From positions 124,001 through 188,000 of the forward strand of contig NZ_FSQW01000002.1 of assembly GCF_900128895.1 (NCBI RefSeq): a stretch of 64,000 nt of DNA. The letters run 5' to 3'. Under the pieces are notes generated by a model. The model was not told where the DNA came from and ran no database searches. It was given only the letters and a program-made list of their open reading frames with translations. This document shows positions 1-64,000 of this stretch, in pieces (the first letter of the stretch is position 1; every line of letters begins with the position of its first letter). Origin of the DNA: Parasphingorhabdus marina DSM 22363 (GTDB taxonomy: Bacteria > Pseudomonadota > Alphaproteobacteria > Sphingomonadales > Sphingomonadaceae). Made by a program: the position numbers and the translations under genes.

Positions 1-134
1 TCTACCGCCGGATCATAGCTCGGTGCGCTGCTGCCCGAAAACCCGCCTCCGCCCCCTCCGGCTGCCATTGCCATGGGACTTGCCGAGAGCGCCAGCAGGG
101 CTGCTCCCATTATCGTACGGGACATTCGGGACAT
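1..134 (-). CDS. exported glycine-rich protein, 5' end only (possible TPR protein)
   Basis: Only the first 44 codons are present; the gene runs off the left edge. The ATG at 134 follows a strong GGAGGAA site (138-144). The protein begins with a positively charged start, a hydrophobic stretch and an AMA cleavage-type site near residue 24. A run of six glycines and a Ser/Tyr/Pro-rich segment follow, so export to the periplasm is well supported. Exported tetratricopeptide-repeat proteins of sphingomonads often begin like this, but no repeat lies inside the window, so that family call is inference. Confidence 0.6.
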   Translation of the reverse strand, partial: MSRMSRTIMGAALLALSASPMAMAAGGGGGGFSGSSAPSYDPAV

Positions 135-327
135 TGCTTCCTCCAGCTTGCTCTATGACTGTACCATTATTCGCGTTGAATACCGAAAGGTTACACCAAA
201 CTGCCGATTTTCTCCATTGGCAAAATTCCGTGGGTAAAGTGACGTTGCCAAACCGGAAAGCGGGACCGTCAATTTCGCAGCACATACTTGCAATTGCCGT
301 CTATCCCCGCCATTCGGCTGGGCCAGC

Positions 328-1287
328 ATGCGAACGATCCGCCTCATTCTCTCCGACAAATTCATCTGGCTGCTCACCATTGCGGTGACACTGGCCACTT
401 TTCTGCCGGTGAGCGGAGCCGCCGTTCCCTATGCAAACTTTGCAGTTTCCGCCGCGATTTTCTGGATTTTCCTGCTTCACGGTATCCGGCTGGAGCGAAA
501 AGAAGTTGTTGAGGGATTTCGGAACTGGCGCCTGCAGTCGACAATCTTCGGATTTGTTTTTGGCGCCATGACGGTAGCGGGCCTGGCATTGTCACTTGTT
601 CTCGATGGTCATATTACCTCGATGATTGCCATAGGATTTCTGTATCTGGGCTGCCTGCCTTCGACCGTCCAGTCTGCTGCCAGTTACACGTTAATTGCCA
701 AAGGCAATGTCGGGGCTTCGGTGGTTGCGGCAGCGGCGGTCAATCTGTCATCCATTGTTTTGACCCCGGTGCTCTTTGCATTGCTCGCGAGCAGTGTTGG
801 AATCATTATTACCGGTTCGTCATTTCTGAAGATCGTGACCATGCTGCTGCTGCCTTTTGCCATCGGACAGGCGATACAATCCCGGGCGCGGCCGTGGATT
901 TTGCGCCACAGGAATTTAACCGGCTGGGCAGACCGGCTCGCAATCAGCCTCGCTGTTTATGTGGCATTCTCGGGCGCAGTTGTTGGCGGGATATGGCAAC
1001 AGGTCAGCGGGAAGGAGCTGATCCTGGTCGGAGCGGCAACAGCGGCCTTGCTGACATTTGCCTTTGGCGGTGCCTGGAGCCTCGGAAAGTGGCTGGGTTT
1101 CGGGTCTGGTGACCGGAAGGCGCTGCTGTTCGGCGGTGCACAAAAAAGCATCGCCGTTGGTGCGCCACTGGCGGCCATATTGTTTCCGCCGGATGCCGCC
1201 GGGATGTTACTGGTCCCGCTGCTATTCTATCACCTCAGCAGCCTGACACTGTCCGCGCCGCTTGCCGTCCGGCTGGCCGAAGAATGA
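328..1287 (+). CDS. SBF-like / bile acid:sodium symporter family transporter
   Basis: A 319-residue inner-membrane protein made almost wholly of hydrophobic segments (about nine or ten). It resembles the YfeH/SBF-like branch of the bile acid:sodium symporter superfamily, whose members use ten-helix folds to move organic anions or metalloids with sodium. The segment with SxxQSAASYT (near residues 113-121) and the C-terminal GGAQKSIAVGAPLA segment match the conserved polar parts of that branch. The substrate cannot be read from the sequence. It is divergent from the partial exported gene at the left edge, with 193 bp between them, and convergent with the ABC permease downstream. Confidence 0.75.
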   Translation: MRTIRLILSDKFIWLLTIAVTLATFLPVSGAAVPYANFAVSAAIFWIFLLHGIRLERKEVVEGFRNWRLQSTIFGFVFGAMTVAGLALSLVLDGHITSMIAIGFLYLGCLPSTVQSAASYTLIAKGNVGASVVAAAAVNLSSIVLTPVLFALLASSVGIIITGSSFLKIVTMLLLPFAIGQAIQSRARPWILRHRNLTGWADRLAISLAVYVAFSGAVVGGIWQQVSGKELILVGAATAALLTFAFGGAWSLGKWLGFGSGDRKALLFGGAQKSIAVGAPLAAILFPPDAAGMLLVPLLFYHLSSLTLSAPLAVRLAEE

Positions 1288-1311
1288 CAAGCTGCTCCGG
1301 ACGTGCGCGGA

Positions 1312-3837
1312 CTAGAGTTCGCGCAGTGCTCTTGCCGGTTTTGCCGACAGGACAGGAATAGATCCGATCAGTCCGATGCCCAGTGTGACGACCGCGCCAA
1401 CAGCGAGGGTCGCCAAAACAATGTCCCAGTCCGGTTGCCAGGTAAATTCGAATATCTGGGTAATGACGAACCAGCCTGACAGGAGACCAAGCCCCAGGGC
1501 GACCAGCGACAGAAGAACTGCCAGAACCGCATATTCGATCGCCTGTGCGGTCAAAATCTGGCGGCGGGTCGCACCGAGCAGTTTCAGGATGACACTGTCA
1601 TAAATCCGCGACTGGCGTGAGGCCGCCACGGCTCCGACGAGCACTGCAATGCCCGAAAAGATGGCAATCGAAGCCGCCGAACCGATAGCGGTTGCCATCT
1701 GATCGAGGATCGTACCGATCTGTGAGGCGATTTCCTTGACCTTGACCATCGAAATGGATGGAAAGGCCTGCGGCAGACTACTCAGCAAACCGCTTTCGCG
1801 GGTTTCGTCGATCTGGATCGTCGCAGCGACATTATGGGGTGTATTGGCGAGGACGCTGGGCGGAAAGACCAGCACATAGTTGAACCCGAAATTTCTCCAG
1901 TTTACTTCACGCAAAGAGGCCACCGTCGACTGAATTTCCACGCCCAGCAGGCTGATGGTCAGGCTGTCACCGACGGAAAGTCCGAGCGCACCGGCCTGTT
2001 CCGCATCGACGGAAACCAGTGGCGGTCCATCATAGTCTTCCGGCCACCATTCACCCGCGACAATTTCGCTGCCTTCGGGGATTGTGGCGCTGTAAGTCAG
2101 TCCGCGATCGCCCCGGAGGACCCAGGCGCCTTCGGGTATCTGATCGAGTTCAGCCACGACCTGGCCACCATATTCCGTGATGATCCCCCGCAGTGTCGGT
2201 ACGATATTAATTTGAGCTTCGGGTGCGCGTTCGGTCACCTGTTCCTGGAATTCCGATGCCCGTTCAACCGGGATATCGAGAACGAAAAAGCTCGGCGCTT
2301 CGCGTGGCACGCTCAGACGGATTTCATTGGTCAGGCTGGTCTGGATGGCCGCCAGTGTCGCGAACAGCGTCAGGCCGAGTCCCAGCGCCACGACAAGCTG
2401 GCCGGTCTGGGCACCGGGGCGATGCAGATTGGTGAGCGCCAGTCTCAATAGCGGCTGTTTGGGACGCGGGGTCTTGCTGGCCAGCCACCGGATTGTGATT
2501 CCCAGAAGAGTGAGCAACAGCAGCACGCCCAGGGCGGCCACAATGAACCAGATCGAGAAAAGCGGTTCTCTCGTGCCCCCGACCGCCAGCAATATGATGG
2601 CCGCAATTGCCAGTCCCACGGCGAGCCAGGTGGGTCGGTCAAATTGTCGCCAGGGCTTGATCTCCCCCCGGAACAATCCGGCAGCCGGGATCAGTTTGGC
2701 GCGGGACAAAGGAGGCAAGGCAAAGATAATCGCAATCAGGAATCCATAGGCTGCGCTAATCGCGAGCGGCAGCGGATAGAGCGCGAAGTCCGGACGGATC
2801 GGCAACACGTCACCGGCCACCTGAATGATCAGCAAGGGAACAATAGCACCGACGACCAGACCCGCCACGATTGCAACGAATGCGATCGCAAAGATCTGCA
2901 ACATGTAGATGCGAAAAATCATGCCGCTATCAGCACCGAGGATTTTCAGCGTGGCGATCGCGCCCTGTTTCCCCCGGAGATAGGAGGCAACGCCATTGCC
3001 GACACCAATTCCGGCAATAACCAGCGACGCCAGGCCAACCAGCGTCAGGAATTGCCCCATCCGTTCAATAAACCGCCGTGTGCTGGGTGCGCCGTTATCC
3101 CGGGTTTTGACTTCCCAGGCAGCGTTCTTGAACTGCGCTTCCAGTGTGTCGGCCAGCTCCGAAGGGTCTGTTTCCGGCGGCAGTTTCAACCGGTACTTGC
3201 CTTCAAAAAGGCTGCCTGGCTGGATGAGGTTGGTACTGCGCAATCCTTCCAGTGACGTGATCGCCACCGGCCCAAGAGAGAGACCCTCGCTCAGCCGGTC
3301 CGGCTCGTCACCGATGACTCCCGCAATGGAAAATGCTGCCTCTCCGAATTCGATATTATCTCCCACAGAAAGAGACAGTCGCTGCATTAGCGCCGGTGTC
3401 ACGTAGATTTCGTCCGCACCAAGCGGTGGCGCCGCTCTGCCATCCGCCAGAGTGAACGTGCCGTATAGGGGGTAGGGTGCGTCCACGCCTTTCAGTTCGA
3501 CCAGCTGGGTATCGCTGCCATCCGGCAGCCGGGCCATGGCCTGCATGCGCAATGTTTCGGAAAGCTCTCCGGCAGATCGGAGCGTCTCCAGTTCGGTCGG
3601 GCTGGCTTCTCGCTGGGCGATGGAAATCTCCAGATCTCCACCCAGAATGGCCTGACCGCGATTGGCGAGTTCCTCGGTTATGGAGTTGGTCAGACTACCA
3701 ATGGCGGCCAGCGTTGCGACCCCGAGGAAAAGGCAGGTGATCAGCAGGCGCAGGCCGACAAAACGACCCCGCAGGTCCCGGCGCGCTATGGTCCAGGCTT
3801 TGCCCCAGCCGCTGTTTTCGGGTGACTGCCTGCTCAT
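1312..3837 (-). CDS. ybbP: ABC transporter permease, YbbP/FtsX-like family
   Basis: An 841-residue permease with a short cytoplasmic start, one membrane segment near residue 30, a large periplasmic domain (about 50-250), a three-helix FtsX block (about 265-400), another helix cluster (405-460), a second periplasmic domain and a final three-helix block (about 700-835). This duplicated MacB/FtsX-like plan and the length match YbbP. It acts with the ATPase encoded immediately upstream; the two genes overlap by 4 bases (3834-3837). Such systems usually do mechanotransmission or lipoprotein/lysophospholipid handling in the periplasm rather than classical solute import. The neighbouring esterase is a conserved partner in many genomes. 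Confidence 0.85.
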   Translation of the reverse strand: MSRQSPENSGWGKAWTIARRDLRGRFVGLRLLITCLFLGVATLAAIGSLTNSITEELANRGQAILGGDLEISIAQREASPTELETLRSAGELSETLRMQAMARLPDGSDTQLVELKGVDAPYPLYGTFTLADGRAAPPLGADEIYVTPALMQRLSLSVGDNIEFGEAAFSIAGVIGDEPDRLSEGLSLGPVAITSLEGLRSTNLIQPGSLFEGKYRLKLPPETDPSELADTLEAQFKNAAWEVKTRDNGAPSTRRFIERMGQFLTLVGLASLVIAGIGVGNGVASYLRGKQGAIATLKILGADSGMIFRIYMLQIFAIAFVAIVAGLVVGAIVPLLIIQVAGDVLPIRPDFALYPLPLAISAAYGFLIAIIFALPPLSRAKLIPAAGLFRGEIKPWRQFDRPTWLAVGLAIAAIILLAVGGTREPLFSIWFIVAALGVLLLLTLLGITIRWLASKTPRPKQPLLRLALTNLHRPGAQTGQLVVALGLGLTLFATLAAIQTSLTNEIRLSVPREAPSFFVLDIPVERASEFQEQVTERAPEAQINIVPTLRGIITEYGGQVVAELDQIPEGAWVLRGDRGLTYSATIPEGSEIVAGEWWPEDYDGPPLVSVDAEQAGALGLSVGDSLTISLLGVEIQSTVASLREVNWRNFGFNYVLVFPPSVLANTPHNVAATIQIDETRESGLLSSLPQAFPSISMVKVKEIASQIGTILDQMATAIGSAASIAIFSGIAVLVGAVAASRQSRIYDSVILKLLGATRRQILTAQAIEYAVLAVLLSLVALGLGLLSGWFVITQIFEFTWQPDWDIVLATLAVGAVVTLGIGLIGSIPVLSAKPARALREL

Positions 3838-4559
3838 GCAGCGCTGTCTTTCTCGATCATGCCATCGCGAAGTTCGATGATGCGGTCACATCTTTTGGCG
3901 AGATCCGGATCATGGGTGATGATGAGTAATGTCGCCTGTGTTGCCTGCTGTCGTTCAAACAGAAGTTCGATAATTTTTTCGCCGGTCGCGCCATCCAGAT
4001 TGCCGGTGGGTTCATCTGCGAAGATGATCCGCGGACGTGACGCCATGGCTCTCGCGATCGCGACCCTCTGTTGTTCGCCACCGGAAAGCTGGGTCGGGTA
4101 ATGGCCAAGGCGGTCTCCAAGACCGACCGCGGCAAGCTCTTCTGCTGCAATCGTGAACGGATCACCCTGACTGTCCAGCTCCAGAGGAACGGCGACATTT
4201 TCCAGCGCCGTCATGGTGGGCAACAGATGGAAAGCCTGCAGGACAATACCGACGCGACCCCGCCGGGCTATCGCCAGCTCGTCTTCGTTCATGCGCCCAA
4301 AATCGGCACCGGCAATATGAACTTCGCCACTTGTAGCACGCTCGAGTCCGGAAAGTATCGCCATTAGGGAAGACTTGCCCGAGCCGGAAGGCCCCAGCAG
4401 CGCGACGGTTTTTCCTGTCTCGATGGCAAGATTGATCCCGCCGAGAATATCCACCCGGGCTTCGCCTTCTCCCAAAGAAAGGGTGACATTATTCGCCTGG
4501 ATCGCAATATGGGAATCAGTTTCTGGGGCGTCGCTGGTTGCGGCGTATGTTTGGGCCAT
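3834..4559 (-). CDS. ybbA: ABC transporter ATP-binding protein, YbbA/LolD type
   Basis: A 241-residue ATPase. The Walker A motif GPSGSGKS is at residues 56-63, the signature LSGGEQQRVAIARA is near 157, and Walker B FADEPTGNLD follows. The GNLD ending is typical of the MacB/LolD/YbbA group. It powers the YbbP-like permease, whose start overlaps its stop. The start at 4559 faces the esterase start at 4578, so the two divergent transcription units share only 18 bp between start codons and their promoters must lie inside each other's coding ends. Confidence 0.9.
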   Translation of the reverse strand: MAQTYAATSDAPETDSHIAIQANNVTLSLGEGEARVDILGGINLAIETGKTVALLGPSGSGKSSLMAILSGLERATSGEVHIAGADFGRMNEDELAIARRGRVGIVLQAFHLLPTMTALENVAVPLELDSQGDPFTIAAEELAAVGLGDRLGHYPTQLSGGEQQRVAIARAMASRPRIIFADEPTGNLDGATGEKIIELLFERQQATQATLLIITHDPDLAKRCDRIIELRDGMIEKDSAA

Positions 4560-4577
4560 GACGGGAAAGGGTATCCG

Positions 4578-5300
4578 ATGTTAAGAACGTTAGTGTCATA
4601 TGGGTTGTGTATTGCGCTTCTTCAACTTTTGATTGCATGCGGCGCGGCAAGCGATGATGCCGCTACTTCCGAACAGTCCGGATCTGTAGAAAACGGAACA
4701 GATACGGCAGAAATCGTCGAAGCGGATCTGCTGGTCGTTGCCTTTGGTGACAGCCTATATGCTGGCTATGGCCTGGACCAGAATGAGGGCTTTGCCCCGG
4801 AGCTCGAAAGAGCGCTGCAAACCGCAGGGAAAGATGTTCGCGTACATAATGCCGGTGTTTCCGGCGATACAACGGCAGCCGGTCTGCGCCGCATCGATTT
4901 CGTCCTCGACAGTCTGCCCAGAAAACCTGACCTGTTCATTCTGGGTCTGGGCGGCAATGATGTATTGCGGGGGCTGAAACCTTCCGAAACCCGGGCAAAT
5001 ATGGAGGCCATGGTCAAAAAGCTGAAGGATCGGGATATCCCGATTATGTTGACGGGGATGCTGGCGCCGCCAAATCTCGGCAAGGAGTTTAGCGACGAGT
5101 TCAATATCGTGTTTCCGGCAATGGCACAGAAATATGACACGGCGCTCTATCCCTTCTTTATGGACGGGCTGGTTGGGAAGGCCGATTTATTGCTCGATGA
5201 CGGCCTGCATCCCAGCGCGGCGGGCATTGACCTGATCGTCGAAAAGATCACGCCGACAGTATTGTCAGCCCTGCCTGGGGACGAAGCGGCGGGCGGATAA
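4578..5300 (+). CDS. tesA: arylesterase / TesA-type SGNH hydrolase, lipoprotein
   Basis: A 240-residue GDSL hydrolase. Block I (AFGDSLYAG) gives nucleophile Ser59, GGND supplies the block III Gly/Asn, and DGLHPS near the C terminus gives the catalytic Asp/His pair. The ATG at 4578 is preferred over the longer frame because it gives a clean lipoprotein signal ending LLIAC (Cys21), so the enzyme is probably anchored in a membrane facing the periplasm. Family members cleave acyl esters, thioesters and lysophospholipids. The divergent arrangement with ybbA-ybbP matches the order in enterobacteria and many proteobacteria. Confidence 0.88.
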   Translation: MLRTLVSYGLCIALLQLLIACGAASDDAATSEQSGSVENGTDTAEIVEADLLVVAFGDSLYAGYGLDQNEGFAPELERALQTAGKDVRVHNAGVSGDTTAAGLRRIDFVLDSLPRKPDLFILGLGGNDVLRGLKPSETRANMEAMVKKLKDRDIPIMLTGMLAPPNLGKEFSDEFNIVFPAMAQKYDTALYPFFMDGLVGKADLLLDDGLHPSAAGIDLIVEKITPTVLSALPGDEAAGG

Positions 5301-5304
5301 CATG

Positions 5305-5329
5305 GCTGGAACAACTGGACGCTTGTTCG
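5305..5329. repeat. 25-bp repeated motif, copy 1 (intergenic)
   Basis: A 25-bp sequence containing CTGGACGCTTGTT (5315-5327) begins 5 bases past the esterase stop. Two more copies occur at 46615-46639 and 61862-61886. This copy and the recN copy match at 23 of 25 positions. It can form a hairpin with arms GAACAA and TTGTTC around CTGGACGC. Confidence 0.5.
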
Positions 5330-5344
5330 GCTCCCTTGCCTTAA

Positions 5345-5366
5345 CTGTATTATTATTGTAATACAG
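5345..5366. promoter_or_regulatory. dyad upstream of telA-like gene, candidate operator
   Basis: A perfect inverted repeat, CTGTATTA, six bases, TAATACAG, lies about 87 bp before the telA-like start in an AT-rich patch. Its size suits a dimeric regulator. No cognate regulator gene is adjacent, so function is inference. Confidence 0.4.
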
Positions 5367-5452
5367 CTGTTGAAGCGCTTGAAAAACGCGGCATTTATAT
5401 CCATTTGTGCTATGATGCTGCATGAGAGACAGCGATATGGAGAATTGACCTG

Positions 5453-6658
5453 ATGGCCACCGAAACAAAGACCGCAACTGAAGATCTGACCCTTACCCCG
5501 CCTGATCCGGTGGTTGCGGTAGAACCGACCAAGGCCGCAGGGCTTGTGCCTGTTGGAGACGAGATCAAATCCAAGCTCGAGGAAAAGGTCGACGGGTTCA
5601 TTGAGGATCTGATCGCGCAGGACGAGAACAGCCCGGAATTCGGCAAAAAAGTTGACCAGATTACCAATATGGGTCGCAAGGAAATTGCCGAAGCGGCCGG
5701 CCAGTCCAATCGCTTCCTTGATCGCCCCATCCGGTCGATGGACGAGGAAAGTGGTATCGGTGCCGATCTGGCGGAATTGCGCCGGACGGTGGAAGATCTT
5801 GACCCCGGCAAACGTGGCGATCTGACAACAAAAAGAAAGTTGTTCGGGATCATTCCTTTCGGCAACAAGCTGCGCAACTATTTTGATGGCTACAAAAGCG
5901 CCCAGGGCCATATCGGGTCCATCCTCGATCGCTTGCGCTCGGGCAAGGATGAGCTGCTCATGGATAATGCAGCGATCGATGTGGAGCGCAAGAATCTGTG
6001 GGCGGCAATGGGACGTCTGGAACAGATGATTCACGTGTCCCAGACGATGGACCAGCGCCTGGAAGACAAGGCTGCCGAACTCGACGCAACAGATCCGGCA
6101 AAAGCCAAGGCCTTGCGCGAAAGTGCGCTGTTTTACGTGCGCCAGCGGACCCAGGACCTGATGACCCAAATGGCCGTGACGGTGCAGGGCTACCTCGCGC
6201 TGGATCTGGTCAAGAAGAACAATGTCGAACTGGTGAAAGGCGTCGACCGGGCAAGCACGACGACTGTGGGTGCCCTTCGGACCGGTGTGACCGTTGCCCA
6301 GGCGCTGACCAACCAGAAACTGGTGCTGGATCAGATCACGGCTCTCAATACCACGACAGCAGGGGTAATCGACTCCACCAGCGAGATGCTGAAGAACCAG
6401 ACTGGCCAGATTCACGAGCAGGCCGCGTCTTCAACCATCCCGCTCGAGACGCTGCAACGCGCGTTCCAGAATGTTTATGACACGATGGACAATATCGACA
6501 CGTTCAAGATCAAGGCCCTCGAAAACATGAAAACAACCGTGAATTCGCTGTCCGGTGAGATCGAAAAGTCCAAAGGCTATATCGCCCGGTCAGAAGGTCA
6601 GGCCAAGGCCCAGCTCGAAGCTCCGGCCGACAATCCACTGAGTGCACTGGAGGAATAA
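5453..6658 (+). CDS. TelA/KlaA family protein (toxic anion resistance family)
   Basis: A 401-residue, largely helical, cytoplasmic protein of the TelA family, linked historically to tellurite resistance and in Firmicutes to cell-envelope stress. Family-typical stretches include the RRxxEDLDPGKR region (about 106-116), the KLFGIIPFGNKLRNYF motif, and the long helical tail through LVKKNNVELVKGVDRA. The start at 5453 has a GGAG ribosome site. The next gene begins three bases after its stop and encodes a membrane protein, so the two are probably one operon. The actual ligand or stress is unknown. Confidence 0.85.
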   Translation: MATETKTATEDLTLTPPDPVVAVEPTKAAGLVPVGDEIKSKLEEKVDGFIEDLIAQDENSPEFGKKVDQITNMGRKEIAEAAGQSNRFLDRPIRSMDEESGIGADLAELRRTVEDLDPGKRGDLTTKRKLFGIIPFGNKLRNYFDGYKSAQGHIGSILDRLRSGKDELLMDNAAIDVERKNLWAAMGRLEQMIHVSQTMDQRLEDKAAELDATDPAKAKALRESALFYVRQRTQDLMTQMAVTVQGYLALDLVKKNNVELVKGVDRASTTTVGALRTGVTVAQALTNQKLVLDQITALNTTTAGVIDSTSEMLKNQTGQIHEQAASSTIPLETLQRAFQNVYDTMDNIDTFKIKALENMKTTVNSLSGEIEKSKGYIARSEGQAKAQLEAPADNPLSALEE

Positions 6659-6661
6659 CCT

Positions 6662-7384
6662 GTGGCGATTGGCGAAACATCGGACCAGATCATGGCCAGT
6701 GCCAATCGCGCACTGAAGGATTCCCAATTCCGGCGATCAATCGGGCACAAATCCCATCAAATGAAGCGTGGACATTTTTTCAAGAAACTGGGCCGTGCGG
6801 CGCTGATAACGGCCGGCGTTCTGGTTGGTGCGAGCATTGTCGGCGGAATTTTGAACGGTATCGGTTTTTGGGGCGTGATGATCTCCGCCGGGCTGATTGC
6901 CGGAGGAATCTGGGCGGCGATGAAATTTCCGAAGATGAAGATCCCGACGCCGGAATCGCTGGTGCAATCGGATCTCAAGTCCCTGGCCGGAAAAACCGAG
7001 ATCTGGCTGGAGGCGCAACGTCCGGCTCTACCAAAACCTGCGATCAAGATCGTCAATAATATCGGCACCCAGCTCGACATGCTGTCACCGCAATTGCAGA
7101 AACTCAATGAGGGTGATGCCGCCGCTTACGAAATCCGCAAGCTGATGGGTGAGCATCTGCCCGAACTGATATCTGGCTATCGCGCCATTCCGGAATCGAT
7201 GCGCAATCAGGACAATGATCACGGAAAGACTCCCGACGAGCAACTGATTGGCGGGCTCAGCCTGATCGAGAAGGAAATTGCCGGGGTTACCCAGCAAATT
7301 GCCAAAGGCGATATCGACAATCTCTCCATCCGCGGACGCTATCTTGAGCTCAAATATGACAAGAGTGCCGAAGCCGAGACTTGA
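6662..7384 (+). CDS. membrane protein paired with TelA-like protein (XpaC-like position)
   Basis: A 240-residue protein starting with GTG at 6662, three bases after the TelA-like stop. A basic N-terminal region (1-40) is followed by two closely spaced hydrophobic helices (about 44-88), then a soluble helical tail of about 145 residues. In many bacteria TelA is encoded next to a membrane protein of the XpaC family with a comparable plan: N-terminal helices and a cytoplasmic helical domain. I propose an XpaC-like role from context and topology; I do not see enough sequence identity to assign the family. Confidence 0.6.
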   Translation: MAIGETSDQIMASANRALKDSQFRRSIGHKSHQMKRGHFFKKLGRAALITAGVLVGASIVGGILNGIGFWGVMISAGLIAGGIWAAMKFPKMKIPTPESLVQSDLKSLAGKTEIWLEAQRPALPKPAIKIVNNIGTQLDMLSPQLQKLNEGDAAAYEIRKLMGEHLPELISGYRAIPESMRNQDNDHGKTPDEQLIGGLSLIEKEIAGVTQQIAKGDIDNLSIRGRYLELKYDKSAEAET

Positions 7385-7522
7385 ACCTGGTCTTGACCGG
7401 CATGGCCATCATCAGAATGTGATGGCGTTGCAAGCCCTTTAAATCGCGCTGCTCTGAAGCTCGTTCCGCTGGGACGCGAGGCAAATCACTCGTGGACAAG
7501 TATCGCCAGCTGTGAAAGGGGC

Positions 7523-7536
7523 TTGAATCGATTCAA
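7523..7536. promoter_or_regulatory. 14-bp perfect palindrome, candidate operator
   Basis: TTGAATCGATTCAA is a perfect palindrome ending 34 bp before the start codon of the RhlG-like reductase. Its size and position suit a TetR/MarR-type repressor site. No regulator is encoded beside it. Confidence 0.4.
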
Positions 7537-7570
7537 GTGAATTCCAGAGACAAAAAAGAAGAGGACGATC

Positions 7571-8347
7571 ATGAAGGCACTATTTGATGTAAGCGGCAAG
7601 GTTGCAGTGGTAACCGGCGGATCCAGCGGGATCGGGGCGATGATGGCTCGCGGCCTGCTGGAAAACGGCGCCCGTGTCTACATTACCGCGCGCAAGGTGG
7701 AACGGCTTGAGGCCATGGCGGAAGAACTGTCGCAATATGGCGAATGCATCGCCATCCCGGCCGACATGTCTAGCGTGGATGCCATTGAAGAGCTGGTTTC
7801 CGCTATCAGTGCCAAGGAAGACCATGTCGATATCCTGATCAACAATGCCGGAGCCAACTGGGCCGCGCCGATCGAGACTTTTCCGGAAGGCGGCTGGGAC
7901 AAGGTGATGGATATCAATATCAAATCGATCTTTTTCGCGACCCAGAAATTCCTGCCGCTGCTGAAAGCGGCGGGAGATGCCGAAGATCCGGCCCGGGTAA
8001 TCAACATTGCCTCGATCAACGGGATCCGCAATTCGGGCATGCCGACCTATGCCTATTCCGCGAGCAAATCCGGCGTCATTCACCTGACCGAGCATCTGGC
8101 TACGGACCTGTCGCCGTACTACATCAACGTCAATGCCATCGCGCCGGGTCTGTTTCCGAGCAACATGACGAAGCAGATTGTCGAGAATGAAGAAATGACC
8201 AAGATGGCGATTTCGCAAATTCCGCGGGGCAGGGCCGGGACACCGGAAGATATTGCCGGAACCGCGCTCTACCTCTCGTCCCGGGCCTCGGCCTGGGTTG
8301 TCGGGCATACGATTGTCCTGGATGGCGGGATGATTTCGAGGCCCTGA
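7571..8347 (+). CDS. SDR family oxidoreductase, RhlG-like
   Basis: A 258-residue classical short-chain dehydrogenase. The NADP site TGGSSGIG is at residues 15-22, NNAG near 93, catalytic Ser in NIASINGI, and Tyr/Lys in YAYSASK. Stretches such as IPADMSS, GGWDKVM and NVNAIAPGLFPSNMT resemble Pseudomonas RhlG, a beta-ketoacyl reductase-like enzyme. Exact substrate is unknown; a 3-ketoacyl or similar ketone is likely. A ribosome site (GAGGA) precedes the ATG. Its stop at 8345-8347 directly abuts the stop of the convergent flavoenzyme. Confidence 0.82.
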   Translation: MKALFDVSGKVAVVTGGSSGIGAMMARGLLENGARVYITARKVERLEAMAEELSQYGECIAIPADMSSVDAIEELVSAISAKEDHVDILINNAGANWAAPIETFPEGGWDKVMDINIKSIFFATQKFLPLLKAAGDAEDPARVINIASINGIRNSGMPTYAYSASKSGVIHLTEHLATDLSPYYINVNAIAPGLFPSNMTKQIVENEEMTKMAISQIPRGRAGTPEDIAGTALYLSSRASAWVVGHTIVLDGGMISRP

Positions 8348-9634
8348 TCAGCTGCGCGCAGCGAGTATCTCCTTGTTGCGCGCTTCTACAGCCCGCAGAC
8401 CCTTGAACACGCTCAGGCCGGGATCGGTATGGCCACGGTGGCCCAGATTGTGCAGCTGTTCGTAGAACCAGTAGATATTGGCGAAACCGTCAATTGCCTT
8501 GACCATCTGGAACCGTTTGAGGAAACCCAGCCAGTCCGGAATCAGTTGCAGCTGGTTTTCATATCGCGGCAATTCGTCGCGGCCTGCCAGCAACTGGTTG
8601 GGCGCGTCGGTCATCACGCACATCGGTCGCCCCAGGCCAATGACATCGGCCGCGCCATCAGCCAGTGCCTGTTCCATCGCGGCTCGGGTGCGAAAACCAC
8701 CCGTGACCATCAGCGGCACCTTGACGGATTCCTGCATGGCCTTCGCAAAGTCGACAAAATAGGCCTCGCGCGCCTGGGTTGAAGGCGCGACATTCTGTTC
8801 TTCTTTTTCTTCCATGCCCTCAGCCCCCATAAGAGCAGGCTGTTCATAGGTACCGCCCGATATCTCGATCAGGTCAACACTGGCTGCTTCCAGCCACTGC
8901 ACAACCTGCAGACTGTCTTCAAAGGCAAAGCCGCCTTTCTGAAAGTCCGCGCTGTTGAGCTTCACTGAGATCGGAAAGTCCGGTCCGACGGCTGCCCGGG
9001 TTTTTGCAATGACGGCGAGTAGAAAGCGGGCCCGGTTCTCGAGGCTGCCACCATATTTGTCCGTGCGCTGATTGGCTCGCGGGCTCAGAAAACTACTCAG
9101 CAAATAGCCATGGGCGGAATGGATCTGCACACCAGTGAATCCGGCCGCCTGGCAAGTTGCAGCGGCGAGAGCAAAGCGATCGACGAGCTCCTCGATTTCG
9201 GCTTCGGTCAAGGCTACCGGCTCTCCGAACTGGCCGCCCGGCAAGCCCAGCTTGACCACGGAAGGGGCTTTGGGATTCTTGTTCACATTGGCCTGTGTCT
9301 GACGCCCGGCGTGGCTGATCTGGGCCCAGAAATGATTCCCGTTCCTCGTTGCCACTTCCGCCCAGCTTTTCAGCGCCGCTTTCATTTCCTCATCCGCGGG
9401 GCGATCGATGACGACATTGCCGGGGCGTTCGAGATGATCCCGGTCAATCTGGATATTGCCGCTGAGCAACATGCCGGCGCCGCCATCGGACCAGATGCCA
9501 TAAAGCCGTTCCAGTTCCTTTGTTGGCACTCCATCAGGCGTCGCCATACCTTCTGTCATGGCACCCTTTGCCAAGCGGTTTGAGAGGGTCGCGCCGCAGG
9601 GCAGGGTGATCGCGCTGTCCAGTGTAACTGTCAT
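8348..9634 (-). CDS. NADH:flavin oxidoreductase, old yellow enzyme family
   Basis: A 428-residue FMN TIM-barrel enzyme. Recognisable parts are the N-terminal NRLAKGAMTEGMA strand, QISHAGRQ, the GVQIHSAHGYLLSSFLSP active-site segment (HxxH type), the NQRTDKYGGSLENRARF motif and the phosphate-binding GGFRTRAAMEQAL/GLGRPM region. It lacks the C-terminal NAD/Fe-S domains of 2,4-dienoyl-CoA reductase, so it is a single-domain OYE relative reducing an activated alkene. It is convergent with the RhlG-like reductase with no spacer, and no obvious terminator separates the two. Confidence 0.85.
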   Translation of the reverse strand: MTVTLDSAITLPCGATLSNRLAKGAMTEGMATPDGVPTKELERLYGIWSDGGAGMLLSGNIQIDRDHLERPGNVVIDRPADEEMKAALKSWAEVATRNGNHFWAQISHAGRQTQANVNKNPKAPSVVKLGLPGGQFGEPVALTEAEIEELVDRFALAAATCQAAGFTGVQIHSAHGYLLSSFLSPRANQRTDKYGGSLENRARFLLAVIAKTRAAVGPDFPISVKLNSADFQKGGFAFEDSLQVVQWLEAASVDLIEISGGTYEQPALMGAEGMEEKEEQNVAPSTQAREAYFVDFAKAMQESVKVPLMVTGGFRTRAAMEQALADGAADVIGLGRPMCVMTDAPNQLLAGRDELPRYENQLQLIPDWLGFLKRFQMVKAIDGFANIYWFYEQLHNLGHRGHTDPGLSVFKGLRAVEARNKEILAARS

Positions 9635-9836
9635 GCCATTGATGCTTTCGATTGAATTGCGAATGAAAACTGATTCTGGTCATTTCCGGGAAATTTGCAA
9701 GCAATTCCGGATATTAACCCTGTAATGTGCTGAATCAGGGGACATTTGGCTTTTGCTTAATTTTCGGTATAGTGGAGGGGCCAGCATCGGGAGTACACCG
9801 GGCGGCAAGGAACTGGACGCCATGAGGGGAAGACAT

Positions 9837-10244
9837 ATGGTTACAGCGGCCTCGCAAAGATCAACACGCAAATCCGTGGCGATCAGTCGCAAAGACAGCA
9901 AGATTCAATCATCGCATTCTGTCCGCTGGGACAAGAAGATGAGCAACCACTGTGCCGGTGCGCTGCTCTTTTATACGATGATGCAAATTTTCTTTGTTCT
10001 GAGCTTCATCGAAACCAAGGGCATGTCCATTGCGCCCTATTTCGGTCTGGTACTTCTGGTCGCAATCATTATCCCTTTTTGCCGCAGATATGAAAAACGA
10101 TGGGAGGAACTGGCGAAGTCCAGCATTCCCGAAACCAATATGGCGCTGCGTTTCCGGCGGGATGCGATCACTCTCTGGCTGCTGGCCATCGGATTACCCA
10201 TCATCTTCGTTGGGATCATCCAGCTTTTCGCCTATATTTTCTGA
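9837..10244 (+). CDS. small membrane protein of unknown function
   Basis: About 135 residues from the ATG at 9837, chosen because AGGGGAAG lies four bases upstream; an in-frame ATG at 9822 is the alternative. A polar basic N terminus of about 40 residues precedes three hydrophobic helices, two close together (about 44-57 and 64-80) and one near the C terminus (about 112-134), with a charged linker between. No family was recognised. It is flanked by the divergent flavoenzyme and the PmbA-family gene, and neither context suggests a role. Confidence 0.6.
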   Translation: MVTAASQRSTRKSVAISRKDSKIQSSHSVRWDKKMSNHCAGALLFYTMMQIFFVLSFIETKGMSIAPYFGLVLLVAIIIPFCRRYEKRWEELAKSSIPETNMALRFRRDAITLWLLAIGLPIIFVGIIQLFAYIF

Positions 10245-10341
10245 CATCTGGCGCTTGATCAAGCACCGATATTTTTGAATTCCTGACAGCTGTAACCGGC
10301 ATGACATTGACGCTCGCCGGTCCCGCACCTATGTGCTGTGC

Positions 10342-11688
10342 ATGCTGAAACCTGAAGAAGCGCAGGACCGCGCCGACGCCCTTATTTCCCAGGCCAGAAA
10401 ATCCGGAGCCGATGCTGCGGATGCGATCTATGTATGTGATGCCTCGACCCAGGTGCAAATGCGGCTGGGGCAGCTGGAAGATGTGGAGCGGTCCGAAGGC
10501 GAAGAAATCGGCCTGCGCGTATTTGTCGGAAAGCGGTCCGCCACGGTGTCATCTTCGGATATGAATCCCGACATTCTGGAAGGTCTGGTCGGCAGAGCGA
10601 TGGACATGGCACGGGAAGCCCCTGAGGATGATTATGCCGGTCTGGCTCCCAAGGAACTGATTGCAAAATCGGGTCTCCCCGCAATTGACGGCGATGACGG
10701 TGTCGAACCGGATCCGGCAGAATTGCGCGAAATGGCGCTGCAGGCGGAGAATGCCGCCCGGGCGGTTGAAGGCGTTACCAACAGTGAAGGCGGCGGGGCT
10801 TCGGCCGGACGGTCCATCGTGGCACTGGCCACCAGCCACGGCTTTTCCGGTGCCTATTCCACCAGCGGCTATGGCGTTTCAGCGAGCGTCATCGCGGGTA
10901 GTGGTGATGGTATGGAAAGGGACTATGCCTATCACAGCACCCGGCATTTCGAAGATCTCGACAACCCTGCGGACATTGGGGAAAAGGCTGGCAACAGGGC
11001 GGTATCGCGTCTTAACCCGGTGGAGTTTGAAAGCGGCGCCATGCCGGTGGTGTTCGATCCGCGCATCAGCAGTTCGCTGCTGGGGCATTTTGTCGGAGCG
11101 ATTTCCGGCAGCAGCATCGCACGCAAAACCAGTTTTCTGCTTGATGCGCTGGATAGCCAGGTGTTTGACTGTGCTATCAATATTATCGACTGCCCGCATC
11201 GCAAGCGCGGCCTGCGGTCCAAGGCATTTGATGGCGAGGGATTACCGACCGCAAAGGCCAGGCTCATTGAGAACGGTCGATTGACACAATGGATCATGGA
11301 AAGCGCATCGGCCCGGCAACTCGGGCTGCAACCGACCGGCCATGCCTCGCGCGGTGTCGGTGGGGCACCGGGCGTCAGCGTGACCAATTTGCACATGTGC
11401 AATGGCGAAGTCAGCCGCGAGGATCTGATCAGTGATATCAGGCTGGGCGTGCTGGTCACGGAACTGATCGGGCAGGGGGTCAATCCTGTCACTGGTGATT
11501 ATAGCCGCGGCGCAGGTGGTTTTCTGATTGTCGACGGAGAAATCGGTGCGCCGGTATCCGAAATCACCATTGCGGGAAACCTGAAGGACATGTTTGCAAG
11601 CCTGACCCCGGCAAATGACCTGACCTATCGCCACGCGATAAATACACCAACCTTGCGGACCGACAGCATGACGGTCGCCGGTGGCTGA
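10342..11688 (+). CDS. pmbA: TldD/PmbA (TldE) family protein
   Basis: A 448-residue member of the TldD/PmbA family. In characterised pairs, TldD and TldE form a metalloprotease that processes unfolded peptides, CcdA antitoxin and microcins. Typical stretches are the N-terminal AQVQMRLGQLED-like beta region, EGEEIGLRVFVGKR, GVGGAPGVSVTNLHM and GVNPVTGDYSRGAGGFLI. No HExxxH zinc motif is visible, which fits the PmbA/TldE (non-catalytic) half. The ATG at 10342 is preferred over GTG at 10333 by family alignment. No tldD lies in the window. The next gene starts at or just before its stop. Confidence 0.85.
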   Translation: MLKPEEAQDRADALISQARKSGADAADAIYVCDASTQVQMRLGQLEDVERSEGEEIGLRVFVGKRSATVSSSDMNPDILEGLVGRAMDMAREAPEDDYAGLAPKELIAKSGLPAIDGDDGVEPDPAELREMALQAENAARAVEGVTNSEGGGASAGRSIVALATSHGFSGAYSTSGYGVSASVIAGSGDGMERDYAYHSTRHFEDLDNPADIGEKAGNRAVSRLNPVEFESGAMPVVFDPRISSSLLGHFVGAISGSSIARKTSFLLDALDSQVFDCAINIIDCPHRKRGLRSKAFDGEGLPTAKARLIENGRLTQWIMESASARQLGLQPTGHASRGVGGAPGVSVTNLHMCNGEVSREDLISDIRLGVLVTELIGQGVNPVTGDYSRGAGGFLIVDGEIGAPVSEITIAGNLKDMFASLTPANDLTYRHAINTPTLRTDSMTVAGG

Positions 11689-12469
11689 TATGGATTTTGA
11701 CCAGCTGATCCAGATAACCGGGGAAGCCGGGGATCTTGCCATGCGCGACTGGCAATCGGGCAAGAAGGCATCCGGGACGTGGGAGAAATCGCCTGGTCAG
11801 ATCGTCAGTGATGCCGATATTGCGGTCGACCGGTTCTTGCGTGCACGCCTCGAACAACTACTGCCAGCGGCGGGCTGGCTTTCGGAAGAAACCCATATTG
11901 ACCATAGCGGGGCCGGCGATGAGCTGACCTGGGTTGTCGACCCTATTGACGGTACAAAGGATTTTGTTGCGGGAAAACCCGGCTGGTGCGTTTCGGTTGC
12001 TCTGGTGCAAAACGGGGCGCCAATTTTCGGTGTCCTCAATGCCCCGGCCATGGATGAAATGTGGGTGGCCAAGGCGGGAAGTCACACCGAGCTAAACGGC
12101 AAGGCGCTCTCGGCCAGCCGTCGCGCGGAATATGATGGGTGCCGGATACCGGCAGAAAACTTACCCCCGGAGATCAAACTGACCTCTGTTTTCAAACCGA
12201 ACAGCATAGCGTTGCGCATGGCGATGGTTGCTGATGATCGTGCCGACCTGGTGGCTTCCACGCGCTGGGGTCATGAATGGGATATTGCCGCCGCACACGT
12301 CATTGCCGAGGAAGCCGGTGCCAGTGTCACCGATGCCCTCGGCAAATCGCTGGCCTATAACGGAACCCACGGCAAAGCCCTTGGTGTCCTGTGCTGCTCC
12401 GGCGGAATATATGATGCGGCGGTGGAGCGGCTAGCCAAATTCGCGGCCAATGCCGAGGGTGAGCCCTGA
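11681..12469 (+). CDS. inositol monophosphatase family protein (CysQ/IMPase-like)
   Basis: A 262-residue Mg-dependent sugar or nucleotide phosphatase. The metal-binding motif WVVDPIDGTKDFV and the second motif WDIAAAHVIAEEAG (W-D-x-A) are intact, and an acidic residue pair in SEETH supplies the other metal ligand. It could dephosphorylate 3'-phosphoadenosine 5'-phosphate (CysQ) or inositol or sugar phosphates; sequence alone does not decide. Translation may start at GTG 11681, overlapping the pmbA stop, or at ATG 11690 one base after it; both imply coupling. It converges on crtB with a 6-bp gap. Confidence 0.83.
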   Translation: MADMDFDQLIQITGEAGDLAMRDWQSGKKASGTWEKSPGQIVSDADIAVDRFLRARLEQLLPAAGWLSEETHIDHSGAGDELTWVVDPIDGTKDFVAGKPGWCVSVALVQNGAPIFGVLNAPAMDEMWVAKAGSHTELNGKALSASRRAEYDGCRIPAENLPPEIKLTSVFKPNSIALRMAMVADDRADLVASTRWGHEWDIAAAHVIAEEAGASVTDALGKSLAYNGTHGKALGVLCCSGGIYDAAVERLAKFAANAEGEP

Positions 12470-12475
12470 ACAGCT

Positions 12476-13405
12476 TTATTGTTGCGGCCGCGGTCTGGTC
12501 CACAGACCGGCACGATCAACTTCGGATGGCTGGAGAACCGCCTGACCAAATGCCCGGGCAATCCAGGCCAGTTTCGCCTTTTTCCCGACAACGACCCGTT
12601 GCCGTAAAGCGGCTTCCGGATCTTTCGCCACTTTGCGTGCGATTTCGCCGTAGATGCCGGCAGCAGCCAATACCGCCCAGCGGCAGCGAAAGGGCAGCCG
12701 GGAAGCGCCGACCCGGGCGGATGCGGCATAGCCTTCGGCGCGGGTACAAAGCTGATTCACCAGAGCAGCAGTGGCCGCCCGGTTGCCGAGTGCCAGCATG
12801 TTCTCCTGATTGAGATCCTGCTCGCGCAGCCATTGCTTTGGCAGGTAGCAGCGCCCCGCTTCAGCATCTTCAGCGATATCCCGTGCAATATTGGCGAGCT
12901 GAAATGCCAGACCCAGATCGCAGGCCCGGTCCAGCGTGTCCTCGTCGCTCGATGGAATGCCCATGACAATGGCCATCATGCAGCCGACCGCACCGGCGAC
13001 GTGATAGCAATATTGCATCAGATCACCTTCGGAATCCGGACGCCAGTCCCGGGCATCGAGGGCAAATCCGTCAATCAGATCGTCCGCGAGCGCCTTGGGT
13101 ACCTGACATTCCTCAGCAACGCGTCCAATGGCATCAAAGGGCGGATTGCCCGTCTGCTTTCCGTCAAAGGCCTGGGCCGTCATCCTGCGCATGTCAGCCA
13201 CGGTTTTTTCCGGATCGGCGACTGCCGACATCCCGTGGCCATGATCCTGGCCGTCCGCCATATCGTCACAAGCCCGACACCAGAAATAGAGCAACCAGAC
13301 CCGCTCGCGCACCGTAGCCGGAAACAGCCGGGAAGCCTGTGCAAAGGATTTTGATCCCCGCTCGATACTGGCCCTGGCCAGCCCGACAAGTTCTTCCCGG
13401 TTCAC
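12476..13405 (-). CDS. crtB: phytoene synthase
   Basis: A 309-residue squalene/phytoene synthase. It joins two geranylgeranyl diphosphates into phytoene, the first step of C40 carotenoid synthesis. The two Asp-rich Mg-diphosphate motifs are visible: DDMAD near residue 47 and DIAED in the QLANIARDIAEDAEAGRCYLP region. It is the last gene of the crtY-crtI-crtB operon, starting 8 bases after the crtI stop. The length matches the bacterial family. Confidence 0.95.
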   Translation of the reverse strand: MNREELVGLARASIERGSKSFAQASRLFPATVRERVWLLYFWCRACDDMADGQDHGHGMSAVADPEKTVADMRRMTAQAFDGKQTGNPPFDAIGRVAEECQVPKALADDLIDGFALDARDWRPDSEGDLMQYCYHVAGAVGCMMAIVMGIPSSDEDTLDRACDLGLAFQLANIARDIAEDAEAGRCYLPKQWLREQDLNQENMLALGNRAATAALVNQLCTRAEGYAASARVGASRLPFRCRWAVLAAAGIYGEIARKVAKDPEAALRQRVVVGKKAKLAWIARAFGQAVLQPSEVDRAGLWTRPRPQQ

Positions 13406-13413
13406 TGCGGTCC

Positions 13414-14940
13414 TTACCCGAGATCCTCGATCATCAGCTCGGCCGTGGCCTTGGCGCTACCAACGACGCCCGGAATTCCGGCACCGGGATGGGTTCCGGC
13501 ACCGACAAAATACAGGTTGCTGATCACGTCATCACGATTGTGCACCCGGAACCAGGCGCTCTGGGTCAGCAGGGGTTCGAGGCTGAAAGCGCTGCCGAGA
13601 TGGGCGTTGAGATCCGTGCCGAAGTCCTGAGGCGTGTAGTGGAAACTGGTGATGATCCGATCATGAATGTCGGGGATAAGACGCTTGCCGATCTCGTCCA
13701 GTATGCGTTTTTCATAAATTGGGCCCATTTCTTCCCAGTCAATGGGCAATTTGCCCTGATGCGGGACCGGAGCGAGGACGTAGAAAGTGCTGTGACCCTC
13801 GGGTGCCATTTCCGGATCGGTAATGGTTGGATGGTGGAGATAGAGCGAGAAATCTTCCGGCAAGACGCCATTATTGTAGATGTCCTCGAGCAGGCCCTTG
13901 TAGCGTGGACCGAACAGGATCATGTGGTGCGGAATTCCGGGCCAGCTGCCCTTTAGTCCGAAATGGACGACAAAAAGGGAAGGGGAATATTTCTTTCTCT
14001 TCAAGGATTTGGTGACAGTCTGGCTGCGATGCTGGTGTCCCAGCAGGTCGCGATAGCTGTGCATGACATCCGCATTCGACGCGACCGCGTCAAATTCCTC
14101 TGACCAGCCCGATTTGCACTCCACGGCGGAGGCCTTGTCGCCCACCGTATCAATGCGAACCACCGGATCAGCCAGACGGATGGTTCCACCGATCCGCTCG
14201 AAATGCTTGACCATGGCAGCGACGAGCATGTTGGTTCCGCCTTTTGCAAACCAGACACCGCCCAGCCGTTCCAGCTTGTGGATCAGCCCGTATATGGCGC
14301 TGGTCGTCATCGGATTGCCGCCGACCAGCAGCGATTGAAAGGACAGAAACTCTCGCAGTTTCTCGTTTTTGACGAAAGTGGAAACCTTCGCATAAACCGA
14401 ACGGTAGGCCTGGAATTTCATCAATGCCGGAGCCGCGCTGACCATCGATTTGAAGTCCAAAAACGCCGTGGTGCCCAGCTTGACATAACCTTCTTCATAA
14501 AGACCGCCGCTATATTCCAGGAAGCGTTCATATCCCTCGACATCATCCGGCTCGATCTTCGCAATTTCCTCGCGTAACTGTTCGGGATCATTGACATAAT
14601 CGAAATTGGTGCCGTCAGGCCAGTTGAGACGGTAAAAGGGTGAGACTGGCATCAATTCAATGTCTTTCGCCATGTCATGGCCAGTCAGTTCCCACAGCTG
14701 GCTCAGGCAATCCGGATCTGTAATCACCGTCGGGCCGCCATCAAAGATGAAGCCATCTTTCTCCCAGTAATATGCCCGCCCGCCCGGTTTGTCCCGGCTT
14801 TCCAGAATAGTGGTCTGGATACCGGCGGACTGCAGTCGAATGGCCAGTGCCAGGCCGCCAAAGCCGGAGCCGATTACAGCTGCCTTTCGAAAAAGGCCAG
14901 GTTGGGAAGAGGGAGTTTCGGTCATGGGATGGGTGCTCAT
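13414..14940 (-). CDS. crtI: phytoene desaturase
   Basis: A 508-residue FAD enzyme that converts phytoene to lycopene. The Rossmann motif AVIGSGFGGLALAIRLQ is near residues 20-36, followed by ESRDKPGGRAYYWE, the bacterial CrtI pattern; the C terminus has the GAGTHPGAGIPGVVGSAK signature. The open frame extends further upstream into crtY, but the ATG at 14940 overlaps the crtY stop (ATGA, 14937-14940). That gives a normal family length, so I placed the start there; a second in-frame ATG is at 14925. The overlap implies translational coupling. Confidence 0.95.
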   Translation of the reverse strand: MSTHPMTETPSSQPGLFRKAAVIGSGFGGLALAIRLQSAGIQTTILESRDKPGGRAYYWEKDGFIFDGGPTVITDPDCLSQLWELTGHDMAKDIELMPVSPFYRLNWPDGTNFDYVNDPEQLREEIAKIEPDDVEGYERFLEYSGGLYEEGYVKLGTTAFLDFKSMVSAAPALMKFQAYRSVYAKVSTFVKNEKLREFLSFQSLLVGGNPMTTSAIYGLIHKLERLGGVWFAKGGTNMLVAAMVKHFERIGGTIRLADPVVRIDTVGDKASAVECKSGWSEEFDAVASNADVMHSYRDLLGHQHRSQTVTKSLKRKKYSPSLFVVHFGLKGSWPGIPHHMILFGPRYKGLLEDIYNNGVLPEDFSLYLHHPTITDPEMAPEGHSTFYVLAPVPHQGKLPIDWEEMGPIYEKRILDEIGKRLIPDIHDRIITSFHYTPQDFGTDLNAHLGSAFSLEPLLTQSAWFRVHNRDDVISNLYFVGAGTHPGAGIPGVVGSAKATAELMIEDLG

Positions 14941-16109
14941 CGATATTTCATCATCAAGGGTAGGGCGCGGCGAATGGGAATGGGCGGCTTGCCCGACAGC
15001 AAGGCTGCCTGATCCCGCCTGGTAGTTTTCCCTGCGTAAAAGCGTGCCAGCAGATCTTCGTCTTTGCTGTAGGTATGCTGCAGGGTAAGATAGCGTTTGT
15101 CCGGATCTGCACCCTTGAACAGGAAAGCGCAAAGCATGCGGTAGAATTTTCCACTCTTCCAATGCTTTGTAGCCATATCCTTTAGTGCTTCATCGAGGTT
15201 TGACTGGGTGATGTCCGGCATTTTTGCGATCAGTACTGCGCTCTGTACGGCCATCGGCAGCGAGTAGCTTGTAATCGGCTGAATCAGCGCGGCGCGCGTT
15301 CCGGCCCTTGCATCTGGCCCGTCATTCTCTTTCCAGAACGACCGGAAATCACCGCCATATATGACAGGTAGCTGCCCATGTTCTTCGCTGACAATAGCAT
15401 CGATATGCCACTCCTGATCAGCTGCATAGCCCGCAATTGATGCGCGCAGGGCGTCGGGGTCGAGATCCCTGGTATCGGAATAATATGTGTCCTCGACGAA
15501 GATCTGTTTCTCACCAAAAGGCAGGCAGTAGACAAATCGATAGCCATCACTCTGGTCGACCGTCGCATCCATGATGACCGGTCGTTCCAGCCCGTGAGGT
15601 TCGTGCAATTTCAGCATCTGCCCGAAAAACTTCTGCCAGCCAAATTCGAGCGCATCGATGTTCCCGCCGCCACGCACGTCGATTACTGCCTTGGCCGCGA
15701 TGTCTTCGCCCTTTTCGAGTTTCACCAGACCGTCCCCGATACAGCTGATCCTTTTTCCGGTTATCAAGCTGGATTTCGGTAGTTTTTCCCTTAGAAAACT
15801 GTCGAAATTGGCAGATTCTATCGAGTTGTAACCATTTGCGATGCTCCGGCTAAACTCCGGAAAGTGCACGTCATAGCTGTCCCAGTGGCGAGAGATCAGT
15901 GGTTCAACCAGCCATTTGTTTTCCGGGTCCACGTCACTGTCAAAAAAGGACCAGATGTGACTGCCGCCGAACCGGTCTTCCGCCTCGATCAGGGCGACAT
16001 CCAGCTCGGGTCGCAGCTCCTGCAACGCCACTGCGATCAGTCCGCCGGCCAGACCGCCACCGGCAATGGCCAGGTCATATGAGTTTTGGGAAGCGGAACT
16101 GCCGGACAT
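14937..16109 (-). CDS. crtY: lycopene beta-cyclase
   Basis: A 390-residue CrtY-type flavoprotein that cyclises the ends of lycopene to beta-carotene. The dinucleotide motif DLAIAGGGLAGGLIAVAL is near residues 12-29, followed by EAEDRFGGSHIWSFFD and the FxLPFGEKQIFVEDTYYSD motif typical of proteobacterial CrtY. It is first in the crtYIB operon. It is divergent from the hydroxylase gene with 110 bp between starts, so both promoters must lie there. Confidence 0.94.
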   Translation of the reverse strand: MSGSSASQNSYDLAIAGGGLAGGLIAVALQELRPELDVALIEAEDRFGGSHIWSFFDSDVDPENKWLVEPLISRHWDSYDVHFPEFSRSIANGYNSIESANFDSFLREKLPKSSLITGKRISCIGDGLVKLEKGEDIAAKAVIDVRGGGNIDALEFGWQKFFGQMLKLHEPHGLERPVIMDATVDQSDGYRFVYCLPFGEKQIFVEDTYYSDTRDLDPDALRASIAGYAADQEWHIDAIVSEEHGQLPVIYGGDFRSFWKENDGPDARAGTRAALIQPITSYSLPMAVQSAVLIAKMPDITQSNLDEALKDMATKHWKSGKFYRMLCAFLFKGADPDKRYLTLQHTYSKDEDLLARFYAGKTTRRDQAALLSGKPPIPIRRALPLMMKYR

Positions 16110-16219
16110 GGCGCAGCATTAGCCCAACCGGTGCGCGGGGGAAAGCCTGTCTGAAAGCAGGTAGATATTTAATCCGGTTTGGCCTTGCTCCGCTCGGTTT
16201 CCCGTCATATTCCGGGGCC

Positions 16220-16969
16220 ATGGAACTGGTCCTTCCCGTCCTTTTGTCTGCCCTGGCGATGACTTTGATCATCGGTGTCCGCTATTTGTTGAGCAGCGGG
16301 TTTTTTGCCTGGCTCACCAACCGAATACGACCGGGGCAATATTCCAGGCTTGAGCTGCAAATGGGTAGAGAGCGACGCTGGTCACTGGCCTCCGCTGCCA
16401 TTTACGGGGTTCCCGCGGGCATCGTAGCCTGGGGGTGGCAAAATGCCGGCTGGACCCAAATCTATACCGACATCAATATGTACCCAATATGGTATTTGCC
16501 GGCCTCGCTTTTCCTGTATCTTTTTGCACACGACACCTGGTTTTACTGGACTCATCGTTTGTTCCACCGGCCGTCATGGTTTCGCATTGCGCATGCCGTA
16601 CATCATGACAGCCGTCCGCCAACTGCCTGGGCAGCAATGAGTTTTCATCCGGTTGAAGCCATAAGCGGGGCCATTGTCATTCCAGCTCTGGTCATCGCTG
16701 TTCCGATTCATGTCGGCGTATTGGCTATTGTACTGCTGATCATGACCGTTATGGGGGTGACGAACCATATGGGGTGGGAAATGTTTCCGCGCTGGCTGGT
16801 TCAGGGGTCGTTAGGGAAGGGGTTGATAACCGCATCCCATCACGAGAAGCATCACGAGTTGTACAGGGGTAATTATGGTTTGTATTTCCGGTTTTGGGAC
16901 AAAGTCTGTGGCACTGATATCGGGCTTGGGACTTTTGATGACAATTCCGCTCGGCGGGGCAACGGCTAA
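16220..16969 (+). CDS. fatty acid hydroxylase / sterol desaturase family protein
   Basis: A 249-residue diiron membrane enzyme. The three His clusters of the sterol desaturase/hydroxylase superfamily are complete: HDTWFYWTHRLFH, HAVHHDS and SHHEKHHE. Four or five hydrophobic helices surround them. The open frame extends upstream, but the ATG at 16220 fits the family and the divergent layout. Next to crtY it is a candidate for oxidising carotenoid rings or tails, yet it is longer than and distinct from CrtZ, so the substrate is open. The next gene begins inside its 3' end. Confidence 0.82.
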   Translation: MELVLPVLLSALAMTLIIGVRYLLSSGFFAWLTNRIRPGQYSRLELQMGRERRWSLASAAIYGVPAGIVAWGWQNAGWTQIYTDINMYPIWYLPASLFLYLFAHDTWFYWTHRLFHRPSWFRIAHAVHHDSRPPTAWAAMSFHPVEAISGAIVIPALVIAVPIHVGVLAIVLLIMTVMGVTNHMGWEMFPRWLVQGSLGKGLITASHHEKHHELYRGNYGLYFRFWDKVCGTDIGLGTFDDNSARRGNG

Positions 16970-17366
16970 TCAGCCAGCAGTGGCACCGGTGGTTGCTGCC
17001 ACACTGGATATTTCGATCACCAACCTGCGCTCGCAAAAAGGCGACGTGCTCGTATGCCTCAGCACGAATCCGAAGCATTTTCCGGACTGTCGCAAGGATA
17101 GCGAGGCCCGGAAACTCAAAGTCGCTGCAACCGATGCTTCCAGCATATCGATCACGGACGTTGCGCCCGGAACCTATGCAGTTGCGTTGATTCATGACGA
17201 AAACGCCAATGGCAAAATGGATATGCGCCTTTTCCTGCCTCGCGAGGGCTTTGGATTTTCGCGGAATCCGAAAATCGGGATGGGACCACCGAAATTCAAA
17301 TCCGCGCAGTTTACGGTAGGCACCGACGACGCCAAACATGCCGTGAAAATGAAATATATTCTGTGA
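16875..17366 (+). CDS. exported DUF2141 protein
   Basis: About 163 residues with a signal peptide (hydrophobic stretch about 12-27, cleavage near GGATA) and a single beta-sandwich DUF2141 domain. The domain shows GDVLVCLS, DVAPGTYAVALIHDENANGKMD and GFGFSRNP, all family-typical. The ATG at 16875 has AGGGG six bases upstream and overlaps the hydroxylase gene by 95 bases. A GTG at 16908 would still give a signal peptide. DUF2141 proteins are periplasmic and of unknown function; they recur beside sterol-desaturase genes in sphingomonads (from memory), which suggests a shared task. Confidence 0.8.
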   Translation: MVCISGFGTKSVALISGLGLLMTIPLGGATANQPAVAPVVAATLDISITNLRSQKGDVLVCLSTNPKHFPDCRKDSEARKLKVAATDASSISITDVAPGTYAVALIHDENANGKMDMRLFLPREGFGFSRNPKIGMGPPKFKSAQFTVGTDDAKHAVKMKYIL

Positions 17367-17418
17367 CCGGACCACGAAATGGCTTGGAACCGTCCCTTCC
17401 GATGCGCATTATAGCGTC

Positions 17419-18318
17419 ATGACAATTTCCGTTCCCCCCATCGCCCAGATCATCCGGAATGTCGTTCCTGCAGCCGCATTGCTGTTCGGCACAGCTGCAA
17501 TTGCTTCCCAGGATCAAGGAACTCCGCCAGAAACGCAGCGACAGGGACCACCCGGGGAAACAGTGTTTGATGGCGACTATCTGACGGTTGGCTTGGGGGC
17601 TGTCGTCGGGTCGAGCTATGAAGGTTCGGATAATTATACCATTTCTCCGCTGCCGGTGATTCTTGGCAGTTTTGCGGGTGTGGATTTCCAGCCGCGGGGA
17701 CCGGGCGTCGCGCTCGACGTGATCCCCGATCAGGATGGTGCCAAGATTGATTTCGTTCTGGGCCCGGTTGTTCGCGCCAGATTTGATCGTAACAACTCGA
17801 TTGAAGATGATGTTGTTCGCAGTCTCGGTGAACTTGATGTCGCTGTCGAACTGGGCGGTGTTGCTGGCATACAGGTGAACCGCATTCTTCACCCGTTTGA
17901 CTCGATTACAGCAGAAGTTGATTTGCGATGGGACGTGGCTGGAGCCCATAGTGGCATGGTGGTGTTTCCCAGCCTGACCTATTTTACGCCGATCAATCGG
18001 GGTGTGGCAGTCAGCCTGTCGCTCAGTGCGGAATATGTCGATGACGATTATGCGGACTATTATTTTTCCATCACGCCTGCCGGCAATCTTGCCAGCGGTC
18101 TGCCAACCTTTGCAGCGGAAGGTGGCTGGAAAAATGTCGGTGCCACAGTGTTTGCGGGGATCGATCTCGATGGCGACGTGACCAATGGCGGTTTCGGGGT
18201 CATTTTTCTCGGCAGCTATTCGCGCTTGCTCGAAGACGCCAAACGGTCGCCTGTCACATCGATCCGTGGTGACGCCGACCAGTTTTTCGGAGCCGTGGGA
18301 ATCGGATATACCTTCTAG
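17419..18318 (+). CDS. MipA/OmpV family outer-membrane protein
   Basis: A 299-residue predicted outer-membrane beta-barrel with an N-terminal signal (to about residue 30). GDYLTVGLGAVVGSSYEGSDN at the first strand matches the MipA/OmpV start. Alternating strand patterns follow, and the chain ends in aromatic IGYTF, the C-terminal phenylalanine expected for BAM recognition. MipA scaffolds murein enzymes in E. coli, while other members are porin-like, so the role here is open. It begins 52 bp after the DUF2141 gene on the same strand. Confidence 0.82.
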   Translation: MTISVPPIAQIIRNVVPAAALLFGTAAIASQDQGTPPETQRQGPPGETVFDGDYLTVGLGAVVGSSYEGSDNYTISPLPVILGSFAGVDFQPRGPGVALDVIPDQDGAKIDFVLGPVVRARFDRNNSIEDDVVRSLGELDVAVELGGVAGIQVNRILHPFDSITAEVDLRWDVAGAHSGMVVFPSLTYFTPINRGVAVSLSLSAEYVDDDYADYYFSITPAGNLASGLPTFAAEGGWKNVGATVFAGIDLDGDVTNGGFGVIFLGSYSRLLEDAKRSPVTSIRGDADQFFGAVGIGYTF

Positions 18319-18400
18319 TCGGCACTCTGGTCGCAAATGTCTTGTGATCGATGGTCGTTTCCCTGCTGACAACCTCTCTGAGCCCTGCTAACTGCGCCGC

Positions 18401-20206
18401 ATGACCGACCGCTCCCATATCCGCAATTTCTCCATCATTGCTCATATCGACCATGGCAAGTCGACGCTCGCTGATCGCCTGATCCAGTATACGGGGGGTC
18501 TGACAGAGCGGGAGATGAGCGAGCAGGTGCTCGACAATATGGATATCGAGCGCGAACGCGGCATCACGATCAAGGCACAGACTGTCCGTCTGAAATATAC
18601 GGCCAAGGATGGCGAGACATACGAGCTCAACCTCATGGACACGCCAGGACATGTGGATTTTGCCTATGAAGTCTCGCGCAGCCTCGCGGCGTGTGAAGGC
18701 GCGCTTCTGGTCGTTGATGCAGCTCAGGGCGTGGAGGCACAGACGCTGGCCAATGTCTATCAGTCAATCGAGCACGACCACGAAATCTTGCCGGTACTCA
18801 ACAAGATCGATCTGCCCGCGGCGGAACCCGAACGGGTCCGCAACGAAATCGAGGAAATCATCGGACTGGACGCATCCGATGCGGTGATGGCCTCTGCAAA
18901 ATCCGGGATCGGAATTCAGGACATTCTGGAACAGGTCGTGGAGAAAATTCCGGCTCCGGGCGGGGACCGGGATGCCCCGCTCAAGGCCATGCTGGTTGAC
19001 AGCTGGTACGACCCGTATCTCGGTGTCGTTATCCTGGTGCGGGTGATCGATGGCGTTCTGACCAAAGGCCAACGGATCAAGTTCATGGCGCAGGGCACCG
19101 AGCATCTGGTCGACCGTGTCGGTTGCATGCGGCCCAAGATCGAACAGCTTCCGGAACTGGCTGCGGGCGAGATCGGCTTCATCACCGCTCAGATCAAGGA
19201 AGTGTCCCAAACCGCGGTCGGTGATACGATCACCACTGTCAAGGACGGGGCAGCGGAGGCCCTGCCAGGTTTCAAGGAAGTGCAGTCGGTGGTATTTTGC
19301 GGGCTGTTCCCGGTGGATGCCGCGGACTTTGAGAAATTGCGCGAAAGCATCAGCAAGTTGCGGCTGAATGACGCCAGCTTTACCTTCGAAATGGAAACCA
19401 GTGCCGCACTGGGGCAGGGGTTCCGCTGTGGTTTCCTGGGACTTTTGCACCTTGAGATCATCCAGGAACGGCTGACCCGCGAATATGATCTGGACCTGAT
19501 CACCACCGCTCCGTCGGTGGTGTATCGCATGGTCATGAACGACGGATCCGAACAGTTCCTGCACAATCCGGCTGACATGCCGGATGTGGTGAAGATTGCA
19601 GATATCGAAGAGCCATGGATCGAAGCGACGATCTATTGTCCGGACGAGTATCTGGGCGGGATACTAAAACTTTGCCAGGACCGGCGCGGGGTGCAGAAAA
19701 ATCTCACCTATGTCGGCGACCGGGCGCAGGTTGTTTACGAACTGCCGCTCAACGAGGTCGTGTTTGATTTCTATGATCGGCTCAAGAGCATTTCGCGCGG
19801 ATATGCGAGCTTTGACTATCATCAGATCGGCCTGCGCAGCGGAGATCTCGTGAAGATGAACATTCTCGTCAATGGAGATCCGGTTGATGCGCTCAGCATG
19901 ATCGTCCACCGTGCTGCGGCGGAGAGTCGTGGTCGCCACATGTGCGAGCGGCTCAAGGACCTGATTCCCCGCCACTTGTTCAAGATCCCGGTTCAGGCAG
20001 CGATTGGCGGGAAAGTCATCGCTCGGGAGACAATCGCCGCAATGCGCAAGGATGTAACGGCCAAATGCTATGGCGGGGATATCAGCCGCAAAAAGAAACT
20101 GCTCGACAAGCAAAAGAAGGGCAAGGCCAAGATGCGGGAATATGGCAATGTCAGCATTCCGCAGGAAGCCTTTATTGCAGCCCTCAAGATGGGTGATGAG
20201 GCTTGA
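18401..20206 (+). CDS. lepA: elongation factor 4 (LepA), ribosome back-translocase GTPase
   Basis: A 601-residue translational GTPase. G1 AHIDHGKST is at residues 14-22, DTPGH is G3 and NKIDLP is G4. The EF-G-like domains and the LepA-specific C-terminal domain ([22 protein letters not shown]) are complete. It acts on stalled or mistranslocated ribosomes. It stands alone rather than beside lepB. Length is normal for the family. Confidence 0.97.
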
Positions 20207-20294
20207 CGTCCAGAAATCGCCGCTGACTTTTCAACGCACAGCAATCACGTTATAGGGTGTTTCACGGGTCGTGCCATTCAGATGGGCATGAGGG

Positions 20295-20483
20295 ATGCTG
20301 GATCTTTTTGAATCGCGCAAACAGCGGGAAAAAGACGAACGTGAGCTGAAATATCTGTATCGGCAATATGGGGACAAAGCGCCATCCATTTTGCGAAAGC
20401 GCATACAGGCAACCATAGGCAATGAGCGAGATTGTCGGCATTGGCGCAGATTGCTGCGCAAATCATACAAGTTTGATCGCTGA
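20295..20483 (+). CDS. small basic protein of unknown function
   Basis: A 62-residue open frame rich in Arg, Lys and Glu, with GAGGG directly before the ATG at 20295. It has no signal or membrane segment; a helical, charged protein is expected. No family recognised. It lies alone between lepA and a convergent methyltransferase. The opposite strand is also open, so coding is likely but not certain. Confidence 0.45.
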   Translation: MLDLFESRKQREKDERELKYLYRQYGDKAPSILRKRIQATIGNERDCRHWRRLLRKSYKFDR

Positions 20484-20513
20484 ACTACCGCTGAGCCGCT
20501 GGGGATCGCGAGG

Positions 20514-21284
20514 TTAACTGCTGGATTTCATCTTGCAGGGTTTGATCCGTCCGGGAAGCGGGGCTTTTCCGACCGGCCGAAAGCGGGCGAAATAGCCCCC
20601 CAGTTCTGGCCGCTCCATAAATCCCAGCAGCTGATAGCCCACGGCTTCAAATTCACAGAAAAGCTGTTTCGGGGCGATCCCGTGTTCCTCGATGGGCCGA
20701 TTGACATCCACGACAATGACTTCGCCGAGATTGTCCGCATCCTGCTTGATCGCCGGTCGCAGCCGCGCCAAAAAGGCATAAGGCTCCCGGACCTCATGGT
20801 ACATGTGGACCAAAAACACCCGGTCGAAGCTGTTCTCCGGCAAGCGCGGGTCGTCACCGGCACCGAGCTTGATCGAAACATTGTCAAGATCGTCGCGGGC
20901 GACACGGTCGGCCAGCCGGGTTATCGCAGCTTCGTCAATATCCTGAGCCAGAACCCGGCCTTCTGCTCCCACTTTTTCGGCCAGACGTACCGTGTAATAA
21001 CCTTCACCAGCACCAATATCCGCCACGGTCATCCCGGGTTCAATTCCCGCAGCTGCCATGATTTCTTCGGCCTCTCCCACTTTGTCACGAGCGGTTTCGG
21101 TGGACCATTGATTGCCGGCAAGCTGGGACACGGGCCGGGAAGCTGGCGGGTAGGCTCTTGCCGTTTCCGGACGACTGGCATCCGCATCGCTGATCTTTTT
21201 GCACCCGGCAAGTGGTGTTCCCAGCAGCAAGGGAACAACAACAAGCGCAGACATTTTCCGCAAGGCTGGATGGCTTCCGTTCAT
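20514..21284 (-). CDS. lipoprotein-type class I SAM-dependent methyltransferase
   Basis: A 256-residue protein. It begins with a lipoprotein signal (lipobox LAGC, Cys28) and a low-complexity linker. A Rossmann methyltransferase domain follows, with motif I VADIGAGEGYYT, an acidic end of strand 2 (QDID) and DRVFLVHMYHEV at the motif IV position. Exported or membrane-anchored SAM enzymes of the predicted-methyltransferase COG4798 type exist in sphingomonads, but SAM is cytosolic, so the place of action is puzzling. Substrate unknown. It lies convergent with the small basic protein. Confidence 0.75.
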   Translation of the reverse strand: MNGSHPALRKMSALVVVPLLLGTPLAGCKKISDADASRPETARAYPPASRPVSQLAGNQWSTETARDKVGEAEEIMAAAGIEPGMTVADIGAGEGYYTVRLAEKVGAEGRVLAQDIDEAAITRLADRVARDDLDNVSIKLGAGDDPRLPENSFDRVFLVHMYHEVREPYAFLARLRPAIKQDADNLGEVIVVDVNRPIEEHGIAPKQLFCEFEAVGYQLLGFMERPELGGYFARFRPVGKAPLPGRIKPCKMKSSS

Positions 21285-21355
21285 GTTTTCAGGTTAGGGG
21301 AGGGAATTGCGCTGTTCAATGCTTTTGATGCGATCTGTTGCCGTTGTAATACGGC

Positions 21356-22483
21356 TCAGTCCACGTCCTCCACTTCCACTTTTTCCCCGGTGACTCGCTG
21401 TGACAACGCGGCCGCAATAAAATCGTCCAGGGCGCCGTCCAGTACATCTCCGGGAGCACTGCTGGTCAGTCCGGTGCGCAGGTCTTTGACCATCTGATAG
21501 GGTTGCAGCACATAGGAGCGAATCTGATGCCCCCAGCCGATTTCGGTCTTGGCCTCATATTCACCGGTCGCCTCTGCTTCGCGCCGTTGCAATTCCGCTT
21601 CATAAAGTCGGGCTTTGAGCATGCCCATCGCGGTTGCCCGGTTCTTGTGCTGGCTTCGATCATTTTGTGAGGCCACAACAATACCGGATGGCTGATGGGT
21701 AATCCGCACGGCGCTATCTGTGGTGTTGACATGCTGACCGCCGGAACCGGACGCCCGATACGTATCAATTTTCAGGTCACCCTCGTTGATCTCCACTTCG
21801 AAGCTGTCATCGATCACAGGATAAACCCAGACACTGGAAAAACTGGTGTGTCGCTTGGCTGCGCTGTCAAAGGGCGAGATCCGCACCAGCCGGTGGACAC
21901 CGCTTTCCGTTTTGGCAAATCCATAGGCATTGTCACCCTTGATCTCCAGCGTCGCAGATTTGATACCGGCCTGATCACCCGCCTGATAGTCCACCATGGC
22001 CACCTTGTAGCCGCGGGACTCGGCCCAGCGCTGGTACATGCGCAGCAGCATTTCGGCCCAGTCCTGGCTTTCCGTACCACCGGCCCCGGCATGGATTTCG
22101 AGATAGGTGTCGAGATTGTCCGCTTCGCCCGAAAGCAGGGCCTGGACCTTGTCGCGATCGGCACGTTCGGCGAGGGCTTCCAGCGAAGCAACACCCTCAT
22201 CGGCTACCGCCTCGTCGCCTTCTTCCTCGGCCATCTCGATAAATTCCAGCGCGTCTTCCATCTCCTGCTGGATTTCGCGTGCTGCAGTGATCGATTCATC
22301 CAGTCGCCGTCGTTCGGTCATCACCGATTGTGCGGTTCCCGGGTCATCCCACAGGGTCGGATCTTCCACCCTTGCATTCAGCTCATCCAGCCGGCGCAGG
22401 GCGACATCCCAGTTCAGGGAAGTTTTCAGCAGGTCGAGCGCGGCATTGATCCGGTCGACAGAGGCTTGCGCTTCCGCACGCAT
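21356..22483 (-). CDS. prfB: peptide chain release factor 2
   Basis: A 375-residue class I release factor that reads UGA/UAA. The peptidyl-tRNA hydrolysis motif GGQ is in SGGQHVNTTDSAVRI, and the RF2-type SPF codon-recognition tripeptide is in RISPFDSAAKR. The N-terminal domain is intact in one frame, so the programmed +1 frameshift of E. coli prfB is absent. Upstream lies an unusual 378-bp non-coding stretch. Confidence 0.96.
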   Translation of the reverse strand: MRAEAQASVDRINAALDLLKTSLNWDVALRRLDELNARVEDPTLWDDPGTAQSVMTERRRLDESITAAREIQQEMEDALEFIEMAEEEGDEAVADEGVASLEALAERADRDKVQALLSGEADNLDTYLEIHAGAGGTESQDWAEMLLRMYQRWAESRGYKVAMVDYQAGDQAGIKSATLEIKGDNAYGFAKTESGVHRLVRISPFDSAAKRHTSFSSVWVYPVIDDSFEVEINEGDLKIDTYRASGSGGQHVNTTDSAVRITHQPSGIVVASQNDRSQHKNRATAMGMLKARLYEAELQRREAEATGEYEAKTEIGWGHQIRSYVLQPYQMVKDLRTGLTSSAPGDVLDGALDDFIAAALSQRVTGEKVEVEDVD

Positions 22484-22861
22484 TTCGTCGTCTCCAATAA
22501 AGCTGGGCCTCGATTAGACGATTGCTCGATTAAGTAAAGCATCGATCGACACAGCGGATCTAAGCTTTTCAAAACAAGCCGGATTGGCTGATTTAACCAT
22601 ATGCAGTCCAAAGACTTGTTCATAGACGATATCTATCAAAATAGTAAGATGCTTTTGATTTGCCCTTTGGACATCTGACATCGATATCCCGCCCATCAAA
22701 GTAGAAATATTTTGTGTAGCATTTGGAGAATAACAGGAATCCTCCTTCGCGGGAATTCGCGAAAAAACCGGAGGCCAAATATTTTGCCGGGGCAATTCAG
22801 GCGATTTTTGATATAATCGCGCGGAGTTAAGTCTGGCGCAAAACAGAACAAGGAAAACATC
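22484..22861. other. 378-bp AT-rich intergenic stretch
   Basis: It lies between the divergent prfB and a lipoprotein gene. It is visibly richer in A/T than its neighbours. Open frames crossing it have no ribosome site or family likeness. A small dyad TTCGCG, six bases, CGCGAA sits at about 22746-22763, without a T-tract. It presumably holds the two divergent promoters; I see no RNA gene. Confidence 0.4.
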
Positions 22862-23437
22862 ATGAAGAAATTTGCTATCTTGCTTGCAGCAGCACCGTTG
22901 GCTCTCGTAGCTTGCACTTCTGACGCAACTGCCGATGCTTCGGACGCTCAGGGCACGGAAGCTGCAGATGCAGCGGCTCCGATCACGGCTGAAGAAGTTG
23001 CTGCGGCCCAGCAAGCCTGGGGCGAAGGCATTGTGACAATCGGCAAAGCGTTCACCGATGAAGGAGACTTCAAGGCCGCTGCTGACGAGCACATCAAAAA
23101 ATTCTATGCCTATGGCGACGGTGCGACTGTACTATTCAAGCCCACGCTCGCTGCAGAAGATCAGTTCCGTGGCAGTTTTGAAGAAGCCATGAGCTATTTC
23201 ATCGGCACCGAAGGGTCCGAGGACTCAGGATTTGCAATCAAGCCCTGGACGGCCGTACGCTGGGAAAATGAAGGCACCATTGTTGACGGTGACAGCGCCA
23301 TGGCAATGGGCAACTACTATTTCACCGACACTGACGGCAATGACACCAAGGTCGAGTACAGCTTTGGCTACGTGCGCGGGGCAGACGGTGATCTGAAAAT
23401 CAATCTTCACCACAGTTCGGTTCCCTTTGGAGGCTAG
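22862..23437 (+). CDS. lipoprotein with SnoaL/nuclear-transport-factor-like domain
   Basis: A 191-residue protein with a lipoprotein signal ending LVAC (Cys18), an Ala/Asp-rich linker (19-40) and a compact alpha+beta domain. The domain shows the helix, curved-sheet order of SnoaL/NTF2-like proteins: WGEGIVTIGKAFTDEGDF, then a strand-rich C-terminal half. Sphingomonad homologues are annotated inconsistently. I see no catalytic signature; ligand binding at the envelope is the modest inference. An intrinsic terminator follows. Confidence 0.65.
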   Translation: MKKFAILLAAAPLALVACTSDATADASDAQGTEAADAAAPITAEEVAAAQQAWGEGIVTIGKAFTDEGDFKAAADEHIKKFYAYGDGATVLFKPTLAAEDQFRGSFEEAMSYFIGTEGSEDSGFAIKPWTAVRWENEGTIVDGDSAMAMGNYYFTDTDGNDTKVEYSFGYVRGADGDLKINLHHSSVPFGG

Positions 23438-23448
23438 CCGAATGGGAT

Positions 23449-23482
23449 GAGGCGCCGAATTATTTCGGCGTCTCGTTTCCCC
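23449..23482 (+). terminator. intrinsic terminator after the SnoaL-like lipoprotein
   Basis: An 11-bp stem (23449-23459 with 23464-23474, one G-U pair) with a TTAT loop, followed by GTTTCCCC. It starts 12 bases after the stop. Confidence 0.7.
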
Positions 23483-23494
23483 TAGGGGACCACT

Positions 23495-23520
23495 CCTGTC
23501 CCGGTTTTTTCGGAACAGGG
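23495..23520 (-). terminator. terminator-like hairpin at the 3' end of the GMC gene
   Basis: Arms CCTGTCCCG and CGGAACAGG (one mismatch) enclose a run of T on the plus strand. It sits just after the GMC stop on the minus strand, back to back with the previous terminator. Confidence 0.4.
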
Positions 23521-23521
23521 T

Positions 23522-25543
23522 TTATCCAAACCGCTTCTTTCCGGCCATGGCGCGATGCGCCATGGCCATTGTTGTGAGCTGAGCATTCACACGGATGCAA
23601 CTTGGCATTACGCTGGCATCTGCCACGTAGACATTTTCCGTGCCGTGAACCCGCTGGTCGAGGTCAACGACACCTTTTTCCGGATCCATGTTGATCCCGT
23701 TTCCGCCATGCGGGTGCGAGCTGGACAGCACGACGTCATCCGGTTCGACAATCGCGCTTTCATAAAAGTCATCAATCTCCTGATCACTCATGCCCTTGCG
23801 CAAAGTTTGACCTTTGAGCAGCGCCGGATAGACCTCAATCGCCCCGTTCAGAAAATGTACCTTGGTCATCGTCGCAAGAGCGCGGCGTAGCAGGCCCAGT
23901 TCCGGTTCCCCGATTTTCAGCTTGAGCTTGCCTTTCTCGATGTGACCAAGGCGATCTGCCGGAAACAACACGCCGGCGGACACAAGCCGGTTATAATTGT
24001 GCATTCGCCGGAAATGCTCGTCAAACCAGCCCGGAATCAGCGTTGCCATGCTCATTGGTGGCTGGAAATGGCTCTCGATCAGAAAGTCTCCCCGATCAAC
24101 ATAGGTCGCCATCTGATCTTCATTCCAGACATTTGCCTCTGTTCCGTTGGGCATCAACGCGACAACGGGGCAAGCGATGTTCAGCGATATGCCGTCGCCG
24201 GACTTGTCTATCCCGCTATTCTGCAGGATCACGCTGGATGCCAGCGCACCGGCGGCGACGACGACACCTTTGCGCACTTTGATCTCTCTTTTTCGTCCGT
24301 CATTCAATGTGACCTTCACCGATTGTGCAATGCGATCTCCGCCAGCGTTACTGGCCCAGCCGATTTTGTCTGCCTGTGCCCCGTCCAGTATGCGTGCTGG
24401 GTTTGGACGCGCGTCGTCGGTGGCATGGCTCAAAAAGCTCTCTGGCATGGCTTTTTTGCGGCCATAGGGGCAGCCGGTGTTGCAGTAGCCACAATAGACA
24501 CATTCGGTCTTGGGCGCCTGTGGACCATAATTTTTGTGGAACCAGGCGGAAATCGCGCGCTTGTCCATCGGGTCCTGGGACTGTGCCGCATATTTCTGCC
24601 AGCCATTGATCAGGTGAGGACCGTTGTAGCGCCCCGAAATCTGAGACATTTCCGAGACTTCGAGACGGCTTTCGATCGCCTCGTAACTGGTGGCAAGTTC
24701 GGCTTCCGTGACAGGTGCACCGAGTTCTGCCCAGGTTTCAAAAACATCTTCGGCATCGGGATGGACCAGCCCGTCCTGTTTCATGCGCAGGCAGATCCCG
24801 TTGTTGATGACTGTGGATCCACCCACGACACGCCCCTGAAAGACTATGATATCGCGGTCTTTCGTTGTTTGCAGCGCTCCATCCTTGAAAAGCCGGGCGG
24901 TCATCCGGGCCTCTTCGTGGGTGATGCGGGAAGACGGATAACTGCTCCCGGCCTCCAGTATCAAGACTTCATGGCCCTCGTCCGCAACAGCGGCCGCTGC
25001 GACCGCTCCCCCAGCACCTGAGCCGATCACGATAACATCGACTTCCTCCGGAATGGCGTCATGGCCAACAAAAACTTCCGCCCTGAGATCGCGTCCGTCT
25101 TCCCGTTCAATCTTGACTTCCCCGGGCGCCGACCGGTCCCGTTTTCCAGGGAGGTCATATTTCAATCTCTGGTAGATGGGATTGTCGTAATTGGCTTCTT
25201 CATCACCCTTTTCCCAGTGCCCGTAATAGCCGGCAAGGATCACGCCTTTGGTGCGGGCAATATCCTGAAAAAAGTCCACGCGGCTATTTTGCAGTCTCCG
25301 GCGGATGCGGGTCCGGCGGAATTTGGGTGAGCCCCAGAGAAAGAACGGGCCACCGAGGATGAAGAACAGACCTGTGAAGGCCAGTGCAATTTCCTTCGGC
25401 TTGTCACCGCTGATATTGGAAAAATGTTCCTGGAGATTGTCCACGACCTGTTGTGGCGAGATCGCCATTGGCGTCTCGTAAAACAGCGTTTCGGTCAGCG
25501 CCTTGATCATCCGCGCCTGCAGCCAGTTGAAAGGTTTTTGCAC
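23522..25543 (-). CDS. GMC family oxidoreductase with Cys-rich cluster
   Basis: A 673-residue flavoprotein. A 165-residue N-terminal extension carries one hydrophobic segment (about 53-70). The FAD motif IVIGSGAGGAVAAA follows (171-184), then VVGGSTVINNGI, and the C-terminal HPHGG (His active site) and VADASVMPSCIRVN block. Cys348, 351, 354 and 358 (CVYCGYCNTGCPYG) have ferredoxin-like spacing. Long-chain alcohol oxidases and some alcohol dehydrogenases share this plan, so oxidation of a hydrophobic alcohol at the membrane is likely. Its stop meets back-to-back terminators. Confidence 0.82.
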   Translation of the reverse strand: MQKPFNWLQARMIKALTETLFYETPMAISPQQVVDNLQEHFSNISGDKPKEIALAFTGLFFILGGPFFLWGSPKFRRTRIRRRLQNSRVDFFQDIARTKGVILAGYYGHWEKGDEEANYDNPIYQRLKYDLPGKRDRSAPGEVKIEREDGRDLRAEVFVGHDAIPEEVDVIVIGSGAGGAVAAAAVADEGHEVLILEAGSSYPSSRITHEEARMTARLFKDGALQTTKDRDIIVFQGRVVGGSTVINNGICLRMKQDGLVHPDAEDVFETWAELGAPVTEAELATSYEAIESRLEVSEMSQISGRYNGPHLINGWQKYAAQSQDPMDKRAISAWFHKNYGPQAPKTECVYCGYCNTGCPYGRKKAMPESFLSHATDDARPNPARILDGAQADKIGWASNAGGDRIAQSVKVTLNDGRKREIKVRKGVVVAAGALASSVILQNSGIDKSGDGISLNIACPVVALMPNGTEANVWNEDQMATYVDRGDFLIESHFQPPMSMATLIPGWFDEHFRRMHNYNRLVSAGVLFPADRLGHIEKGKLKLKIGEPELGLLRRALATMTKVHFLNGAIEVYPALLKGQTLRKGMSDQEIDDFYESAIVEPDDVVLSSSHPHGGNGINMDPEKGVVDLDQRVHGTENVYVADASVMPSCIRVNAQLTTMAMAHRAMAGKKRFG

Positions 25544-25597
25544 GTTCAGTCTCCCTAGCAGCGACCCGGGATATTCTGTCTTTCCAGATACCTGTTT

Positions 25598-26611
25598 CTA
25601 CGGAGCAGCCGGTACAATACCCAGACCGTCCCCCTTGGTTCCAGCCGGCAGTCGGCGCACCACCATTCCGGTTTCGATATCGATCTCGGCAATCCGGTTG
25701 GTTCCCGTTTCGGCGGCATAGATGGTCTTGCCATCATCGGAAAAGAGGATGGTAACCTGTGCGGCCCGCGCATCACCGCTGACCTCTATGGCGGGCAGGG
25801 GCTCCAGTTTTTCGAGGTCGTACACGCCCAGCGCGCCGTCTCCCAGATTCGATGTCACAGCGATCCGTCCGTCAGGGCTGACGGCGACGCGGATCGGGAA
25901 TTTCCCGGTGTCCAGTGCAGCGATTTCTGTCAGGCTTTCCGTATCGAATATATAAAGGACATCCTCTTGTCGGTCGGCAACCAGCAGGCGCTTTCCATTG
26001 GGCGTGAGTGCCAGACCTTCCGGCTCTCGTCCGGCCGCAAGATCCCGGATTTTCCGTTTCTTGAGGAAATCGATCACACTGACCGTTCCGGACTGCATGT
26101 TGCTCACATAAACGCGGTCACGTGAAGGCGAAACAGCGAGCATGTGGCTGCCTTTTTGTCCGGTCGAGACACTGGTAATGGTCCGGGTCCGGGATTCTCC
26201 GTCCGGCGGAGAGACTACCGTGATGGTATCGCTGCCTTCAGTCGTCGCGACGATCCTGCCGTCGTTCAACCAGGCAATGCCATGGGGCCTTTTATTGGGG
26301 CTCAGCATGATAGTTTCCACCTTTTTCCGCGCTGCTGTGTCGAACAGATCGATCGACTCTCCGCCATAGGATACCACCGCCGCCAGCCGGCCATCTGGAG
26401 ATATCGCAATTTCATGCGGCTGACTTCCGGTAGGTTCCCGGGAGAGTTCTTCTCCCGTTTCCAGGTCGACGAAGCTGAGCGTGTCTTCTCCCTTGTTGCC
26501 GACAAGCAGCAGGCCGGACTTGCCGGATGGCGCGGGGCCAGAACCTTCCGCTGACGCCGTGCAGGCAGTCAGTACCAATGCCGCGATTATCCCGATCAGA
26601 GTGTTTCTCAT
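25598..26611 (-). CDS. YncE-like beta-propeller lipoprotein
   Basis: A 337-residue lipoprotein (lipobox LTAC, Cys17). After a short Gly/Ser/Pro linker it has about seven repeats built around HEIAISPDGRLAAV, MLAVSPSRDRVYVSN, GLALTPNGKRLLVAD and VAVSPDGRIAVTSN, the YVTN/YncE beta-propeller pattern. These often bind quinoproteins, DNA or peptides, or act as lactonases; no catalytic set is visible. It lies upstream of the GMC gene on the same strand, with 54 bp between them, so a periplasmic electron-transfer or scaffolding partnership is possible. Confidence 0.75.
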   Translation of the reverse strand: MRNTLIGIIAALVLTACTASAEGSGPAPSGKSGLLLVGNKGEDTLSFVDLETGEELSREPTGSQPHEIAISPDGRLAAVVSYGGESIDLFDTAARKKVETIMLSPNKRPHGIAWLNDGRIVATTEGSDTITVVSPPDGESRTRTITSVSTGQKGSHMLAVSPSRDRVYVSNMQSGTVSVIDFLKKRKIRDLAAGREPEGLALTPNGKRLLVADRQEDVLYIFDTESLTEIAALDTGKFPIRVAVSPDGRIAVTSNLGDGALGVYDLEKLEPLPAIEVSGDARAAQVTILFSDDGKTIYAAETGTNRIAEIDIETGMVVRRLPAGTKGDGLGIVPAAP

Positions 26612-26656
26612 GTTTTAATCGACCCGTTCTTGTTTTCCCTCCGGAGATACAAATAA

Positions 26657-26693
26657 AAAACCCGGTCGATGCGGATGGCATCGACCGGGTTTG
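26657..26693 (-). terminator. strong intrinsic terminator of the CsgG-like gene
   Basis: A perfect 15-bp stem (26658-26672 with 26678-26692) around a 5-base loop, followed on the minus strand by a T-rich tail (TTTTTTATTTG). It ends transcription of the CsgG-like gene. Confidence 0.85.
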
Positions 26694-26717
26694 TTTCATG
26701 CAGGCTCCGACACCTGA

Positions 26718-27485
26718 TCATTCGGCCAGCGGCGCTGCAGCGCTGGGATCTTCCGGCAAACCGCCCAGCTGCGTGACCAGCTGCGTATAGGCGTCGAGAT
26801 AGGCGAGAGCCATGACACGACCGATCTGGGTGTCGGTATACCCACCACCTGCCGCACCAGCGATCGCACCGCCAAAGAAGCCGCCTCCGCCGCCGCCGAA
26901 CTTCACGTCCGATTTGCGGGCATAGCCTTCAACCGTCCGTTCAATTTCGGTGGTCCGGACATTGACCAGAGCGAGGGTAACATTGGCTTCCTTTTTGTTG
27001 ACCTTCAGTCCGCCAAACAATCCGCCAAAGGTTCGGCCGCCAAGAGCGCCGCCAATTGCGCCAAGGGCGCCGCCGCCGCCAGAGCGATTATTGGCCGAAA
27101 TAATATCGGGAACCATGACATAGTCGGCGGCCTTGACCTGGCGCTTGCCGACATTGGAGCCGCGTTGCAGTTCGCCCGAGTCCGCAAGCGCGCGCTCAAC
27201 GGCGCGACTGGCCAGTCCCCGGCCGCGATCTACCAGACCGAAACAGCCGGAGCGGGATACGAAGGTTTTGATCAAGGCTTCCGGAGAACCGATCTTGTAG
27301 CTCCGCCACCATTGCACTTCTGGCTCAACAATGGCGATGGTTCCCAGCTTTTTGTAGCAAGTAGGGATTTGGGCAACACCGCGATCCTGGGCTTTTTGTC
27401 CCTTGGACCGGCTCTGCGCCATTGCGGTTCCGCTGGTTAGTGCGAGTGACGAGATGGCCAGCGCTGATACGATTTTTTTCAACAT
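26718..27485 (-). CDS. CsgG/HfaB-like outer-membrane-associated protein
   Basis: A 255-residue exported protein. The ATG at 27485 with GGAGGG upstream is far better than the longer frame; it gives a signal peptide ending TAMAQ. The chain has CsgG-like strands: KLGTIAIVEPEV, a VDRGRGLASRAVERALADSG segment, AADYVMVPDI and ALVNVRTTEIERTVEGYARKSD. It includes an unusual Gly-rich insert (about 130-145) and a second Gly stretch near 200. It lacks the CsgG lipobox. Function could be surface-fibre secretion or a periplasmic scaffold. A strong terminator follows. Confidence 0.72.
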   Translation of the reverse strand: MLKKIVSALAISSLALTSGTAMAQSRSKGQKAQDRGVAQIPTCYKKLGTIAIVEPEVQWWRSYKIGSPEALIKTFVSRSGCFGLVDRGRGLASRAVERALADSGELQRGSNVGKRQVKAADYVMVPDIISANNRSGGGGALGAIGGALGGRTFGGLFGGLKVNKKEANVTLALVNVRTTEIERTVEGYARKSDVKFGGGGGGFFGGAIAGAAGGGYTDTQIGRVMALAYLDAYTQLVTQLGGLPEDPSAAAPLAE

Positions 27486-27745
27486 GATTTCCCTCCGGTA
27501 TAAATTCTGACCATCATCTCTCTGGCGTAACGGCCAGATGTCAGAGACATGGCAAAATGGCTTGCGACCACGAAATTTACAAATCACTGTTTGAACCGTA
27601 TATGTTGGACTGTCTGTGATCGATAGCATAATTTGGACAAATTATTTGCAGATGGCAGCAAGACAGAGACAACAGACATGCCGGTTCGGCCATTTCCGCA
27701 GGCCCGGCATACTGCCAAAGCAATGATACGGGAATTGTACTCCAT

Positions 27746-28513
27746 ATGAAAAACAGGCGCATCCGGTCCGGAATGCTGATACTCGCCACCGCTTTTCTGG
27801 TTTCGGCGACGGACGCAAAAATGGATCCCGACAATCCGACCTGTCCAATGGATCCGAATTGGAGCAACATCCCGGCGATGACGCTGACGCCAGTGGAGAG
27901 AAGCGGGGTGAAGGTTTTGCTGGCCGAAGGCCGGATAGACCGCGATTTGCCCAATCGTCTCAAGCAGATTTTGGCCTCGGATCCCGAAATCGCGGAAATC
28001 TGGTTGCGCTCACCTGGCGGGGATGCGCGGGCCGGAAACGAAGCGGGGCGGATCATTCGGGAGACCTGGGTTGTGCGGGATGCCGAGGGCAAGAAAACCG
28101 GCGACAAGCCTGGTGTGCTGACCCGCATTCCGGCAAACTGGGCCTGTTTCAGCGCCTGCAATTTTGTCTTCATGGGCGGACGCGCCCGGATCATTGATGA
28201 GGGTGGTTTGTTCATGGTTCACATGTTCACCATGACGGGGGATCGTGATGCGATCAGCTTCAGCGTTGAAATGGGGACGGAATCCACCGCGGAACTGATT
28301 GGTGAAGTGGAACAGGACAGTGCCTTGCTCGCCTCCGAGGATAATGACTTTCTGATCCGGATGGGCGTCTCGCGAAAATTGCTGACCGATATCATGTACC
28401 GCCAGAAAGCCGTCAAAACGAGCGACGGAGATAGAAGCACTCGCCGCTGCCTGACCCGCAAAGAAACATTCCTGTATAATGTTGCGAATATTGCCGAAGA
28501 AACCGGCGGTTGA
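27746..28513 (+). CDS. exported ClpP/crotonase-fold protein (COG3904-like)
   Basis: A 255-residue protein with an N-terminal hydrophobic signal (about 9-21). Its fold pattern matches periplasmic ClpP-like proteins: EIWLRSPGGDARAG (oxyanion strand, residues 84-97), CFSACNFVFMGG (candidate nucleophile Ser136) and GGLFMVHMF (candidate His159). A third Asp is not certain. Such proteins are candidate periplasmic serine peptidases of unknown substrate. Several cysteines (33, 134, 138) may form disulphides. It is divergent from the CsgG-like gene over 260 bp. Confidence 0.72.
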   Translation: MKNRRIRSGMLILATAFLVSATDAKMDPDNPTCPMDPNWSNIPAMTLTPVERSGVKVLLAEGRIDRDLPNRLKQILASDPEIAEIWLRSPGGDARAGNEAGRIIRETWVVRDAEGKKTGDKPGVLTRIPANWACFSACNFVFMGGRARIIDEGGLFMVHMFTMTGDRDAISFSVEMGTESTAELIGEVEQDSALLASEDNDFLIRMGVSRKLLTDIMYRQKAVKTSDGDRSTRRCLTRKETFLYNVANIAEETGG

Positions 28514-28635
28514 TCAAACCGCTGATTTCGTTGCTCCGGTTTCCGCCATTGCGCCTGAACCCTTTCTCTTCCCTTTTGGAAATTACGCGCTAGCATGCCG
28601 ACACTCGCAGGGAAGGTGATCGGGGAGGAACTGGA

Positions 28636-29943
28636 ATGCGTCATATCGCGATAATCGGGTCGGGGCCCGCGGGCTATTATTCTGCCGAGGCCGCACAGAA
28701 AAAATATGACGATGACGTGCAAGTGGATATTATCGACCGGCTGCCGGTTCCGTTCGGGCTGATAAGGACTGGCGTTGCACCGGATCATCAGTCGATCAAG
28801 GCCGTGTCGCGGCGTTATGAAAAGACCGCGCTTACCGACAATGTCCGATTTGTCGGTAATGTGACGGTCGGGACTGATGTCAGCATCTCCGAACTGCAAG
28901 GGCTCTACGATGCCGTGATTTTGGCAACCGGGGCACCCAATGACCGGCCGCTGGAAATTCCGGGCAGCGATCTGGATGGTGTCATTGGCAGCGCCGCCTT
29001 TGTCGGCTGGTATAACGGCCATCCGGACTTTGCAGATTTGCACCCGCCGCTCGATGCCAGGTCGGTGGCAATTATTGGCAATGGCAATGTCGCGCTGGAT
29101 GTTGCCCGTATCCTCGCCAAAACCGAAAGCGAGTTTGTCGGCAGTGACATTGTCGGACATGCACTCGATGCGCTGACCCGCAGCGCGGTGGAACGCATCA
29201 TTTTTCTCGGGCGGCGGGGACCGCACCAGATTGCAATGACGCCAAAGGAGCTGGGTGAGTTAATGCATCTGGAACGGGCCCGCCCGGTGGTGGATCCGCT
29301 GGATTTCCCGGACGAAGGCGATGACGCGATGCTTGAGCCGGGCATGCGCAAATCTGTCACGCATTTGCGTGAATTCTTCCGGAAAGCCGGGGAGTTGCGG
29401 GGAAAACCCGTTGCCATCGATTTTGATTTCTTTGCCATGCCGGTCGAGATCAAGGGTGATGGGCGGGTCCAGAGCCTCGTTGTCGAAAAGACCGAGCTGG
29501 ACAAGGACCTGCGGTCAACCGGAACCGGCGAGACTTATGAAATTGATTGCGAGCTGGTGGTCAGCTGTATCGGTTATCGCACGCCGCCCATTGAAGGTGT
29601 TCCTTATGAACATGGACGCGGCCGATTTGCAAATGTTGACGGGCGTATCCTGCCCGGGCTCTATTGTGTGGGCTGGGCGAGACGGGGGCCAACCGGCACG
29701 ATTGGAACAAACAAACCGGACGGCTTTGCCATCATCGAAGCGGTGGCAGAGGATATCGGCATGGGGGACAATCGAGATGGCCGAAGCGGTCTTGATCGGC
29801 TGCTGGACCGCCGCGGCGTGGAACCGGTTACCTTCCGCGACTGGAAAAAAATTGAGGAAGCCGAGATCGCAAATGCCCGTGATGGGGCGCCGCGCGAAAA
29901 GTTCACCGACGTGGCGGACATGATCGCGGCGCGGAAAAGCTAG
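28636..29943 (+). CDS. fprA: ferredoxin-NADP+ reductase, FprA / adrenodoxin reductase type
   Basis: A 435-residue two-Rossmann flavoprotein. The FAD motif IAIIGSGPAGYYSAEAA is at residues 4-20, PVPFGLIRTGVAPDH follows, then the NADP motif VAIIGNGNVALDVARIL and the C-terminal GWARRGPTGTIGTNKPD signature that binds flavin. This is the adrenodoxin-reductase type passing electrons from NADPH to ferredoxin. No ferredoxin or P450 gene is adjacent, so its partner is elsewhere. Ribosome site GGGGAGG precedes the ATG. Confidence 0.9.
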   Translation: MRHIAIIGSGPAGYYSAEAAQKKYDDDVQVDIIDRLPVPFGLIRTGVAPDHQSIKAVSRRYEKTALTDNVRFVGNVTVGTDVSISELQGLYDAVILATGAPNDRPLEIPGSDLDGVIGSAAFVGWYNGHPDFADLHPPLDARSVAIIGNGNVALDVARILAKTESEFVGSDIVGHALDALTRSAVERIIFLGRRGPHQIAMTPKELGELMHLERARPVVDPLDFPDEGDDAMLEPGMRKSVTHLREFFRKAGELRGKPVAIDFDFFAMPVEIKGDGRVQSLVVEKTELDKDLRSTGTGETYEIDCELVVSCIGYRTPPIEGVPYEHGRGRFANVDGRILPGLYCVGWARRGPTGTIGTNKPDGFAIIEAVAEDIGMGDNRDGRSGLDRLLDRRGVEPVTFRDWKKIEEAEIANARDGAPREKFTDVADMIAARKS

Positions 29944-30830
29944 CTCAACCAGTCCCGCAAAATAGCATTCACTTCCTCCGGCGCTTCCTGTTGCACCCAG
30001 TGTGAAACGCCCGGAAGACGGTGAAGCGTGAAATCGCCCACCCACTCCTCAGTTCCTTCGGTGCATTTGATATTGAGCGCTGAATCTTCCTCTCCCCAGA
30101 TCATCAGCGTGGGCACATTCACTTTGCCATCTCCGATATCAATGGCATCCCGATGACGCAGCAAAGCCCGGTAGTAGTTGATCATGGAGTTGAGCGAGCC
30201 AGGGCGCAGTGCGGCCCGGGCGTAGATATCCAGTGCATCATTGGAGAAATTGGTCTGATCACACGCCATTTTCGAGAAGGCATCCTTGATCGGCCTGCCA
30301 CCATTTCGGGAGAGCAGCTTTTCAGGAAGCCAGGGGATCTGGAAAAAGAAAATATACCAGCTCCGGCGAAGTTGCCGCCAGTGCCGGATTTCCCGGCGAC
30401 CGACCATCGGATGCGGCACGTTCATGATGATGAGCCGGACAAGCGGGCGAATTTTCTGGATGGCAAAGGCCCAGGCAATGATTGCGCCCCAGTCATGCGC
30501 GATCAGCGTCACCTCTTTTGCCCCGCTGGCATCGATCAGCGCGGCAATGTCCGCGCACAAGTGATCGAGCGCATAGGCACGGACGCCTTCGGGTTTGCTG
30601 GTGCCTCCATATCCGCGCAGATTGGGCGCCCAGACCCGGTAGCCCATTTCTGCGAGTAACGGCATCTGGAACCGCCAGCTATAGTGCAGTTCAGGAAATC
30701 CATGCAGGCACAGGGCGAGCCGGTCGCCTTCTCCCGCCTGCGCCACCTCGAATTTCTGCCCGTTGGCTTCGATCCAGTCTACGGTGATTTCACTGTCCGG
30801 ATCGGGCTGCCAGGAAAGTCTGTCGCTCAT
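29940..30830 (-). CDS. alpha/beta hydrolase, epoxide hydrolase type
   Basis: A 296-residue hydrolase from ATG 30830; GTG 30854 is an alternative eight codons upstream. The oxyanion motif LHGFPELHYSW, the nucleophile HDWGA (Asp), the catalytic His in GVSHWVQQE and an acid in GEEDSAL are all present. A lid Tyr in NYYRALL supports the epoxide hydrolase class over haloalkane dehalogenases. It overlaps the 3' end of the convergent fprA by four bases. It is divergent from the amidohydrolase. Confidence 0.82.
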   Translation of the reverse strand: MSDRLSWQPDPDSEITVDWIEANGQKFEVAQAGEGDRLALCLHGFPELHYSWRFQMPLLAEMGYRVWAPNLRGYGGTSKPEGVRAYALDHLCADIAALIDASGAKEVTLIAHDWGAIIAWAFAIQKIRPLVRLIIMNVPHPMVGRREIRHWRQLRRSWYIFFFQIPWLPEKLLSRNGGRPIKDAFSKMACDQTNFSNDALDIYARAALRPGSLNSMINYYRALLRHRDAIDIGDGKVNVPTLMIWGEEDSALNIKCTEGTEEWVGDFTLHRLPGVSHWVQQEAPEEVNAILRDWLS

Positions 30831-30908
30831 GCCACTAATGCTAGCAGGCTCCACCTTTAATCAGCCAGTTAATTCTGCTATTCGATCAAAAAACGCAGGA
30901 GAGAATCA

Positions 30909-32651
30909 ATGCATGATCTGATCATTAGAGGCGGCACTATCGTGGATGGTACCGGCGGCGAACCCTTTGTCGGTGACGTGGCCATTGATGGTGACAGGGT
31001 CACAATGGTCGGAACGGTGGATGCCGAAGCACGCGAAGAGATTGACGCGACTGGCAAATTTGTCACGCCCGGTTTCGTCGATGTGCACACCCATTATGAC
31101 GGTCAGGCAACCTGGGACGATGAAATGGCACCCTCCAGCTGGCATGGTGTGACGACGGTGGTCATGGGCAATTGCGGGGTCGGTTTTGCTCCGGCCAAAC
31201 CGGACCGGCACGACTGGCTGATCGGCCTGATGGAAGGTGTGGAAGATATTCCTGGAACCGCTCTCGCCGAGGGGATGAGCTGGAACTGGGAAACCTTCCC
31301 GGAATATCTCGACGAACTGGAAAAAATGCCGCGGACGGTTGATGTGGCCACCCATGTTCCGCATGGTGCCGTGCGCGCTTATGTCTTGGGCGACCGGGAA
31401 CAGCCCGGCGCGGTGCCAACCGTGGAAGACGTCCGGAAGATGGCCGATATCGTCGAAGAAGGCGTCCGGGCCGGGGCTCTGGGTTTTTCGACCAGCCGTA
31501 CCGTTTTGCACCGTTCTGTAGATGGTGAACTGGTCCCCGGCACAACAGCGACCAAGGACGAACTGATCGAGCTGGGCCGGGCGATGGGACGCGTCGGCTA
31601 TGGCGTGTTTGAGATGGCCAGTGACCTTAACCGGGAATGGGATGAATTTGGCTGGATGGGCGATCTCAGCCGCGAGACCGGCTTGCCGGTGACCTTTGCC
31701 GCGCTGCAATCCATCGCCAAGGATCAACCTCTCGAAGAACAGATTTCCAATATGCGCGCCGAAAATGACAATGGCGCCAATATTGTTGCCCAGATCGCTC
31801 TGCGCGGGAATGGCATCATCATGGCCTGGCAGGGCACGGTTCATCCCTTTGTCCGGAAACCGAGCTGGGAATCGATTGCCGAACTGCCCTGGGATGAGCA
31901 ACTTGCCCATCTCAAGGATCCGGAGTTCAAGGCGAAGCTGCTTGCGGAAGCCAGCTTGCCGGCGGAGAATGTTGACATGGCCCCGGTGCAGTTCATTGTC
32001 ACCGATGGCTGGGCCATGCAATATCAGATGGATGATGGCTTCAACTATGAACCGACGGCAGAAGAAAGTATCAACAGCCGGGCCAATGCCCAGAGTGTCA
32101 CGCCCGCGGAATATGCCTATGACTTGCTGATGCAGGACGAGGGCAAGGGCCTGATCTATCTGCCTATTCTGAATTATATCGACGGAAATCTGGACTTCCT
32201 GCATCCGCTCCAGCATGCGGATGACACGGTCAACAGCCTGTCCGACGGTGGCGCGCATTGCGGAACTATCTGCGATGCGGCAAGCCCGACCTTCATGCTC
32301 GAGCATTGGGTCAAGAATCGGGAGCGCGGGACGATCAGCATCGAAAATGCAATCAAGCGCCAGTGCCTTGATACGGCCCGGCTCTATGGCCTGAATGATC
32401 GTGGTGTGCTGCAGCCGGGTTATCTTGCGGACGTCAATATCATCGATATGGACCGGATCAAGCTGGGCAAACCCTGGCTGGCCTTCGACCTCCCGGCTGG
32501 CGGCAAGCGTTTGCTGCAAAAAGCGGATGGCTACGACTATACGGTCAAGTCCGGGCAGGTGACCTTCAAGGGTGGGGTCGTTACCGACAAGCGCCCTGGC
32601 GGGCTTATCCGTGGCCCACAGGCCGTCGAAATGCTGGAAGCTGCGGAGTAG
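30909..32651 (+). CDS. amidohydrolase, N-acyl-D-amino-acid deacylase type
   Basis: A 580-residue metal-dependent amidohydrolase. The composite N-terminal beta domain is followed by [12 protein letters not shown] (metal ligands His60, His62) and [10 protein letters not shown], whose Cys89 is the extra metal ligand of D-aminoacylases. The C-terminal LSDGGAHCG supplies the catalytic Asp. It hydrolyses an N-acylated D-amino acid or a related cyclic amide. An AGGAGAG site precedes the ATG. A small membrane-protein gene follows after three bases and may be cotranscribed. Confidence 0.85.
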
Positions 32652-32654
32652 CTG

Positions 32655-33047
32655 ATGTTCACAGGTTTCGGCCTTCTAAGGCTCGCTTACCTGGCAAATA
32701 TCATCATTCTGGTTCCGATTTGCTGGGGGATGTTTTTCGGCAGTGGCGTGGGCGGTGTGTTTGAGAACAAAGTGGAAGAATCCGCGGGTTTACGCCTGCT
32801 TGTCGGCAGTTTGTGGTGTGCCATATTGGCGGCCTCTTTTGCCGGCCTGTTTGCGCCGCGTTTTTTCGCGCCGGTCGTGCTCGTTCAGATTGTCTACAAG
32901 AGTCTTTGGATGTTCGCCTTTGTCCTGCCGCTGGTCATCGCTGGAAAATCGGACGAAGTTCCCTGGGGTATTGCGTCGACTTTCATCGTCATTGTGCTGA
33001 GCTATCCCGTGTTGTTCTGGTTTTCGGCAGTCGGTCGAACAACATAA
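32655..33047 (+). CDS. small four-helix membrane protein
   Basis: A 130-residue, very hydrophobic protein with about four helices (6-30, 47-67, 72-94, 103-125) and few charged residues outside the loops. No family recognised. It begins three bases after the amidohydrolase and is probably cotranscribed with it; a link to that enzyme is only inference. A hairpin without a T-tract follows. Confidence 0.6.
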   Translation: MFTGFGLLRLAYLANIIILVPICWGMFFGSGVGGVFENKVEESAGLRLLVGSLWCAILAASFAGLFAPRFFAPVVLVQIVYKSLWMFAFVLPLVIAGKSDEVPWGIASTFIVIVLSYPVLFWFSAVGRTT

Positions 33048-33052
33048 GCGAC

Positions 33053-33081
33053 GGGAGGCGATCCTGTCAGGATCACCTCCC
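33053..33081. terminator. hairpin between convergent genes, no T-tract
   Basis: GGGAGG-C-GATCCT (33053-33065) pairs with AGGATC-A-CCTCCC (33069-33081) around a GTC loop, with one mismatch. It lies between two stop codons and may serve both strands. Lack of a T-run makes intrinsic termination uncertain. Confidence 0.45.
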
Positions 33082-33089
33082 GCAACAGA

Positions 33090-34175
33090 TCAAAAGGCTT
33101 TTTGCCAACCGATTGTCAGCATCCAGTCCCCCGGCATTTGCGGGCCGTTGAGATTTTGATAAATCGGCGCGCCGACTTCGAGCGCAAAACGGTGCCCCGC
33201 AAGGGCTCCATGCGTAACCACCGTATTGATACCGGCGATGAGATCGACCCGGTCTCCACCCTGAAAATCAGGATTGGCGGTCTGGACCGGGCCCATGATC
33301 ATCGGATCAATGCCGTCCACCCAACCCATCGTCCGCGCTTTCACACGGCCGGAAAGGCTAACGCCCTGTGCGGCCAGATAGCTGATCCAGGCGGTCGCTT
33401 CGTGGATGTCACCGAAGCTGTACCCCTGATCATTGGTCCCGGTCCGGATTGTGCCAGAATATTGCGCGCCATAGCCCAGCTTGCTGGCCCAGCCCTTAAA
33501 AGTAACCGCCGGCTTGAGATCCCATGTGCCCGAACCGATTTGCATCATGTAAGGCACCCGCACCGTTGGATTGCCACCCATCGGTGTCAGGATATCGTCG
33601 GTTTTGGTGGTTGAACCGGTGGGAATGGAGATCGCGGCGCGGATGTTCAGCTCTTGCTGATTGTCAGCCTTGCGGTCGGCCACGCCCAGCACCGGGAAAA
33701 TACCGCCGACTGTTATGTCGCCAAAGCCTTCCGGACTGGTCCGGAATTCGCCCAGTTCTGTCGTTCCCATGCCACCGGCAAAGGTCACATGGTCCATTTC
33801 CTTCTGGATGTAACTACCCATAGCAACCAGCGTGACCCAGTCTGTTGGGGCATACATGGCCCCGACCATGGTCATGTCGGTACGCATCGAAGTCGGCACG
33901 ATACGCAGAGTGGGTGGCTGTCCGGGGGCACCGAAAAAACGGTTGGGGATGGTTGTCACAATGTCATTGGCGGAAATCTGATCTGTATCCACCTGAGCAC
34001 CGGACATTTCCATATGCATGTGGCGGACCGAGAACATGACCTCTCCCTTTTTGTGGGCATGGTCGGCCATGACCCCGATAGGTGCATGATCATCCGCGCG
34101 GACATCATGGGCCAGCACAGGTGTGGCAATTGCGCAGGCGGCGACAAGCGCACCTGCAGAAGCAAGGTTTTTCAT
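33090..34175 (-). CDS. His-rich outer-membrane barrel-like protein (transporter family)
   Basis: A 361-residue exported protein (signal to about residue 22, ending VLAHD). The mature N terminus is rich in His and Met: HDVRADDH, MADHAHKK, RHMHMEM. The rest alternates in a beta-barrel pattern and ends in IGWQKAF, an outer-membrane type C terminus. Proteins annotated simply as transporter or phenol-pathway MetA-like share this shape and recur in copper-linked clusters. The upstream DUF2946-like gene, also His-rich, supports a metal link. Confidence 0.65.
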   Translation of the reverse strand: MKNLASAGALVAACAIATPVLAHDVRADDHAPIGVMADHAHKKGEVMFSVRHMHMEMSGAQVDTDQISANDIVTTIPNRFFGAPGQPPTLRIVPTSMRTDMTMVGAMYAPTDWVTLVAMGSYIQKEMDHVTFAGGMGTTELGEFRTSPEGFGDITVGGIFPVLGVADRKADNQQELNIRAAISIPTGSTTKTDDILTPMGGNPTVRVPYMMQIGSGTWDLKPAVTFKGWASKLGYGAQYSGTIRTGTNDQGYSFGDIHEATAWISYLAAQGVSLSGRVKARTMGWVDGIDPMIMGPVQTANPDFQGGDRVDLIAGINTVVTHGALAGHRFALEVGAPIYQNLNGPQMPGDWMLTIGWQKAF

Positions 34176-34235
34176 GAGTTATTCCTGTATCAGTCTGATA
34201 TTGGCAGGCGCTGATGCGCCCTGTGAGCAAAATGG

Positions 34236-34673
34236 TCAGACCAGGGCAGGAGGTCCCGTTGCGGGCGGAATACTGAGGCGATTGCGAACCGCAAAATGCC
34301 GGCGTCTTTCGGGCTCATGAGGAGTGATTACGAGGCTGGCATCCGATGCATCCGGACCGGAGGTATCCAGCCCGGCGCCTGCAGCTCCGGCATAGGTACA
34401 GGTCGAATTCTCCATATCCGATTGGTCGTGATCACCATGTCCGCTGGCATGTTGGGAATGGTCCACACCTTCGGCATGATCCGTATGGGCGCTATCTTGC
34501 AGGGGGACTTCAGGTCCATATCCCGAACACAGGACAATGGCAAAGCCCTGTTCGGTGTGCATCGGCATGAAGCCCTGCGGTGTCCACGCACCGAAGAACA
34601 GGGCAAGCAGCGCGAGAAGCGGTGTTGCCAAACGGGTTCTCAGGAACCAGAAAAGATCGGTTTTTCGGATCAT
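34236..34673 (-). CDS. DUF2946-like His-rich exported or membrane protein
   Basis: A 145-residue protein with an N-terminal hydrophobic segment (about 15-30), then a Met/Cys-containing stretch (PMHTEQGFAIVLCSG). A histidine/aspartate-rich loop (63-82, with HTDH, DHSQHASGHGDHD) precedes a C-terminal RLSIPPATGPPA motif. The CSG and PPATGPP features are DUF2946-like. DUF2946 proteins are small and often near copper genes. Metal binding is inferred from the His loop. It is upstream of the His-rich barrel on the same strand. Confidence 0.65.
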   Translation of the reverse strand: MIRKTDLFWFLRTRLATPLLALLALFFGAWTPQGFMPMHTEQGFAIVLCSGYGPEVPLQDSAHTDHAEGVDHSQHASGHGDHDQSDMENSTCTYAGAAGAGLDTSGPDASDASLVITPHEPERRRHFAVRNRLSIPPATGPPALV

Positions 34674-34743
34674 GCGCTTGTCCGGCGCTATATTGTTCCG
34701 GTTAAGAAATGGCTAGTGAAAAACCGGTGACCCCGAACGAAAT

Positions 34744-35859
34744 TCAGACCCGCATCGGCATCAGCACGTAGAGTGCAGCCGACTTGTCATCCTCGCGGAT
34801 CAGTGTCGGCGCACTGGCATCGGCCAGGTGCAGTTCGACATTGTCGCCTTCAATCTCGCTCAGAATGTCCAGCAGATAGCGGGAATTAAACCCGATTTCG
34901 AAACCATCCTCCTTGTAAGCTCCCGGTACATCTTCCGATGCGGTGCCATTTTCCGGAGAGGTGACGGACAGCGTGATCTTGTCATCGCCCAGCGCCATTT
35001 TGACAGCGCGGGTTTTCTCGGTCGCAATGGTCGAAACGCGATCTACGCCCTGGGCAAAGCTTTTCGGGTCGATTTTCAGGATCTTGTCATTCCCGGTGGG
35101 GATCACACGGGTGTAGTCCGGGAAGGTGCCGTCGATCAGCTTGCTGGTCAGGATTGCGGTTCCGAGCGTGAACCGGATTTTGCTGGCTGACAGGTCAATC
35201 TGGACCGCCGCTTCGCCATTTTCATCGAGCAATTTGCGCAGTTCGTTGACACATTTGCGCGGCACGATGACGTCCGGCATGCCTTCGGCACCGGCAGGAC
35301 GGGGCAAGGTGACCCGGGCAAGGCGGTGACCGTCGGTGGCCGCCGCTTTCAGTACCGGCGTTTCCTCATCCTGCACATGGAGGAAAATACCATTGAGATA
35401 GTAACGCGTTTCTTCGGTTGAGATCGCAAATTTGGTCTTGTCGATTATCTGGATCAGGGAAGCTGCGGGCAATTCGAAACTTGTTGGCAGATCGCCCTCT
35501 GCAATGATGGGAAAATCATCGCGCGGGAGTGTTTGCAAGTTGAAGCGTGCACGACCGGCATTCACTTTCATTTTGCCGTCCGCGGCATCCAGTTCGACCT
35601 GGGCACCATCCGGCAATTTTCGGGCGATATCGAACAAGGTATGTGCTGACACCGTTATCGAGCCAGCGGTGTCCACCTGGGCTTCAACGGTCTCGACAAC
35701 CTGAAGGTCGAGATCGGTGGCCATCAGCTTGATGCCGCCGGAATCACTGGCTTCAATCAGCACATTGGACAAAATCGGAATGGTGTTGCGCCGCTCTACC
35801 ACAGACTGGACGTGGCCCAGGCTCTTCAGCAATGCTGCTCTTTCAATGGTGGCTTTCAT
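34744..35859 (-). CDS. dnaN: DNA polymerase III beta subunit (sliding clamp)
   Basis: A 371-residue three-domain clamp. It encircles DNA and tethers the polymerase. The N-terminal MKATIERAALLKSLGHVQSVVERRNTIPIL stretch (residues 1-30), the LPRDDFP segment and the C-terminal LMPMRV are standard. It is not next to dnaA or recF here, which is common in sphingomonads. Confidence 0.97.
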   Translation of the reverse strand: MKATIERAALLKSLGHVQSVVERRNTIPILSNVLIEASDSGGIKLMATDLDLQVVETVEAQVDTAGSITVSAHTLFDIARKLPDGAQVELDAADGKMKVNAGRARFNLQTLPRDDFPIIAEGDLPTSFELPAASLIQIIDKTKFAISTEETRYYLNGIFLHVQDEETPVLKAAATDGHRLARVTLPRPAGAEGMPDVIVPRKCVNELRKLLDENGEAAVQIDLSASKIRFTLGTAILTSKLIDGTFPDYTRVIPTGNDKILKIDPKSFAQGVDRVSTIATEKTRAVKMALGDDKITLSVTSPENGTASEDVPGAYKEDGFEIGFNSRYLLDILSEIEGDNVELHLADASAPTLIREDDKSAALYVLMPMRV

Positions 35860-36089
35860 TTATCGTCCTTTGATCTGATGCTTGTGTGGGAAACACGAGC
35901 GCAAAACAGAATCCGTACAAATCACGGGGAGTTCATGGCTTCATTAACAATATCGCACACAAGGGCAAGCCCGATGGGGCGCTGATCAGTCATATCACGG
36001 TGAAAATCTGTGGAAAAAACCCGTGACCCGGTTAAAGCTTGTCACATGGCGGCCAAATCGGCCCGATCTCGAAGGAAAAAGCCCCTTTT

Positions 36090-36731
36090 ATGAGCATTTT
36101 GGATTCCAACGGTCATCGCCTTTTCATTGCGCGGCACGGCGAAACCATTTTCAATCTGGCAGGGCGTATTCAGGGTGAACATGCCCATACTCCACTTACC
36201 CTGAACGGGTTTGCGCAGGCCGATGAAATGGGGCGCGCTCTGGCGATCCGGTTGCCGCAAGACACACCTCTGGATCTGATTGCTTCGGATACGGGCCGGG
36301 CGCTGCAGACCCTGGCGATTGTTGCTCAGCATGTCGGAGCGGACTGGCATCAGGTGAAGCAGGACGCCAGGCTGCGCGAAATCGACATGGGGGAATGGGG
36401 TGGTGTCTATTATCGTGAACTGGACGGAAAGCTGGAAATTGACCGGGAGGAGATGCTGTTTGCAACGGTTGCTCCTGGGGGAGAGAGCTATGCCGATGTT
36501 GCATCGCGCCTGAAACACTGGATCGCCGATCAGAGGCTGGAACGAGATACCGTCCTGATCAGTCATGGCATGACCACCCGTGTGTTGCGCGGATTATTGA
36601 GTGATTTGACGCCTCATGCGCGATTTGGCGTGCCCATTGCCGAGGGGTTGCCGCAAGGCTCCATGGTTGAATTTCGTGACGGGGCCGAAACTGTCATCCA
36701 TCGTGGCGGCGGGGAAGGGGAGAAGGCGTGA
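36090..36731 (+). CDS. histidine phosphatase family protein
   Basis: A 213-residue phosphoglycerate-mutase-like phosphatase. The catalytic RHGE is at residues 15-18 (LFIARHGETIFN), followed by RIQG, a DTGRALQT segment and the second His in LISHGMTTR. The open frame could begin at TTG 36039, but ATG 36090 with GAAGGA about 13 bases upstream gives the usual family start. Substrate unknown. The next gene overlaps its stop (GTGA). Confidence 0.82.
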   Translation: MSILDSNGHRLFIARHGETIFNLAGRIQGEHAHTPLTLNGFAQADEMGRALAIRLPQDTPLDLIASDTGRALQTLAIVAQHVGADWHQVKQDARLREIDMGEWGGVYYRELDGKLEIDREEMLFATVAPGGESYADVASRLKHWIADQRLERDTVLISHGMTTRVLRGLLSDLTPHARFGVPIAEGLPQGSMVEFRDGAETVIHRGGGEGEKA

Positions 36732-37237
36732 AAATTGCCGGTATATCGGTCTGTATTTTCTTGGTGCTTGTTCCTGGGCCTGGCTGGGCGAAGGATTCGC
36801 TGGGCGTTTTTAACAATTGGGGGGCATTTCGCGATCCAGATGTTCCGCGCTGCTATGCCATTGCCGAATCCGAAGAGATAACCGGCAAGGCGTCCCGGAA
36901 GTCCTATGCTTCGGTAGGTTTCTGGCCCGGACGCGGGATACGGGCGCAGTTTCATGTCAGGCTGAGCCGCGACCGTTCCACCAACAGCCGCGTCATGGTC
37001 AGCATTGCCGGTCGCCGCTTCCAGCTAACGGCGAATCGTTCGGATGGCTGGTCGCAGGATCGGCGAATGGATGCGGCCATTATCGCTGCCTTGCGGTCGG
37101 CAAAGAGCATGAGTGTGGAAAGCGTTGGACGTGATGGAAAACCGATCGTGGATGCGTATTTGCTCAGAGGAGCCGCGACCGCGATAGATGCGGCATCCTT
37201 GGGTTGCTCACGGTTGTCACGTTCCTCGGCAGAATAG
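36728..37237 (+). CDS. exported IalB-like protein of unknown function
   Basis: A 169-residue exported protein starting GTG at 36728, overlapping the phosphatase stop. The signal peptide ends near GWAKD. The mature part has WGAFRDPDVPRCYAIAE near its start, GFWPGRGIRAQFHVRLS and a Cys near the end, resembling invasion-associated locus B domains. From memory such proteins precede rlmN in many sphingomonads; here two PilZ genes intervene. Role unknown. Confidence 0.65.
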   Translation: MKIAGISVCIFLVLVPGPGWAKDSLGVFNNWGAFRDPDVPRCYAIAESEEITGKASRKSYASVGFWPGRGIRAQFHVRLSRDRSTNSRVMVSIAGRRFQLTANRSDGWSQDRRMDAAIIAALRSAKSMSVESVGRDGKPIVDAYLLRGAATAIDAASLGCSRLSRSSAE

Positions 37238-37352
37238 GATTCTAACGATAATCTGAAGGCCGTGTACAAGCTTTACCGGCCTAAACCCGGTATTCTTCCG
37301 GCAGGAATAGCCCCGATGATCCGGTGCTAATGGATCTGCTAGGTAGACTGTT

Positions 37353-37757
37353 TTGGAGAAACAACCAAGGCGCGAGTTGCGGCAGCACCGCTTGTTCAAG
37401 GTTGAAGTCACCGCCGAAGGCCGCAAAAAGTTCAATGCGATTGTAAGGAACATTTCCACACACGGTTTGCGAGCAAGAGGCGAAATTCCTGTTGGAGACA
37501 ATCGGGTTCAACCTGGTCAACCGCTCAAGATTCAGAAGCACGGCTTTGATGCCGTTTCTGGAACGGTGCGATGGAATTCGGGCCAGGAATTTGGTGTGGA
37601 ATTTGATCAGGAGATCGATGTCGAGCAATTCAGTTTCGGGGATCGCAATACCGAGGGGTTGCTTAAACCGAAAGACGAAACAGTTACGGTTCGACGCAGT
37701 TTGGATCCCCAAATCGTGGTCAAAAGGCCGGGCTTTTCTCGCCGAATAAAGCGATAA
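37353..37757 (+). CDS. PilZ domain protein, first of a pair
   Basis: A 134-residue single-domain PilZ protein. The Arg-rich motif RRELRQHR (residues 6-13) and NISTHGLRA (D/NxSxxG motif, about 33-41) form the c-di-GMP site; RWNSGQEFGVEF is the conserved later strand. The start is TTG at 37353: an in-frame stop at 37344-37346 rules out anything earlier. It is a likely c-di-GMP receptor of unknown target, paralogous to the next gene. Confidence 0.8.
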   Translation: MEKQPRRELRQHRLFKVEVTAEGRKKFNAIVRNISTHGLRARGEIPVGDNRVQPGQPLKIQKHGFDAVSGTVRWNSGQEFGVEFDQEIDVEQFSFGDRNTEGLLKPKDETVTVRRSLDPQIVVKRPGFSRRIKR

Positions 37758-37926
37758 TTTTTCCCTTATATCGGTTCATCAATACATCCGTCGGATGATT
37801 AAGGGACTGAATTCCCTCCAGGAAATTGAACCTGGATCAAATCCCGCTTCATCGTAACGAAAAAGCTAAAATACCTCAGGTTTTGGCCGTTCTTTATAGT
37901 GGAAAACTGGTTAATGGCGGGATTGC

Positions 37927-38349
37927 ATGCGCAGGGAGACAGGAACAGGACCAAAACCGGACGACCCTGAGGCACAGAATGTGTTTCGGGAACCGCGTTT
38001 GCGTAAACTTGTCAAAATCGAGATCCTTCGGGATGGTCGAGGCCCGGTAGATGCGTTTGTGCGCAATCTCTCTTCATTCGGCCTTTGCGCAAGGTCCGCA
38101 GAGATTCCTGTCTCTGGAGAAACGATCTCCATTCGAAAAGAAGGATTTGGTGAATTGCGGGCAACGGTTCGCTGGACCAGTGCAACGGAATTTGGGGTGC
38201 AGTTCGCAGAACGTATCAATGTCGATAATTTCAATTTTGGTCAGCAAAACAAGGATGGCCATTTTGTGCGGGAAATCGATAACGGGCACGTCTGGAAAGG
38301 CTTCAAACATGAGGTTTCCACCAGAAGGCCGGGGTTGCGCTCGTCCTGA
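37927..38349 (+). CDS. PilZ domain protein, second of a pair
   Basis: A 140-residue paralogue of the preceding gene, 169 bp downstream. NLSSFGLCA keeps the NxSxxG half of the c-di-GMP site and RWTSATEFGVQF aligns with its sister. The Arg motif is altered: FREPRLRK where the first protein has RRELRQHR. Ligand binding may therefore be weaker or lost. The N terminus has an extra polar stretch of about 18 residues. A weak terminator-like stem (AGCC...GGCT around CCGGG) follows at 38349-38382. Confidence 0.78.
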   Translation: MRRETGTGPKPDDPEAQNVFREPRLRKLVKIEILRDGRGPVDAFVRNLSSFGLCARSAEIPVSGETISIRKEGFGELRATVRWTSATEFGVQFAERINVDNFNFGQQNKDGHFVREIDNGHVWKGFKHEVSTRRPGLRSS

Positions 38350-38409
38350 GCCTTGACCCGGCAAACAACCGGGCTGGCTTTTGCATAAAACCGCTCCTAT
38401 ATCGCTGCC

Positions 38410-39639
38410 ATGCAAATCCCTGGCCATATCGACCCCGTTCCTTTGCCTGCAAAGGTGACACCGCGTGAAGACGGTCGGGCAGACCTGATCGGTCTGAGCC
38501 AGCCGGAAATTCAGGACCTGCTTGGCGAGGCAGGACAGGATCCCAGACAGGCGAAACTGCGTTCCAAGCAATTGTTTCACTGGATATATCACCGCGGCAT
38601 CGTCGATTTTCACCAGATGACAGATCTCGGCAAGGCCCTGCGCCAATGGATGGACGAACGATTTGTCGTCGGACGGCCGGAAATAGTCGAGGCCCACGTA
38701 TCCAGTGATGGTACCCGAAAATGGCTTTTGCGGTCGGCAGATGGCCAGGATTATGAAATGGTCTTCATTCCTGATGCCGATCGCGGCACGCTGTGTATAT
38801 CCAGCCAGGTCGGTTGCACGCTCAATTGCCGGTTCTGTCATACCGGAACGATGCGGCTGGTCCGCAATCTGACCCCCGGCGAGATTGTCGGTCAGGTGAT
38901 GCTGGCTCGCGATGCCCTCGGAGAATGGCCCAAGGGCGCCATGGATGCGCTCGATGACGAGGAAAGCGCGACGGCTTATGAAAGCGATGGTCGGCTGCTC
39001 ACCAATATCGTCCTGATGGGAATGGGTGAACCGCTCTATAATTTCGACAATGTCCGCGATGCTATGAAGGTTGTGATGGACGGGGCCGGTCTGGCGTTGT
39101 CACGGCGCCGGATTACTCTGTCGACCAGTGGTGTTGTGCCGATGATTGCGCGCGCCGGCGAGGAGATTAACGTCAACCTGGCGATCTCGCTGCACGCGGT
39201 AAACAAGGAAACGCGTGACGAAATCGTCCCGCTCAACCGGAAATATTCGATTGAGGAACTGCTCCAGGCCTGTGCCGATTATCCTGGCGCCAGCAATGCC
39301 CGGCGGATCACGTTTGAATATGTGATGCTGAAAGACAAGAATGACAGCGATGAGGATGCTCGCGAACTGGTGAATTTGCTCCGGCAATATGACTTGCCGG
39401 CGAAGGTCAATCTGATCCCGTTCAACCCCTGGCCAGGTTCGGAATATGAGTGCTCGGAACCCGAGCGAATCAAGGCCTTTTCGAAAATTATATTTGACGC
39501 CGGAATCAGTGCTCCCATTCGCACGCCACGAGGCCGGGACATCATGGCTGCCTGCGGTCAGCTCAAGTCCGCCAGTGAAAAGAAAAGCCGCGCGGAACTG
39601 GACCGGCTGGCTGAGGAAAAGCAGGCTGCGCTCGGCTGA
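38410..39639 (+). CDS. rlmN: 23S rRNA (adenine(2503)-C(2))-methyltransferase
   Basis: A 409-residue radical-SAM methyltransferase. The cluster motif CxxxCxxC is Cys136, Cys140 and Cys143 (CTLNCRFC). [12 protein letters not shown], the HAVNKETRD catalytic region and the C-terminal [15 protein letters not shown] (with the methyl-bearing Cys) are present. It modifies A2503 in the peptidyl-transferase centre and some tRNAs. Its stop lies one base from that of the convergent RidA gene. Confidence 0.96.
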
Positions 39640-39640
39640 G

Positions 39641-40033
39641 CTATGTCCCGACAGTAGCAATAACGTCAATCTCCACCATCAGTTCGGGAAGCGCCAGCGA
39701 CCGGACCTCGACAATCGTGTCGGCGGGCCATGGTTCCGTGAAATAGGTCTGACGCGCTTCCACGATTTTCGGGAAATTTGCCATATCGGTCAGATAGATG
39801 GTGACCTTGACGATCTGCTCCCGGCTGCTGCCACCGGCAGCCAGTACGCGGTCAATATTGGCAAAGGTTTGGGCTACCTGCTTGTCAAAATCATCCGGTC
39901 CGACAATCGTGCCACTTTCGTCAATGGCGGCCTGACCGGACAGAAAAAGCAGATCTCCAACCCGCCATCCAGGTGAAATCGCATAGGGCGCGAGCGGATC
40001 AGGATCGAGCGTGATGACCCTTTTATCGAACAT
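39641..40033 (-). CDS. RidA/YjgF family protein
   Basis: About 130 residues from ATG 40033, preferred over the longer frame because the family starts here. It contains FLSGQAAID, TFANIDRVLAAGGSS and VEVRSLALPELMVEIDVIA, which matches the RidA signature including the substrate-binding Arg. RidA proteins deaminate reactive enamine/imine intermediates; subtype substrates vary. It is convergent with rlmN. Confidence 0.85.
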   Translation of the reverse strand: MFDKRVITLDPDPLAPYAISPGWRVGDLLFLSGQAAIDESGTIVGPDDFDKQVAQTFANIDRVLAAGGSSREQIVKVTIYLTDMANFPKIVEARQTYFTEPWPADTIVEVRSLALPELMVEIDVIATVGT

Positions 40034-40296
40034 GGCTTCTCCAGTGGTTTGGAGCTTTGGTTTAACGCAGTCTTGCCGATTTGCTCCCAACTTGCAACGG
40101 GCAGGAAACTTCCGTCCAGAAAATGGAGAAGGTCTATGTGTCACTCTTTTGACACAAGGTGAGATAATTCGTCATTGCATCCAGAAAATACATATCAATG
40201 AATTGAACAAGAAAGCATTCGCCTTCATTGGGGGATGAATTCCAATTCATGCTACTTCAACTTCGATCGTCTTTGAATTTTTTGAAAGAACAAATA

Positions 40297-40863
40297 ATGA
40301 AAAAACTTATTCTAGCCGCTTTTGCTGCCGGAGGGATTGTTGCAACACCTGCGATCGCGGGGGAAAAGGACAATTTTTCCGGCTTTAAAGGCGCTGCCTT
40401 GATTGGCTATGACAACGGCGACTTTGGTGCAATTGTCACCTTGGACGGAGTGAGTAATGATTACAATAATGCCGAAGGCGCGGTATTTGGCTTGAGTGCC
40501 GGATATGATCGCCAGTCAGGCGGTATTGTCTATGGCATCGAGCTCGAAGCTCTGGATTCTGCCGCCGATGTCGATGATCGGTTTCTTGGCGAAATAAAAC
40601 TCGGCAGAGATCTCTATGCGGGTGGACGTTTGGGATATGCCATCAGCAGCCGTACCCTGATTTATGCGAAAGCCGGCTATGCGAACACGCGATTGCGTAC
40701 CGTTGGTTTCCGGAGTATCGGGCTCGACGGGTTTCGGGTTGGCGGAGGCGCTGAACATCGGCTCGGCAAAAAACTGTTTTTGCGCGCGGAATATCGGTTC
40801 TCGGAATATGATCGCGGCTTTCGGCGGAACCAGGCGATCGCAGGTGTGGGGCTCCTTTTTTAA
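40297..40863 (+). CDS. outer-membrane beta-barrel protein (OmpA-like/Opa-like)
   Basis: A 188-residue exported barrel starting at ATG 40297 (GAAAGAA upstream). The signal peptide ends TPAIAG; eight alternating strands follow, with glycine turns (RLGYAISSRTLIYAKAGYA, FLRAEYRFSEYD). The end GVGLLF closes with Phe. It resembles small OmpA-like surface proteins of alphaproteobacteria. No terminal peptidoglycan domain. Role probably structural or adhesive. Confidence 0.78.
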   Translation: MKKLILAAFAAGGIVATPAIAGEKDNFSGFKGAALIGYDNGDFGAIVTLDGVSNDYNNAEGAVFGLSAGYDRQSGGIVYGIELEALDSAADVDDRFLGEIKLGRDLYAGGRLGYAISSRTLIYAKAGYANTRLRTVGFRSIGLDGFRVGGGAEHRLGKKLFLRAEYRFSEYDRGFRRNQAIAGVGLLF

Positions 40864-41022
40864 AGGGCTCTTTTCAAACCAATGGCGGAAGGTGACTCGG
40901 CGACATTTACCGCGGCTTAGTGCACGCGATTTAATCGTCTCCGGCGTAATTTGGACGTCCTGAAACATTGAAGGCCAGGTAATTGTAACCTTGTCGTTTC
41001 AAAATTCGAATAACCGCCTAAG

Positions 41023-41847
41023 ATGCAATTCATGCCTCAACCAGACCGGAGTGATCGGAAGATTCGGCACCGCCTGACAACCCGCATATGGCACTGGGTG
41101 AATGCACTGTGCCTGCTGGTGCTGATCATGAGCGGCCTTACTATCTTCAATGCCCATCCGCGGCTGTACTGGGGAGAATATGGCGCAAATGACGATTATG
41201 CCTGGGCGGCAGTCGGTTCGTCGCAAACCATTGGCTATGTCCGCTTTGGAGAAACCAGGTTCGATACGACTGGCTATATCGGCAACTGGGAAGATCGAAA
41301 TGGCAATATCCAGACCTGGGCCTTTCCCGACTGGGCAACGATACCGTCTTCTTATAGTCTGGCAGACGGGCGTCGTTGGCATCTGTTTTTCGCCTGGATT
41401 TTCAGTTTCGGGCTGGCCTTCTTCATGATCCGCTCGCTCTGGAACCGGCACATTCAGCGCGATCTGCATTTGCGCCGCAAAGACTGGCATCCCTCAGCGA
41501 TCTGGGCAGATATTCGTAATCATGCCCGGTTGCGCTTCCATGCGGGACAACGTGAAGGTAGCTATAATATCCTCCAGCGGTTGAGCTATATCGGCGTGAT
41601 TTTTGTCGTTCTGCCGCTCATGATATTTACCGGGCTCGCCATGTCCCCGGCGATGGACGCCAACTGGCCCTGGCTGACCGACATTTTTGGCGGCCGGCAA
41701 TCGGCCCGTTCAATCCATTTTATCGGCATGGCGCTGTTGATACTGTTTTTCCTGGTGCACATGATTACGCTGCTGCTGGCTGGTCCGTGGCGACTGACGC
41801 GCAGTATGATTACTGGTCGGGATAGCAAGGAGGCCATGAATGACTAA
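41023..41847 (+). CDS. cytochrome b (b561-like) partner of molybdoenzyme
   Basis: A 274-residue membrane protein with four main helices and His residues in RIWHWVN, RRWHLFFAW, SARSIHFIG and FLVHMITL that fit two-haem ligation of bacterial cytochrome b561 or Ni-Fe-hydrogenase-type cytochrome b. A long periplasmic loop (about 45-120) separates helices 1 and 2. It overlaps the molybdopterin-enzyme gene by 8 bases, so it probably passes electrons between that enzyme and the quinone pool. Confidence 0.85.
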   Translation: MQFMPQPDRSDRKIRHRLTTRIWHWVNALCLLVLIMSGLTIFNAHPRLYWGEYGANDDYAWAAVGSSQTIGYVRFGETRFDTTGYIGNWEDRNGNIQTWAFPDWATIPSSYSLADGRRWHLFFAWIFSFGLAFFMIRSLWNRHIQRDLHLRRKDWHPSAIWADIRNHARLRFHAGQREGSYNILQRLSYIGVIFVVLPLMIFTGLAMSPAMDANWPWLTDIFGGRQSARSIHFIGMALLILFFLVHMITLLLAGPWRLTRSMITGRDSKEAMND

Positions 41848-42601
41848 ATTGCTGACACGCAGAACCATCCTGGGCGGCGCGGCCCTCGGCGCGGGTGGGT
41901 TGCTCAGCGGCTGTGACGCCCTGAACCGCAGCCCGGCTTTCCAGAACTTGCTGGCGACAGCGGAAACCGGGAATTTCCATGTCCAGCGTGCGCTGGGCGA
42001 CCGTATGGAACTGGCGAGTGAATATACCATCGCCGATCTGTCTCCCACGTTCCGGGCCAACGGGACCCGCAATCCGGATACGCAAAACTACAATGCCAGC
42101 GCCGCCAATGGTTTCTCCGACTGGCAATTGCGTCTTTTCGGGCTGGTCAACAAACCGCAATCCTTTTCTTTCGCCGCGCTGCAGTCCATGCCGCAACGCA
42201 CGCAAATCACCCGGCATGACTGTGTCGAGGGCTGGAGCGCGATCGGACAATGGACCGGAGTGCCGCTCAAATTGCTGCTTGATCTCGCCCAGTTGCGCGA
42301 CACCGCCAATTTCCTGATCTTCCATTGCGCGGACAGCCTGGGCGGACGCCCCTATTATGAAAGTACGGATCTGCTGGATGCCTTTCATCCCCAGACGATC
42401 ATTGCCCACCGGCTGAACGGGGAGTTGCTGCCAATCGAGAATGGCGCGCCCTTGCGCCTGCGGGTGGAACGGCAACTGGGATACAAGCATGCCAAATATC
42501 TGACCGGAATCGAAGCCGTCGCCTCGCTGGATGGTATTGGCGAGGGCAAGGGCGGTTATTGGGAAGATGTCGCCAATTACGAATGGTATGCGGGCATCTG
42601 A
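41840..42601 (+). CDS. molybdopterin-dependent oxidoreductase, Tat lipoprotein
   Basis: A 253-residue protein of the sulfite oxidase/YedY superfamily. The N terminus has a twin-arginine stretch (TRRTILGG) that ends in a lipobox (LLSGC, Cys25), so it is a folded, membrane-anchored periplasmic protein. Cys128 in TRHDCVEGWSAIGQWTGVPL is the Mo ligand. It lacks the C-terminal dimerisation domain of sulfite oxidases. It is coupled to the cytochrome b gene. Substrate unknown; methionine-sulfoxide or small-molecule oxide reduction is one option. Confidence 0.85.
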   Translation: MTKLLTRRTILGGAALGAGGLLSGCDALNRSPAFQNLLATAETGNFHVQRALGDRMELASEYTIADLSPTFRANGTRNPDTQNYNASAANGFSDWQLRLFGLVNKPQSFSFAALQSMPQRTQITRHDCVEGWSAIGQWTGVPLKLLLDLAQLRDTANFLIFHCADSLGGRPYYESTDLLDAFHPQTIIAHRLNGELLPIENGAPLRLRVERQLGYKHAKYLTGIEAVASLDGIGEGKGGYWEDVANYEWYAGI

Positions 42602-42635
42602 TGGCTGCAAAACCAGTTTTTGAAGGAACATATGC

Positions 42636-43874
42636 ATGTCCATATTAGGCCAGTTTCTGGGAAGCGTGATCAAGCAGGGCACCATTGCGGTGCATCACCC
42701 TGACGGGTCTGTCGAGCAGTTCGGAAGCGCCGCTGATGGCTATCCCGATGTCGCGGTCCGTCTGGCGGACAAGGGGGTCATGCGCCAGATCCTGCTCGAC
42801 CCCCGGCTGGGAGCGGCAGAGGCATTCATGGATGGGCGTCTGATTCTGGAAAAGGGCGACATCATGGCGCTGATCCAGCTGCTGCGGGCCAATCGCAAAT
42901 GGGAGCGTGGCGGCCGGCTGAAAGAGCCGGGTCCGGTCAAACTGATCAAGGACCGCATTGCGGGGAGGCTCGATGGCCTCAACAATCAGCGCCGGTCGAA
43001 GGCCAATGTGGCCCATCACTATGATCTCAGCCGGGACTTGTACGAGCTTTTTCTTGATGAGGACATGCAATATAGCTGTGCTTACTGGACAAGCCCGGAC
43101 AATACGCTGGAACAGGCGCAGCTCGATAAAAAAGCCCATATCGCAGCCAAGCTGGATCTGCATGCAGGTCAGAAAGTGCTGGATATCGGGTGTGGCTGGG
43201 GCGGGACCGCTCTCTACCTGAATCGCAAGTTTGATGTTGAGGTGCTTGGGATTACGCTGTCGGAGGAACAGCTCGCCGTCGCGCAGGAGCGCGCCGAAAA
43301 AGCTGGTGTATCAGACAGAGTAAAATTTGAACTGATCGACTATCGGGATCTGGCGGAGCGCGATGCCGGACATTTTGACCGGATCGTTTCCATCGGAATG
43401 TTCGAGCATGTCGGGGCACCCAATTTTCCGACTTTCTTTCGCAGCGCCGCCAATCTGATGACGGATGACGGGGTGATGCTCCTTCACACAATCGGGCGTA
43501 TGGGGAAACCCGGCACCACCGACGCCTTTACCCGCAAATATATCTTCCCAGGGGGGTATATTCCGGCGCTCAGTGAAACACTGGAGGCCAGCGAACCTTA
43601 CCGCCTGATTGCAACAGACATCGAAACCCTGCGGCTGCATTACGCCCTGACCTTGCGCGAATGGTACAAGCGAACCCAGGCGAACAGGGAAAAGATCATC
43701 GCCATGTATGACGAGCGGTTCTATCGCATGTGGACATTCTATCTGGCCGGCGCGACGGCTGCTTTTGAAAGTGGCGGAATGTGCAACTATCAGATCCAGT
43801 TCAGCCGCAACCGGCACAGTTTGCCGCTGACCCGCGACTATCTGGGCGAGGTCGAACAGAAGTTGCGCGAATAG
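42636..43874 (+). CDS. cfa: cyclopropane-fatty-acyl-phospholipid synthase
   Basis: A 412-residue SAM-dependent enzyme that adds a methylene group across acyl double bonds of membrane lipids. The SAM motif VLDIGCGWGG is at 181-190; NVAHHYDLSRDLYELFLDEDMQYSCAYW upstream (residues 124-151), SIGMFEHVG and YIFPGGYIPALSE are family hallmarks. It follows the molybdoenzyme by 34 bp on the same strand. Its stop abuts that of the convergent DUF1801 gene with no spacer. Confidence 0.92.
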   Translation: MSILGQFLGSVIKQGTIAVHHPDGSVEQFGSAADGYPDVAVRLADKGVMRQILLDPRLGAAEAFMDGRLILEKGDIMALIQLLRANRKWERGGRLKEPGPVKLIKDRIAGRLDGLNNQRRSKANVAHHYDLSRDLYELFLDEDMQYSCAYWTSPDNTLEQAQLDKKAHIAAKLDLHAGQKVLDIGCGWGGTALYLNRKFDVEVLGITLSEEQLAVAQERAEKAGVSDRVKFELIDYRDLAERDAGHFDRIVSIGMFEHVGAPNFPTFFRSAANLMTDDGVMLLHTIGRMGKPGTTDAFTRKYIFPGGYIPALSETLEASEPYRLIATDIETLRLHYALTLREWYKRTQANREKIIAMYDERFYRMWTFYLAGATAAFESGGMCNYQIQFSRNRHSLPLTRDYLGEVEQKLRE

Positions 43875-44318
43875 TCAGACCGGATATTTCTCGTCCATCG
43901 CGGCCTTGTCGAAGGCAATCAGTTCTTCAAGAACATCCAGATCGACCTTCTTGAGCTGGGTGACATAAAGGCAGGATTTTCCGCGTTTGTGCGGGCCCAG
44001 TTTGTCCAGAAGTTCGGTCTGTTTGGCCTTGTTTTTGGCTTCGCTGGTACAGCTGAGCACGTACAGGCTCATATTCTGTTTGCGCGGGCTGAAGCCAGAC
44101 CTGCACATGTCGCCTTCGCGGCCGGTTTCATATTTGTAATGATAGCTGCCAAAACCAATGATGCTGCCGCCCCACATTTTGGGCTCGTAGCCTGTAATCC
44201 GCGTAAACATTTCGAGCAGCGTTTTTGCGTCTTCGCGGCGACCATCATGTTCCACGCTGTCGATAAAGGCACCTACGTCCCCATCATTTTCAACTGTCTT
44301 GTTTTGCGCCTGGGCCAT
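43875..44318 (-). CDS. DUF1801 domain protein
   Basis: A 147-residue protein. The ATG at 44318 has GGAGGAGA upstream, far better than the longer frame. It has the DUF1801/YdhG-like pattern: [39 protein letters not shown] (about 32-70) and [13 protein letters not shown] small cytoplasmic alpha+beta fold is expected. No biochemical role is known to me. Confidence 0.8.
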
Positions 44319-44407
44319 CAGATTCTCCTCCCGGAGCGTGCATATCATATTGCGCCGGATTTTGGACCCTGTTAGGCGCAGCGCTTCATTCAGCGAAAGA
44401 CAAACAG

Positions 44408-45631
44408 ATGAACGATTCCGTAAAGCGCGTGGTTTTGGCTTTTTCCGGCGGACTGGATACCAGTGTTATCCTGAAATGGCTGCAGCAGGAATATCAGTGC
44501 GAAGTCGTAACATTTACTGCGGACCTGGGGCAGGGGGAAGAGCTCGAGCCAGCCCGCAAGACCGCAGAGCTTCTGGGGGTCAAACCCGAACATATCTTCA
44601 TCGATGATCTGCGCGAAGAATTTGTAAAAGACTATGTCTTTCCAATGATGCGCGCCAATGCGCTGTATGAGGGCCTCTACCTGCTCGGCACCTCGATTGC
44701 CCGGCCGTTGATTTCCAAACGACAGATCGAGATTGCCACCCAGACCGGCGCCGATGCGGTGGCGCATGGTGCGACCGGCAAGGGGAATGACCAGATCCGC
44801 TTCGAACTGGGCTATTACGGGCTGAACCCGGACGTGAAGGTTATCGCCCCGTGGCGCGAATGGGACCTCACCAGCCGGACGCGACTCATCGAATTTGCCG
44901 AGAAGAACCAGATTCCCGTTCCCAAGGACAAGCGCGGCGAGGCGCCGTTTTCAACTGATGCCAATATGCTGCATACCTCTTCCGAGGGTAAAATTCTCGA
45001 GGACCCCTGGGAAGAGGTGCCGGACTATGTCTACAGCCGGACAAACAATCCCGAGGATGCACCAGATACGCCGGAATATATCACGATCGATTTCGAACGG
45101 GGAGATGGCGTCGCGATCAACGGTGAGGCGATGAGTCCGGCCACTTTGCTGGAGAAGCTGAACGATTATGGCCGCGAGCACGGCATTGGCCGCCTCGATC
45201 TGGTGGAGAACCGGTTTGTAGGCATGAAATCCCGCGGCATGTACGAAACCCCTGGCGGGACTATCTATCACACAGCGCATCGCGGAATCGAACAGCTGAC
45301 GCTCGACAGCGGGGCGGCCCACATGAAGGATGAACTGGCCCCGCGCTATGCCGAGCTGGTCTATAACGGCTTCTGGTTCGCCCCCGAGCGGGAGATGTTG
45401 CAGGCCGCCATCGACAAGAGCCAGGAGCGGGTGACCGGGACGGTGCGGCTGAAACTGTACAAGGGTTCGGTCAATGTCGTGGGCCGCAAGGCGGACGTCG
45501 ACTTCAACCTGTATAGCGAAGATGTGGTGACATTCGAGGATGACGCCGGCGCCTATGATCAGAAAGATGCCGAAGGCTTTATCAAGCTGAATGCCCTGCG
45601 GCTGCGGCTGCTCGGCAAGCGCCGGGGCTAG
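44408..45631 (+). CDS. argG: argininosuccinate synthase
   Basis: A 407-residue enzyme joining citrulline and aspartate in arginine synthesis using ATP. The PP-loop AFSGGLDTS is at residues 11-19; [24 protein letters not shown] and [14 protein letters not shown] are conserved. It faces the DUF1801 gene with about 90 bp between starts. Family length is normal. The antiporter gene begins 3 bases after the stop. Confidence 0.97.
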
Positions 45632-45633
45632 AT

Positions 45634-46608
45634 TTGCTGATCGCCATCTTCACCCTGCTGCTGGGCTTTGTTGTGCTGATTGTCGGCGGCGAACTGCTCG
45701 TGCGCGGTGCGGTCCGGGTGGCGGAAAAGGCCGGAATGTCGCAGCTTCTGATCGGTCTGACGATTGTCGGTTTCGGCACGTCTGCACCGGAGCTGGTGGC
45801 GAGTGTCGAAGCGGCACGGGCCGGGTCTCCCGGCATTGCCTGGGGCAATGTTGTCGGGTCGAACCTGGCCAACAGCCTGCTGATCCTGGGTACGGCGTCC
45901 CTGATCCTGCCAATGATGGTCCCGCGCGGTCCGTTGGGGCGGGACGGCGGCCTGGCGTTTGCCGCCACCATCGTGCTGTGGCTGGTGGCCACAACATCGG
46001 GCACCACGGTTTTGTTCGGTGCGGCGTTTCTGGCGCTGCTGACAGCCTATCTGATCTACGCCTACTGGGTCGAGCGCACGCGGCCGGTTGGTGCCAGTGC
46101 ATTGCATGAAAAAGCCGAAGCTCTGGAGGTGACCGATACCCATCTGCACGATGAACAGCCGCTGTGGCGAGCCATTCTGGTGCTGCTGGCGGGTATCGTG
46201 CTGATCGTCGCCGGTGGCCGGTGGCTGGTCGAAGGCGCAGTAGATCTGGCGCGACTGCTGGGTATGAGCGAAGCGGTGATCGGCCTGACCGTTATCGCCA
46301 TCGGGACGTCGCTGCCGGAACTGGTGACCTCGGTCATCGCCGCTTACAAGGGAGCGAGCGCGGTTGCCCTCGGCAATGTGCTGGGTTCCAATATCTTCAA
46401 CCTGCTGCTCATAGGCGGGGTGACCGCCGTAATCGCGCCAGGATCCATCCCGCCCGAAATTGCCGGCTATGGGCTGCCCTTGCTGATTGTGGCGTCTGCC
46501 GTTTTGCTGATCTTTGCCATTACCGGCCGCCGGATCAGCCGCTGGGAAGGGGCCATCCTGCTGACTCTCTATATCGCGCAACTGATCTACAACCTCGTTG
46601 CTGTCTGA
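45634..46608 (+). CDS. calcium/sodium antiporter (CaCA family)
   Basis: A 324-residue, ten-helix protein with the two inverted alpha-repeats of cation/Ca exchangers: VGFGTSAPELVAS (about 46-58) and IAIGTSLPELVTS (about 225-237), each contributing Glu to the ion site. A cytoplasmic loop (about 150-175) links the halves. Translation likely starts at TTG 45634, three bases past argG; no ATG lies close. Confidence 0.87.
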   Translation: MLIAIFTLLLGFVVLIVGGELLVRGAVRVAEKAGMSQLLIGLTIVGFGTSAPELVASVEAARAGSPGIAWGNVVGSNLANSLLILGTASLILPMMVPRGPLGRDGGLAFAATIVLWLVATTSGTTVLFGAAFLALLTAYLIYAYWVERTRPVGASALHEKAEALEVTDTHLHDEQPLWRAILVLLAGIVLIVAGGRWLVEGAVDLARLLGMSEAVIGLTVIAIGTSLPELVTSVIAAYKGASAVALGNVLGSNIFNLLLIGGVTAVIAPGSIPPEIAGYGLPLLIVASAVLLIFAITGRRISRWEGAILLTLYIAQLIYNLVAV

Positions 46609-46614
46609 GTTTGT

Positions 46615-46639
46615 GCTGGACAAGCTGGACGCTTGTTTG
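46615..46639. repeat. 25-bp repeated motif, copy 2 (intergenic)
   Basis: Second copy of the 25-bp motif (core 46625-46637), starting 7 bases after the antiporter stop. It can pair ACAAGC with GCTTGT around TGGAC. It agrees with copy 1 at 21 of 25 positions. Confidence 0.5.
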
Positions 46640-46662
46640 ACCTCTTGACAATTTCTTATAAT
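46633..46662 (+). promoter_or_regulatory. candidate promoter of the arsenic operon
   Basis: TATAAT at 46657-46662 stands 17 bases before the arsR start region; TTGTTT at 46633-46638 is 18 bp upstream of it as a possible -35. TTGACC (46637) overlaps with a shorter spacing. An ArsR site would be expected to overlap here, but I see no clean dyad. Confidence 0.4.
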
Positions 46663-46679
46663 TCGATATTACTGGAAAT

Positions 46680-47024
46680 ATGGAAATTAAAGATACATTA
46701 TCGGCCGTTTCTGCCCTTTCAGCACTGGCTCAGGATCATCGCCTCGCGATTTTTCGGTTGCTCGTTCAGGCCGGATCGTCAGGTCTGCCGGCAGGGCGGA
46801 TCGCCGAGATGCTCGACCTGCCGGCCAGCTCGCTGTCCTTCCATCTGTCCCATTTGAAAAATGGCGGCATGATCCGGGATGAGCGGGAAGGGCGGTCGAT
46901 TATCTACCGGGCAGATTTTGACGCGATGAATGCGCTGATGGCGTTTCTGCTGGAAAATTGCTGTGCGGGCGAAGCCTGCCTGCCCGGCAGCCAGCAAGAG
47001 GCATTGAAGGAGACAATATCATGA
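46680..47024 (+). CDS. arsR: ArsR family arsenic-sensing repressor
   Basis: A 114-residue winged-helix repressor. The DNA-binding core IAEMLDLPASSLSFHLSHLKNGG is complete. The C-terminal Cys94-Cys95 and Cys100 (NCCAGEAC) match the spacing of Acidithiobacillus-type ArsR, where three cysteines near the end bind As(III). The start ATG at 46680 overlaps no other gene. Its stop overlaps the next start (ATGA, 47021-47024). Confidence 0.87.
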   Translation: MEIKDTLSAVSALSALAQDHRLAIFRLLVQAGSSGLPAGRIAEMLDLPASSLSFHLSHLKNGGMIRDEREGRSIIYRADFDAMNALMAFLLENCCAGEACLPGSQQEALKETIS

Positions 47025-47446
47025 CAAGGTTTCATCTGAATCTGAAAGTTGCGGACCTGGAAAAGTCCCGCGAGTTTTACAGCCACCTGTTCGGAGCCGA
47101 ACCCGCGGTGGTGAAACCCGACTATGTCAAGTGGATGCTGGATGATCCCTTCATCAACTTTTCAATCGAGCCGGGCACCGGGGACACCGGTATCGCCCAT
47201 GTCGGGCTGCAGGCCGAAAATCCCGATGAATTGCGGGCAATTTACGATCGCGTGCAAGACGCGGCAGGACCCCGCTTCGAAGAAGGCGAGACGACCTGCT
47301 GCTATGCATCATCAGAGAAAAACTGGACCAGCGATCCGGACGGCGTGATCTGGGAAGCCTTTCATACCGAAGGGCAGGTCACCCATTATGGCAAGGTGCC
47401 CGAGATGGGCAAAATGTCTGATCCGACCTCCTGCTGTCTGAGCTGA
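47021..47446 (+). CDS. arsI: ArsI-type C-As lyase / CadI-like VOC protein
   Basis: A 141-residue VOC-fold protein. Candidate metal ligands are His5, His60 and Glu112. Vicinal Cys93-Cys94 in TTCCYASSEKNWTSDPDG match the arsenite/MAs(III) pair of ArsI, and a terminal SCC (137-139) is a family trait. ArsI demethylates trivalent organoarsenicals using Fe(II). The start ATG at 47021 overlaps the arsR stop, so the two genes are coupled. Confidence 0.85.
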   Translation: MTRFHLNLKVADLEKSREFYSHLFGAEPAVVKPDYVKWMLDDPFINFSIEPGTGDTGIAHVGLQAENPDELRAIYDRVQDAAGPRFEEGETTCCYASSEKNWTSDPDGVIWEAFHTEGQVTHYGKVPEMGKMSDPTSCCLS

Positions 47447-47457
47447 CGCGGTCAATC

Positions 47458-48153
47458 ATGTGGGGCTTTTCGCTGGCGCAAAAGCTGGGCGCCGAGGCGC
47501 TCGGATCGTTTTTTCTGTTCGCGACCGTCGTGGGGTCCGGAATCATGGCCGAAACACTGGCGGGCGGCAATGTCGCTATCGCCTTGCTCGGAAACACGCT
47601 GGCGACGGGCGCCATATTGTTCGTGCTGATCGCGATCCTGGCGCCCATTTCGGGTGCCCATTTCAACCCCGCTGTCACCCTGGTCATGTTCCTGCGCAAG
47701 CAATTGCCGATATCTGCTGCCGTGCTGTTTGTAATGGCGCAACTGGCGGGCGGGTTGATCGGAGTCTGGTCGGCCCATGTCATGTTTGACATGCCGGTCG
47801 TTCAGTTCAGCGAAAAAGTCCGGACGGGCAATGGCCAGTGGCTGGGTGAACTGATTGCCACTTTCGGCTTGATATTCACGATATTGGGTACCGTCCGATT
47901 TCGACCCGAATGGGTGGCACCGGCAGTGGGGCTCTACATTTCCGCCGGATACTGGTTCACGAGTTCAACCAGCTTCGCCAATCCGGCGATTACGGTGGGC
48001 CGGGCATTTTCCAACAGTTTTGCAGGCATCGCGCCGGAACATGTCGCCGGGTTCGTGATCGCCCAGTTTGCGGGTGCCATTCTTGCCTGGGCGCTGGCGA
48101 TCTGGCTATTCGAGCCAAAAACCTCGGCAACGCAATCTTCCGTTGCAAAATAG
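47458..48153 (+). CDS. aquaglyceroporin / MIP family channel (AqpS-like)
   Basis: A 231-residue six-helix channel. The two pore motifs are SGAHFNPAVT (NPA at 70-72) and SFANPAITVGR. Aquaglyceroporins in arsenic operons (for example Sinorhizobium AqpS) let As(III) out of the cell. Its place 11 bp after arsI supports that role over glycerol uptake. No arsC, arsB or acr3 gene is in the window, so this module depends on diffusion through the channel or on pumps elsewhere. Confidence 0.85.
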   Translation: MWGFSLAQKLGAEALGSFFLFATVVGSGIMAETLAGGNVAIALLGNTLATGAILFVLIAILAPISGAHFNPAVTLVMFLRKQLPISAAVLFVMAQLAGGLIGVWSAHVMFDMPVVQFSEKVRTGNGQWLGELIATFGLIFTILGTVRFRPEWVAPAVGLYISAGYWFTSSTSFANPAITVGRAFSNSFAGIAPEHVAGFVIAQFAGAILAWALAIWLFEPKTSATQSSVAK

Positions 48154-48240
48154 GGAATCAGTCCCTAAATAGCAGTCATCCCGACATGGTGAGAAGTGAA
48201 GGGGCTGGCGCCGAAAGGGGCCGGCGGTTTTAGCCTTTGT
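48151..48240 (+). terminator. hairpins at the end of the arsenic operon
   Basis: TAGGGA and TCCCTA (48151-48156, 48162-48167) form a short stem. A second GC-rich stem of GCTGGC with GCCGGC (about 48204-48225) is followed by GGTTTTAGCC. The second may act as a terminator before the rimP operon; neither is strong. Confidence 0.35.
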
Positions 48241-48259
48241 GCAATAGACTGGAAGATTT

Positions 48260-48805
48260 TTGGCCGACCTGAACACACTTGAACAGCTGATCGAACCGGA
48301 AGCGACCGCTTTGGGTTTCGATCTTGTGCGCGTTCAGTTTGTCGCAGGTGCGGACGAGCTGACGCTGCAGGTCATGGCCGAGCGTCCGGAAACGGGCCAG
48401 CTCAACATTGATGACTGCGCGGCATTGTCCCGGCGGATTTCGGAGAAGTTTGACGAGATCGATCCCATTGCCGAAGCCTATCGCCTGGAAGTCAGTTCTC
48501 CCGGGATTGACCGACCTCTGACCCGGGCGAAGGACTATGCCAACTGGGCAGGGCATGAAGCTCGGATCAACCTGATCGAGGCTGTGGACGGCAAAAAACA
48601 GCTACGCGGCTTGCTGGCTGGCGCAGAAGGTGAGATAATAGCGATTGACGATCGCAAGTCTGGGCGTCAGGAGACGGCTCTGTCGAACGTGCATAGCGCG
48701 AAACTGATTCTGACCGATGCCCTTATTGCCGCAACCGTGCCGGTATCCCCGGACGGAGCGGACGAGATTGAAGAAGATACTCTAGTAGAAGAACAGGAAG
48801 ATTAA
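48260..48805 (+). CDS. rimP: ribosome maturation factor RimP
   Basis: A 181-residue protein needed for 30S maturation. The N-terminal RimP fold ends in the conserved YRLEVSSPGIDRPL, and an SM-like C-terminal domain follows. Start is TTG at 48260 with GGAAG upstream; no ATG is close. It heads the classical rimP-nusA-infB operon; nusA begins 2 bases after its stop. Confidence 0.93.
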   Translation: MADLNTLEQLIEPEATALGFDLVRVQFVAGADELTLQVMAERPETGQLNIDDCAALSRRISEKFDEIDPIAEAYRLEVSSPGIDRPLTRAKDYANWAGHEARINLIEAVDGKKQLRGLLAGAEGEIIAIDDRKSGRQETALSNVHSAKLILTDALIAATVPVSPDGADEIEEDTLVEEQED

Positions 48806-48807
48806 TC

Positions 48808-50451
48808 ATGGCCAGTGCCATTTCTGCAAACAAGGCTGAACTGCTTGCGATCGCCAATGCGGTTGCATCGGAAAAGATGATCGACAAGGAAATCGTTGTC
48901 GAAGCGATGGAAGAGGCGATCCAGAAAGCCGCCCGTGCCCGCTATGGCGCGGAGAACGACATTCGCGCCAAGCTCGACGTGCAGACCGGTGACCTGCGCT
49001 TGTGGCGGGTTGTCGAAGTGGTCGAAGAAGTCGAGGACTATTTCAAGCAGGTCGACCTGAAACAAGCGGAAAAGCTGGAAAAAGGTTCGAAAGTTGGCGA
49101 CTTTATTGTGGATCCGCTGCCCGCTGTTGATCTGGGCCGGATTGATGCCCAGTCGGCCAAGCAGGTGATCTTTCAGAAAGTCCGCGATGCAGAACGCGAG
49201 CGGCAGTTCGAGGAATTCAAGGACCGTGCCGGCGAAATCATAACTGGTGTCGTGAAATCCGTGGAATTCGGTCATGTGGTTGTGGATCTGGGCCGGGCCG
49301 AAGGTGTTATTCGCCGGGATCAGCAGATTCCCCGTGAAGCTGCCCGGGTCGGTGACCGTGTTCGTGCGCTGATCCTGAACGTGCGCCGCGAAAACCGCGG
49401 ACCGCAGATTTTCCTGTCTCGCGCACATCCCGATTTCATGAAACTGCTCTTCGCACAGGAAGTGCCGGAAATTTATGACGGCATTATCGAAATCAAGGCC
49501 GCCGCCCGTGATCCCGGAAGCCGGGCAAAAATCGGTGTGATCAGCCAGGACAGCTCGATCGATCCGGTCGGCGCCTGTGTCGGCATGAAGGGTAGCCGTG
49601 TGCAGGCCGTGGTTCAGGAAATGCAGGGCGAGAAAATCGACATCATTCCCTGGTCCGACGATATTGCAACTTTCGTCGTCAACGCATTGCAGCCGGCAAC
49701 CGTCAGCCGGGTGCTGATTGACGAAGAGGAAGGCCGCATCGAAGTGGTTGTTCCCGATGACCAGCTGAGTCTCGCCATTGGTCGCCGCGGACAGAATGTC
49801 CGTCTTGCGTCGCAGCTGACCGGACTCGCCATCGACATCATGACCGAAGCGGACAGCAGCGAGAAGCGCCAGGCCGAATTCGCCCAGCGCACCGCGATGT
49901 TCCAGGAAGATCTCGATGTCGACGAAACCCTGTCGCAGCTTCTGGTGGCCGAAGGTTTCAGCGAAATGGAAGAGGTCGCCTATGTCGCTCCGGAAGAGCT
50001 TTCCGGCATCGAAGGATTTGATGAGGAACTGGCAGCCGAGCTGCAAAGCCGGGCTCTCGAAGCACTGGAACGGCGCGAACAGGCGGCAAAGGCTGAACGG
50101 ACCGAGCTGGGCGTCGAGGATGCGATTGCCGAACTGCCGTACATGACCGAAGCCATGCTGGTGACACTGGGCAAGGCCGGACTCAAGACGCTGGACGATG
50201 TTGCCGATCTGGCAACGGACGAGCTGGTGCTCAAGCGCAAGGCCGAACCGCGGCGTCGCAATGACAATCGCAAGCCGGAACCCGATGGTGTGCTGGCCGA
50301 ATATGGTCTGACCGAAGAGCAGGGCAATGAAATTATCATGGCCGCTCGTGCGCACTGGTTCGAGGACGAGGAAGACCCGGCACCCGCAGCGGAAGCTGCG
50401 CCAGCCGATGCGGAAAACGGGGAGGACGCGAATGCGGAAGCTCCCCAATGA
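48808..50451 (+). CDS. nusA: transcription termination/antitermination factor NusA
   Basis: A 547-residue RNA polymerase elongation factor. Order: N-terminal polymerase-binding domain (1-130), S1 domain (about 135-200), two KH domains with [12 protein letters not shown] and [12 protein letters not shown], and C-terminal acidic HhH repeats (about 370-510). An Ala/Glu-rich tail ends the chain. The next gene starts inside its last codons. Confidence 0.96.
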
Positions 50452-51115
50452 GACGCGCTCTGAAACTCTAGATCGCGTACCACACCGTAAATGCATATTG
50501 ACCGGGGAGAGTTCTCCCGCGGAGCAACTGGTACGTCTGGCGCTGGGGCCGGATAATCAGGTCGCACCCGATATCCGGGAAAAAGCACCTGGCCGTGGCG
50601 CGTGGATCGGGGTCGATCGGACTGCACTTGAAAATGCGCACGCCAGGGGCCAGCTAAAGGCAGCGCTGGCACGGGCCTTCAAGGACGGAAAGCTTGATAT
50701 TCCCGACGATCTCGCCGAGCAGGTGGAGCGCGGTCTGGAGCGGGCAACGCTGGACCGATTGGGCCTCGAGGCGCGTGGTGGCAGCCTGCTTACCGGTTCC
50801 GAAAAAATCGCCAATGCGGCACGTCAGGGAGATATTGTTCTTCTGCTGCACGCGGCCGATGCGGGGCAGGATGGTTCCGGGAAACTGGATCAGGCATGGC
50901 GCGTGGGATCAGACCGTGAAGGCGACAAGCTGCGCGGTGTGATATTGCCGGTGGACCGACAGGGCCTTTCTGTGGCATTGGGCCGTCAGAATGTGGTGCA
51001 TATCGGAATAACCGACAAGCGCGCAGCGGGGCGTGTTTCGCACATGCTGAACAGATGGCGTCACTTTATCGGTTCCGGCGGAGCGGATGATGAAGTGCCC
51101 CGGAAGGTTGCGTGA
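50432..51115 (+). CDS. YlxR-L7Ae fusion RNA-binding protein (DUF448)
   Basis: About 227 residues. An N-terminal YlxR/DUF448 domain (VPHRKCILTGESSP, GRGAWIGVDRTALENAHARGQ) is followed by an L7Ae-like K-turn domain (LTGSEKIANAARQGDIVLLLHAADAG). This fusion is typical of alphaproteobacteria; elsewhere the two are separate genes. The ATG at 50432 with GGGGAGG upstream overlaps nusA by 20 bases. A role in rRNA or RNase P handling is inferred. Confidence 0.85.
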   Translation: MRKLPNETRSETLDRVPHRKCILTGESSPAEQLVRLALGPDNQVAPDIREKAPGRGAWIGVDRTALENAHARGQLKAALARAFKDGKLDIPDDLAEQVERGLERATLDRLGLEARGGSLLTGSEKIANAARQGDIVLLLHAADAGQDGSGKLDQAWRVGSDREGDKLRGVILPVDRQGLSVALGRQNVVHIGITDKRAAGRVSHMLNRWRHFIGSGGADDEVPRKVA

Positions 51116-51175
51116 GTGGTTGTTCGAGTTTTGAGTACCAAATTCAAATTGATGATTAAGGATTAAGTCTGTTCG

Positions 51176-53698
51176 ATGAGTGATAATACAAAAGATACGC
51201 CAAAACCTGCACGCAAGCCTCTGGGGCTGAAGCGTTCGGTGGAGCCTGGCGAGGTCAAGCAGACGTTTAGCCACGGCCGCACCAACAAGGTCGTTGTGGA
51301 AGTCAAGCGGCGCAAGCTGGTAGGCAAGCCCGGCGCACAGGAACCTGCGAAGGAAGTCAAGAAGGAGGCTCCGGCCCCCGCACCGGCGCCTGTGGAAGAG
51401 AAAAAGCCTGCTCCGGCTCCGAAGCAGGACGATGTCCTCACACGTCAGGAAATGCAGGCCAAGCTTCTGCGTGAAGCGGAAGAGGCCCGTCTCGCAGCCA
51501 TGGAAGAAGCGCGCAAGCGTGATGCCAAGGCGAAAAAGGACCAGACGGAAGAAGAGAAACGGCGCGCCGAAGAAAATCGCAAGGCGGAGGAAGAAGCTGC
51601 TCGCAAGGCTGCCGAAGAGATCGCCGCTGCCGAAAAAGCGGCAGCCGATGCTTCTGCCGCCGCCGAAGCCGAAAAGACCGACGCTCCGGCCGCCAAATCC
51701 AGTGCGCATCCGCCAGCGCGGAAGTTCACGCCCGTGGAATCGCCGAAGCGGCCCAAGCCGGACAAATCCAAACCGGGACGTTCGGACCGTGGCGATCGCC
51801 GCCAGTCCGGCAAGCTGACCGTCAACCGGGCTCTCGCTGGCGAAGATGGTGCGGCACGCGCGCGGTCGCTGGCTGCGCTGAAACGGGCGCGCGAGAAAGA
51901 AAAGCGGGCGGCCATGTCGGGTCAGCCGCGTGAGCCGCGAGAGAAGCAGGTTCGCGATGTTGTCGTTCCGGAAGCGATTACCGTGCAGGAACTGTCCAAG
52001 CGTATGGGCGAGAAGGGCGCTGACCTTGTGAAATCCCTGTTCAACATGGGATCCATGGTGACGGTGAATCAAACCATCGATCAGGATACTGCGGAACTGC
52101 TCGTCGAGGAATTCGGTCACCGTATTCAGCGCGTGTCCGAATCCGATGTCGAAATCGATACCGAGGCAGATGTCGATCCGGAAGAAACCCTCAAGCCGCG
52201 GCCTCCGGTCGTGACCATCATGGGCCATGTCGATCATGGCAAGACGTCGCTGCTCGATGCCCTGCGTGGCACCGATGTGGTGGCTGGCGAAGCGGGCGGA
52301 ATTACCCAGCATATCGGCGCCTACCAGGTGAAGATGAAGAATGGCGACAAGGTCACCTTCCTCGATACGCCGGGCCATGAAGCCTTTACCAGCATGCGCT
52401 CGCGTGGCGCCAATGTAACGGATATCGTCATTTTGGTGGTGGCTGCGGATGACGGCCTGATGCCGCAGACGATCGAGGCGATCAATCACACCAAGGCGGC
52501 GGAAGTCCCGATGATTGTGGCGATCAACAAGATCGACAAGGAAGGCGCGGATCCGACCCAGGTGCGGACCCGTCTGCTGGAACATGAAGTGATTGTCGAG
52601 GAAATGTCCGGTGACGTGCAGGATGTCGAAGTGTCGGCTCTGAAGAAGACCAATCTCGACGAGCTGATGGAGAAAATCCATCTGCAGGCAGAACTGCTGG
52701 AACTGAAGGCGCGTCCGGACCGGGCCGCCGAAGCGATTGTCGTCGAAGCCAAGCTCGACAAGGGCCGGGGCCCGGTGGCGACGGTTCTGGTCCAGCGCGG
52801 GACGCTGAAACGCGGCGATGTGTTTGTTGTCGGTTCGCAAACCGGTAAAGTCCGGGCAATGATCGACGACAAGGGTGCGCAGCCCAAGGAAGCCGGTCCT
52901 TCGGTTCCGGTGGAAGTTCTTGGCCTGTCGGGTGTTCCGTCCGCAGGTGACAAACTCACCGTGGTCGAGAATGAGGCCCGTGCCCGCGAAGTTGCGGCCT
53001 ATCGTGCGGAGCAGGAAAAACTGCAGCGCACAACGCAGGCACCGACCTCGCTGGAGAACATGTTCTCCGCCGCCGCCGACAGCGCAGTGGAATTCCCGCT
53101 GCTCGTCAAGGCGGATGTCCAGGGCTCAACCGAGGCCATTGTCCAGGCGCTCAACAAGATTTCCAACGATGATATCAAGGTCCGTATCTTGCACAGCGGC
53201 GTGGGCGCGATCACCGAAAGTGACGTGACGCTGGCCGCTGCCAGCAATGCGCCGATTATCGGCTTCAACGTCCGTCCCAATGCCAAGGCGCGGGAAATCG
53301 CCAAGCGCGATGGTGTGCGGCTCAAATATTTTGACATTATCTACGACCTGACCGACGAAATTCGCGCGGAAATGGCCGGGGAGCTGGGTCCCGAAAAGAT
53401 CGAGAATGTCATGGGCCGGGCCGAGGTCAAGGAAGTGTTCAAGTCTGGCAAGAAGGACAAGGCCGCTGGTCTGCTGGTCACCGAAGGTGCCCTGCGCAAA
53501 GGCCTGTTCGCGCGCCTGACCCGCGAAGACGTGATTGTCAGCAAGACAACCATCGCCTCGCTGCGCCGGTTCAAGGACGATGTCGATGAAGTTCGAGCTG
53601 GCATGGAATGTGGTGCGGTGCTCGAAGACACCAACGACATCAAGCCGGGCGACATGCTGGAAGTCTTTGAAGTCGAAGAGAAAGAGCGGGTTCTGTAA
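51176..53698 (+). CDS. infB: translation initiation factor IF-2
   Basis: An 840-residue GTPase placing fMet-tRNA on the 30S subunit. A long charged Ala/Lys/Glu-rich N-terminal region (1-260) precedes the IF-2 N domain. The G domain has G1 GHVDHGKT at 350-357, DTPGHEAF and NKIDKEG, followed by domains II-IV. Upstream is a 60-bp gap after the YlxR fusion. A palindromic element begins two bases after its stop. Confidence 0.97.
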
Positions 53699-53700
53699 TT

Positions 53701-53791
53701 CCCCTCCCGTTTACGGGAGGGGTTAGGGGAGGGCCAGTGCCCTCCTCGGACAATCCCTCCCCCGACCCCTCCCGCAAGCGGGAGGGGGGAG
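53701..53791. repeat. bipartite palindromic element, family A copy 1
   Basis: Hairpin 1 pairs 53701-53709 with 53714-53722 (loop TTTA). Hairpin 2 pairs 53766-53775 with 53778-53787 (loop AA, perfect 10 bp). Between them GGGGAGGG (53726-53733) can pair with CCCTCCCC (53755-53762), enclosing a short core. The whole is an inverted repeat of two hairpins. Its right edge contributes the rbfA ribosome site. A second family A copy is at 62900-63003. Confidence 0.85.
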
Positions 53792-53800
53792 ATACTGCAT

Positions 53801-54211
53801 ATGGCCAAATATAACGACACATCTCCCGAAGGCCGCTCGGTGCGCCTTCTCCGCGTGGGCGAGCAGGTGCGGCATATTCTGTCCGAGCTGCTGATGCGCG
53901 GCGAGGTGCATGACGAGGTGCTGACCAGCAGCAGCGTCAGCGTCACCGAGGTCCGGATGTCGCCTGACTTGCGCCATGCGACGGTTTTTGTGAAACCGCT
54001 GCTCGGCACCGACGAGGCCGACATCATCAAGGCGCTGAGAACCAACACCGCCTGGTTCCAGAAGCAGGTCGCGAGCCGGATCAAGATGAAATATGCCGCG
54101 AAGCTGAAATTCCTCGCGGACGAAAGTTTCGACGAAGCCGCCCATATCGAGTATCTGCTGAGCAACCCGAAAGTCGCCCAGGATCTGGATGGAACCGAAG
54201 GCACGGAATGA
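53801..54211 (+). CDS. rbfA: 30S ribosome-binding factor RbfA
   Basis: A 136-residue KH-fold protein for late 30S assembly. [36 protein letters not shown] and [28 protein letters not shown] (residues 94-121) are conserved. The ATG at 53801 follows GGGAGGGGGGAGATACTGCAT, so its Shine-Dalgarno sequence lies in the arm of the palindromic element. Confidence 0.95.
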
Positions 54212-54284
54212 GCCTTCAATTGTGACCGGCTGCGTCAGCATTTCCCGCCTTTCACCTCTGCCATGTTGTTGATAGACAGATCAA

Positions 54285-54863
54285 ATGGCCAAGCTCTATT
54301 TCTATTACAGCTCGATGAATGCGGGCAAATCGACGACCTTGTTGCAGGCGGATTTCAACTATCGCGAGCGCGGTATGCGGACGATGGTATGGACCGCACA
54401 TCTGGATGACCGCGATGATGCCGGGTGGATCAACTCCCGTATTGGTCTCAGGAAAAAGGCGAATCTCTTTGACGATCAGACCGACATGCTGGCCGATATC
54501 AGCGCATTGCACGAGGAGGCTCCGCTGGACTGCGTGCTGATCGACGAGGCGCAGTTTCTAACCAAGGACCAGGTGTTCCAGCTGGCCCTGGTTTGTGACC
54601 AGCTCAAGATCCCTGTGCTCGCCTATGGGCTCCGTACGGATTTTCAGGCGGCGCTGTTCCCGGGTAGTGCGCAATTGCTGGCGATTGCGGACGAACTGGT
54701 GGAGCTCAAGGCCGTCTGTGAATGCGGCAGCAAATCGACGATGAACATGCGGGTCGATGAAAAAGGCAATCCCGTGCTGGCCGGGGAACAGACCGAAATT
54801 GGCGGCAATGAGCTCTATATCGCCCTGTGCCGCAAGCATTTTATGGAACGGCTCAATGGCTGA
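54285..54863 (+). CDS. tdk: thymidine kinase
   Basis: A 192-residue type II thymidine kinase. The P-loop SSMNAGKST is at about 9-17, DEAQFL is the Mg site, and a Cys4 zinc cluster is partly visible (VCECGSK, LCRKHF). It makes dTMP for salvage. It sits between rbfA and truB, where most relatives have no tdk. The GNAT gene overlaps its stop by 8 bases. Confidence 0.93.
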   Translation: MAKLYFYYSSMNAGKSTTLLQADFNYRERGMRTMVWTAHLDDRDDAGWINSRIGLRKKANLFDDQTDMLADISALHEEAPLDCVLIDEAQFLTKDQVFQLALVCDQLKIPVLAYGLRTDFQAALFPGSAQLLAIADELVELKAVCECGSKSTMNMRVDEKGNPVLAGEQTEIGGNELYIALCRKHFMERLNG

Positions 54864-55395
54864 ACTTTTACAGGTCCTCGAATGTGGACCCGTGCGGCTG
54901 GAACCACTGCAGCAACATCATCTGGAGCCGCTGCGGGCGGCCTGCGCGGAAGATCAGGAGATATGGGAGATTTATCCGGTATCGATGCTGGACGAAAATT
55001 TCGACAAGGCGATGCGGGCTTTTCATGACCTCAAGAGCTGGGCGCAATTTGCCGTGATCAATACCGAAACCGGTCAGGTGGTCGGCATGACCAATTATAT
55101 CAATCCGGACATGACCACGAAAGTTACCGAGATTGGCGGGACCTATATCGCACCTTCCGTTCGGGGCAGTGGCTTTAACGAAGTGATGAAGAAGCTGATG
55201 ATCGATCATGCCTTTGCCAGCGGCTTTACCCGGATCGAATTCCGCGTCGATACCCGCAACAAGCGCTCCATGGCGGCCGTCCTGAAGCTCGGCGCCAAGC
55301 ACGAGGGCACATTGCGGAAAAACCGGATCACCTGGACCGGATATGTCCGGGATACGGCGGTTTTCGGATTGCTGAAAGACGAGTGGAATCATTGA
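54856..55395 (+). CDS. GNAT family N-acetyltransferase (RimJ/RimL-like)
   Basis: A 179-residue acetyltransferase from ATG 54856 (inside the tdk end), preferred over a longer frame. VRLEPLQQHHLEPLRAA opens the fold, GTYIAPSVRGSGFNE is the acetyl-CoA loop region, and RIEFRVDTRNKRSMAAVLKLGAKHEGTLR is typical of RimJ/RimL relatives. Substrate unknown. truB begins inside its last codons. Confidence 0.85.
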   Translation: MAELLQVLECGPVRLEPLQQHHLEPLRAACAEDQEIWEIYPVSMLDENFDKAMRAFHDLKSWAQFAVINTETGQVVGMTNYINPDMTTKVTEIGGTYIAPSVRGSGFNEVMKKLMIDHAFASGFTRIEFRVDTRNKRSMAAVLKLGAKHEGTLRKNRITWTGYVRDTAVFGLLKDEWNH

Positions 55396-56390
55396 AACCC
55401 CATGGCTGGATCATTCTCGACAAGCCGCTCGAGCTGGGGTCGACCCAGGCCGTCGGGGCGGTGAAACGCAATTTGCGGGAGGCCGGCCTGCTCGGAAAGG
55501 GCAAAGACAAGCTGAAAGTCGGGCATGGCGGGACACTGGATCCCTTGGCGACCGGGGTGTTGCCGATCGCCATTGGTGAGGCGACCAAGCTGTGCGGGCG
55601 AATGCTGGATGCCACCAAGGTCTATGAATTCACCATCGCGTTCGGCAGTGAGACCGATACGCTTGATGCTGAAGGAGAGGTGACCGAAACGTCCGAACAT
55701 CGGCCGACGCTCGCGGAAGTAGATGCGGTTTTACCGCAGTTCACCGGGGAAATTGAACAGATTCCACCCAGATATTCGGCGCTGAAGATTGATGGCCAGC
55801 GCGCCTATGACCTGGCCCGGGCCGGGGAAGAGGTGGAGATGAAGATGCGGCGGGTGAAAGTGTTTTCGCTGTCTGTTTGTCATGCTGAACTTGCTCCGGC
55901 ATCCGTTTCTCCTCAAGCGCCGTCAAGAGATGAGAAGCGGACCCTGAAAGAAGTTCAGGGTGACGAAAAACTGCAATCGCTCACCCTCCGGGCCGAAGTG
56001 TCCAAAGGCACCTATATCCGTTCCCTGGCCCGCGATATTGCCGGGGAAGTGGGGACATATGGCCACGTCACCATGCTCCGCCGGACAAAGGCGGGACCAT
56101 TTGCGCTCAAAGACGCGATTTCACTGGACAAACTCAATGAAATTGGTAAGGGCGCGGACATTAAAGATTATCTCTTGCCGCTTGAGGCGGGGCTGGACGA
56201 CATCCCGGCTTTTGACCTCACTCCTGATCAGGCAAGACTGCTTCGGCAAGGCCAACGGCTGGACGAACGGGATTTGATCGGGAACCCCGCCATAAACGGG
56301 ACTTTTCTGGCTACTGAGGAGGGATCCCCGGTTGCACTGGCAGAGTCTGTTGATGGGATCGTAAAGGTCATCCGCGGGTTTAATGTGTAA
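55383..56390 (+). CDS. truB: tRNA pseudouridine(55) synthase with in-frame palindromic insert
   Basis: A 335-residue enzyme making pseudouridine 55 in the T-arm. The catalytic Asp53 is in [29 protein letters not shown] is the conserved C-terminal motif. Between VKVFSLSV and [13 protein letters not shown] it carries about 30 extra residues (166-195) that E. coli TruB lacks, encoded by a palindromic element at 55879-55964. The insert lies at a hairpin turn and leaves all motifs intact. Start GTG 55383 or TTG 55392, overlapping the GNAT stop. Confidence 0.93.
55879..55964. repeat. bipartite palindromic element, family B, inside truB
   Basis: Outer arms GTCATGCTGAACTT (55879-55892) and AAGTTCAGGGTGAC (55951-55964) are inverted with two mismatches. 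Right hairpin ACCCTGAA with TTCAGGGT (55941-55948, 55954-55961); left hairpin is decayed. CCGTTTCTC and GAGAAGCGG form the inner stem. It stays open in the truB frame, adding about 30 codons. Similar elements are familiar between genes in sphingomonads (from memory). Confidence 0.85.
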
Positions 56391-56415
56391 AGATGTTCGG
56401 AGGAATAATACGATT

Positions 56416-56685
56416 ATGACGATTACCGCAGAAAAAAAGCAGGAACTGATTGAAAAATTCGCCCAGACAAAAGGTGATACCGGTTCCCCGGAAGTCCAGG
56501 TTGCGATCCTCACCGAGCGCATCGTGAACTTGACCGAGCATTTCAAGGGCCATCACAAGGACAATCACTCGCGTCGCGGGTTGCTGACGATGGTCAACAA
56601 GCGCCGCAGCTTGCTGGACTATCTCCGCAAGAAAGACGCGGATCGCTATTCCAGGCTGATCAAGGACCTTGGTCTCCGGAAATAA
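56416..56685 (+). CDS. rpsO: 30S ribosomal protein S15
   Basis: An 89-residue S15 with [15 protein letters not shown], the [15 protein letters not shown]-binding loop and the [13 protein letters not shown] end. The ATG at 56416 follows CGGAGGA; the longer frame starting at 56383 is not needed. It is followed by a strong hairpin with a T-tract. Confidence 0.97.
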
Positions 56686-56697
56686 GAGTTTCGAAGG

Positions 56698-56726
56698 CGG
56701 CCCCCACTCGGGGGCCGTTTTCTTGT
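56698..56726 (+). terminator. terminator or attenuator between rpsO and pnp
   Basis: CGGCCCCC (56698-56705) pairs with GGGGGCCG (56710-56717) around ACTC, followed by TTTTCTTG. It lies 12 bases after the rpsO stop and may set pnp read-through, as in other bacteria. Confidence 0.8.
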
Positions 56727-56859
56727 TGGGTGTTGCGGCAATAAGGCGGCAATGCCCGGAAAATGGGGCACAAATGACCCCGAACCGCCGCAGGACGGTA
56801 TTCCTGCAACAAGTAAGCCCCCGCACTGCATAGGGCAGGCGGGACAAAGGAAAACAAGA

Positions 56860-59133
56860 ATGTTTGATGTAAAGAAAGTAGAAATGGAGTGGGGCGGACA
56901 GACCCTCACTCTGGAAACGGGCCGGATTGCCCGTCAGGCCGACGGCGCGGTGCTCGCGACCCTCGGCGAAACGGTTGTACTGTGCGCAGTTACCGCCGCC
57001 AAATCGGTGCGTGAAGGACAGGATTTCTTCCCGCTCACCGTCCACTATCAGGAAAAATTCTCGGCTGCCGGACGTATTCCGGGCGGCTTTTTCAAGCGCG
57101 AAGGCCGCGCGACGGAAAAGGAAACGCTGACCTCGCGTTTGATTGACCGTCCGTGCCGTCCGCTGTTCCCCGAAGGTTTCTACAACGAAATCAACGTGAT
57201 TTGTCAGGTTTTGAGCTATGATGGCGTCAACGAACCCGACATTCTCGCCATGGTTGCGGCTTCTGCTGCGCTGACCATTTCCGGTGTGCCCTTCATGGGT
57301 CCGATCGGCGCAGCACGTGTCGGTTACAAGGAAGGCGAATATCAGCTGAACCCGTCGATGGAAGAAGTTGCCGAAGGCGAACTCGACCTCGTTGTTGCGG
57401 CCACCCAGGGTGCCGTGATGATGGTGGAATCGGAAGCGAAAGAGCTGTCCGAAGACGTCATGCTCGGCGCTGTCGAATTTGCCCATGCTGCGTCCAAGGA
57501 TGTGGCCGGCCTGATCATCGATCTGGCGGAACAGGCTGCAAAAGAGCCTTGGCAGCTCGATGCCGGCGAAGACAATAGCGATATCAAGGAAGACCTGCGC
57601 AAGCTGGTCGGTGACGATATCGCAGCGGCTTACAAGCTGACCGACAAGTCCGAGCGCAGCGATGCACTCAATGCGGCCCGCGACAAAGCCAAAGAGAAAT
57701 ATGCCGAAGAAGAAGGCCAGGTTCAGATGACCGCTGGCAAGATGGTCAAGAAGCTGGAAGCGGAAATCGTTCGCGGCGCGATCATCAAGGATGGCACGCG
57801 TATCGACGGTCGCAAGCTCGATCAGGTGCGCCCGATCGAAGCCATGGTTGGTCTGTTGCCGCGGACCCACGGTTCGTCGCTGTTCACGCGCGGCGAAACG
57901 CAGGCGATTGTGACGACCACGCTGGGCACCAAGGATGCCGAGCAGATGATCGATGGTCTTGACGGTCTGAGCTACAGCAATTTCATGCTGCACTATAACT
58001 TCCCGCCCTATTCGGTCGGTGAAGTGGGTCGTTTCGGCTTTACCAGCCGCCGCGAAACCGGCCACGGCAAGCTCGCATTCCGCGCGCTGCGTCCGGTACT
58101 GCCGACGGTGGAAGACTTCCCGTACACCATTCGTGTTCTCAGCGACATAACCGAGTCTAACGGTTCGTCTTCCATGGCGACAGTTTGCGGCGGTTCGCTC
58201 GCGATGATGGATGCCGGTGTGCCGCTGGCGCGTCCGGTGTCGGGCATTGCCATGGGCCTGATCCTCGAAGGCGAAGAGTTTGCGGTTCTGTCCGACATTC
58301 TCGGTGACGAGGATCATCTCGGCGACATGGACTTCAAGGTCGCGGGTACCGAACAGGGTATCACCTCGTTGCAGATGGACATCAAGGTCGCCGGTATTAC
58401 CCGGGAAATCATGCAGACTGCCCTCGAGCAGGCCAATGGCGGTCGGGCGCATATCCTGGGCGAAATGTCCAAGGCGCTGAGCTCGGTCCGTACCGAAATG
58501 AGCGAGCATGCTCCGCGTATCGAAACGATGCAGATCTCGAAAGAGAAAATCCGCGACGTGATTGGTACCGGCGGCAAGGTCATTCGTGAAATCGTTGCCG
58601 AAACCGGTGCGAAGGTGGACATTGACGACGAAGGTCTGATCAAGGTCTCCTCTTCCGACAAGTCGCAAATCGAAGCCGCGGTCAAGTGGATCGAAGGCAT
58701 TGTCGAAGAAGCCGAAGTCGGCAAGATCTACGAAGGCAAGGTCGTCAATCTGGTAGACTTTGGCGCATTCGTGAATTTCATGGGCGGCAAGGACGGCCTG
58801 GTTCACGTGTCCGAGATCAAGAATGAGCGTGTCGAGAAAGTCTCTGACGAGCTCAGCGAAGGTCAGGAAGTCAAGGTCAAGGTTCTCGAGATTGACCAGC
58901 GCGGCAAGGTTCGCCTGTCGATGCGGGTTGTTGATCAGGAAACCGGAGAAGAGCTGGAAGACACCCGCCCGCCGCGTGAACCGCGTGGCAAGGGCCCGCG
59001 CCGTGATGGCGGTGGTGGTCGTGGTCGCGGTCGTGATGGTGGCGGACGCGGTCGGGGCCGGGGTCGCGACAATGGCGGCGACGACAAGGGCGGTGCCGAT
59101 ATTCCGCTTCCGGACTCGATTACGGAAGACTAA
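56860..59133 (+). CDS. pnp: polyribonucleotide nucleotidyltransferase
   Basis: A 757-residue exoribonuclease. Two RNase PH domains with the helical linker, KH ([21 protein letters not shown]) and S1 domains are in order. The last 50 residues are a Gly/Arg-rich tail (from about 705: [18 protein letters not shown]), possibly an RNA-binding or RNase E contact. Start ATG 56860 fits the family; the longer frame is spurious. A terminator follows. Confidence 0.96.
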
Positions 59134-59154
59134 ATATCCGCACAGATACAGGGA

Positions 59155-59185
59155 AGGGGCGCCGTGCAGACGGGGCCCCTTTTCT
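59155..59185 (+). terminator. intrinsic terminator after pnp
   Basis: GGGGC-G-CCGT (59156-59165) pairs with ACGG-G-GCCCC (59170-59179), one mismatch, loop GCAG, followed by TTTTCTTG. It closes the rimP-pnp operon. Confidence 0.75.
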
Positions 59186-59277
59186 TGTGCGTGAATTGCT
59201 CGCGGAATTCCGCTATAATGCTGTGGGTCAGATGATCCGTATGGCAGGAACATGTGGTCATCGGGAGGAGGATCGCC

Positions 59278-59853
59278 ATGATTTTTCGCGGGTTTCCGAT
59301 GCTGGCGGTTATTACACTGCTGGCGTGCAATCCGGTTTCGGATGATGGTGCCAGTAAGACCGAGCCCGAGGTTCGGGACTTCAACGTACAGATAATCGCC
59401 AGCGGCGCCGCTGTTAATCCTTGCCTGGAAAGTCCGGATTTGTCGGGTTTCTGGATCGCCCTCACGGCAAAGAAAGACGCTGCTGGCTTGAACCTGGACA
59501 ATGCAGGAACCGTCGCGCTGGACAGCAAGGGCAAGAGCTGGAAGGCCAAATCCTTCATTCCCAAATCACCTTATGGCCATGAGATGGAACGCAGCGGTTC
59601 GATGATGGTCTGCGGGGGGTCCGGAGGGATCAAAATCGATGGAAGTGACGAGACATGGGGTTCGGTCAGCGAAAGCAATCTGACTTTTCCTCCTTCCGGA
59701 GAAGGCGAACCGCTCAACCGGATCGCATACAAGTTTCGAAAAGATGGCGGATTGGCCCTCGGTCTGTTTTTCGCAGCCCCATTTGCTGAAATTGAAGCAA
59801 TTGAACTGTCCAATGGCCAACGTATTGAAAGAGAAGTCTGGCAGCGGCCCTGA
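59278..59853 (+). CDS. lipoprotein of unknown function
   Basis: A 191-residue lipoprotein from ATG 59278 with a strong GGGAGGAGG ribosome site. The lipobox is LLAC (Cys17). The mature part has two Cys (about 48 and 111) and a beta-rich pattern; one short stretch LSGFWIALTAKKD opens the domain. No family recognised. It stands alone between pnp and bamD. Confidence 0.65.
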   Translation: MIFRGFPMLAVITLLACNPVSDDGASKTEPEVRDFNVQIIASGAAVNPCLESPDLSGFWIALTAKKDAAGLNLDNAGTVALDSKGKSWKAKSFIPKSPYGHEMERSGSMMVCGGSGGIKIDGSDETWGSVSESNLTFPPSGEGEPLNRIAYKFRKDGGLALGLFFAAPFAEIEAIELSNGQRIEREVWQRP

Positions 59854-59997
59854 TCGATGATGACCGGTTGAAAAACAGGACCGGCGGTTCATTCTCGATA
59901 AAGCTGTACCGTGCAAGGTCTGCAGGACATTGTCCGGCGCCGCTTTTTTCCGTTTGTTCTTGGCGGGATCAAATCAACTGGCTAAGAGGGTCACGTT

Positions 59998-60777
59998 ATG
60001 AAAACACAGATTTTGAAAGCGGCCTTTCTGGGCTTTTCACTCACCACATTGTCGGCCTGTGCGGCATTTGGCGGCGGCGGAGGCAGCGCCGATACGCGCT
60101 ATGTCGCGCGGGATGTGAACACCCTGTACAATGCGGCGAAAGACCGGCTCGATCGCGGGCAGCACAAGATTGCGGCGGCGCTGTTCGACGAAGTGGAGCG
60201 TCAGCATCCCTATTCGCCATGGGCCCGCCGCGCGCAGCAGATGAGCGCGTTCAGCTATTATGTTGCCGGCGATTATAACAAGGCGATTGAATCCTCCCGC
60301 CGTTTTCTGTCGATTCACCCGGGCAACAAGGACGCGCCCTATGCCTATTATCTGATCGCACTCAGCTATTATGAGCAGATCAGCGATGTGACCCGGGATC
60401 AGCGAATTACCGAACAGGCTTTGGCAGCGCTTGGCGAAGTGTCCCGGCGTTATCCGAACAGCCGTTATGCTGCGGATGCGCTGCTCAAAATGGATCTGGT
60501 CAATGACCACCTTGCCGGCAAGGAAATGGAAATCGGCCGGTTCTATCAGCGTCGCGGCAAATGGCTGGCGGCCACCATCCGGTTTCGCACTGTGATCGAA
60601 AAATATCAGACCACAACCCACGCACCGGAAGCGCTGATGCGGCTGACGGAATCCTATCTGTCGCTCGGCATCCCGGCGGAAGCGAAAAAATCCGCAGCCG
60701 TGCTCGGCGCCAATTATCCCGGGTCCAAATGGTATGAACGGGCTTTTGAGCTGGTCAACAAGCACGGCGCGATCTGA
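59998..60777 (+). CDS. bamD: outer-membrane assembly lipoprotein BamD
   Basis: A 259-residue lipoprotein (lipobox LSAC, Cys21) with five tandem TPR-like repeats (about 35-250): YNAAKDRLDRGQHKIAAALFDEVERQHPYSP, then further repeats ending in YPGSKWYERAFELV. It is the essential helical partner of BamA in outer-membrane protein insertion. Upstream of recN as in many alphaproteobacteria. Confidence 0.94.
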   Translation: MKTQILKAAFLGFSLTTLSACAAFGGGGGSADTRYVARDVNTLYNAAKDRLDRGQHKIAAALFDEVERQHPYSPWARRAQQMSAFSYYVAGDYNKAIESSRRFLSIHPGNKDAPYAYYLIALSYYEQISDVTRDQRITEQALAALGEVSRRYPNSRYAADALLKMDLVNDHLAGKEMEIGRFYQRRGKWLAATIRFRTVIEKYQTTTHAPEALMRLTESYLSLGIPAEAKKSAAVLGANYPGSKWYERAFELVNKHGAI

Positions 60778-60839
60778 ATTACGGTTACGATTGTGCATGC
60801 CCCGTTGCGGCTGACTGGAACGTGATTTAAGGAAGGGCT

Positions 60840-62504
60840 GTGCTGCAGTCTCTTTCCATCCGCAACATCGTATTGATTGAAGCGCTTGATCTGGAATTCG
60901 GATCGGGCCTGTCGGTGCTGACCGGAGAAACCGGGGCGGGCAAGTCCATCCTGCTCGACTCTCTCGGACTAACCATGGGGAGCCGGGCGGATAGCGGGCT
61001 GGTCCGGCAAGGATCGGAAAAAGCCCAGGTGACGGCGGTTTTCGATGCGCCGCCAGCCGGCAGCAAGATCGCCCGATATCTGGAAGAGAATGATATCGAG
61101 CTGGAACCCGGCGAGCCGCTGATCATCAAGCGCTCGGTCAAGGCGGACGGCGGCAGTCGGGCATTTGTCAATGACCAGCCCTGTTCGGCCGCACTGTTGC
61201 GTCAGGCTGGAAGCCGGTTGATCGAGATTCACGGCCAGCATGACGATCGCGGCCTTATCAATCCGCGCGGACACCGGGCATTGCTGGACATGTTTGCCGG
61301 CGCAAATCTTGCGGCTGTTGAAAAAGCCCATGCCGCCTGGCAGGCCGCGAAACAGGCATTGGAAACAGCCCGTGAGGATCAGGAGGCTGCTGAAAAAGAC
61401 CGGGATTATCTCCAGCACAGCGTCGCCGAACTCTCGAAATTCGCGCCCCAGGAGGGAGAAGAGCAGGAGCTGGCTCTCGAGCGCGCAACAATGATGAAGG
61501 GCGAGAAGCTCACCGGCGATCTCGAAGCGATCCGCTCGACCTTTGACGGGTCGGAAGGCGGGCTGGCTTCGCTCCGGGCAGCGGCCCGGCGACTGGACCG
61601 GATTGCGGGGGATCATCCGCTGCTTGCCGAGGCCCTGGCGGCGATCGACCGCGCAGTTATTGAAGCGGGGGAGGCGGAGGACAAGCTCAACGAAGCGGCC
61701 AGTGCGCTGACCTTTGACCCGCAGCGGCTTGACGACATGGAAACGCGGCTTTTCGAGTTGCGGGCGCTGGCACGCAAGCACCGGGTCGAGCCGGACCGGT
61801 TGCAGGCATTTCTGGTTGAGCTCGAAACCCGGTTGGCGGCGATCAGCGATGGCGGGCAATCGCTGGAACGACTGGACGCTTGTTTGCAGGAAGCGAGGCA
61901 CGAGTATATCGAGGCTGCCGAGGCCCTGCGGACGAAACGTGTCAAGGCGGCGAAGGCGCTCGACAAGGCGGTGGCGGGAGAGCTCAAGCCGCTGAAACTG
62001 GATGCTGCGCGTTTTGAGACATTGGTTGAAGAATTACCGGAAGATAACTGGAATATAAAGGGAATGGACCGGGTCGAGTTCCTGATCTCGACCAATCCGG
62101 GTGCGCCGCTGGCCCCGCTGGGCAAGATTGCCTCGGGCGGGGAATTGTCACGCTTCATTCTTGCGCTCAAGGTGGCTCTGGCGGAAGAAGGCGGGGCGAA
62201 ATCGATCATTTTCGACGAAGTGGATCGCGGCGTCGGCGGGGCGGTAGCCGCGGCGATCGGCGAGCGTCTGGCGCGTCTGTCGGATGGTGCGCAATTGCTC
62301 GTTGTCACCCACAGCCCGCAGGTCGCTTCGCGCGGGGATGCGCATTATCTGATCAACAAAAGTTCCGACAGCACCGTGTCACGCACTGATGTGCAGGCGC
62401 TGGATGCCGACAACCGCCGTCAGGAAATCGCCCGGATGCTGTCCGGCGCGGATGTCACGGACGAGGCGAGGGCGCAGGCCGATCGCCTGCTGGAGGGGGT
62501 TTGA
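60840..62504 (+). CDS. recN: DNA repair ATPase RecN
   Basis: A 554-residue SMC-like repair protein. Walker A GETGAGKS is at 29-36; long coiled coils (about 150-360) follow; the C-terminal signature LSRFILALKVAL and Walker B IFDEVDRGVGG precede LLVVTHSPQVASRGD. Start GTG 60840. The third 25-bp motif copy lies inside it (SLERLDACLQ). Confidence 0.95.
   Translation: MLQSLSIRNIVLIEALDLEFGSGLSVLTGETGAGKSILLDSLGLTMGSRADSGLVRQGSEKAQVTAVFDAPPAGSKIARYLEENDIELEPGEPLIIKRSVKADGGSRAFVNDQPCSAALLRQAGSRLIEIHGQHDDRGLINPRGHRALLDMFAGANLAAVEKAHAAWQAAKQALETAREDQEAAEKDRDYLQHSVAELSKFAPQEGEEQELALERATMMKGEKLTGDLEAIRSTFDGSEGGLASLRAAARRLDRIAGDHPLLAEALAAIDRAVIEAGEAEDKLNEAASALTFDPQRLDDMETRLFELRALARKHRVEPDRLQAFLVELETRLAAISDGGQSLERLDACLQEARHEYIEAAEALRTKRVKAAKALDKAVAGELKPLKLDAARFETLVEELPEDNWNIKGMDRVEFLISTNPGAPLAPLGKIASGGELSRFILALKVALAEEGGAKSIIFDEVDRGVGGAVAAAIGERLARLSDGAQLLVVTHSPQVASRGDAHYLINKSSDSTVSRTDVQALDADNRRQEIARMLSGADVTDEARAQADRLLEGV
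61862..61886. repeat. 25-bp repeated motif, copy 3 (inside recN)
   Basis: It matches copy 1 at 23 of 25 positions. Here it is coding (LERLDACL), which suggests either chance constraint or an origin of the intergenic copies from recN-like sequence. Confidence 0.45.
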
Positions 62505-62881
62505 TCCGGCGGCGGGACATGCTGGCCTGGATGGGCGTGGTGGCGCTGCCCGGCTGCATGACGATCAGGGAGGAAAGATGGATGGAAGAAGTTCTGCCAT
62601 ACGGCATTATCGGCCAGATGAAGGTCGCGGCAGGTCAGCGCGAGACCCTGATCGCCATCCTTGCCGAGGGCACCCGAAACATGCCCGGCAATATCAGCTA
62701 TACCATATCAAAGGACCAAAGCGATGAAAACGCCCTCTGGATCACCGAATATTGGGAGTCAAAAGACGCCCATGCAGCTTCCTTGCAACTGGAATCCGTG
62801 CAGGCGGCCATCGGCAAGGGTCGGGCGCTGATCGAGGGCTTTGGTCACCGGTTTGAAGTCACACCGGTTGCGGGGGGGTGA
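62501..62881 (+). CDS. antibiotic biosynthesis monooxygenase-fold protein
   Basis: Up to 126 residues. The core (about 33-126) is a ferredoxin-like ABM domain: GIIGQMKVAAGQRETLIAILAEGTRNMPGNISYTI (residues 35-69), ALWITEYWESKDAH. From TTG 62501, overlapping the recN stop, it carries a twin-arginine-like start (MIRRRDMLAWMGVVALPGC) ending in a lipobox. An in-frame ATG at 62582 with GGGAGG upstream would give a plain 99-residue cytoplasmic protein. Both starts have ribosome sites, so the location is uncertain. Confidence 0.72.
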   Translation: MIRRRDMLAWMGVVALPGCMTIREERWMEEVLPYGIIGQMKVAAGQRETLIAILAEGTRNMPGNISYTISKDQSDENALWITEYWESKDAHAASLQLESVQAAIGKGRALIEGFGHRFEVTPVAGG

Positions 62882-62899
62882 GCGTGCCGCCAATCCAAA

Positions 62900-63003
62900 C
62901 CCCTCCCTTTCAAGGGAGGGGCTGGGGTGGGATGTGGCGAAGCCAATGGTCTTCAACGCTCGGGAAGAAGAACCACCCCAACCCCTCCTTCAAGAAGGAG
63001 GGG
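62900..63003. repeat. bipartite palindromic element, family A copy 2
   Basis: Hairpin 1 pairs 62900-62909 with 62912-62921; hairpin 2 pairs 62982-62991 with 62994-63003, both perfect 10 bp. Arms GGGGTGG and CCACCCC bring them together around a core of about 42 bases. Same plan as the element before rbfA. The right arm AAGGAGG is the ribosome site of the DUF559 gene. Confidence 0.85.
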
Positions 63004-63009
63004 CTACAG

Positions 63010-64000
<991 letters not shown>

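Follow-up and report, generated by a model that had tools for sequence, protein, structure and literature searches.

A CGTC-type REP dimer read in frame within truB, at a turn that is probably a recurrent landing or exchange site for palindromes in Sphingomonadaceae

The window, a 64,000-nucleotide stretch of the genome of Parasphingorhabdus marina DSM 22363, contains truB, and within the truB reading frame lies a short palindromic element made of two REP units. The features are:

55383–56390, + strand: truB, tRNA pseudouridine(55) synthase; an open frame whose exact start codon is uncertain
55521–55544, + strand: GHGGTLDP motif, intact as read from the sequence
55878–55965, + strand: in-frame CGTC-type REP head-to-head dimer, recognized from sequence, folding and copies in the genome
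55878–55905, + strand: left REP unit, with TGTC head, degenerate 8-bp stem, CTTGC loop and CCG tail
55906–55937, + strand: spacer of 32 bases between the REP units, translated too
55938–55965, − strand: right REP unit, with CGTC head, CTTCT loop and CCG tail, as read on the − strand
56004–56021, + strand: KGTYIR motif, intact, directly 3' of the hairpin holding the insert

The gene product (55398–56387 in our analyses) is TruB according to Pfam (TruB_N/TruB_C_2) and TIGR00431, with 219.8 bits against a cut-off of 151.45. An earlier sequence-only reading had proposed that the truB frame passes through an inverted repeat at 55879–55964, which adds about 30 residues (166–195) missing from Escherichia coli TruB and leaves the catalytic motifs whole. 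The frame is indeed open across 55878–55965 in the ORF reading of the window, and the element lies where it had been placed, although it is one base longer at each end (TGTC from 55878, GACG to 55965). Both GHGGTLDP, which we take to be the motif with the catalytic Asp, and KGTYIR are unbroken. Aligned to chain 1r3f, presumably E. coli TruB, the protein matches as far as query residue 159 (chain 159) and again from query 195 (chain 168), which agrees with the insert being missing from E. coli. The extra residues are real, but their excess over the usual linker of 33 aa is 26. We infer that the insert sits at a beta-hairpin turn before KGTYIR, at about E. coli residues 160–167, the placement being conditional because it comes from alignment of sequences to solved chains.

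Each REP unit of the dimer is 28 bases long. The right unit has a perfect 8-bp stem (ACCCTGAA/TTCAGGGT), and the copy is otherwise degenerate: the left stem contains a single mismatch and a single G-T pair, the right stem starts with AC, and the tails are CCG. Folded as DNA, the 86-base element beats 200 of 200 dinucleotide shuffles (z = −2.9).

Copies of the element are dispersed in its own genome, where blastn found 7 matches, itself included, and the 15-base arm with up to 2 mismatches gave 33 matches compared with 3 for a reversed control. A covariance model located at least 11 dimers (22 matches counting both strands), a lower bound from scoring 150 of 706 first-look candidates. Among these, truB is the only in-gene copy found: none of the other 10 lies in an open frame that extends 180 bases beyond the element on both sides (120 for three loci), so that the copies outside genes sought by the proposed whole-genome search are present. 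The consensus of nine own-genome copies, CGTCATGCTGAACTTGTTTCAGCATCCA...TGGATCCTGAAACAAGTTCAGGATGACG, begins with CGTC and ends with GACG, and its unit reads CGTC-ATGCTGAA-CTTGT-TTCAGCAT-CCA. A chance palindrome is ruled out by these copies together with the comparison across the family. Nor are the elements specially free of stops, with 1.60 of 6 frames open in 10 copies of the window family versus 1.64 after shuffling; for 33 copies of the family of locus L111, described below, the figures are 3.12 and 2.28.

We assign the element to the CGTC-tagged REP kind, as a new member. In the account of this kind by Di Nocera, De Gregorio and Rocco (2013, PMC3733652), as far as its main text goes, the units have a terminal CGTC, replaced by TGTC or CCTC in many copies, a stem of 8–9 bp usually starting with AT, a loop of 4–5 nt and a CCA-like tail, and they are dispersed mostly between genes with no dedicated transposase next to the copies. 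The window dimer has TGTC at 55878 and GACG ending at 55965, the own-copy consensus has the stem, loop and tail of this account while the window copy is degenerate, and of the 11 dimers 10 have no spanning frame. GTAG-tagged REPs and REPINs with RAYT transposases are likewise short palindromic units, often in inverted dimers, in what is described of them (PMC3116915), but the GTAG tag that they carry at one end according to the main text of PMC3733652 is missing from the window dimer, which ends in TGTC and GACG.

We compared the turn across relatives in two sets. The order-wide sample comprised 128 genomes, 67 of them Sphingomonadaceae, of which 64 were parsed; left out were G212 (gene split at contig ends), G270/L243 (unparsed) and G275/L241 (without insert by eye). 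The closest-relative set comprised 80 loci fetched by protein similarity, making 81 rows with the window, and because it was found partly via a peptide inside the insert and is therefore biased, frequencies are taken from the order sample. At least 10 extra residues are present at the turn in 42 of the 64 family genomes (range 13 to 83), and 22 have no insert. Of the 42 inserts, 21 gave a hairpin signal of z < −3, as against 0 of 42 for either of two control stretches of equal length from neighbouring parts of truB; in the closest-relative set, 67 of 81 rows have an insert, 53 of them with z < −3, and the controls gave 0 and 1. Alignments of relatives rule out an insert private to one lineage. 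The sequence-only reading had itself named a comparison of sphingomonad TruB proteins as the test that could refute it, and the insert residues are not common to all of them.

Repeat families were labelled by hand, replacing regular-expression labels that were unreliable. Labelled this way, 24 of the 64 family genomes have repeat-derived inserts, 20 of these with z < −3. The labels, their peptides and their counts are:

CGTC family, HAELVSAS...LKQVQGD: 6 in the family sample, 27 in the 81 rows
GGGGAC family, GRGT...PPPRAGED: 11 in the family sample, 12 in the 81 rows
GGGGTGGG family, PLPFRGG...PSPEGEG: 3 in the family sample, 4 in the 81 rows
CCCGCG family, HARESGNP...LDSRFRGND: 2 in the family sample, 2 in the 81 rows
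TCGA family, VRVERSRD...STSLDTNG: 2 in the family sample, 5 in the 81 rows
CTCTCC family, SPLEGE...PLPQGER: 8 in the 81 rows
RPDPYDP (RPDP) type: 16 in the family sample, 5 in the 81 rows
Other: 2 in the family sample, 4 in the 81 rows
None: 22 in the family sample, 14 in the 81 rows

The order sample shows five repeat families; the sixth, CTCTCC, comes solely from the 80 loci. The site is thus occupied by six repeat families across the Sphingomonadaceae, and the earlier view of one odd event does not hold. In 43 of 77 rows, which include members of all six families, the detected palindrome begins 0–10 nt downstream of one shared Leu codon. In the other 34 it begins outside this range, and by eye each of these is an inner stem, a second element or a decayed copy; 4 more rows gave no outer repeat. 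More than one element is present in the truB linkers of L073 and L218, which are very long (116 aa in L218), with CGTC-type and TCGA-type stretches in tandem.

Each of the other five families also has a dispersed member. A search with one insert per family against the genome it came from gave, on both strands and with the query included, 81 matches for CCCGCG (L111), 26 for TCGA (L093), 23 for GGGGAC (L075), 12 for GGGGTGGG (L110) and 7 for CTCTCC (L039). The L111 insert was the only CCCGCG query, and it also had 2 matches in the L044 genome. We read 38 further stretches of the L111 genome; a frame spans the element in 10, and three of these are recognizable genes with the element in frame:

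L293, 375–2159, − strand: trpE with an in-frame CCCGCG-type palindrome
L297, 108–2399, − strand: glyS with an in-frame CCCGCG-type palindrome
L288, 1–1611, − strand: NuoF-like gene, which we take to be possibly formate dehydrogenase beta, with an in-frame CCCGCG-type palindrome

The RPDPYDP-type inserts are conserved and non-palindromic, with a hairpin signal in 0 of 16. For these 16 of 64 family genomes a repeat origin is only a candidate, judged from sequence, and we counted them against the repeat explanation. A conserved non-palindromic insert of about 26 residues, SAFATTAGRPDPYDPQAPLELADS-like, was observed at the same TruB turn in L092, L099, L107, L108, L115, L154, L184–L186, L190, L191, L193, L194, L200–L204, L207, L208 and L213. 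The RPDPYDP or SAFATTAGRPDPYDPQAPLELADS-like insert may be a domesticated old insertion.

Beyond the family the turn is unbroken in nearly every genome sampled. A TruB profile lacking the insert found a match in 139 of 140 genomes of a phylum sample, with the match split at the site in 5 of 5 family genomes and unbroken across it in 133 of 134 others, the remaining one giving fragments with stops; where matches were unbroken, the DNA exceeded the profile by a net 17 aa at most, somewhere along the gene. We also read 52 loci outside the family, drawn from the 140 class-sample genomes and the 58 other-family order-sample genomes with a match. The 37 that could be parsed have linkers of 32–37 aa, and 15 were read by eye. 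Of these, L156 and L158 show about ten additional low-complexity residues close to the site, and in L157 and L173 additional residues lie upstream of it.

Length changes of at least 10 aa were found in 0 of 80 loci for rpsO, in 0 of the 30 loci having the gene for the upstream acetyltransferase, and in 15 of 80 for PNPase, where the 12 listed fall in the C-terminal tail (residues 708–742 of 757). A general looseness of the genes around truB finds no support in rpsO, the acetyltransferase or the PNPase body. In the window, the acetyltransferase-like frame (54757–55395) immediately precedes truB and runs into the beginning of the truB frame; of the 80 related loci, only 30 were found to have such a frame close to truB. 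At the trpE insertion site of the L111 genome, a similar insert was found in 0 of the 56 family genomes matched in one piece (56 of 63, at most 481 aa versus 495 in the query; the remaining 7 match in split or partial form or only distantly), and this gene, the sole control compared, contradicts the idea that any in-frame insertion site is equally busy. Short motifs resembling CGTC REP ends occur in the native flanks: GTGAC beside the turn in 35 of 64 family genomes versus 3 of 37 outside, and [GA]TCAC to its right in 38 of 64 versus 0 of 37. Since [GA]TCAC is unlinked to the presence of an insert (24 of 42 with, 14 of 22 without), landing by microhomology with these flanks is only an idea.

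Occupants of the turn are partly inherited and partly exchanged. On a tree of the 81 rows built from TruB without its linker, RpsO and PNPase, occupant labels change at least 37 times versus a shuffled mean of 49.4, and on the 64-row family tree 25 times versus 36.9; labels are more clustered than in the shuffles, so part of the pattern is inheritance. The CGTC label alone needs 12 changes by well-supported branches of the 81-row tree, and close relatives often differ in family, as do the sister rows L038 (CGTC) and L044 (CCCGCG). L045 has its GGGGAC element in the reverse of the orientation seen in L052 and L053, and the element is in frame in either orientation. The claim rests on alignments of 86–87% in reverse against 77% forward, given that reverse-minus-forward differences of 0.06–0.08 also arise in dissimilar pairs; L056, also aligned in this test, is outside the twelve highest differences. 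Either inversion in place or a fresh insertion in the opposite direction would give this orientation, and the two look the same here. Across L045:3475–3615 and L052:3475–3615, close relatives with the element in opposite orientation encode different peptides.

Amino-acid constraint is relaxed in the insert. Its dN/dS exceeded that of the core (0.02–0.15) in 10 of 10 comparisons. Four of these gave 0.24–0.44 and five 0.63–1.52, and the tenth, a pair with hardly any synonymous change, gave 5.8; the value of 0.63 comes from L045/L052, whose orientations are opposite, and is not readable as substitution. In 9 of 10 comparisons, all but L045/L052, synonymous sites had diverged less within the insert than within the core. 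This is not what is expected of an old insert drifting neutrally; recent replacement or a constraint on the DNA or RNA could explain it.

We consider it probable (about 0.8) that a CGTC-type REP dimer is tolerated in frame at the TruB turn and that the turn is a recurrent landing or exchange site in Sphingomonadaceae. The dimer would have inserted in frame at the beta-hairpin turn and been tolerated there, palindromes of six families would have come to occupy the same turn, and residents would later have been swapped, inverted, trimmed or lost. The elements may have moved either through mobilization in trans or through template switching during replication. What makes the site hot may be that the loop is tolerant and that a palindrome already resident there is unstable. 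Most likely the palindromes are selfish and largely neutral, turning over in a tolerant loop, with neutrality presumed for the enzyme as well. More tentatively, the turn might be a self-perpetuating palindrome-exchange site, filtered for an open frame, at which a resident palindrome would provoke repeated cleavage or template switching and be replaced, flipped or trimmed, the site then taking up whatever palindrome family is plentiful in the genome concerned.

It is rather unlikely that everything goes back to a single insertion in the ancestor of the family, passed on by vertical descent and overwritten in place by conversion from other repeats with few new insertions. The position common to the repeat families, the clustering of groups on the tree relative to shuffles, and occupants lying between the same flanking residues, with trimmed copies surviving (L079, L081 and L113 retain outer parts only, by eye), all fit such a history. 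However, six families with dissimilar arms make conversion hard, the rows without insert show a random-like scatter on the tree (13 changes versus a shuffled mean of 13.2), and of the 22 such rows in the family sample 13 have a linker of 32 or 33 aa, as is usual beyond the family. In L223 and L229 a palindromic element lies beside an RPDP insert, so extra insertions do happen. That the hairpin acts as RNA or DNA, for example tuning truB-rpsO-pnp expression, with the protein change a by-product, seems improbable: the palindromic form is common to six families and the low synonymous divergence of the insert would suit it, but 22 of 64 genomes do without, the RPDP lineage is non-palindromic, and there is no common sequence or size. 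Less probable still is an extended loop useful to TruB, as in RNA contact or chaperone activity, with repeats as raw material. Presence in 42 of 64 genomes and the RPDP form conserved in one lineage (dN/dS 0.44, L108/L115) speak for it, whereas sequence, length and family all vary, 22 genomes lack the loop, and the insert has a dN/dS of at least 0.92 in 5 of 10 comparisons.

Palindromic elements in Rickettsia were reportedly described by Ogata et al. in 2000 and 2002, and the sequence-only reading took them as the closest parallel to the truB insert. The behaviour is similar, with in-frame palindromes in conserved protein genes and copies between genes in both, as far as the descriptions in PMC2229807 and PMC2996958 go, but the lineage is another, the likeness is one of description rather than sequence, and we have not filed the sphingomonad element as an RPE. 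The nearest described class is the CGTC-tagged REP, to which two Rickettsia element families are assigned in the main text of PMC3733652. That text also reports REPs in truB of Stenotrophomonas maltophilia, Erythrobacter litoralis and Sphingopyxis alaskensis and names Rickettsia conorii truB as an RPE-1 host, so a REP-like element in TruB is not the unusual single case it had seemed. The window dimer shares with these REPs the CGTC/TGTC head, 8-bp stem, 5-nt loop, head-to-head arrangement and sometimes intragenic location, but a single truB site with several families, turnover and inversion is absent from the text of PMC3733652, its supplement aside, which places REPs in genes of one functional category at different sites, unlike those in two Xanthomonas recB genes. 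Enterobacterial RU/ERIC in-frame gene fusions are also small mobile sequences read as protein (Delihas 2007, PMC2759123; PMC2229807); by description they differ in host, and no shared site appears in the parts of those papers that treat them. Among titles and opening lines of abstracts, mostly outside subscription journals, no shared truB site, use by several families or exchange is described. Intragenic REPs are described as cases scattered over many genes, and the recurrent use of one TruB turn by several families is new relative to described intragenic palindromic insertions.

The truB site is a natural replicate experiment on how REPs without a known transposase move and how palindromes swap, and it lets one ask whether repeat-made peptides are neutral. 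Differences in TruB length within the Sphingomonadaceae are largely repeat turnover, and the turn should be masked in phylogeny. If the turn is indeed a self-perpetuating exchange site, TruB would carry a fast-changing, repeat-written peptide as a lasting trait of a bacterial family.
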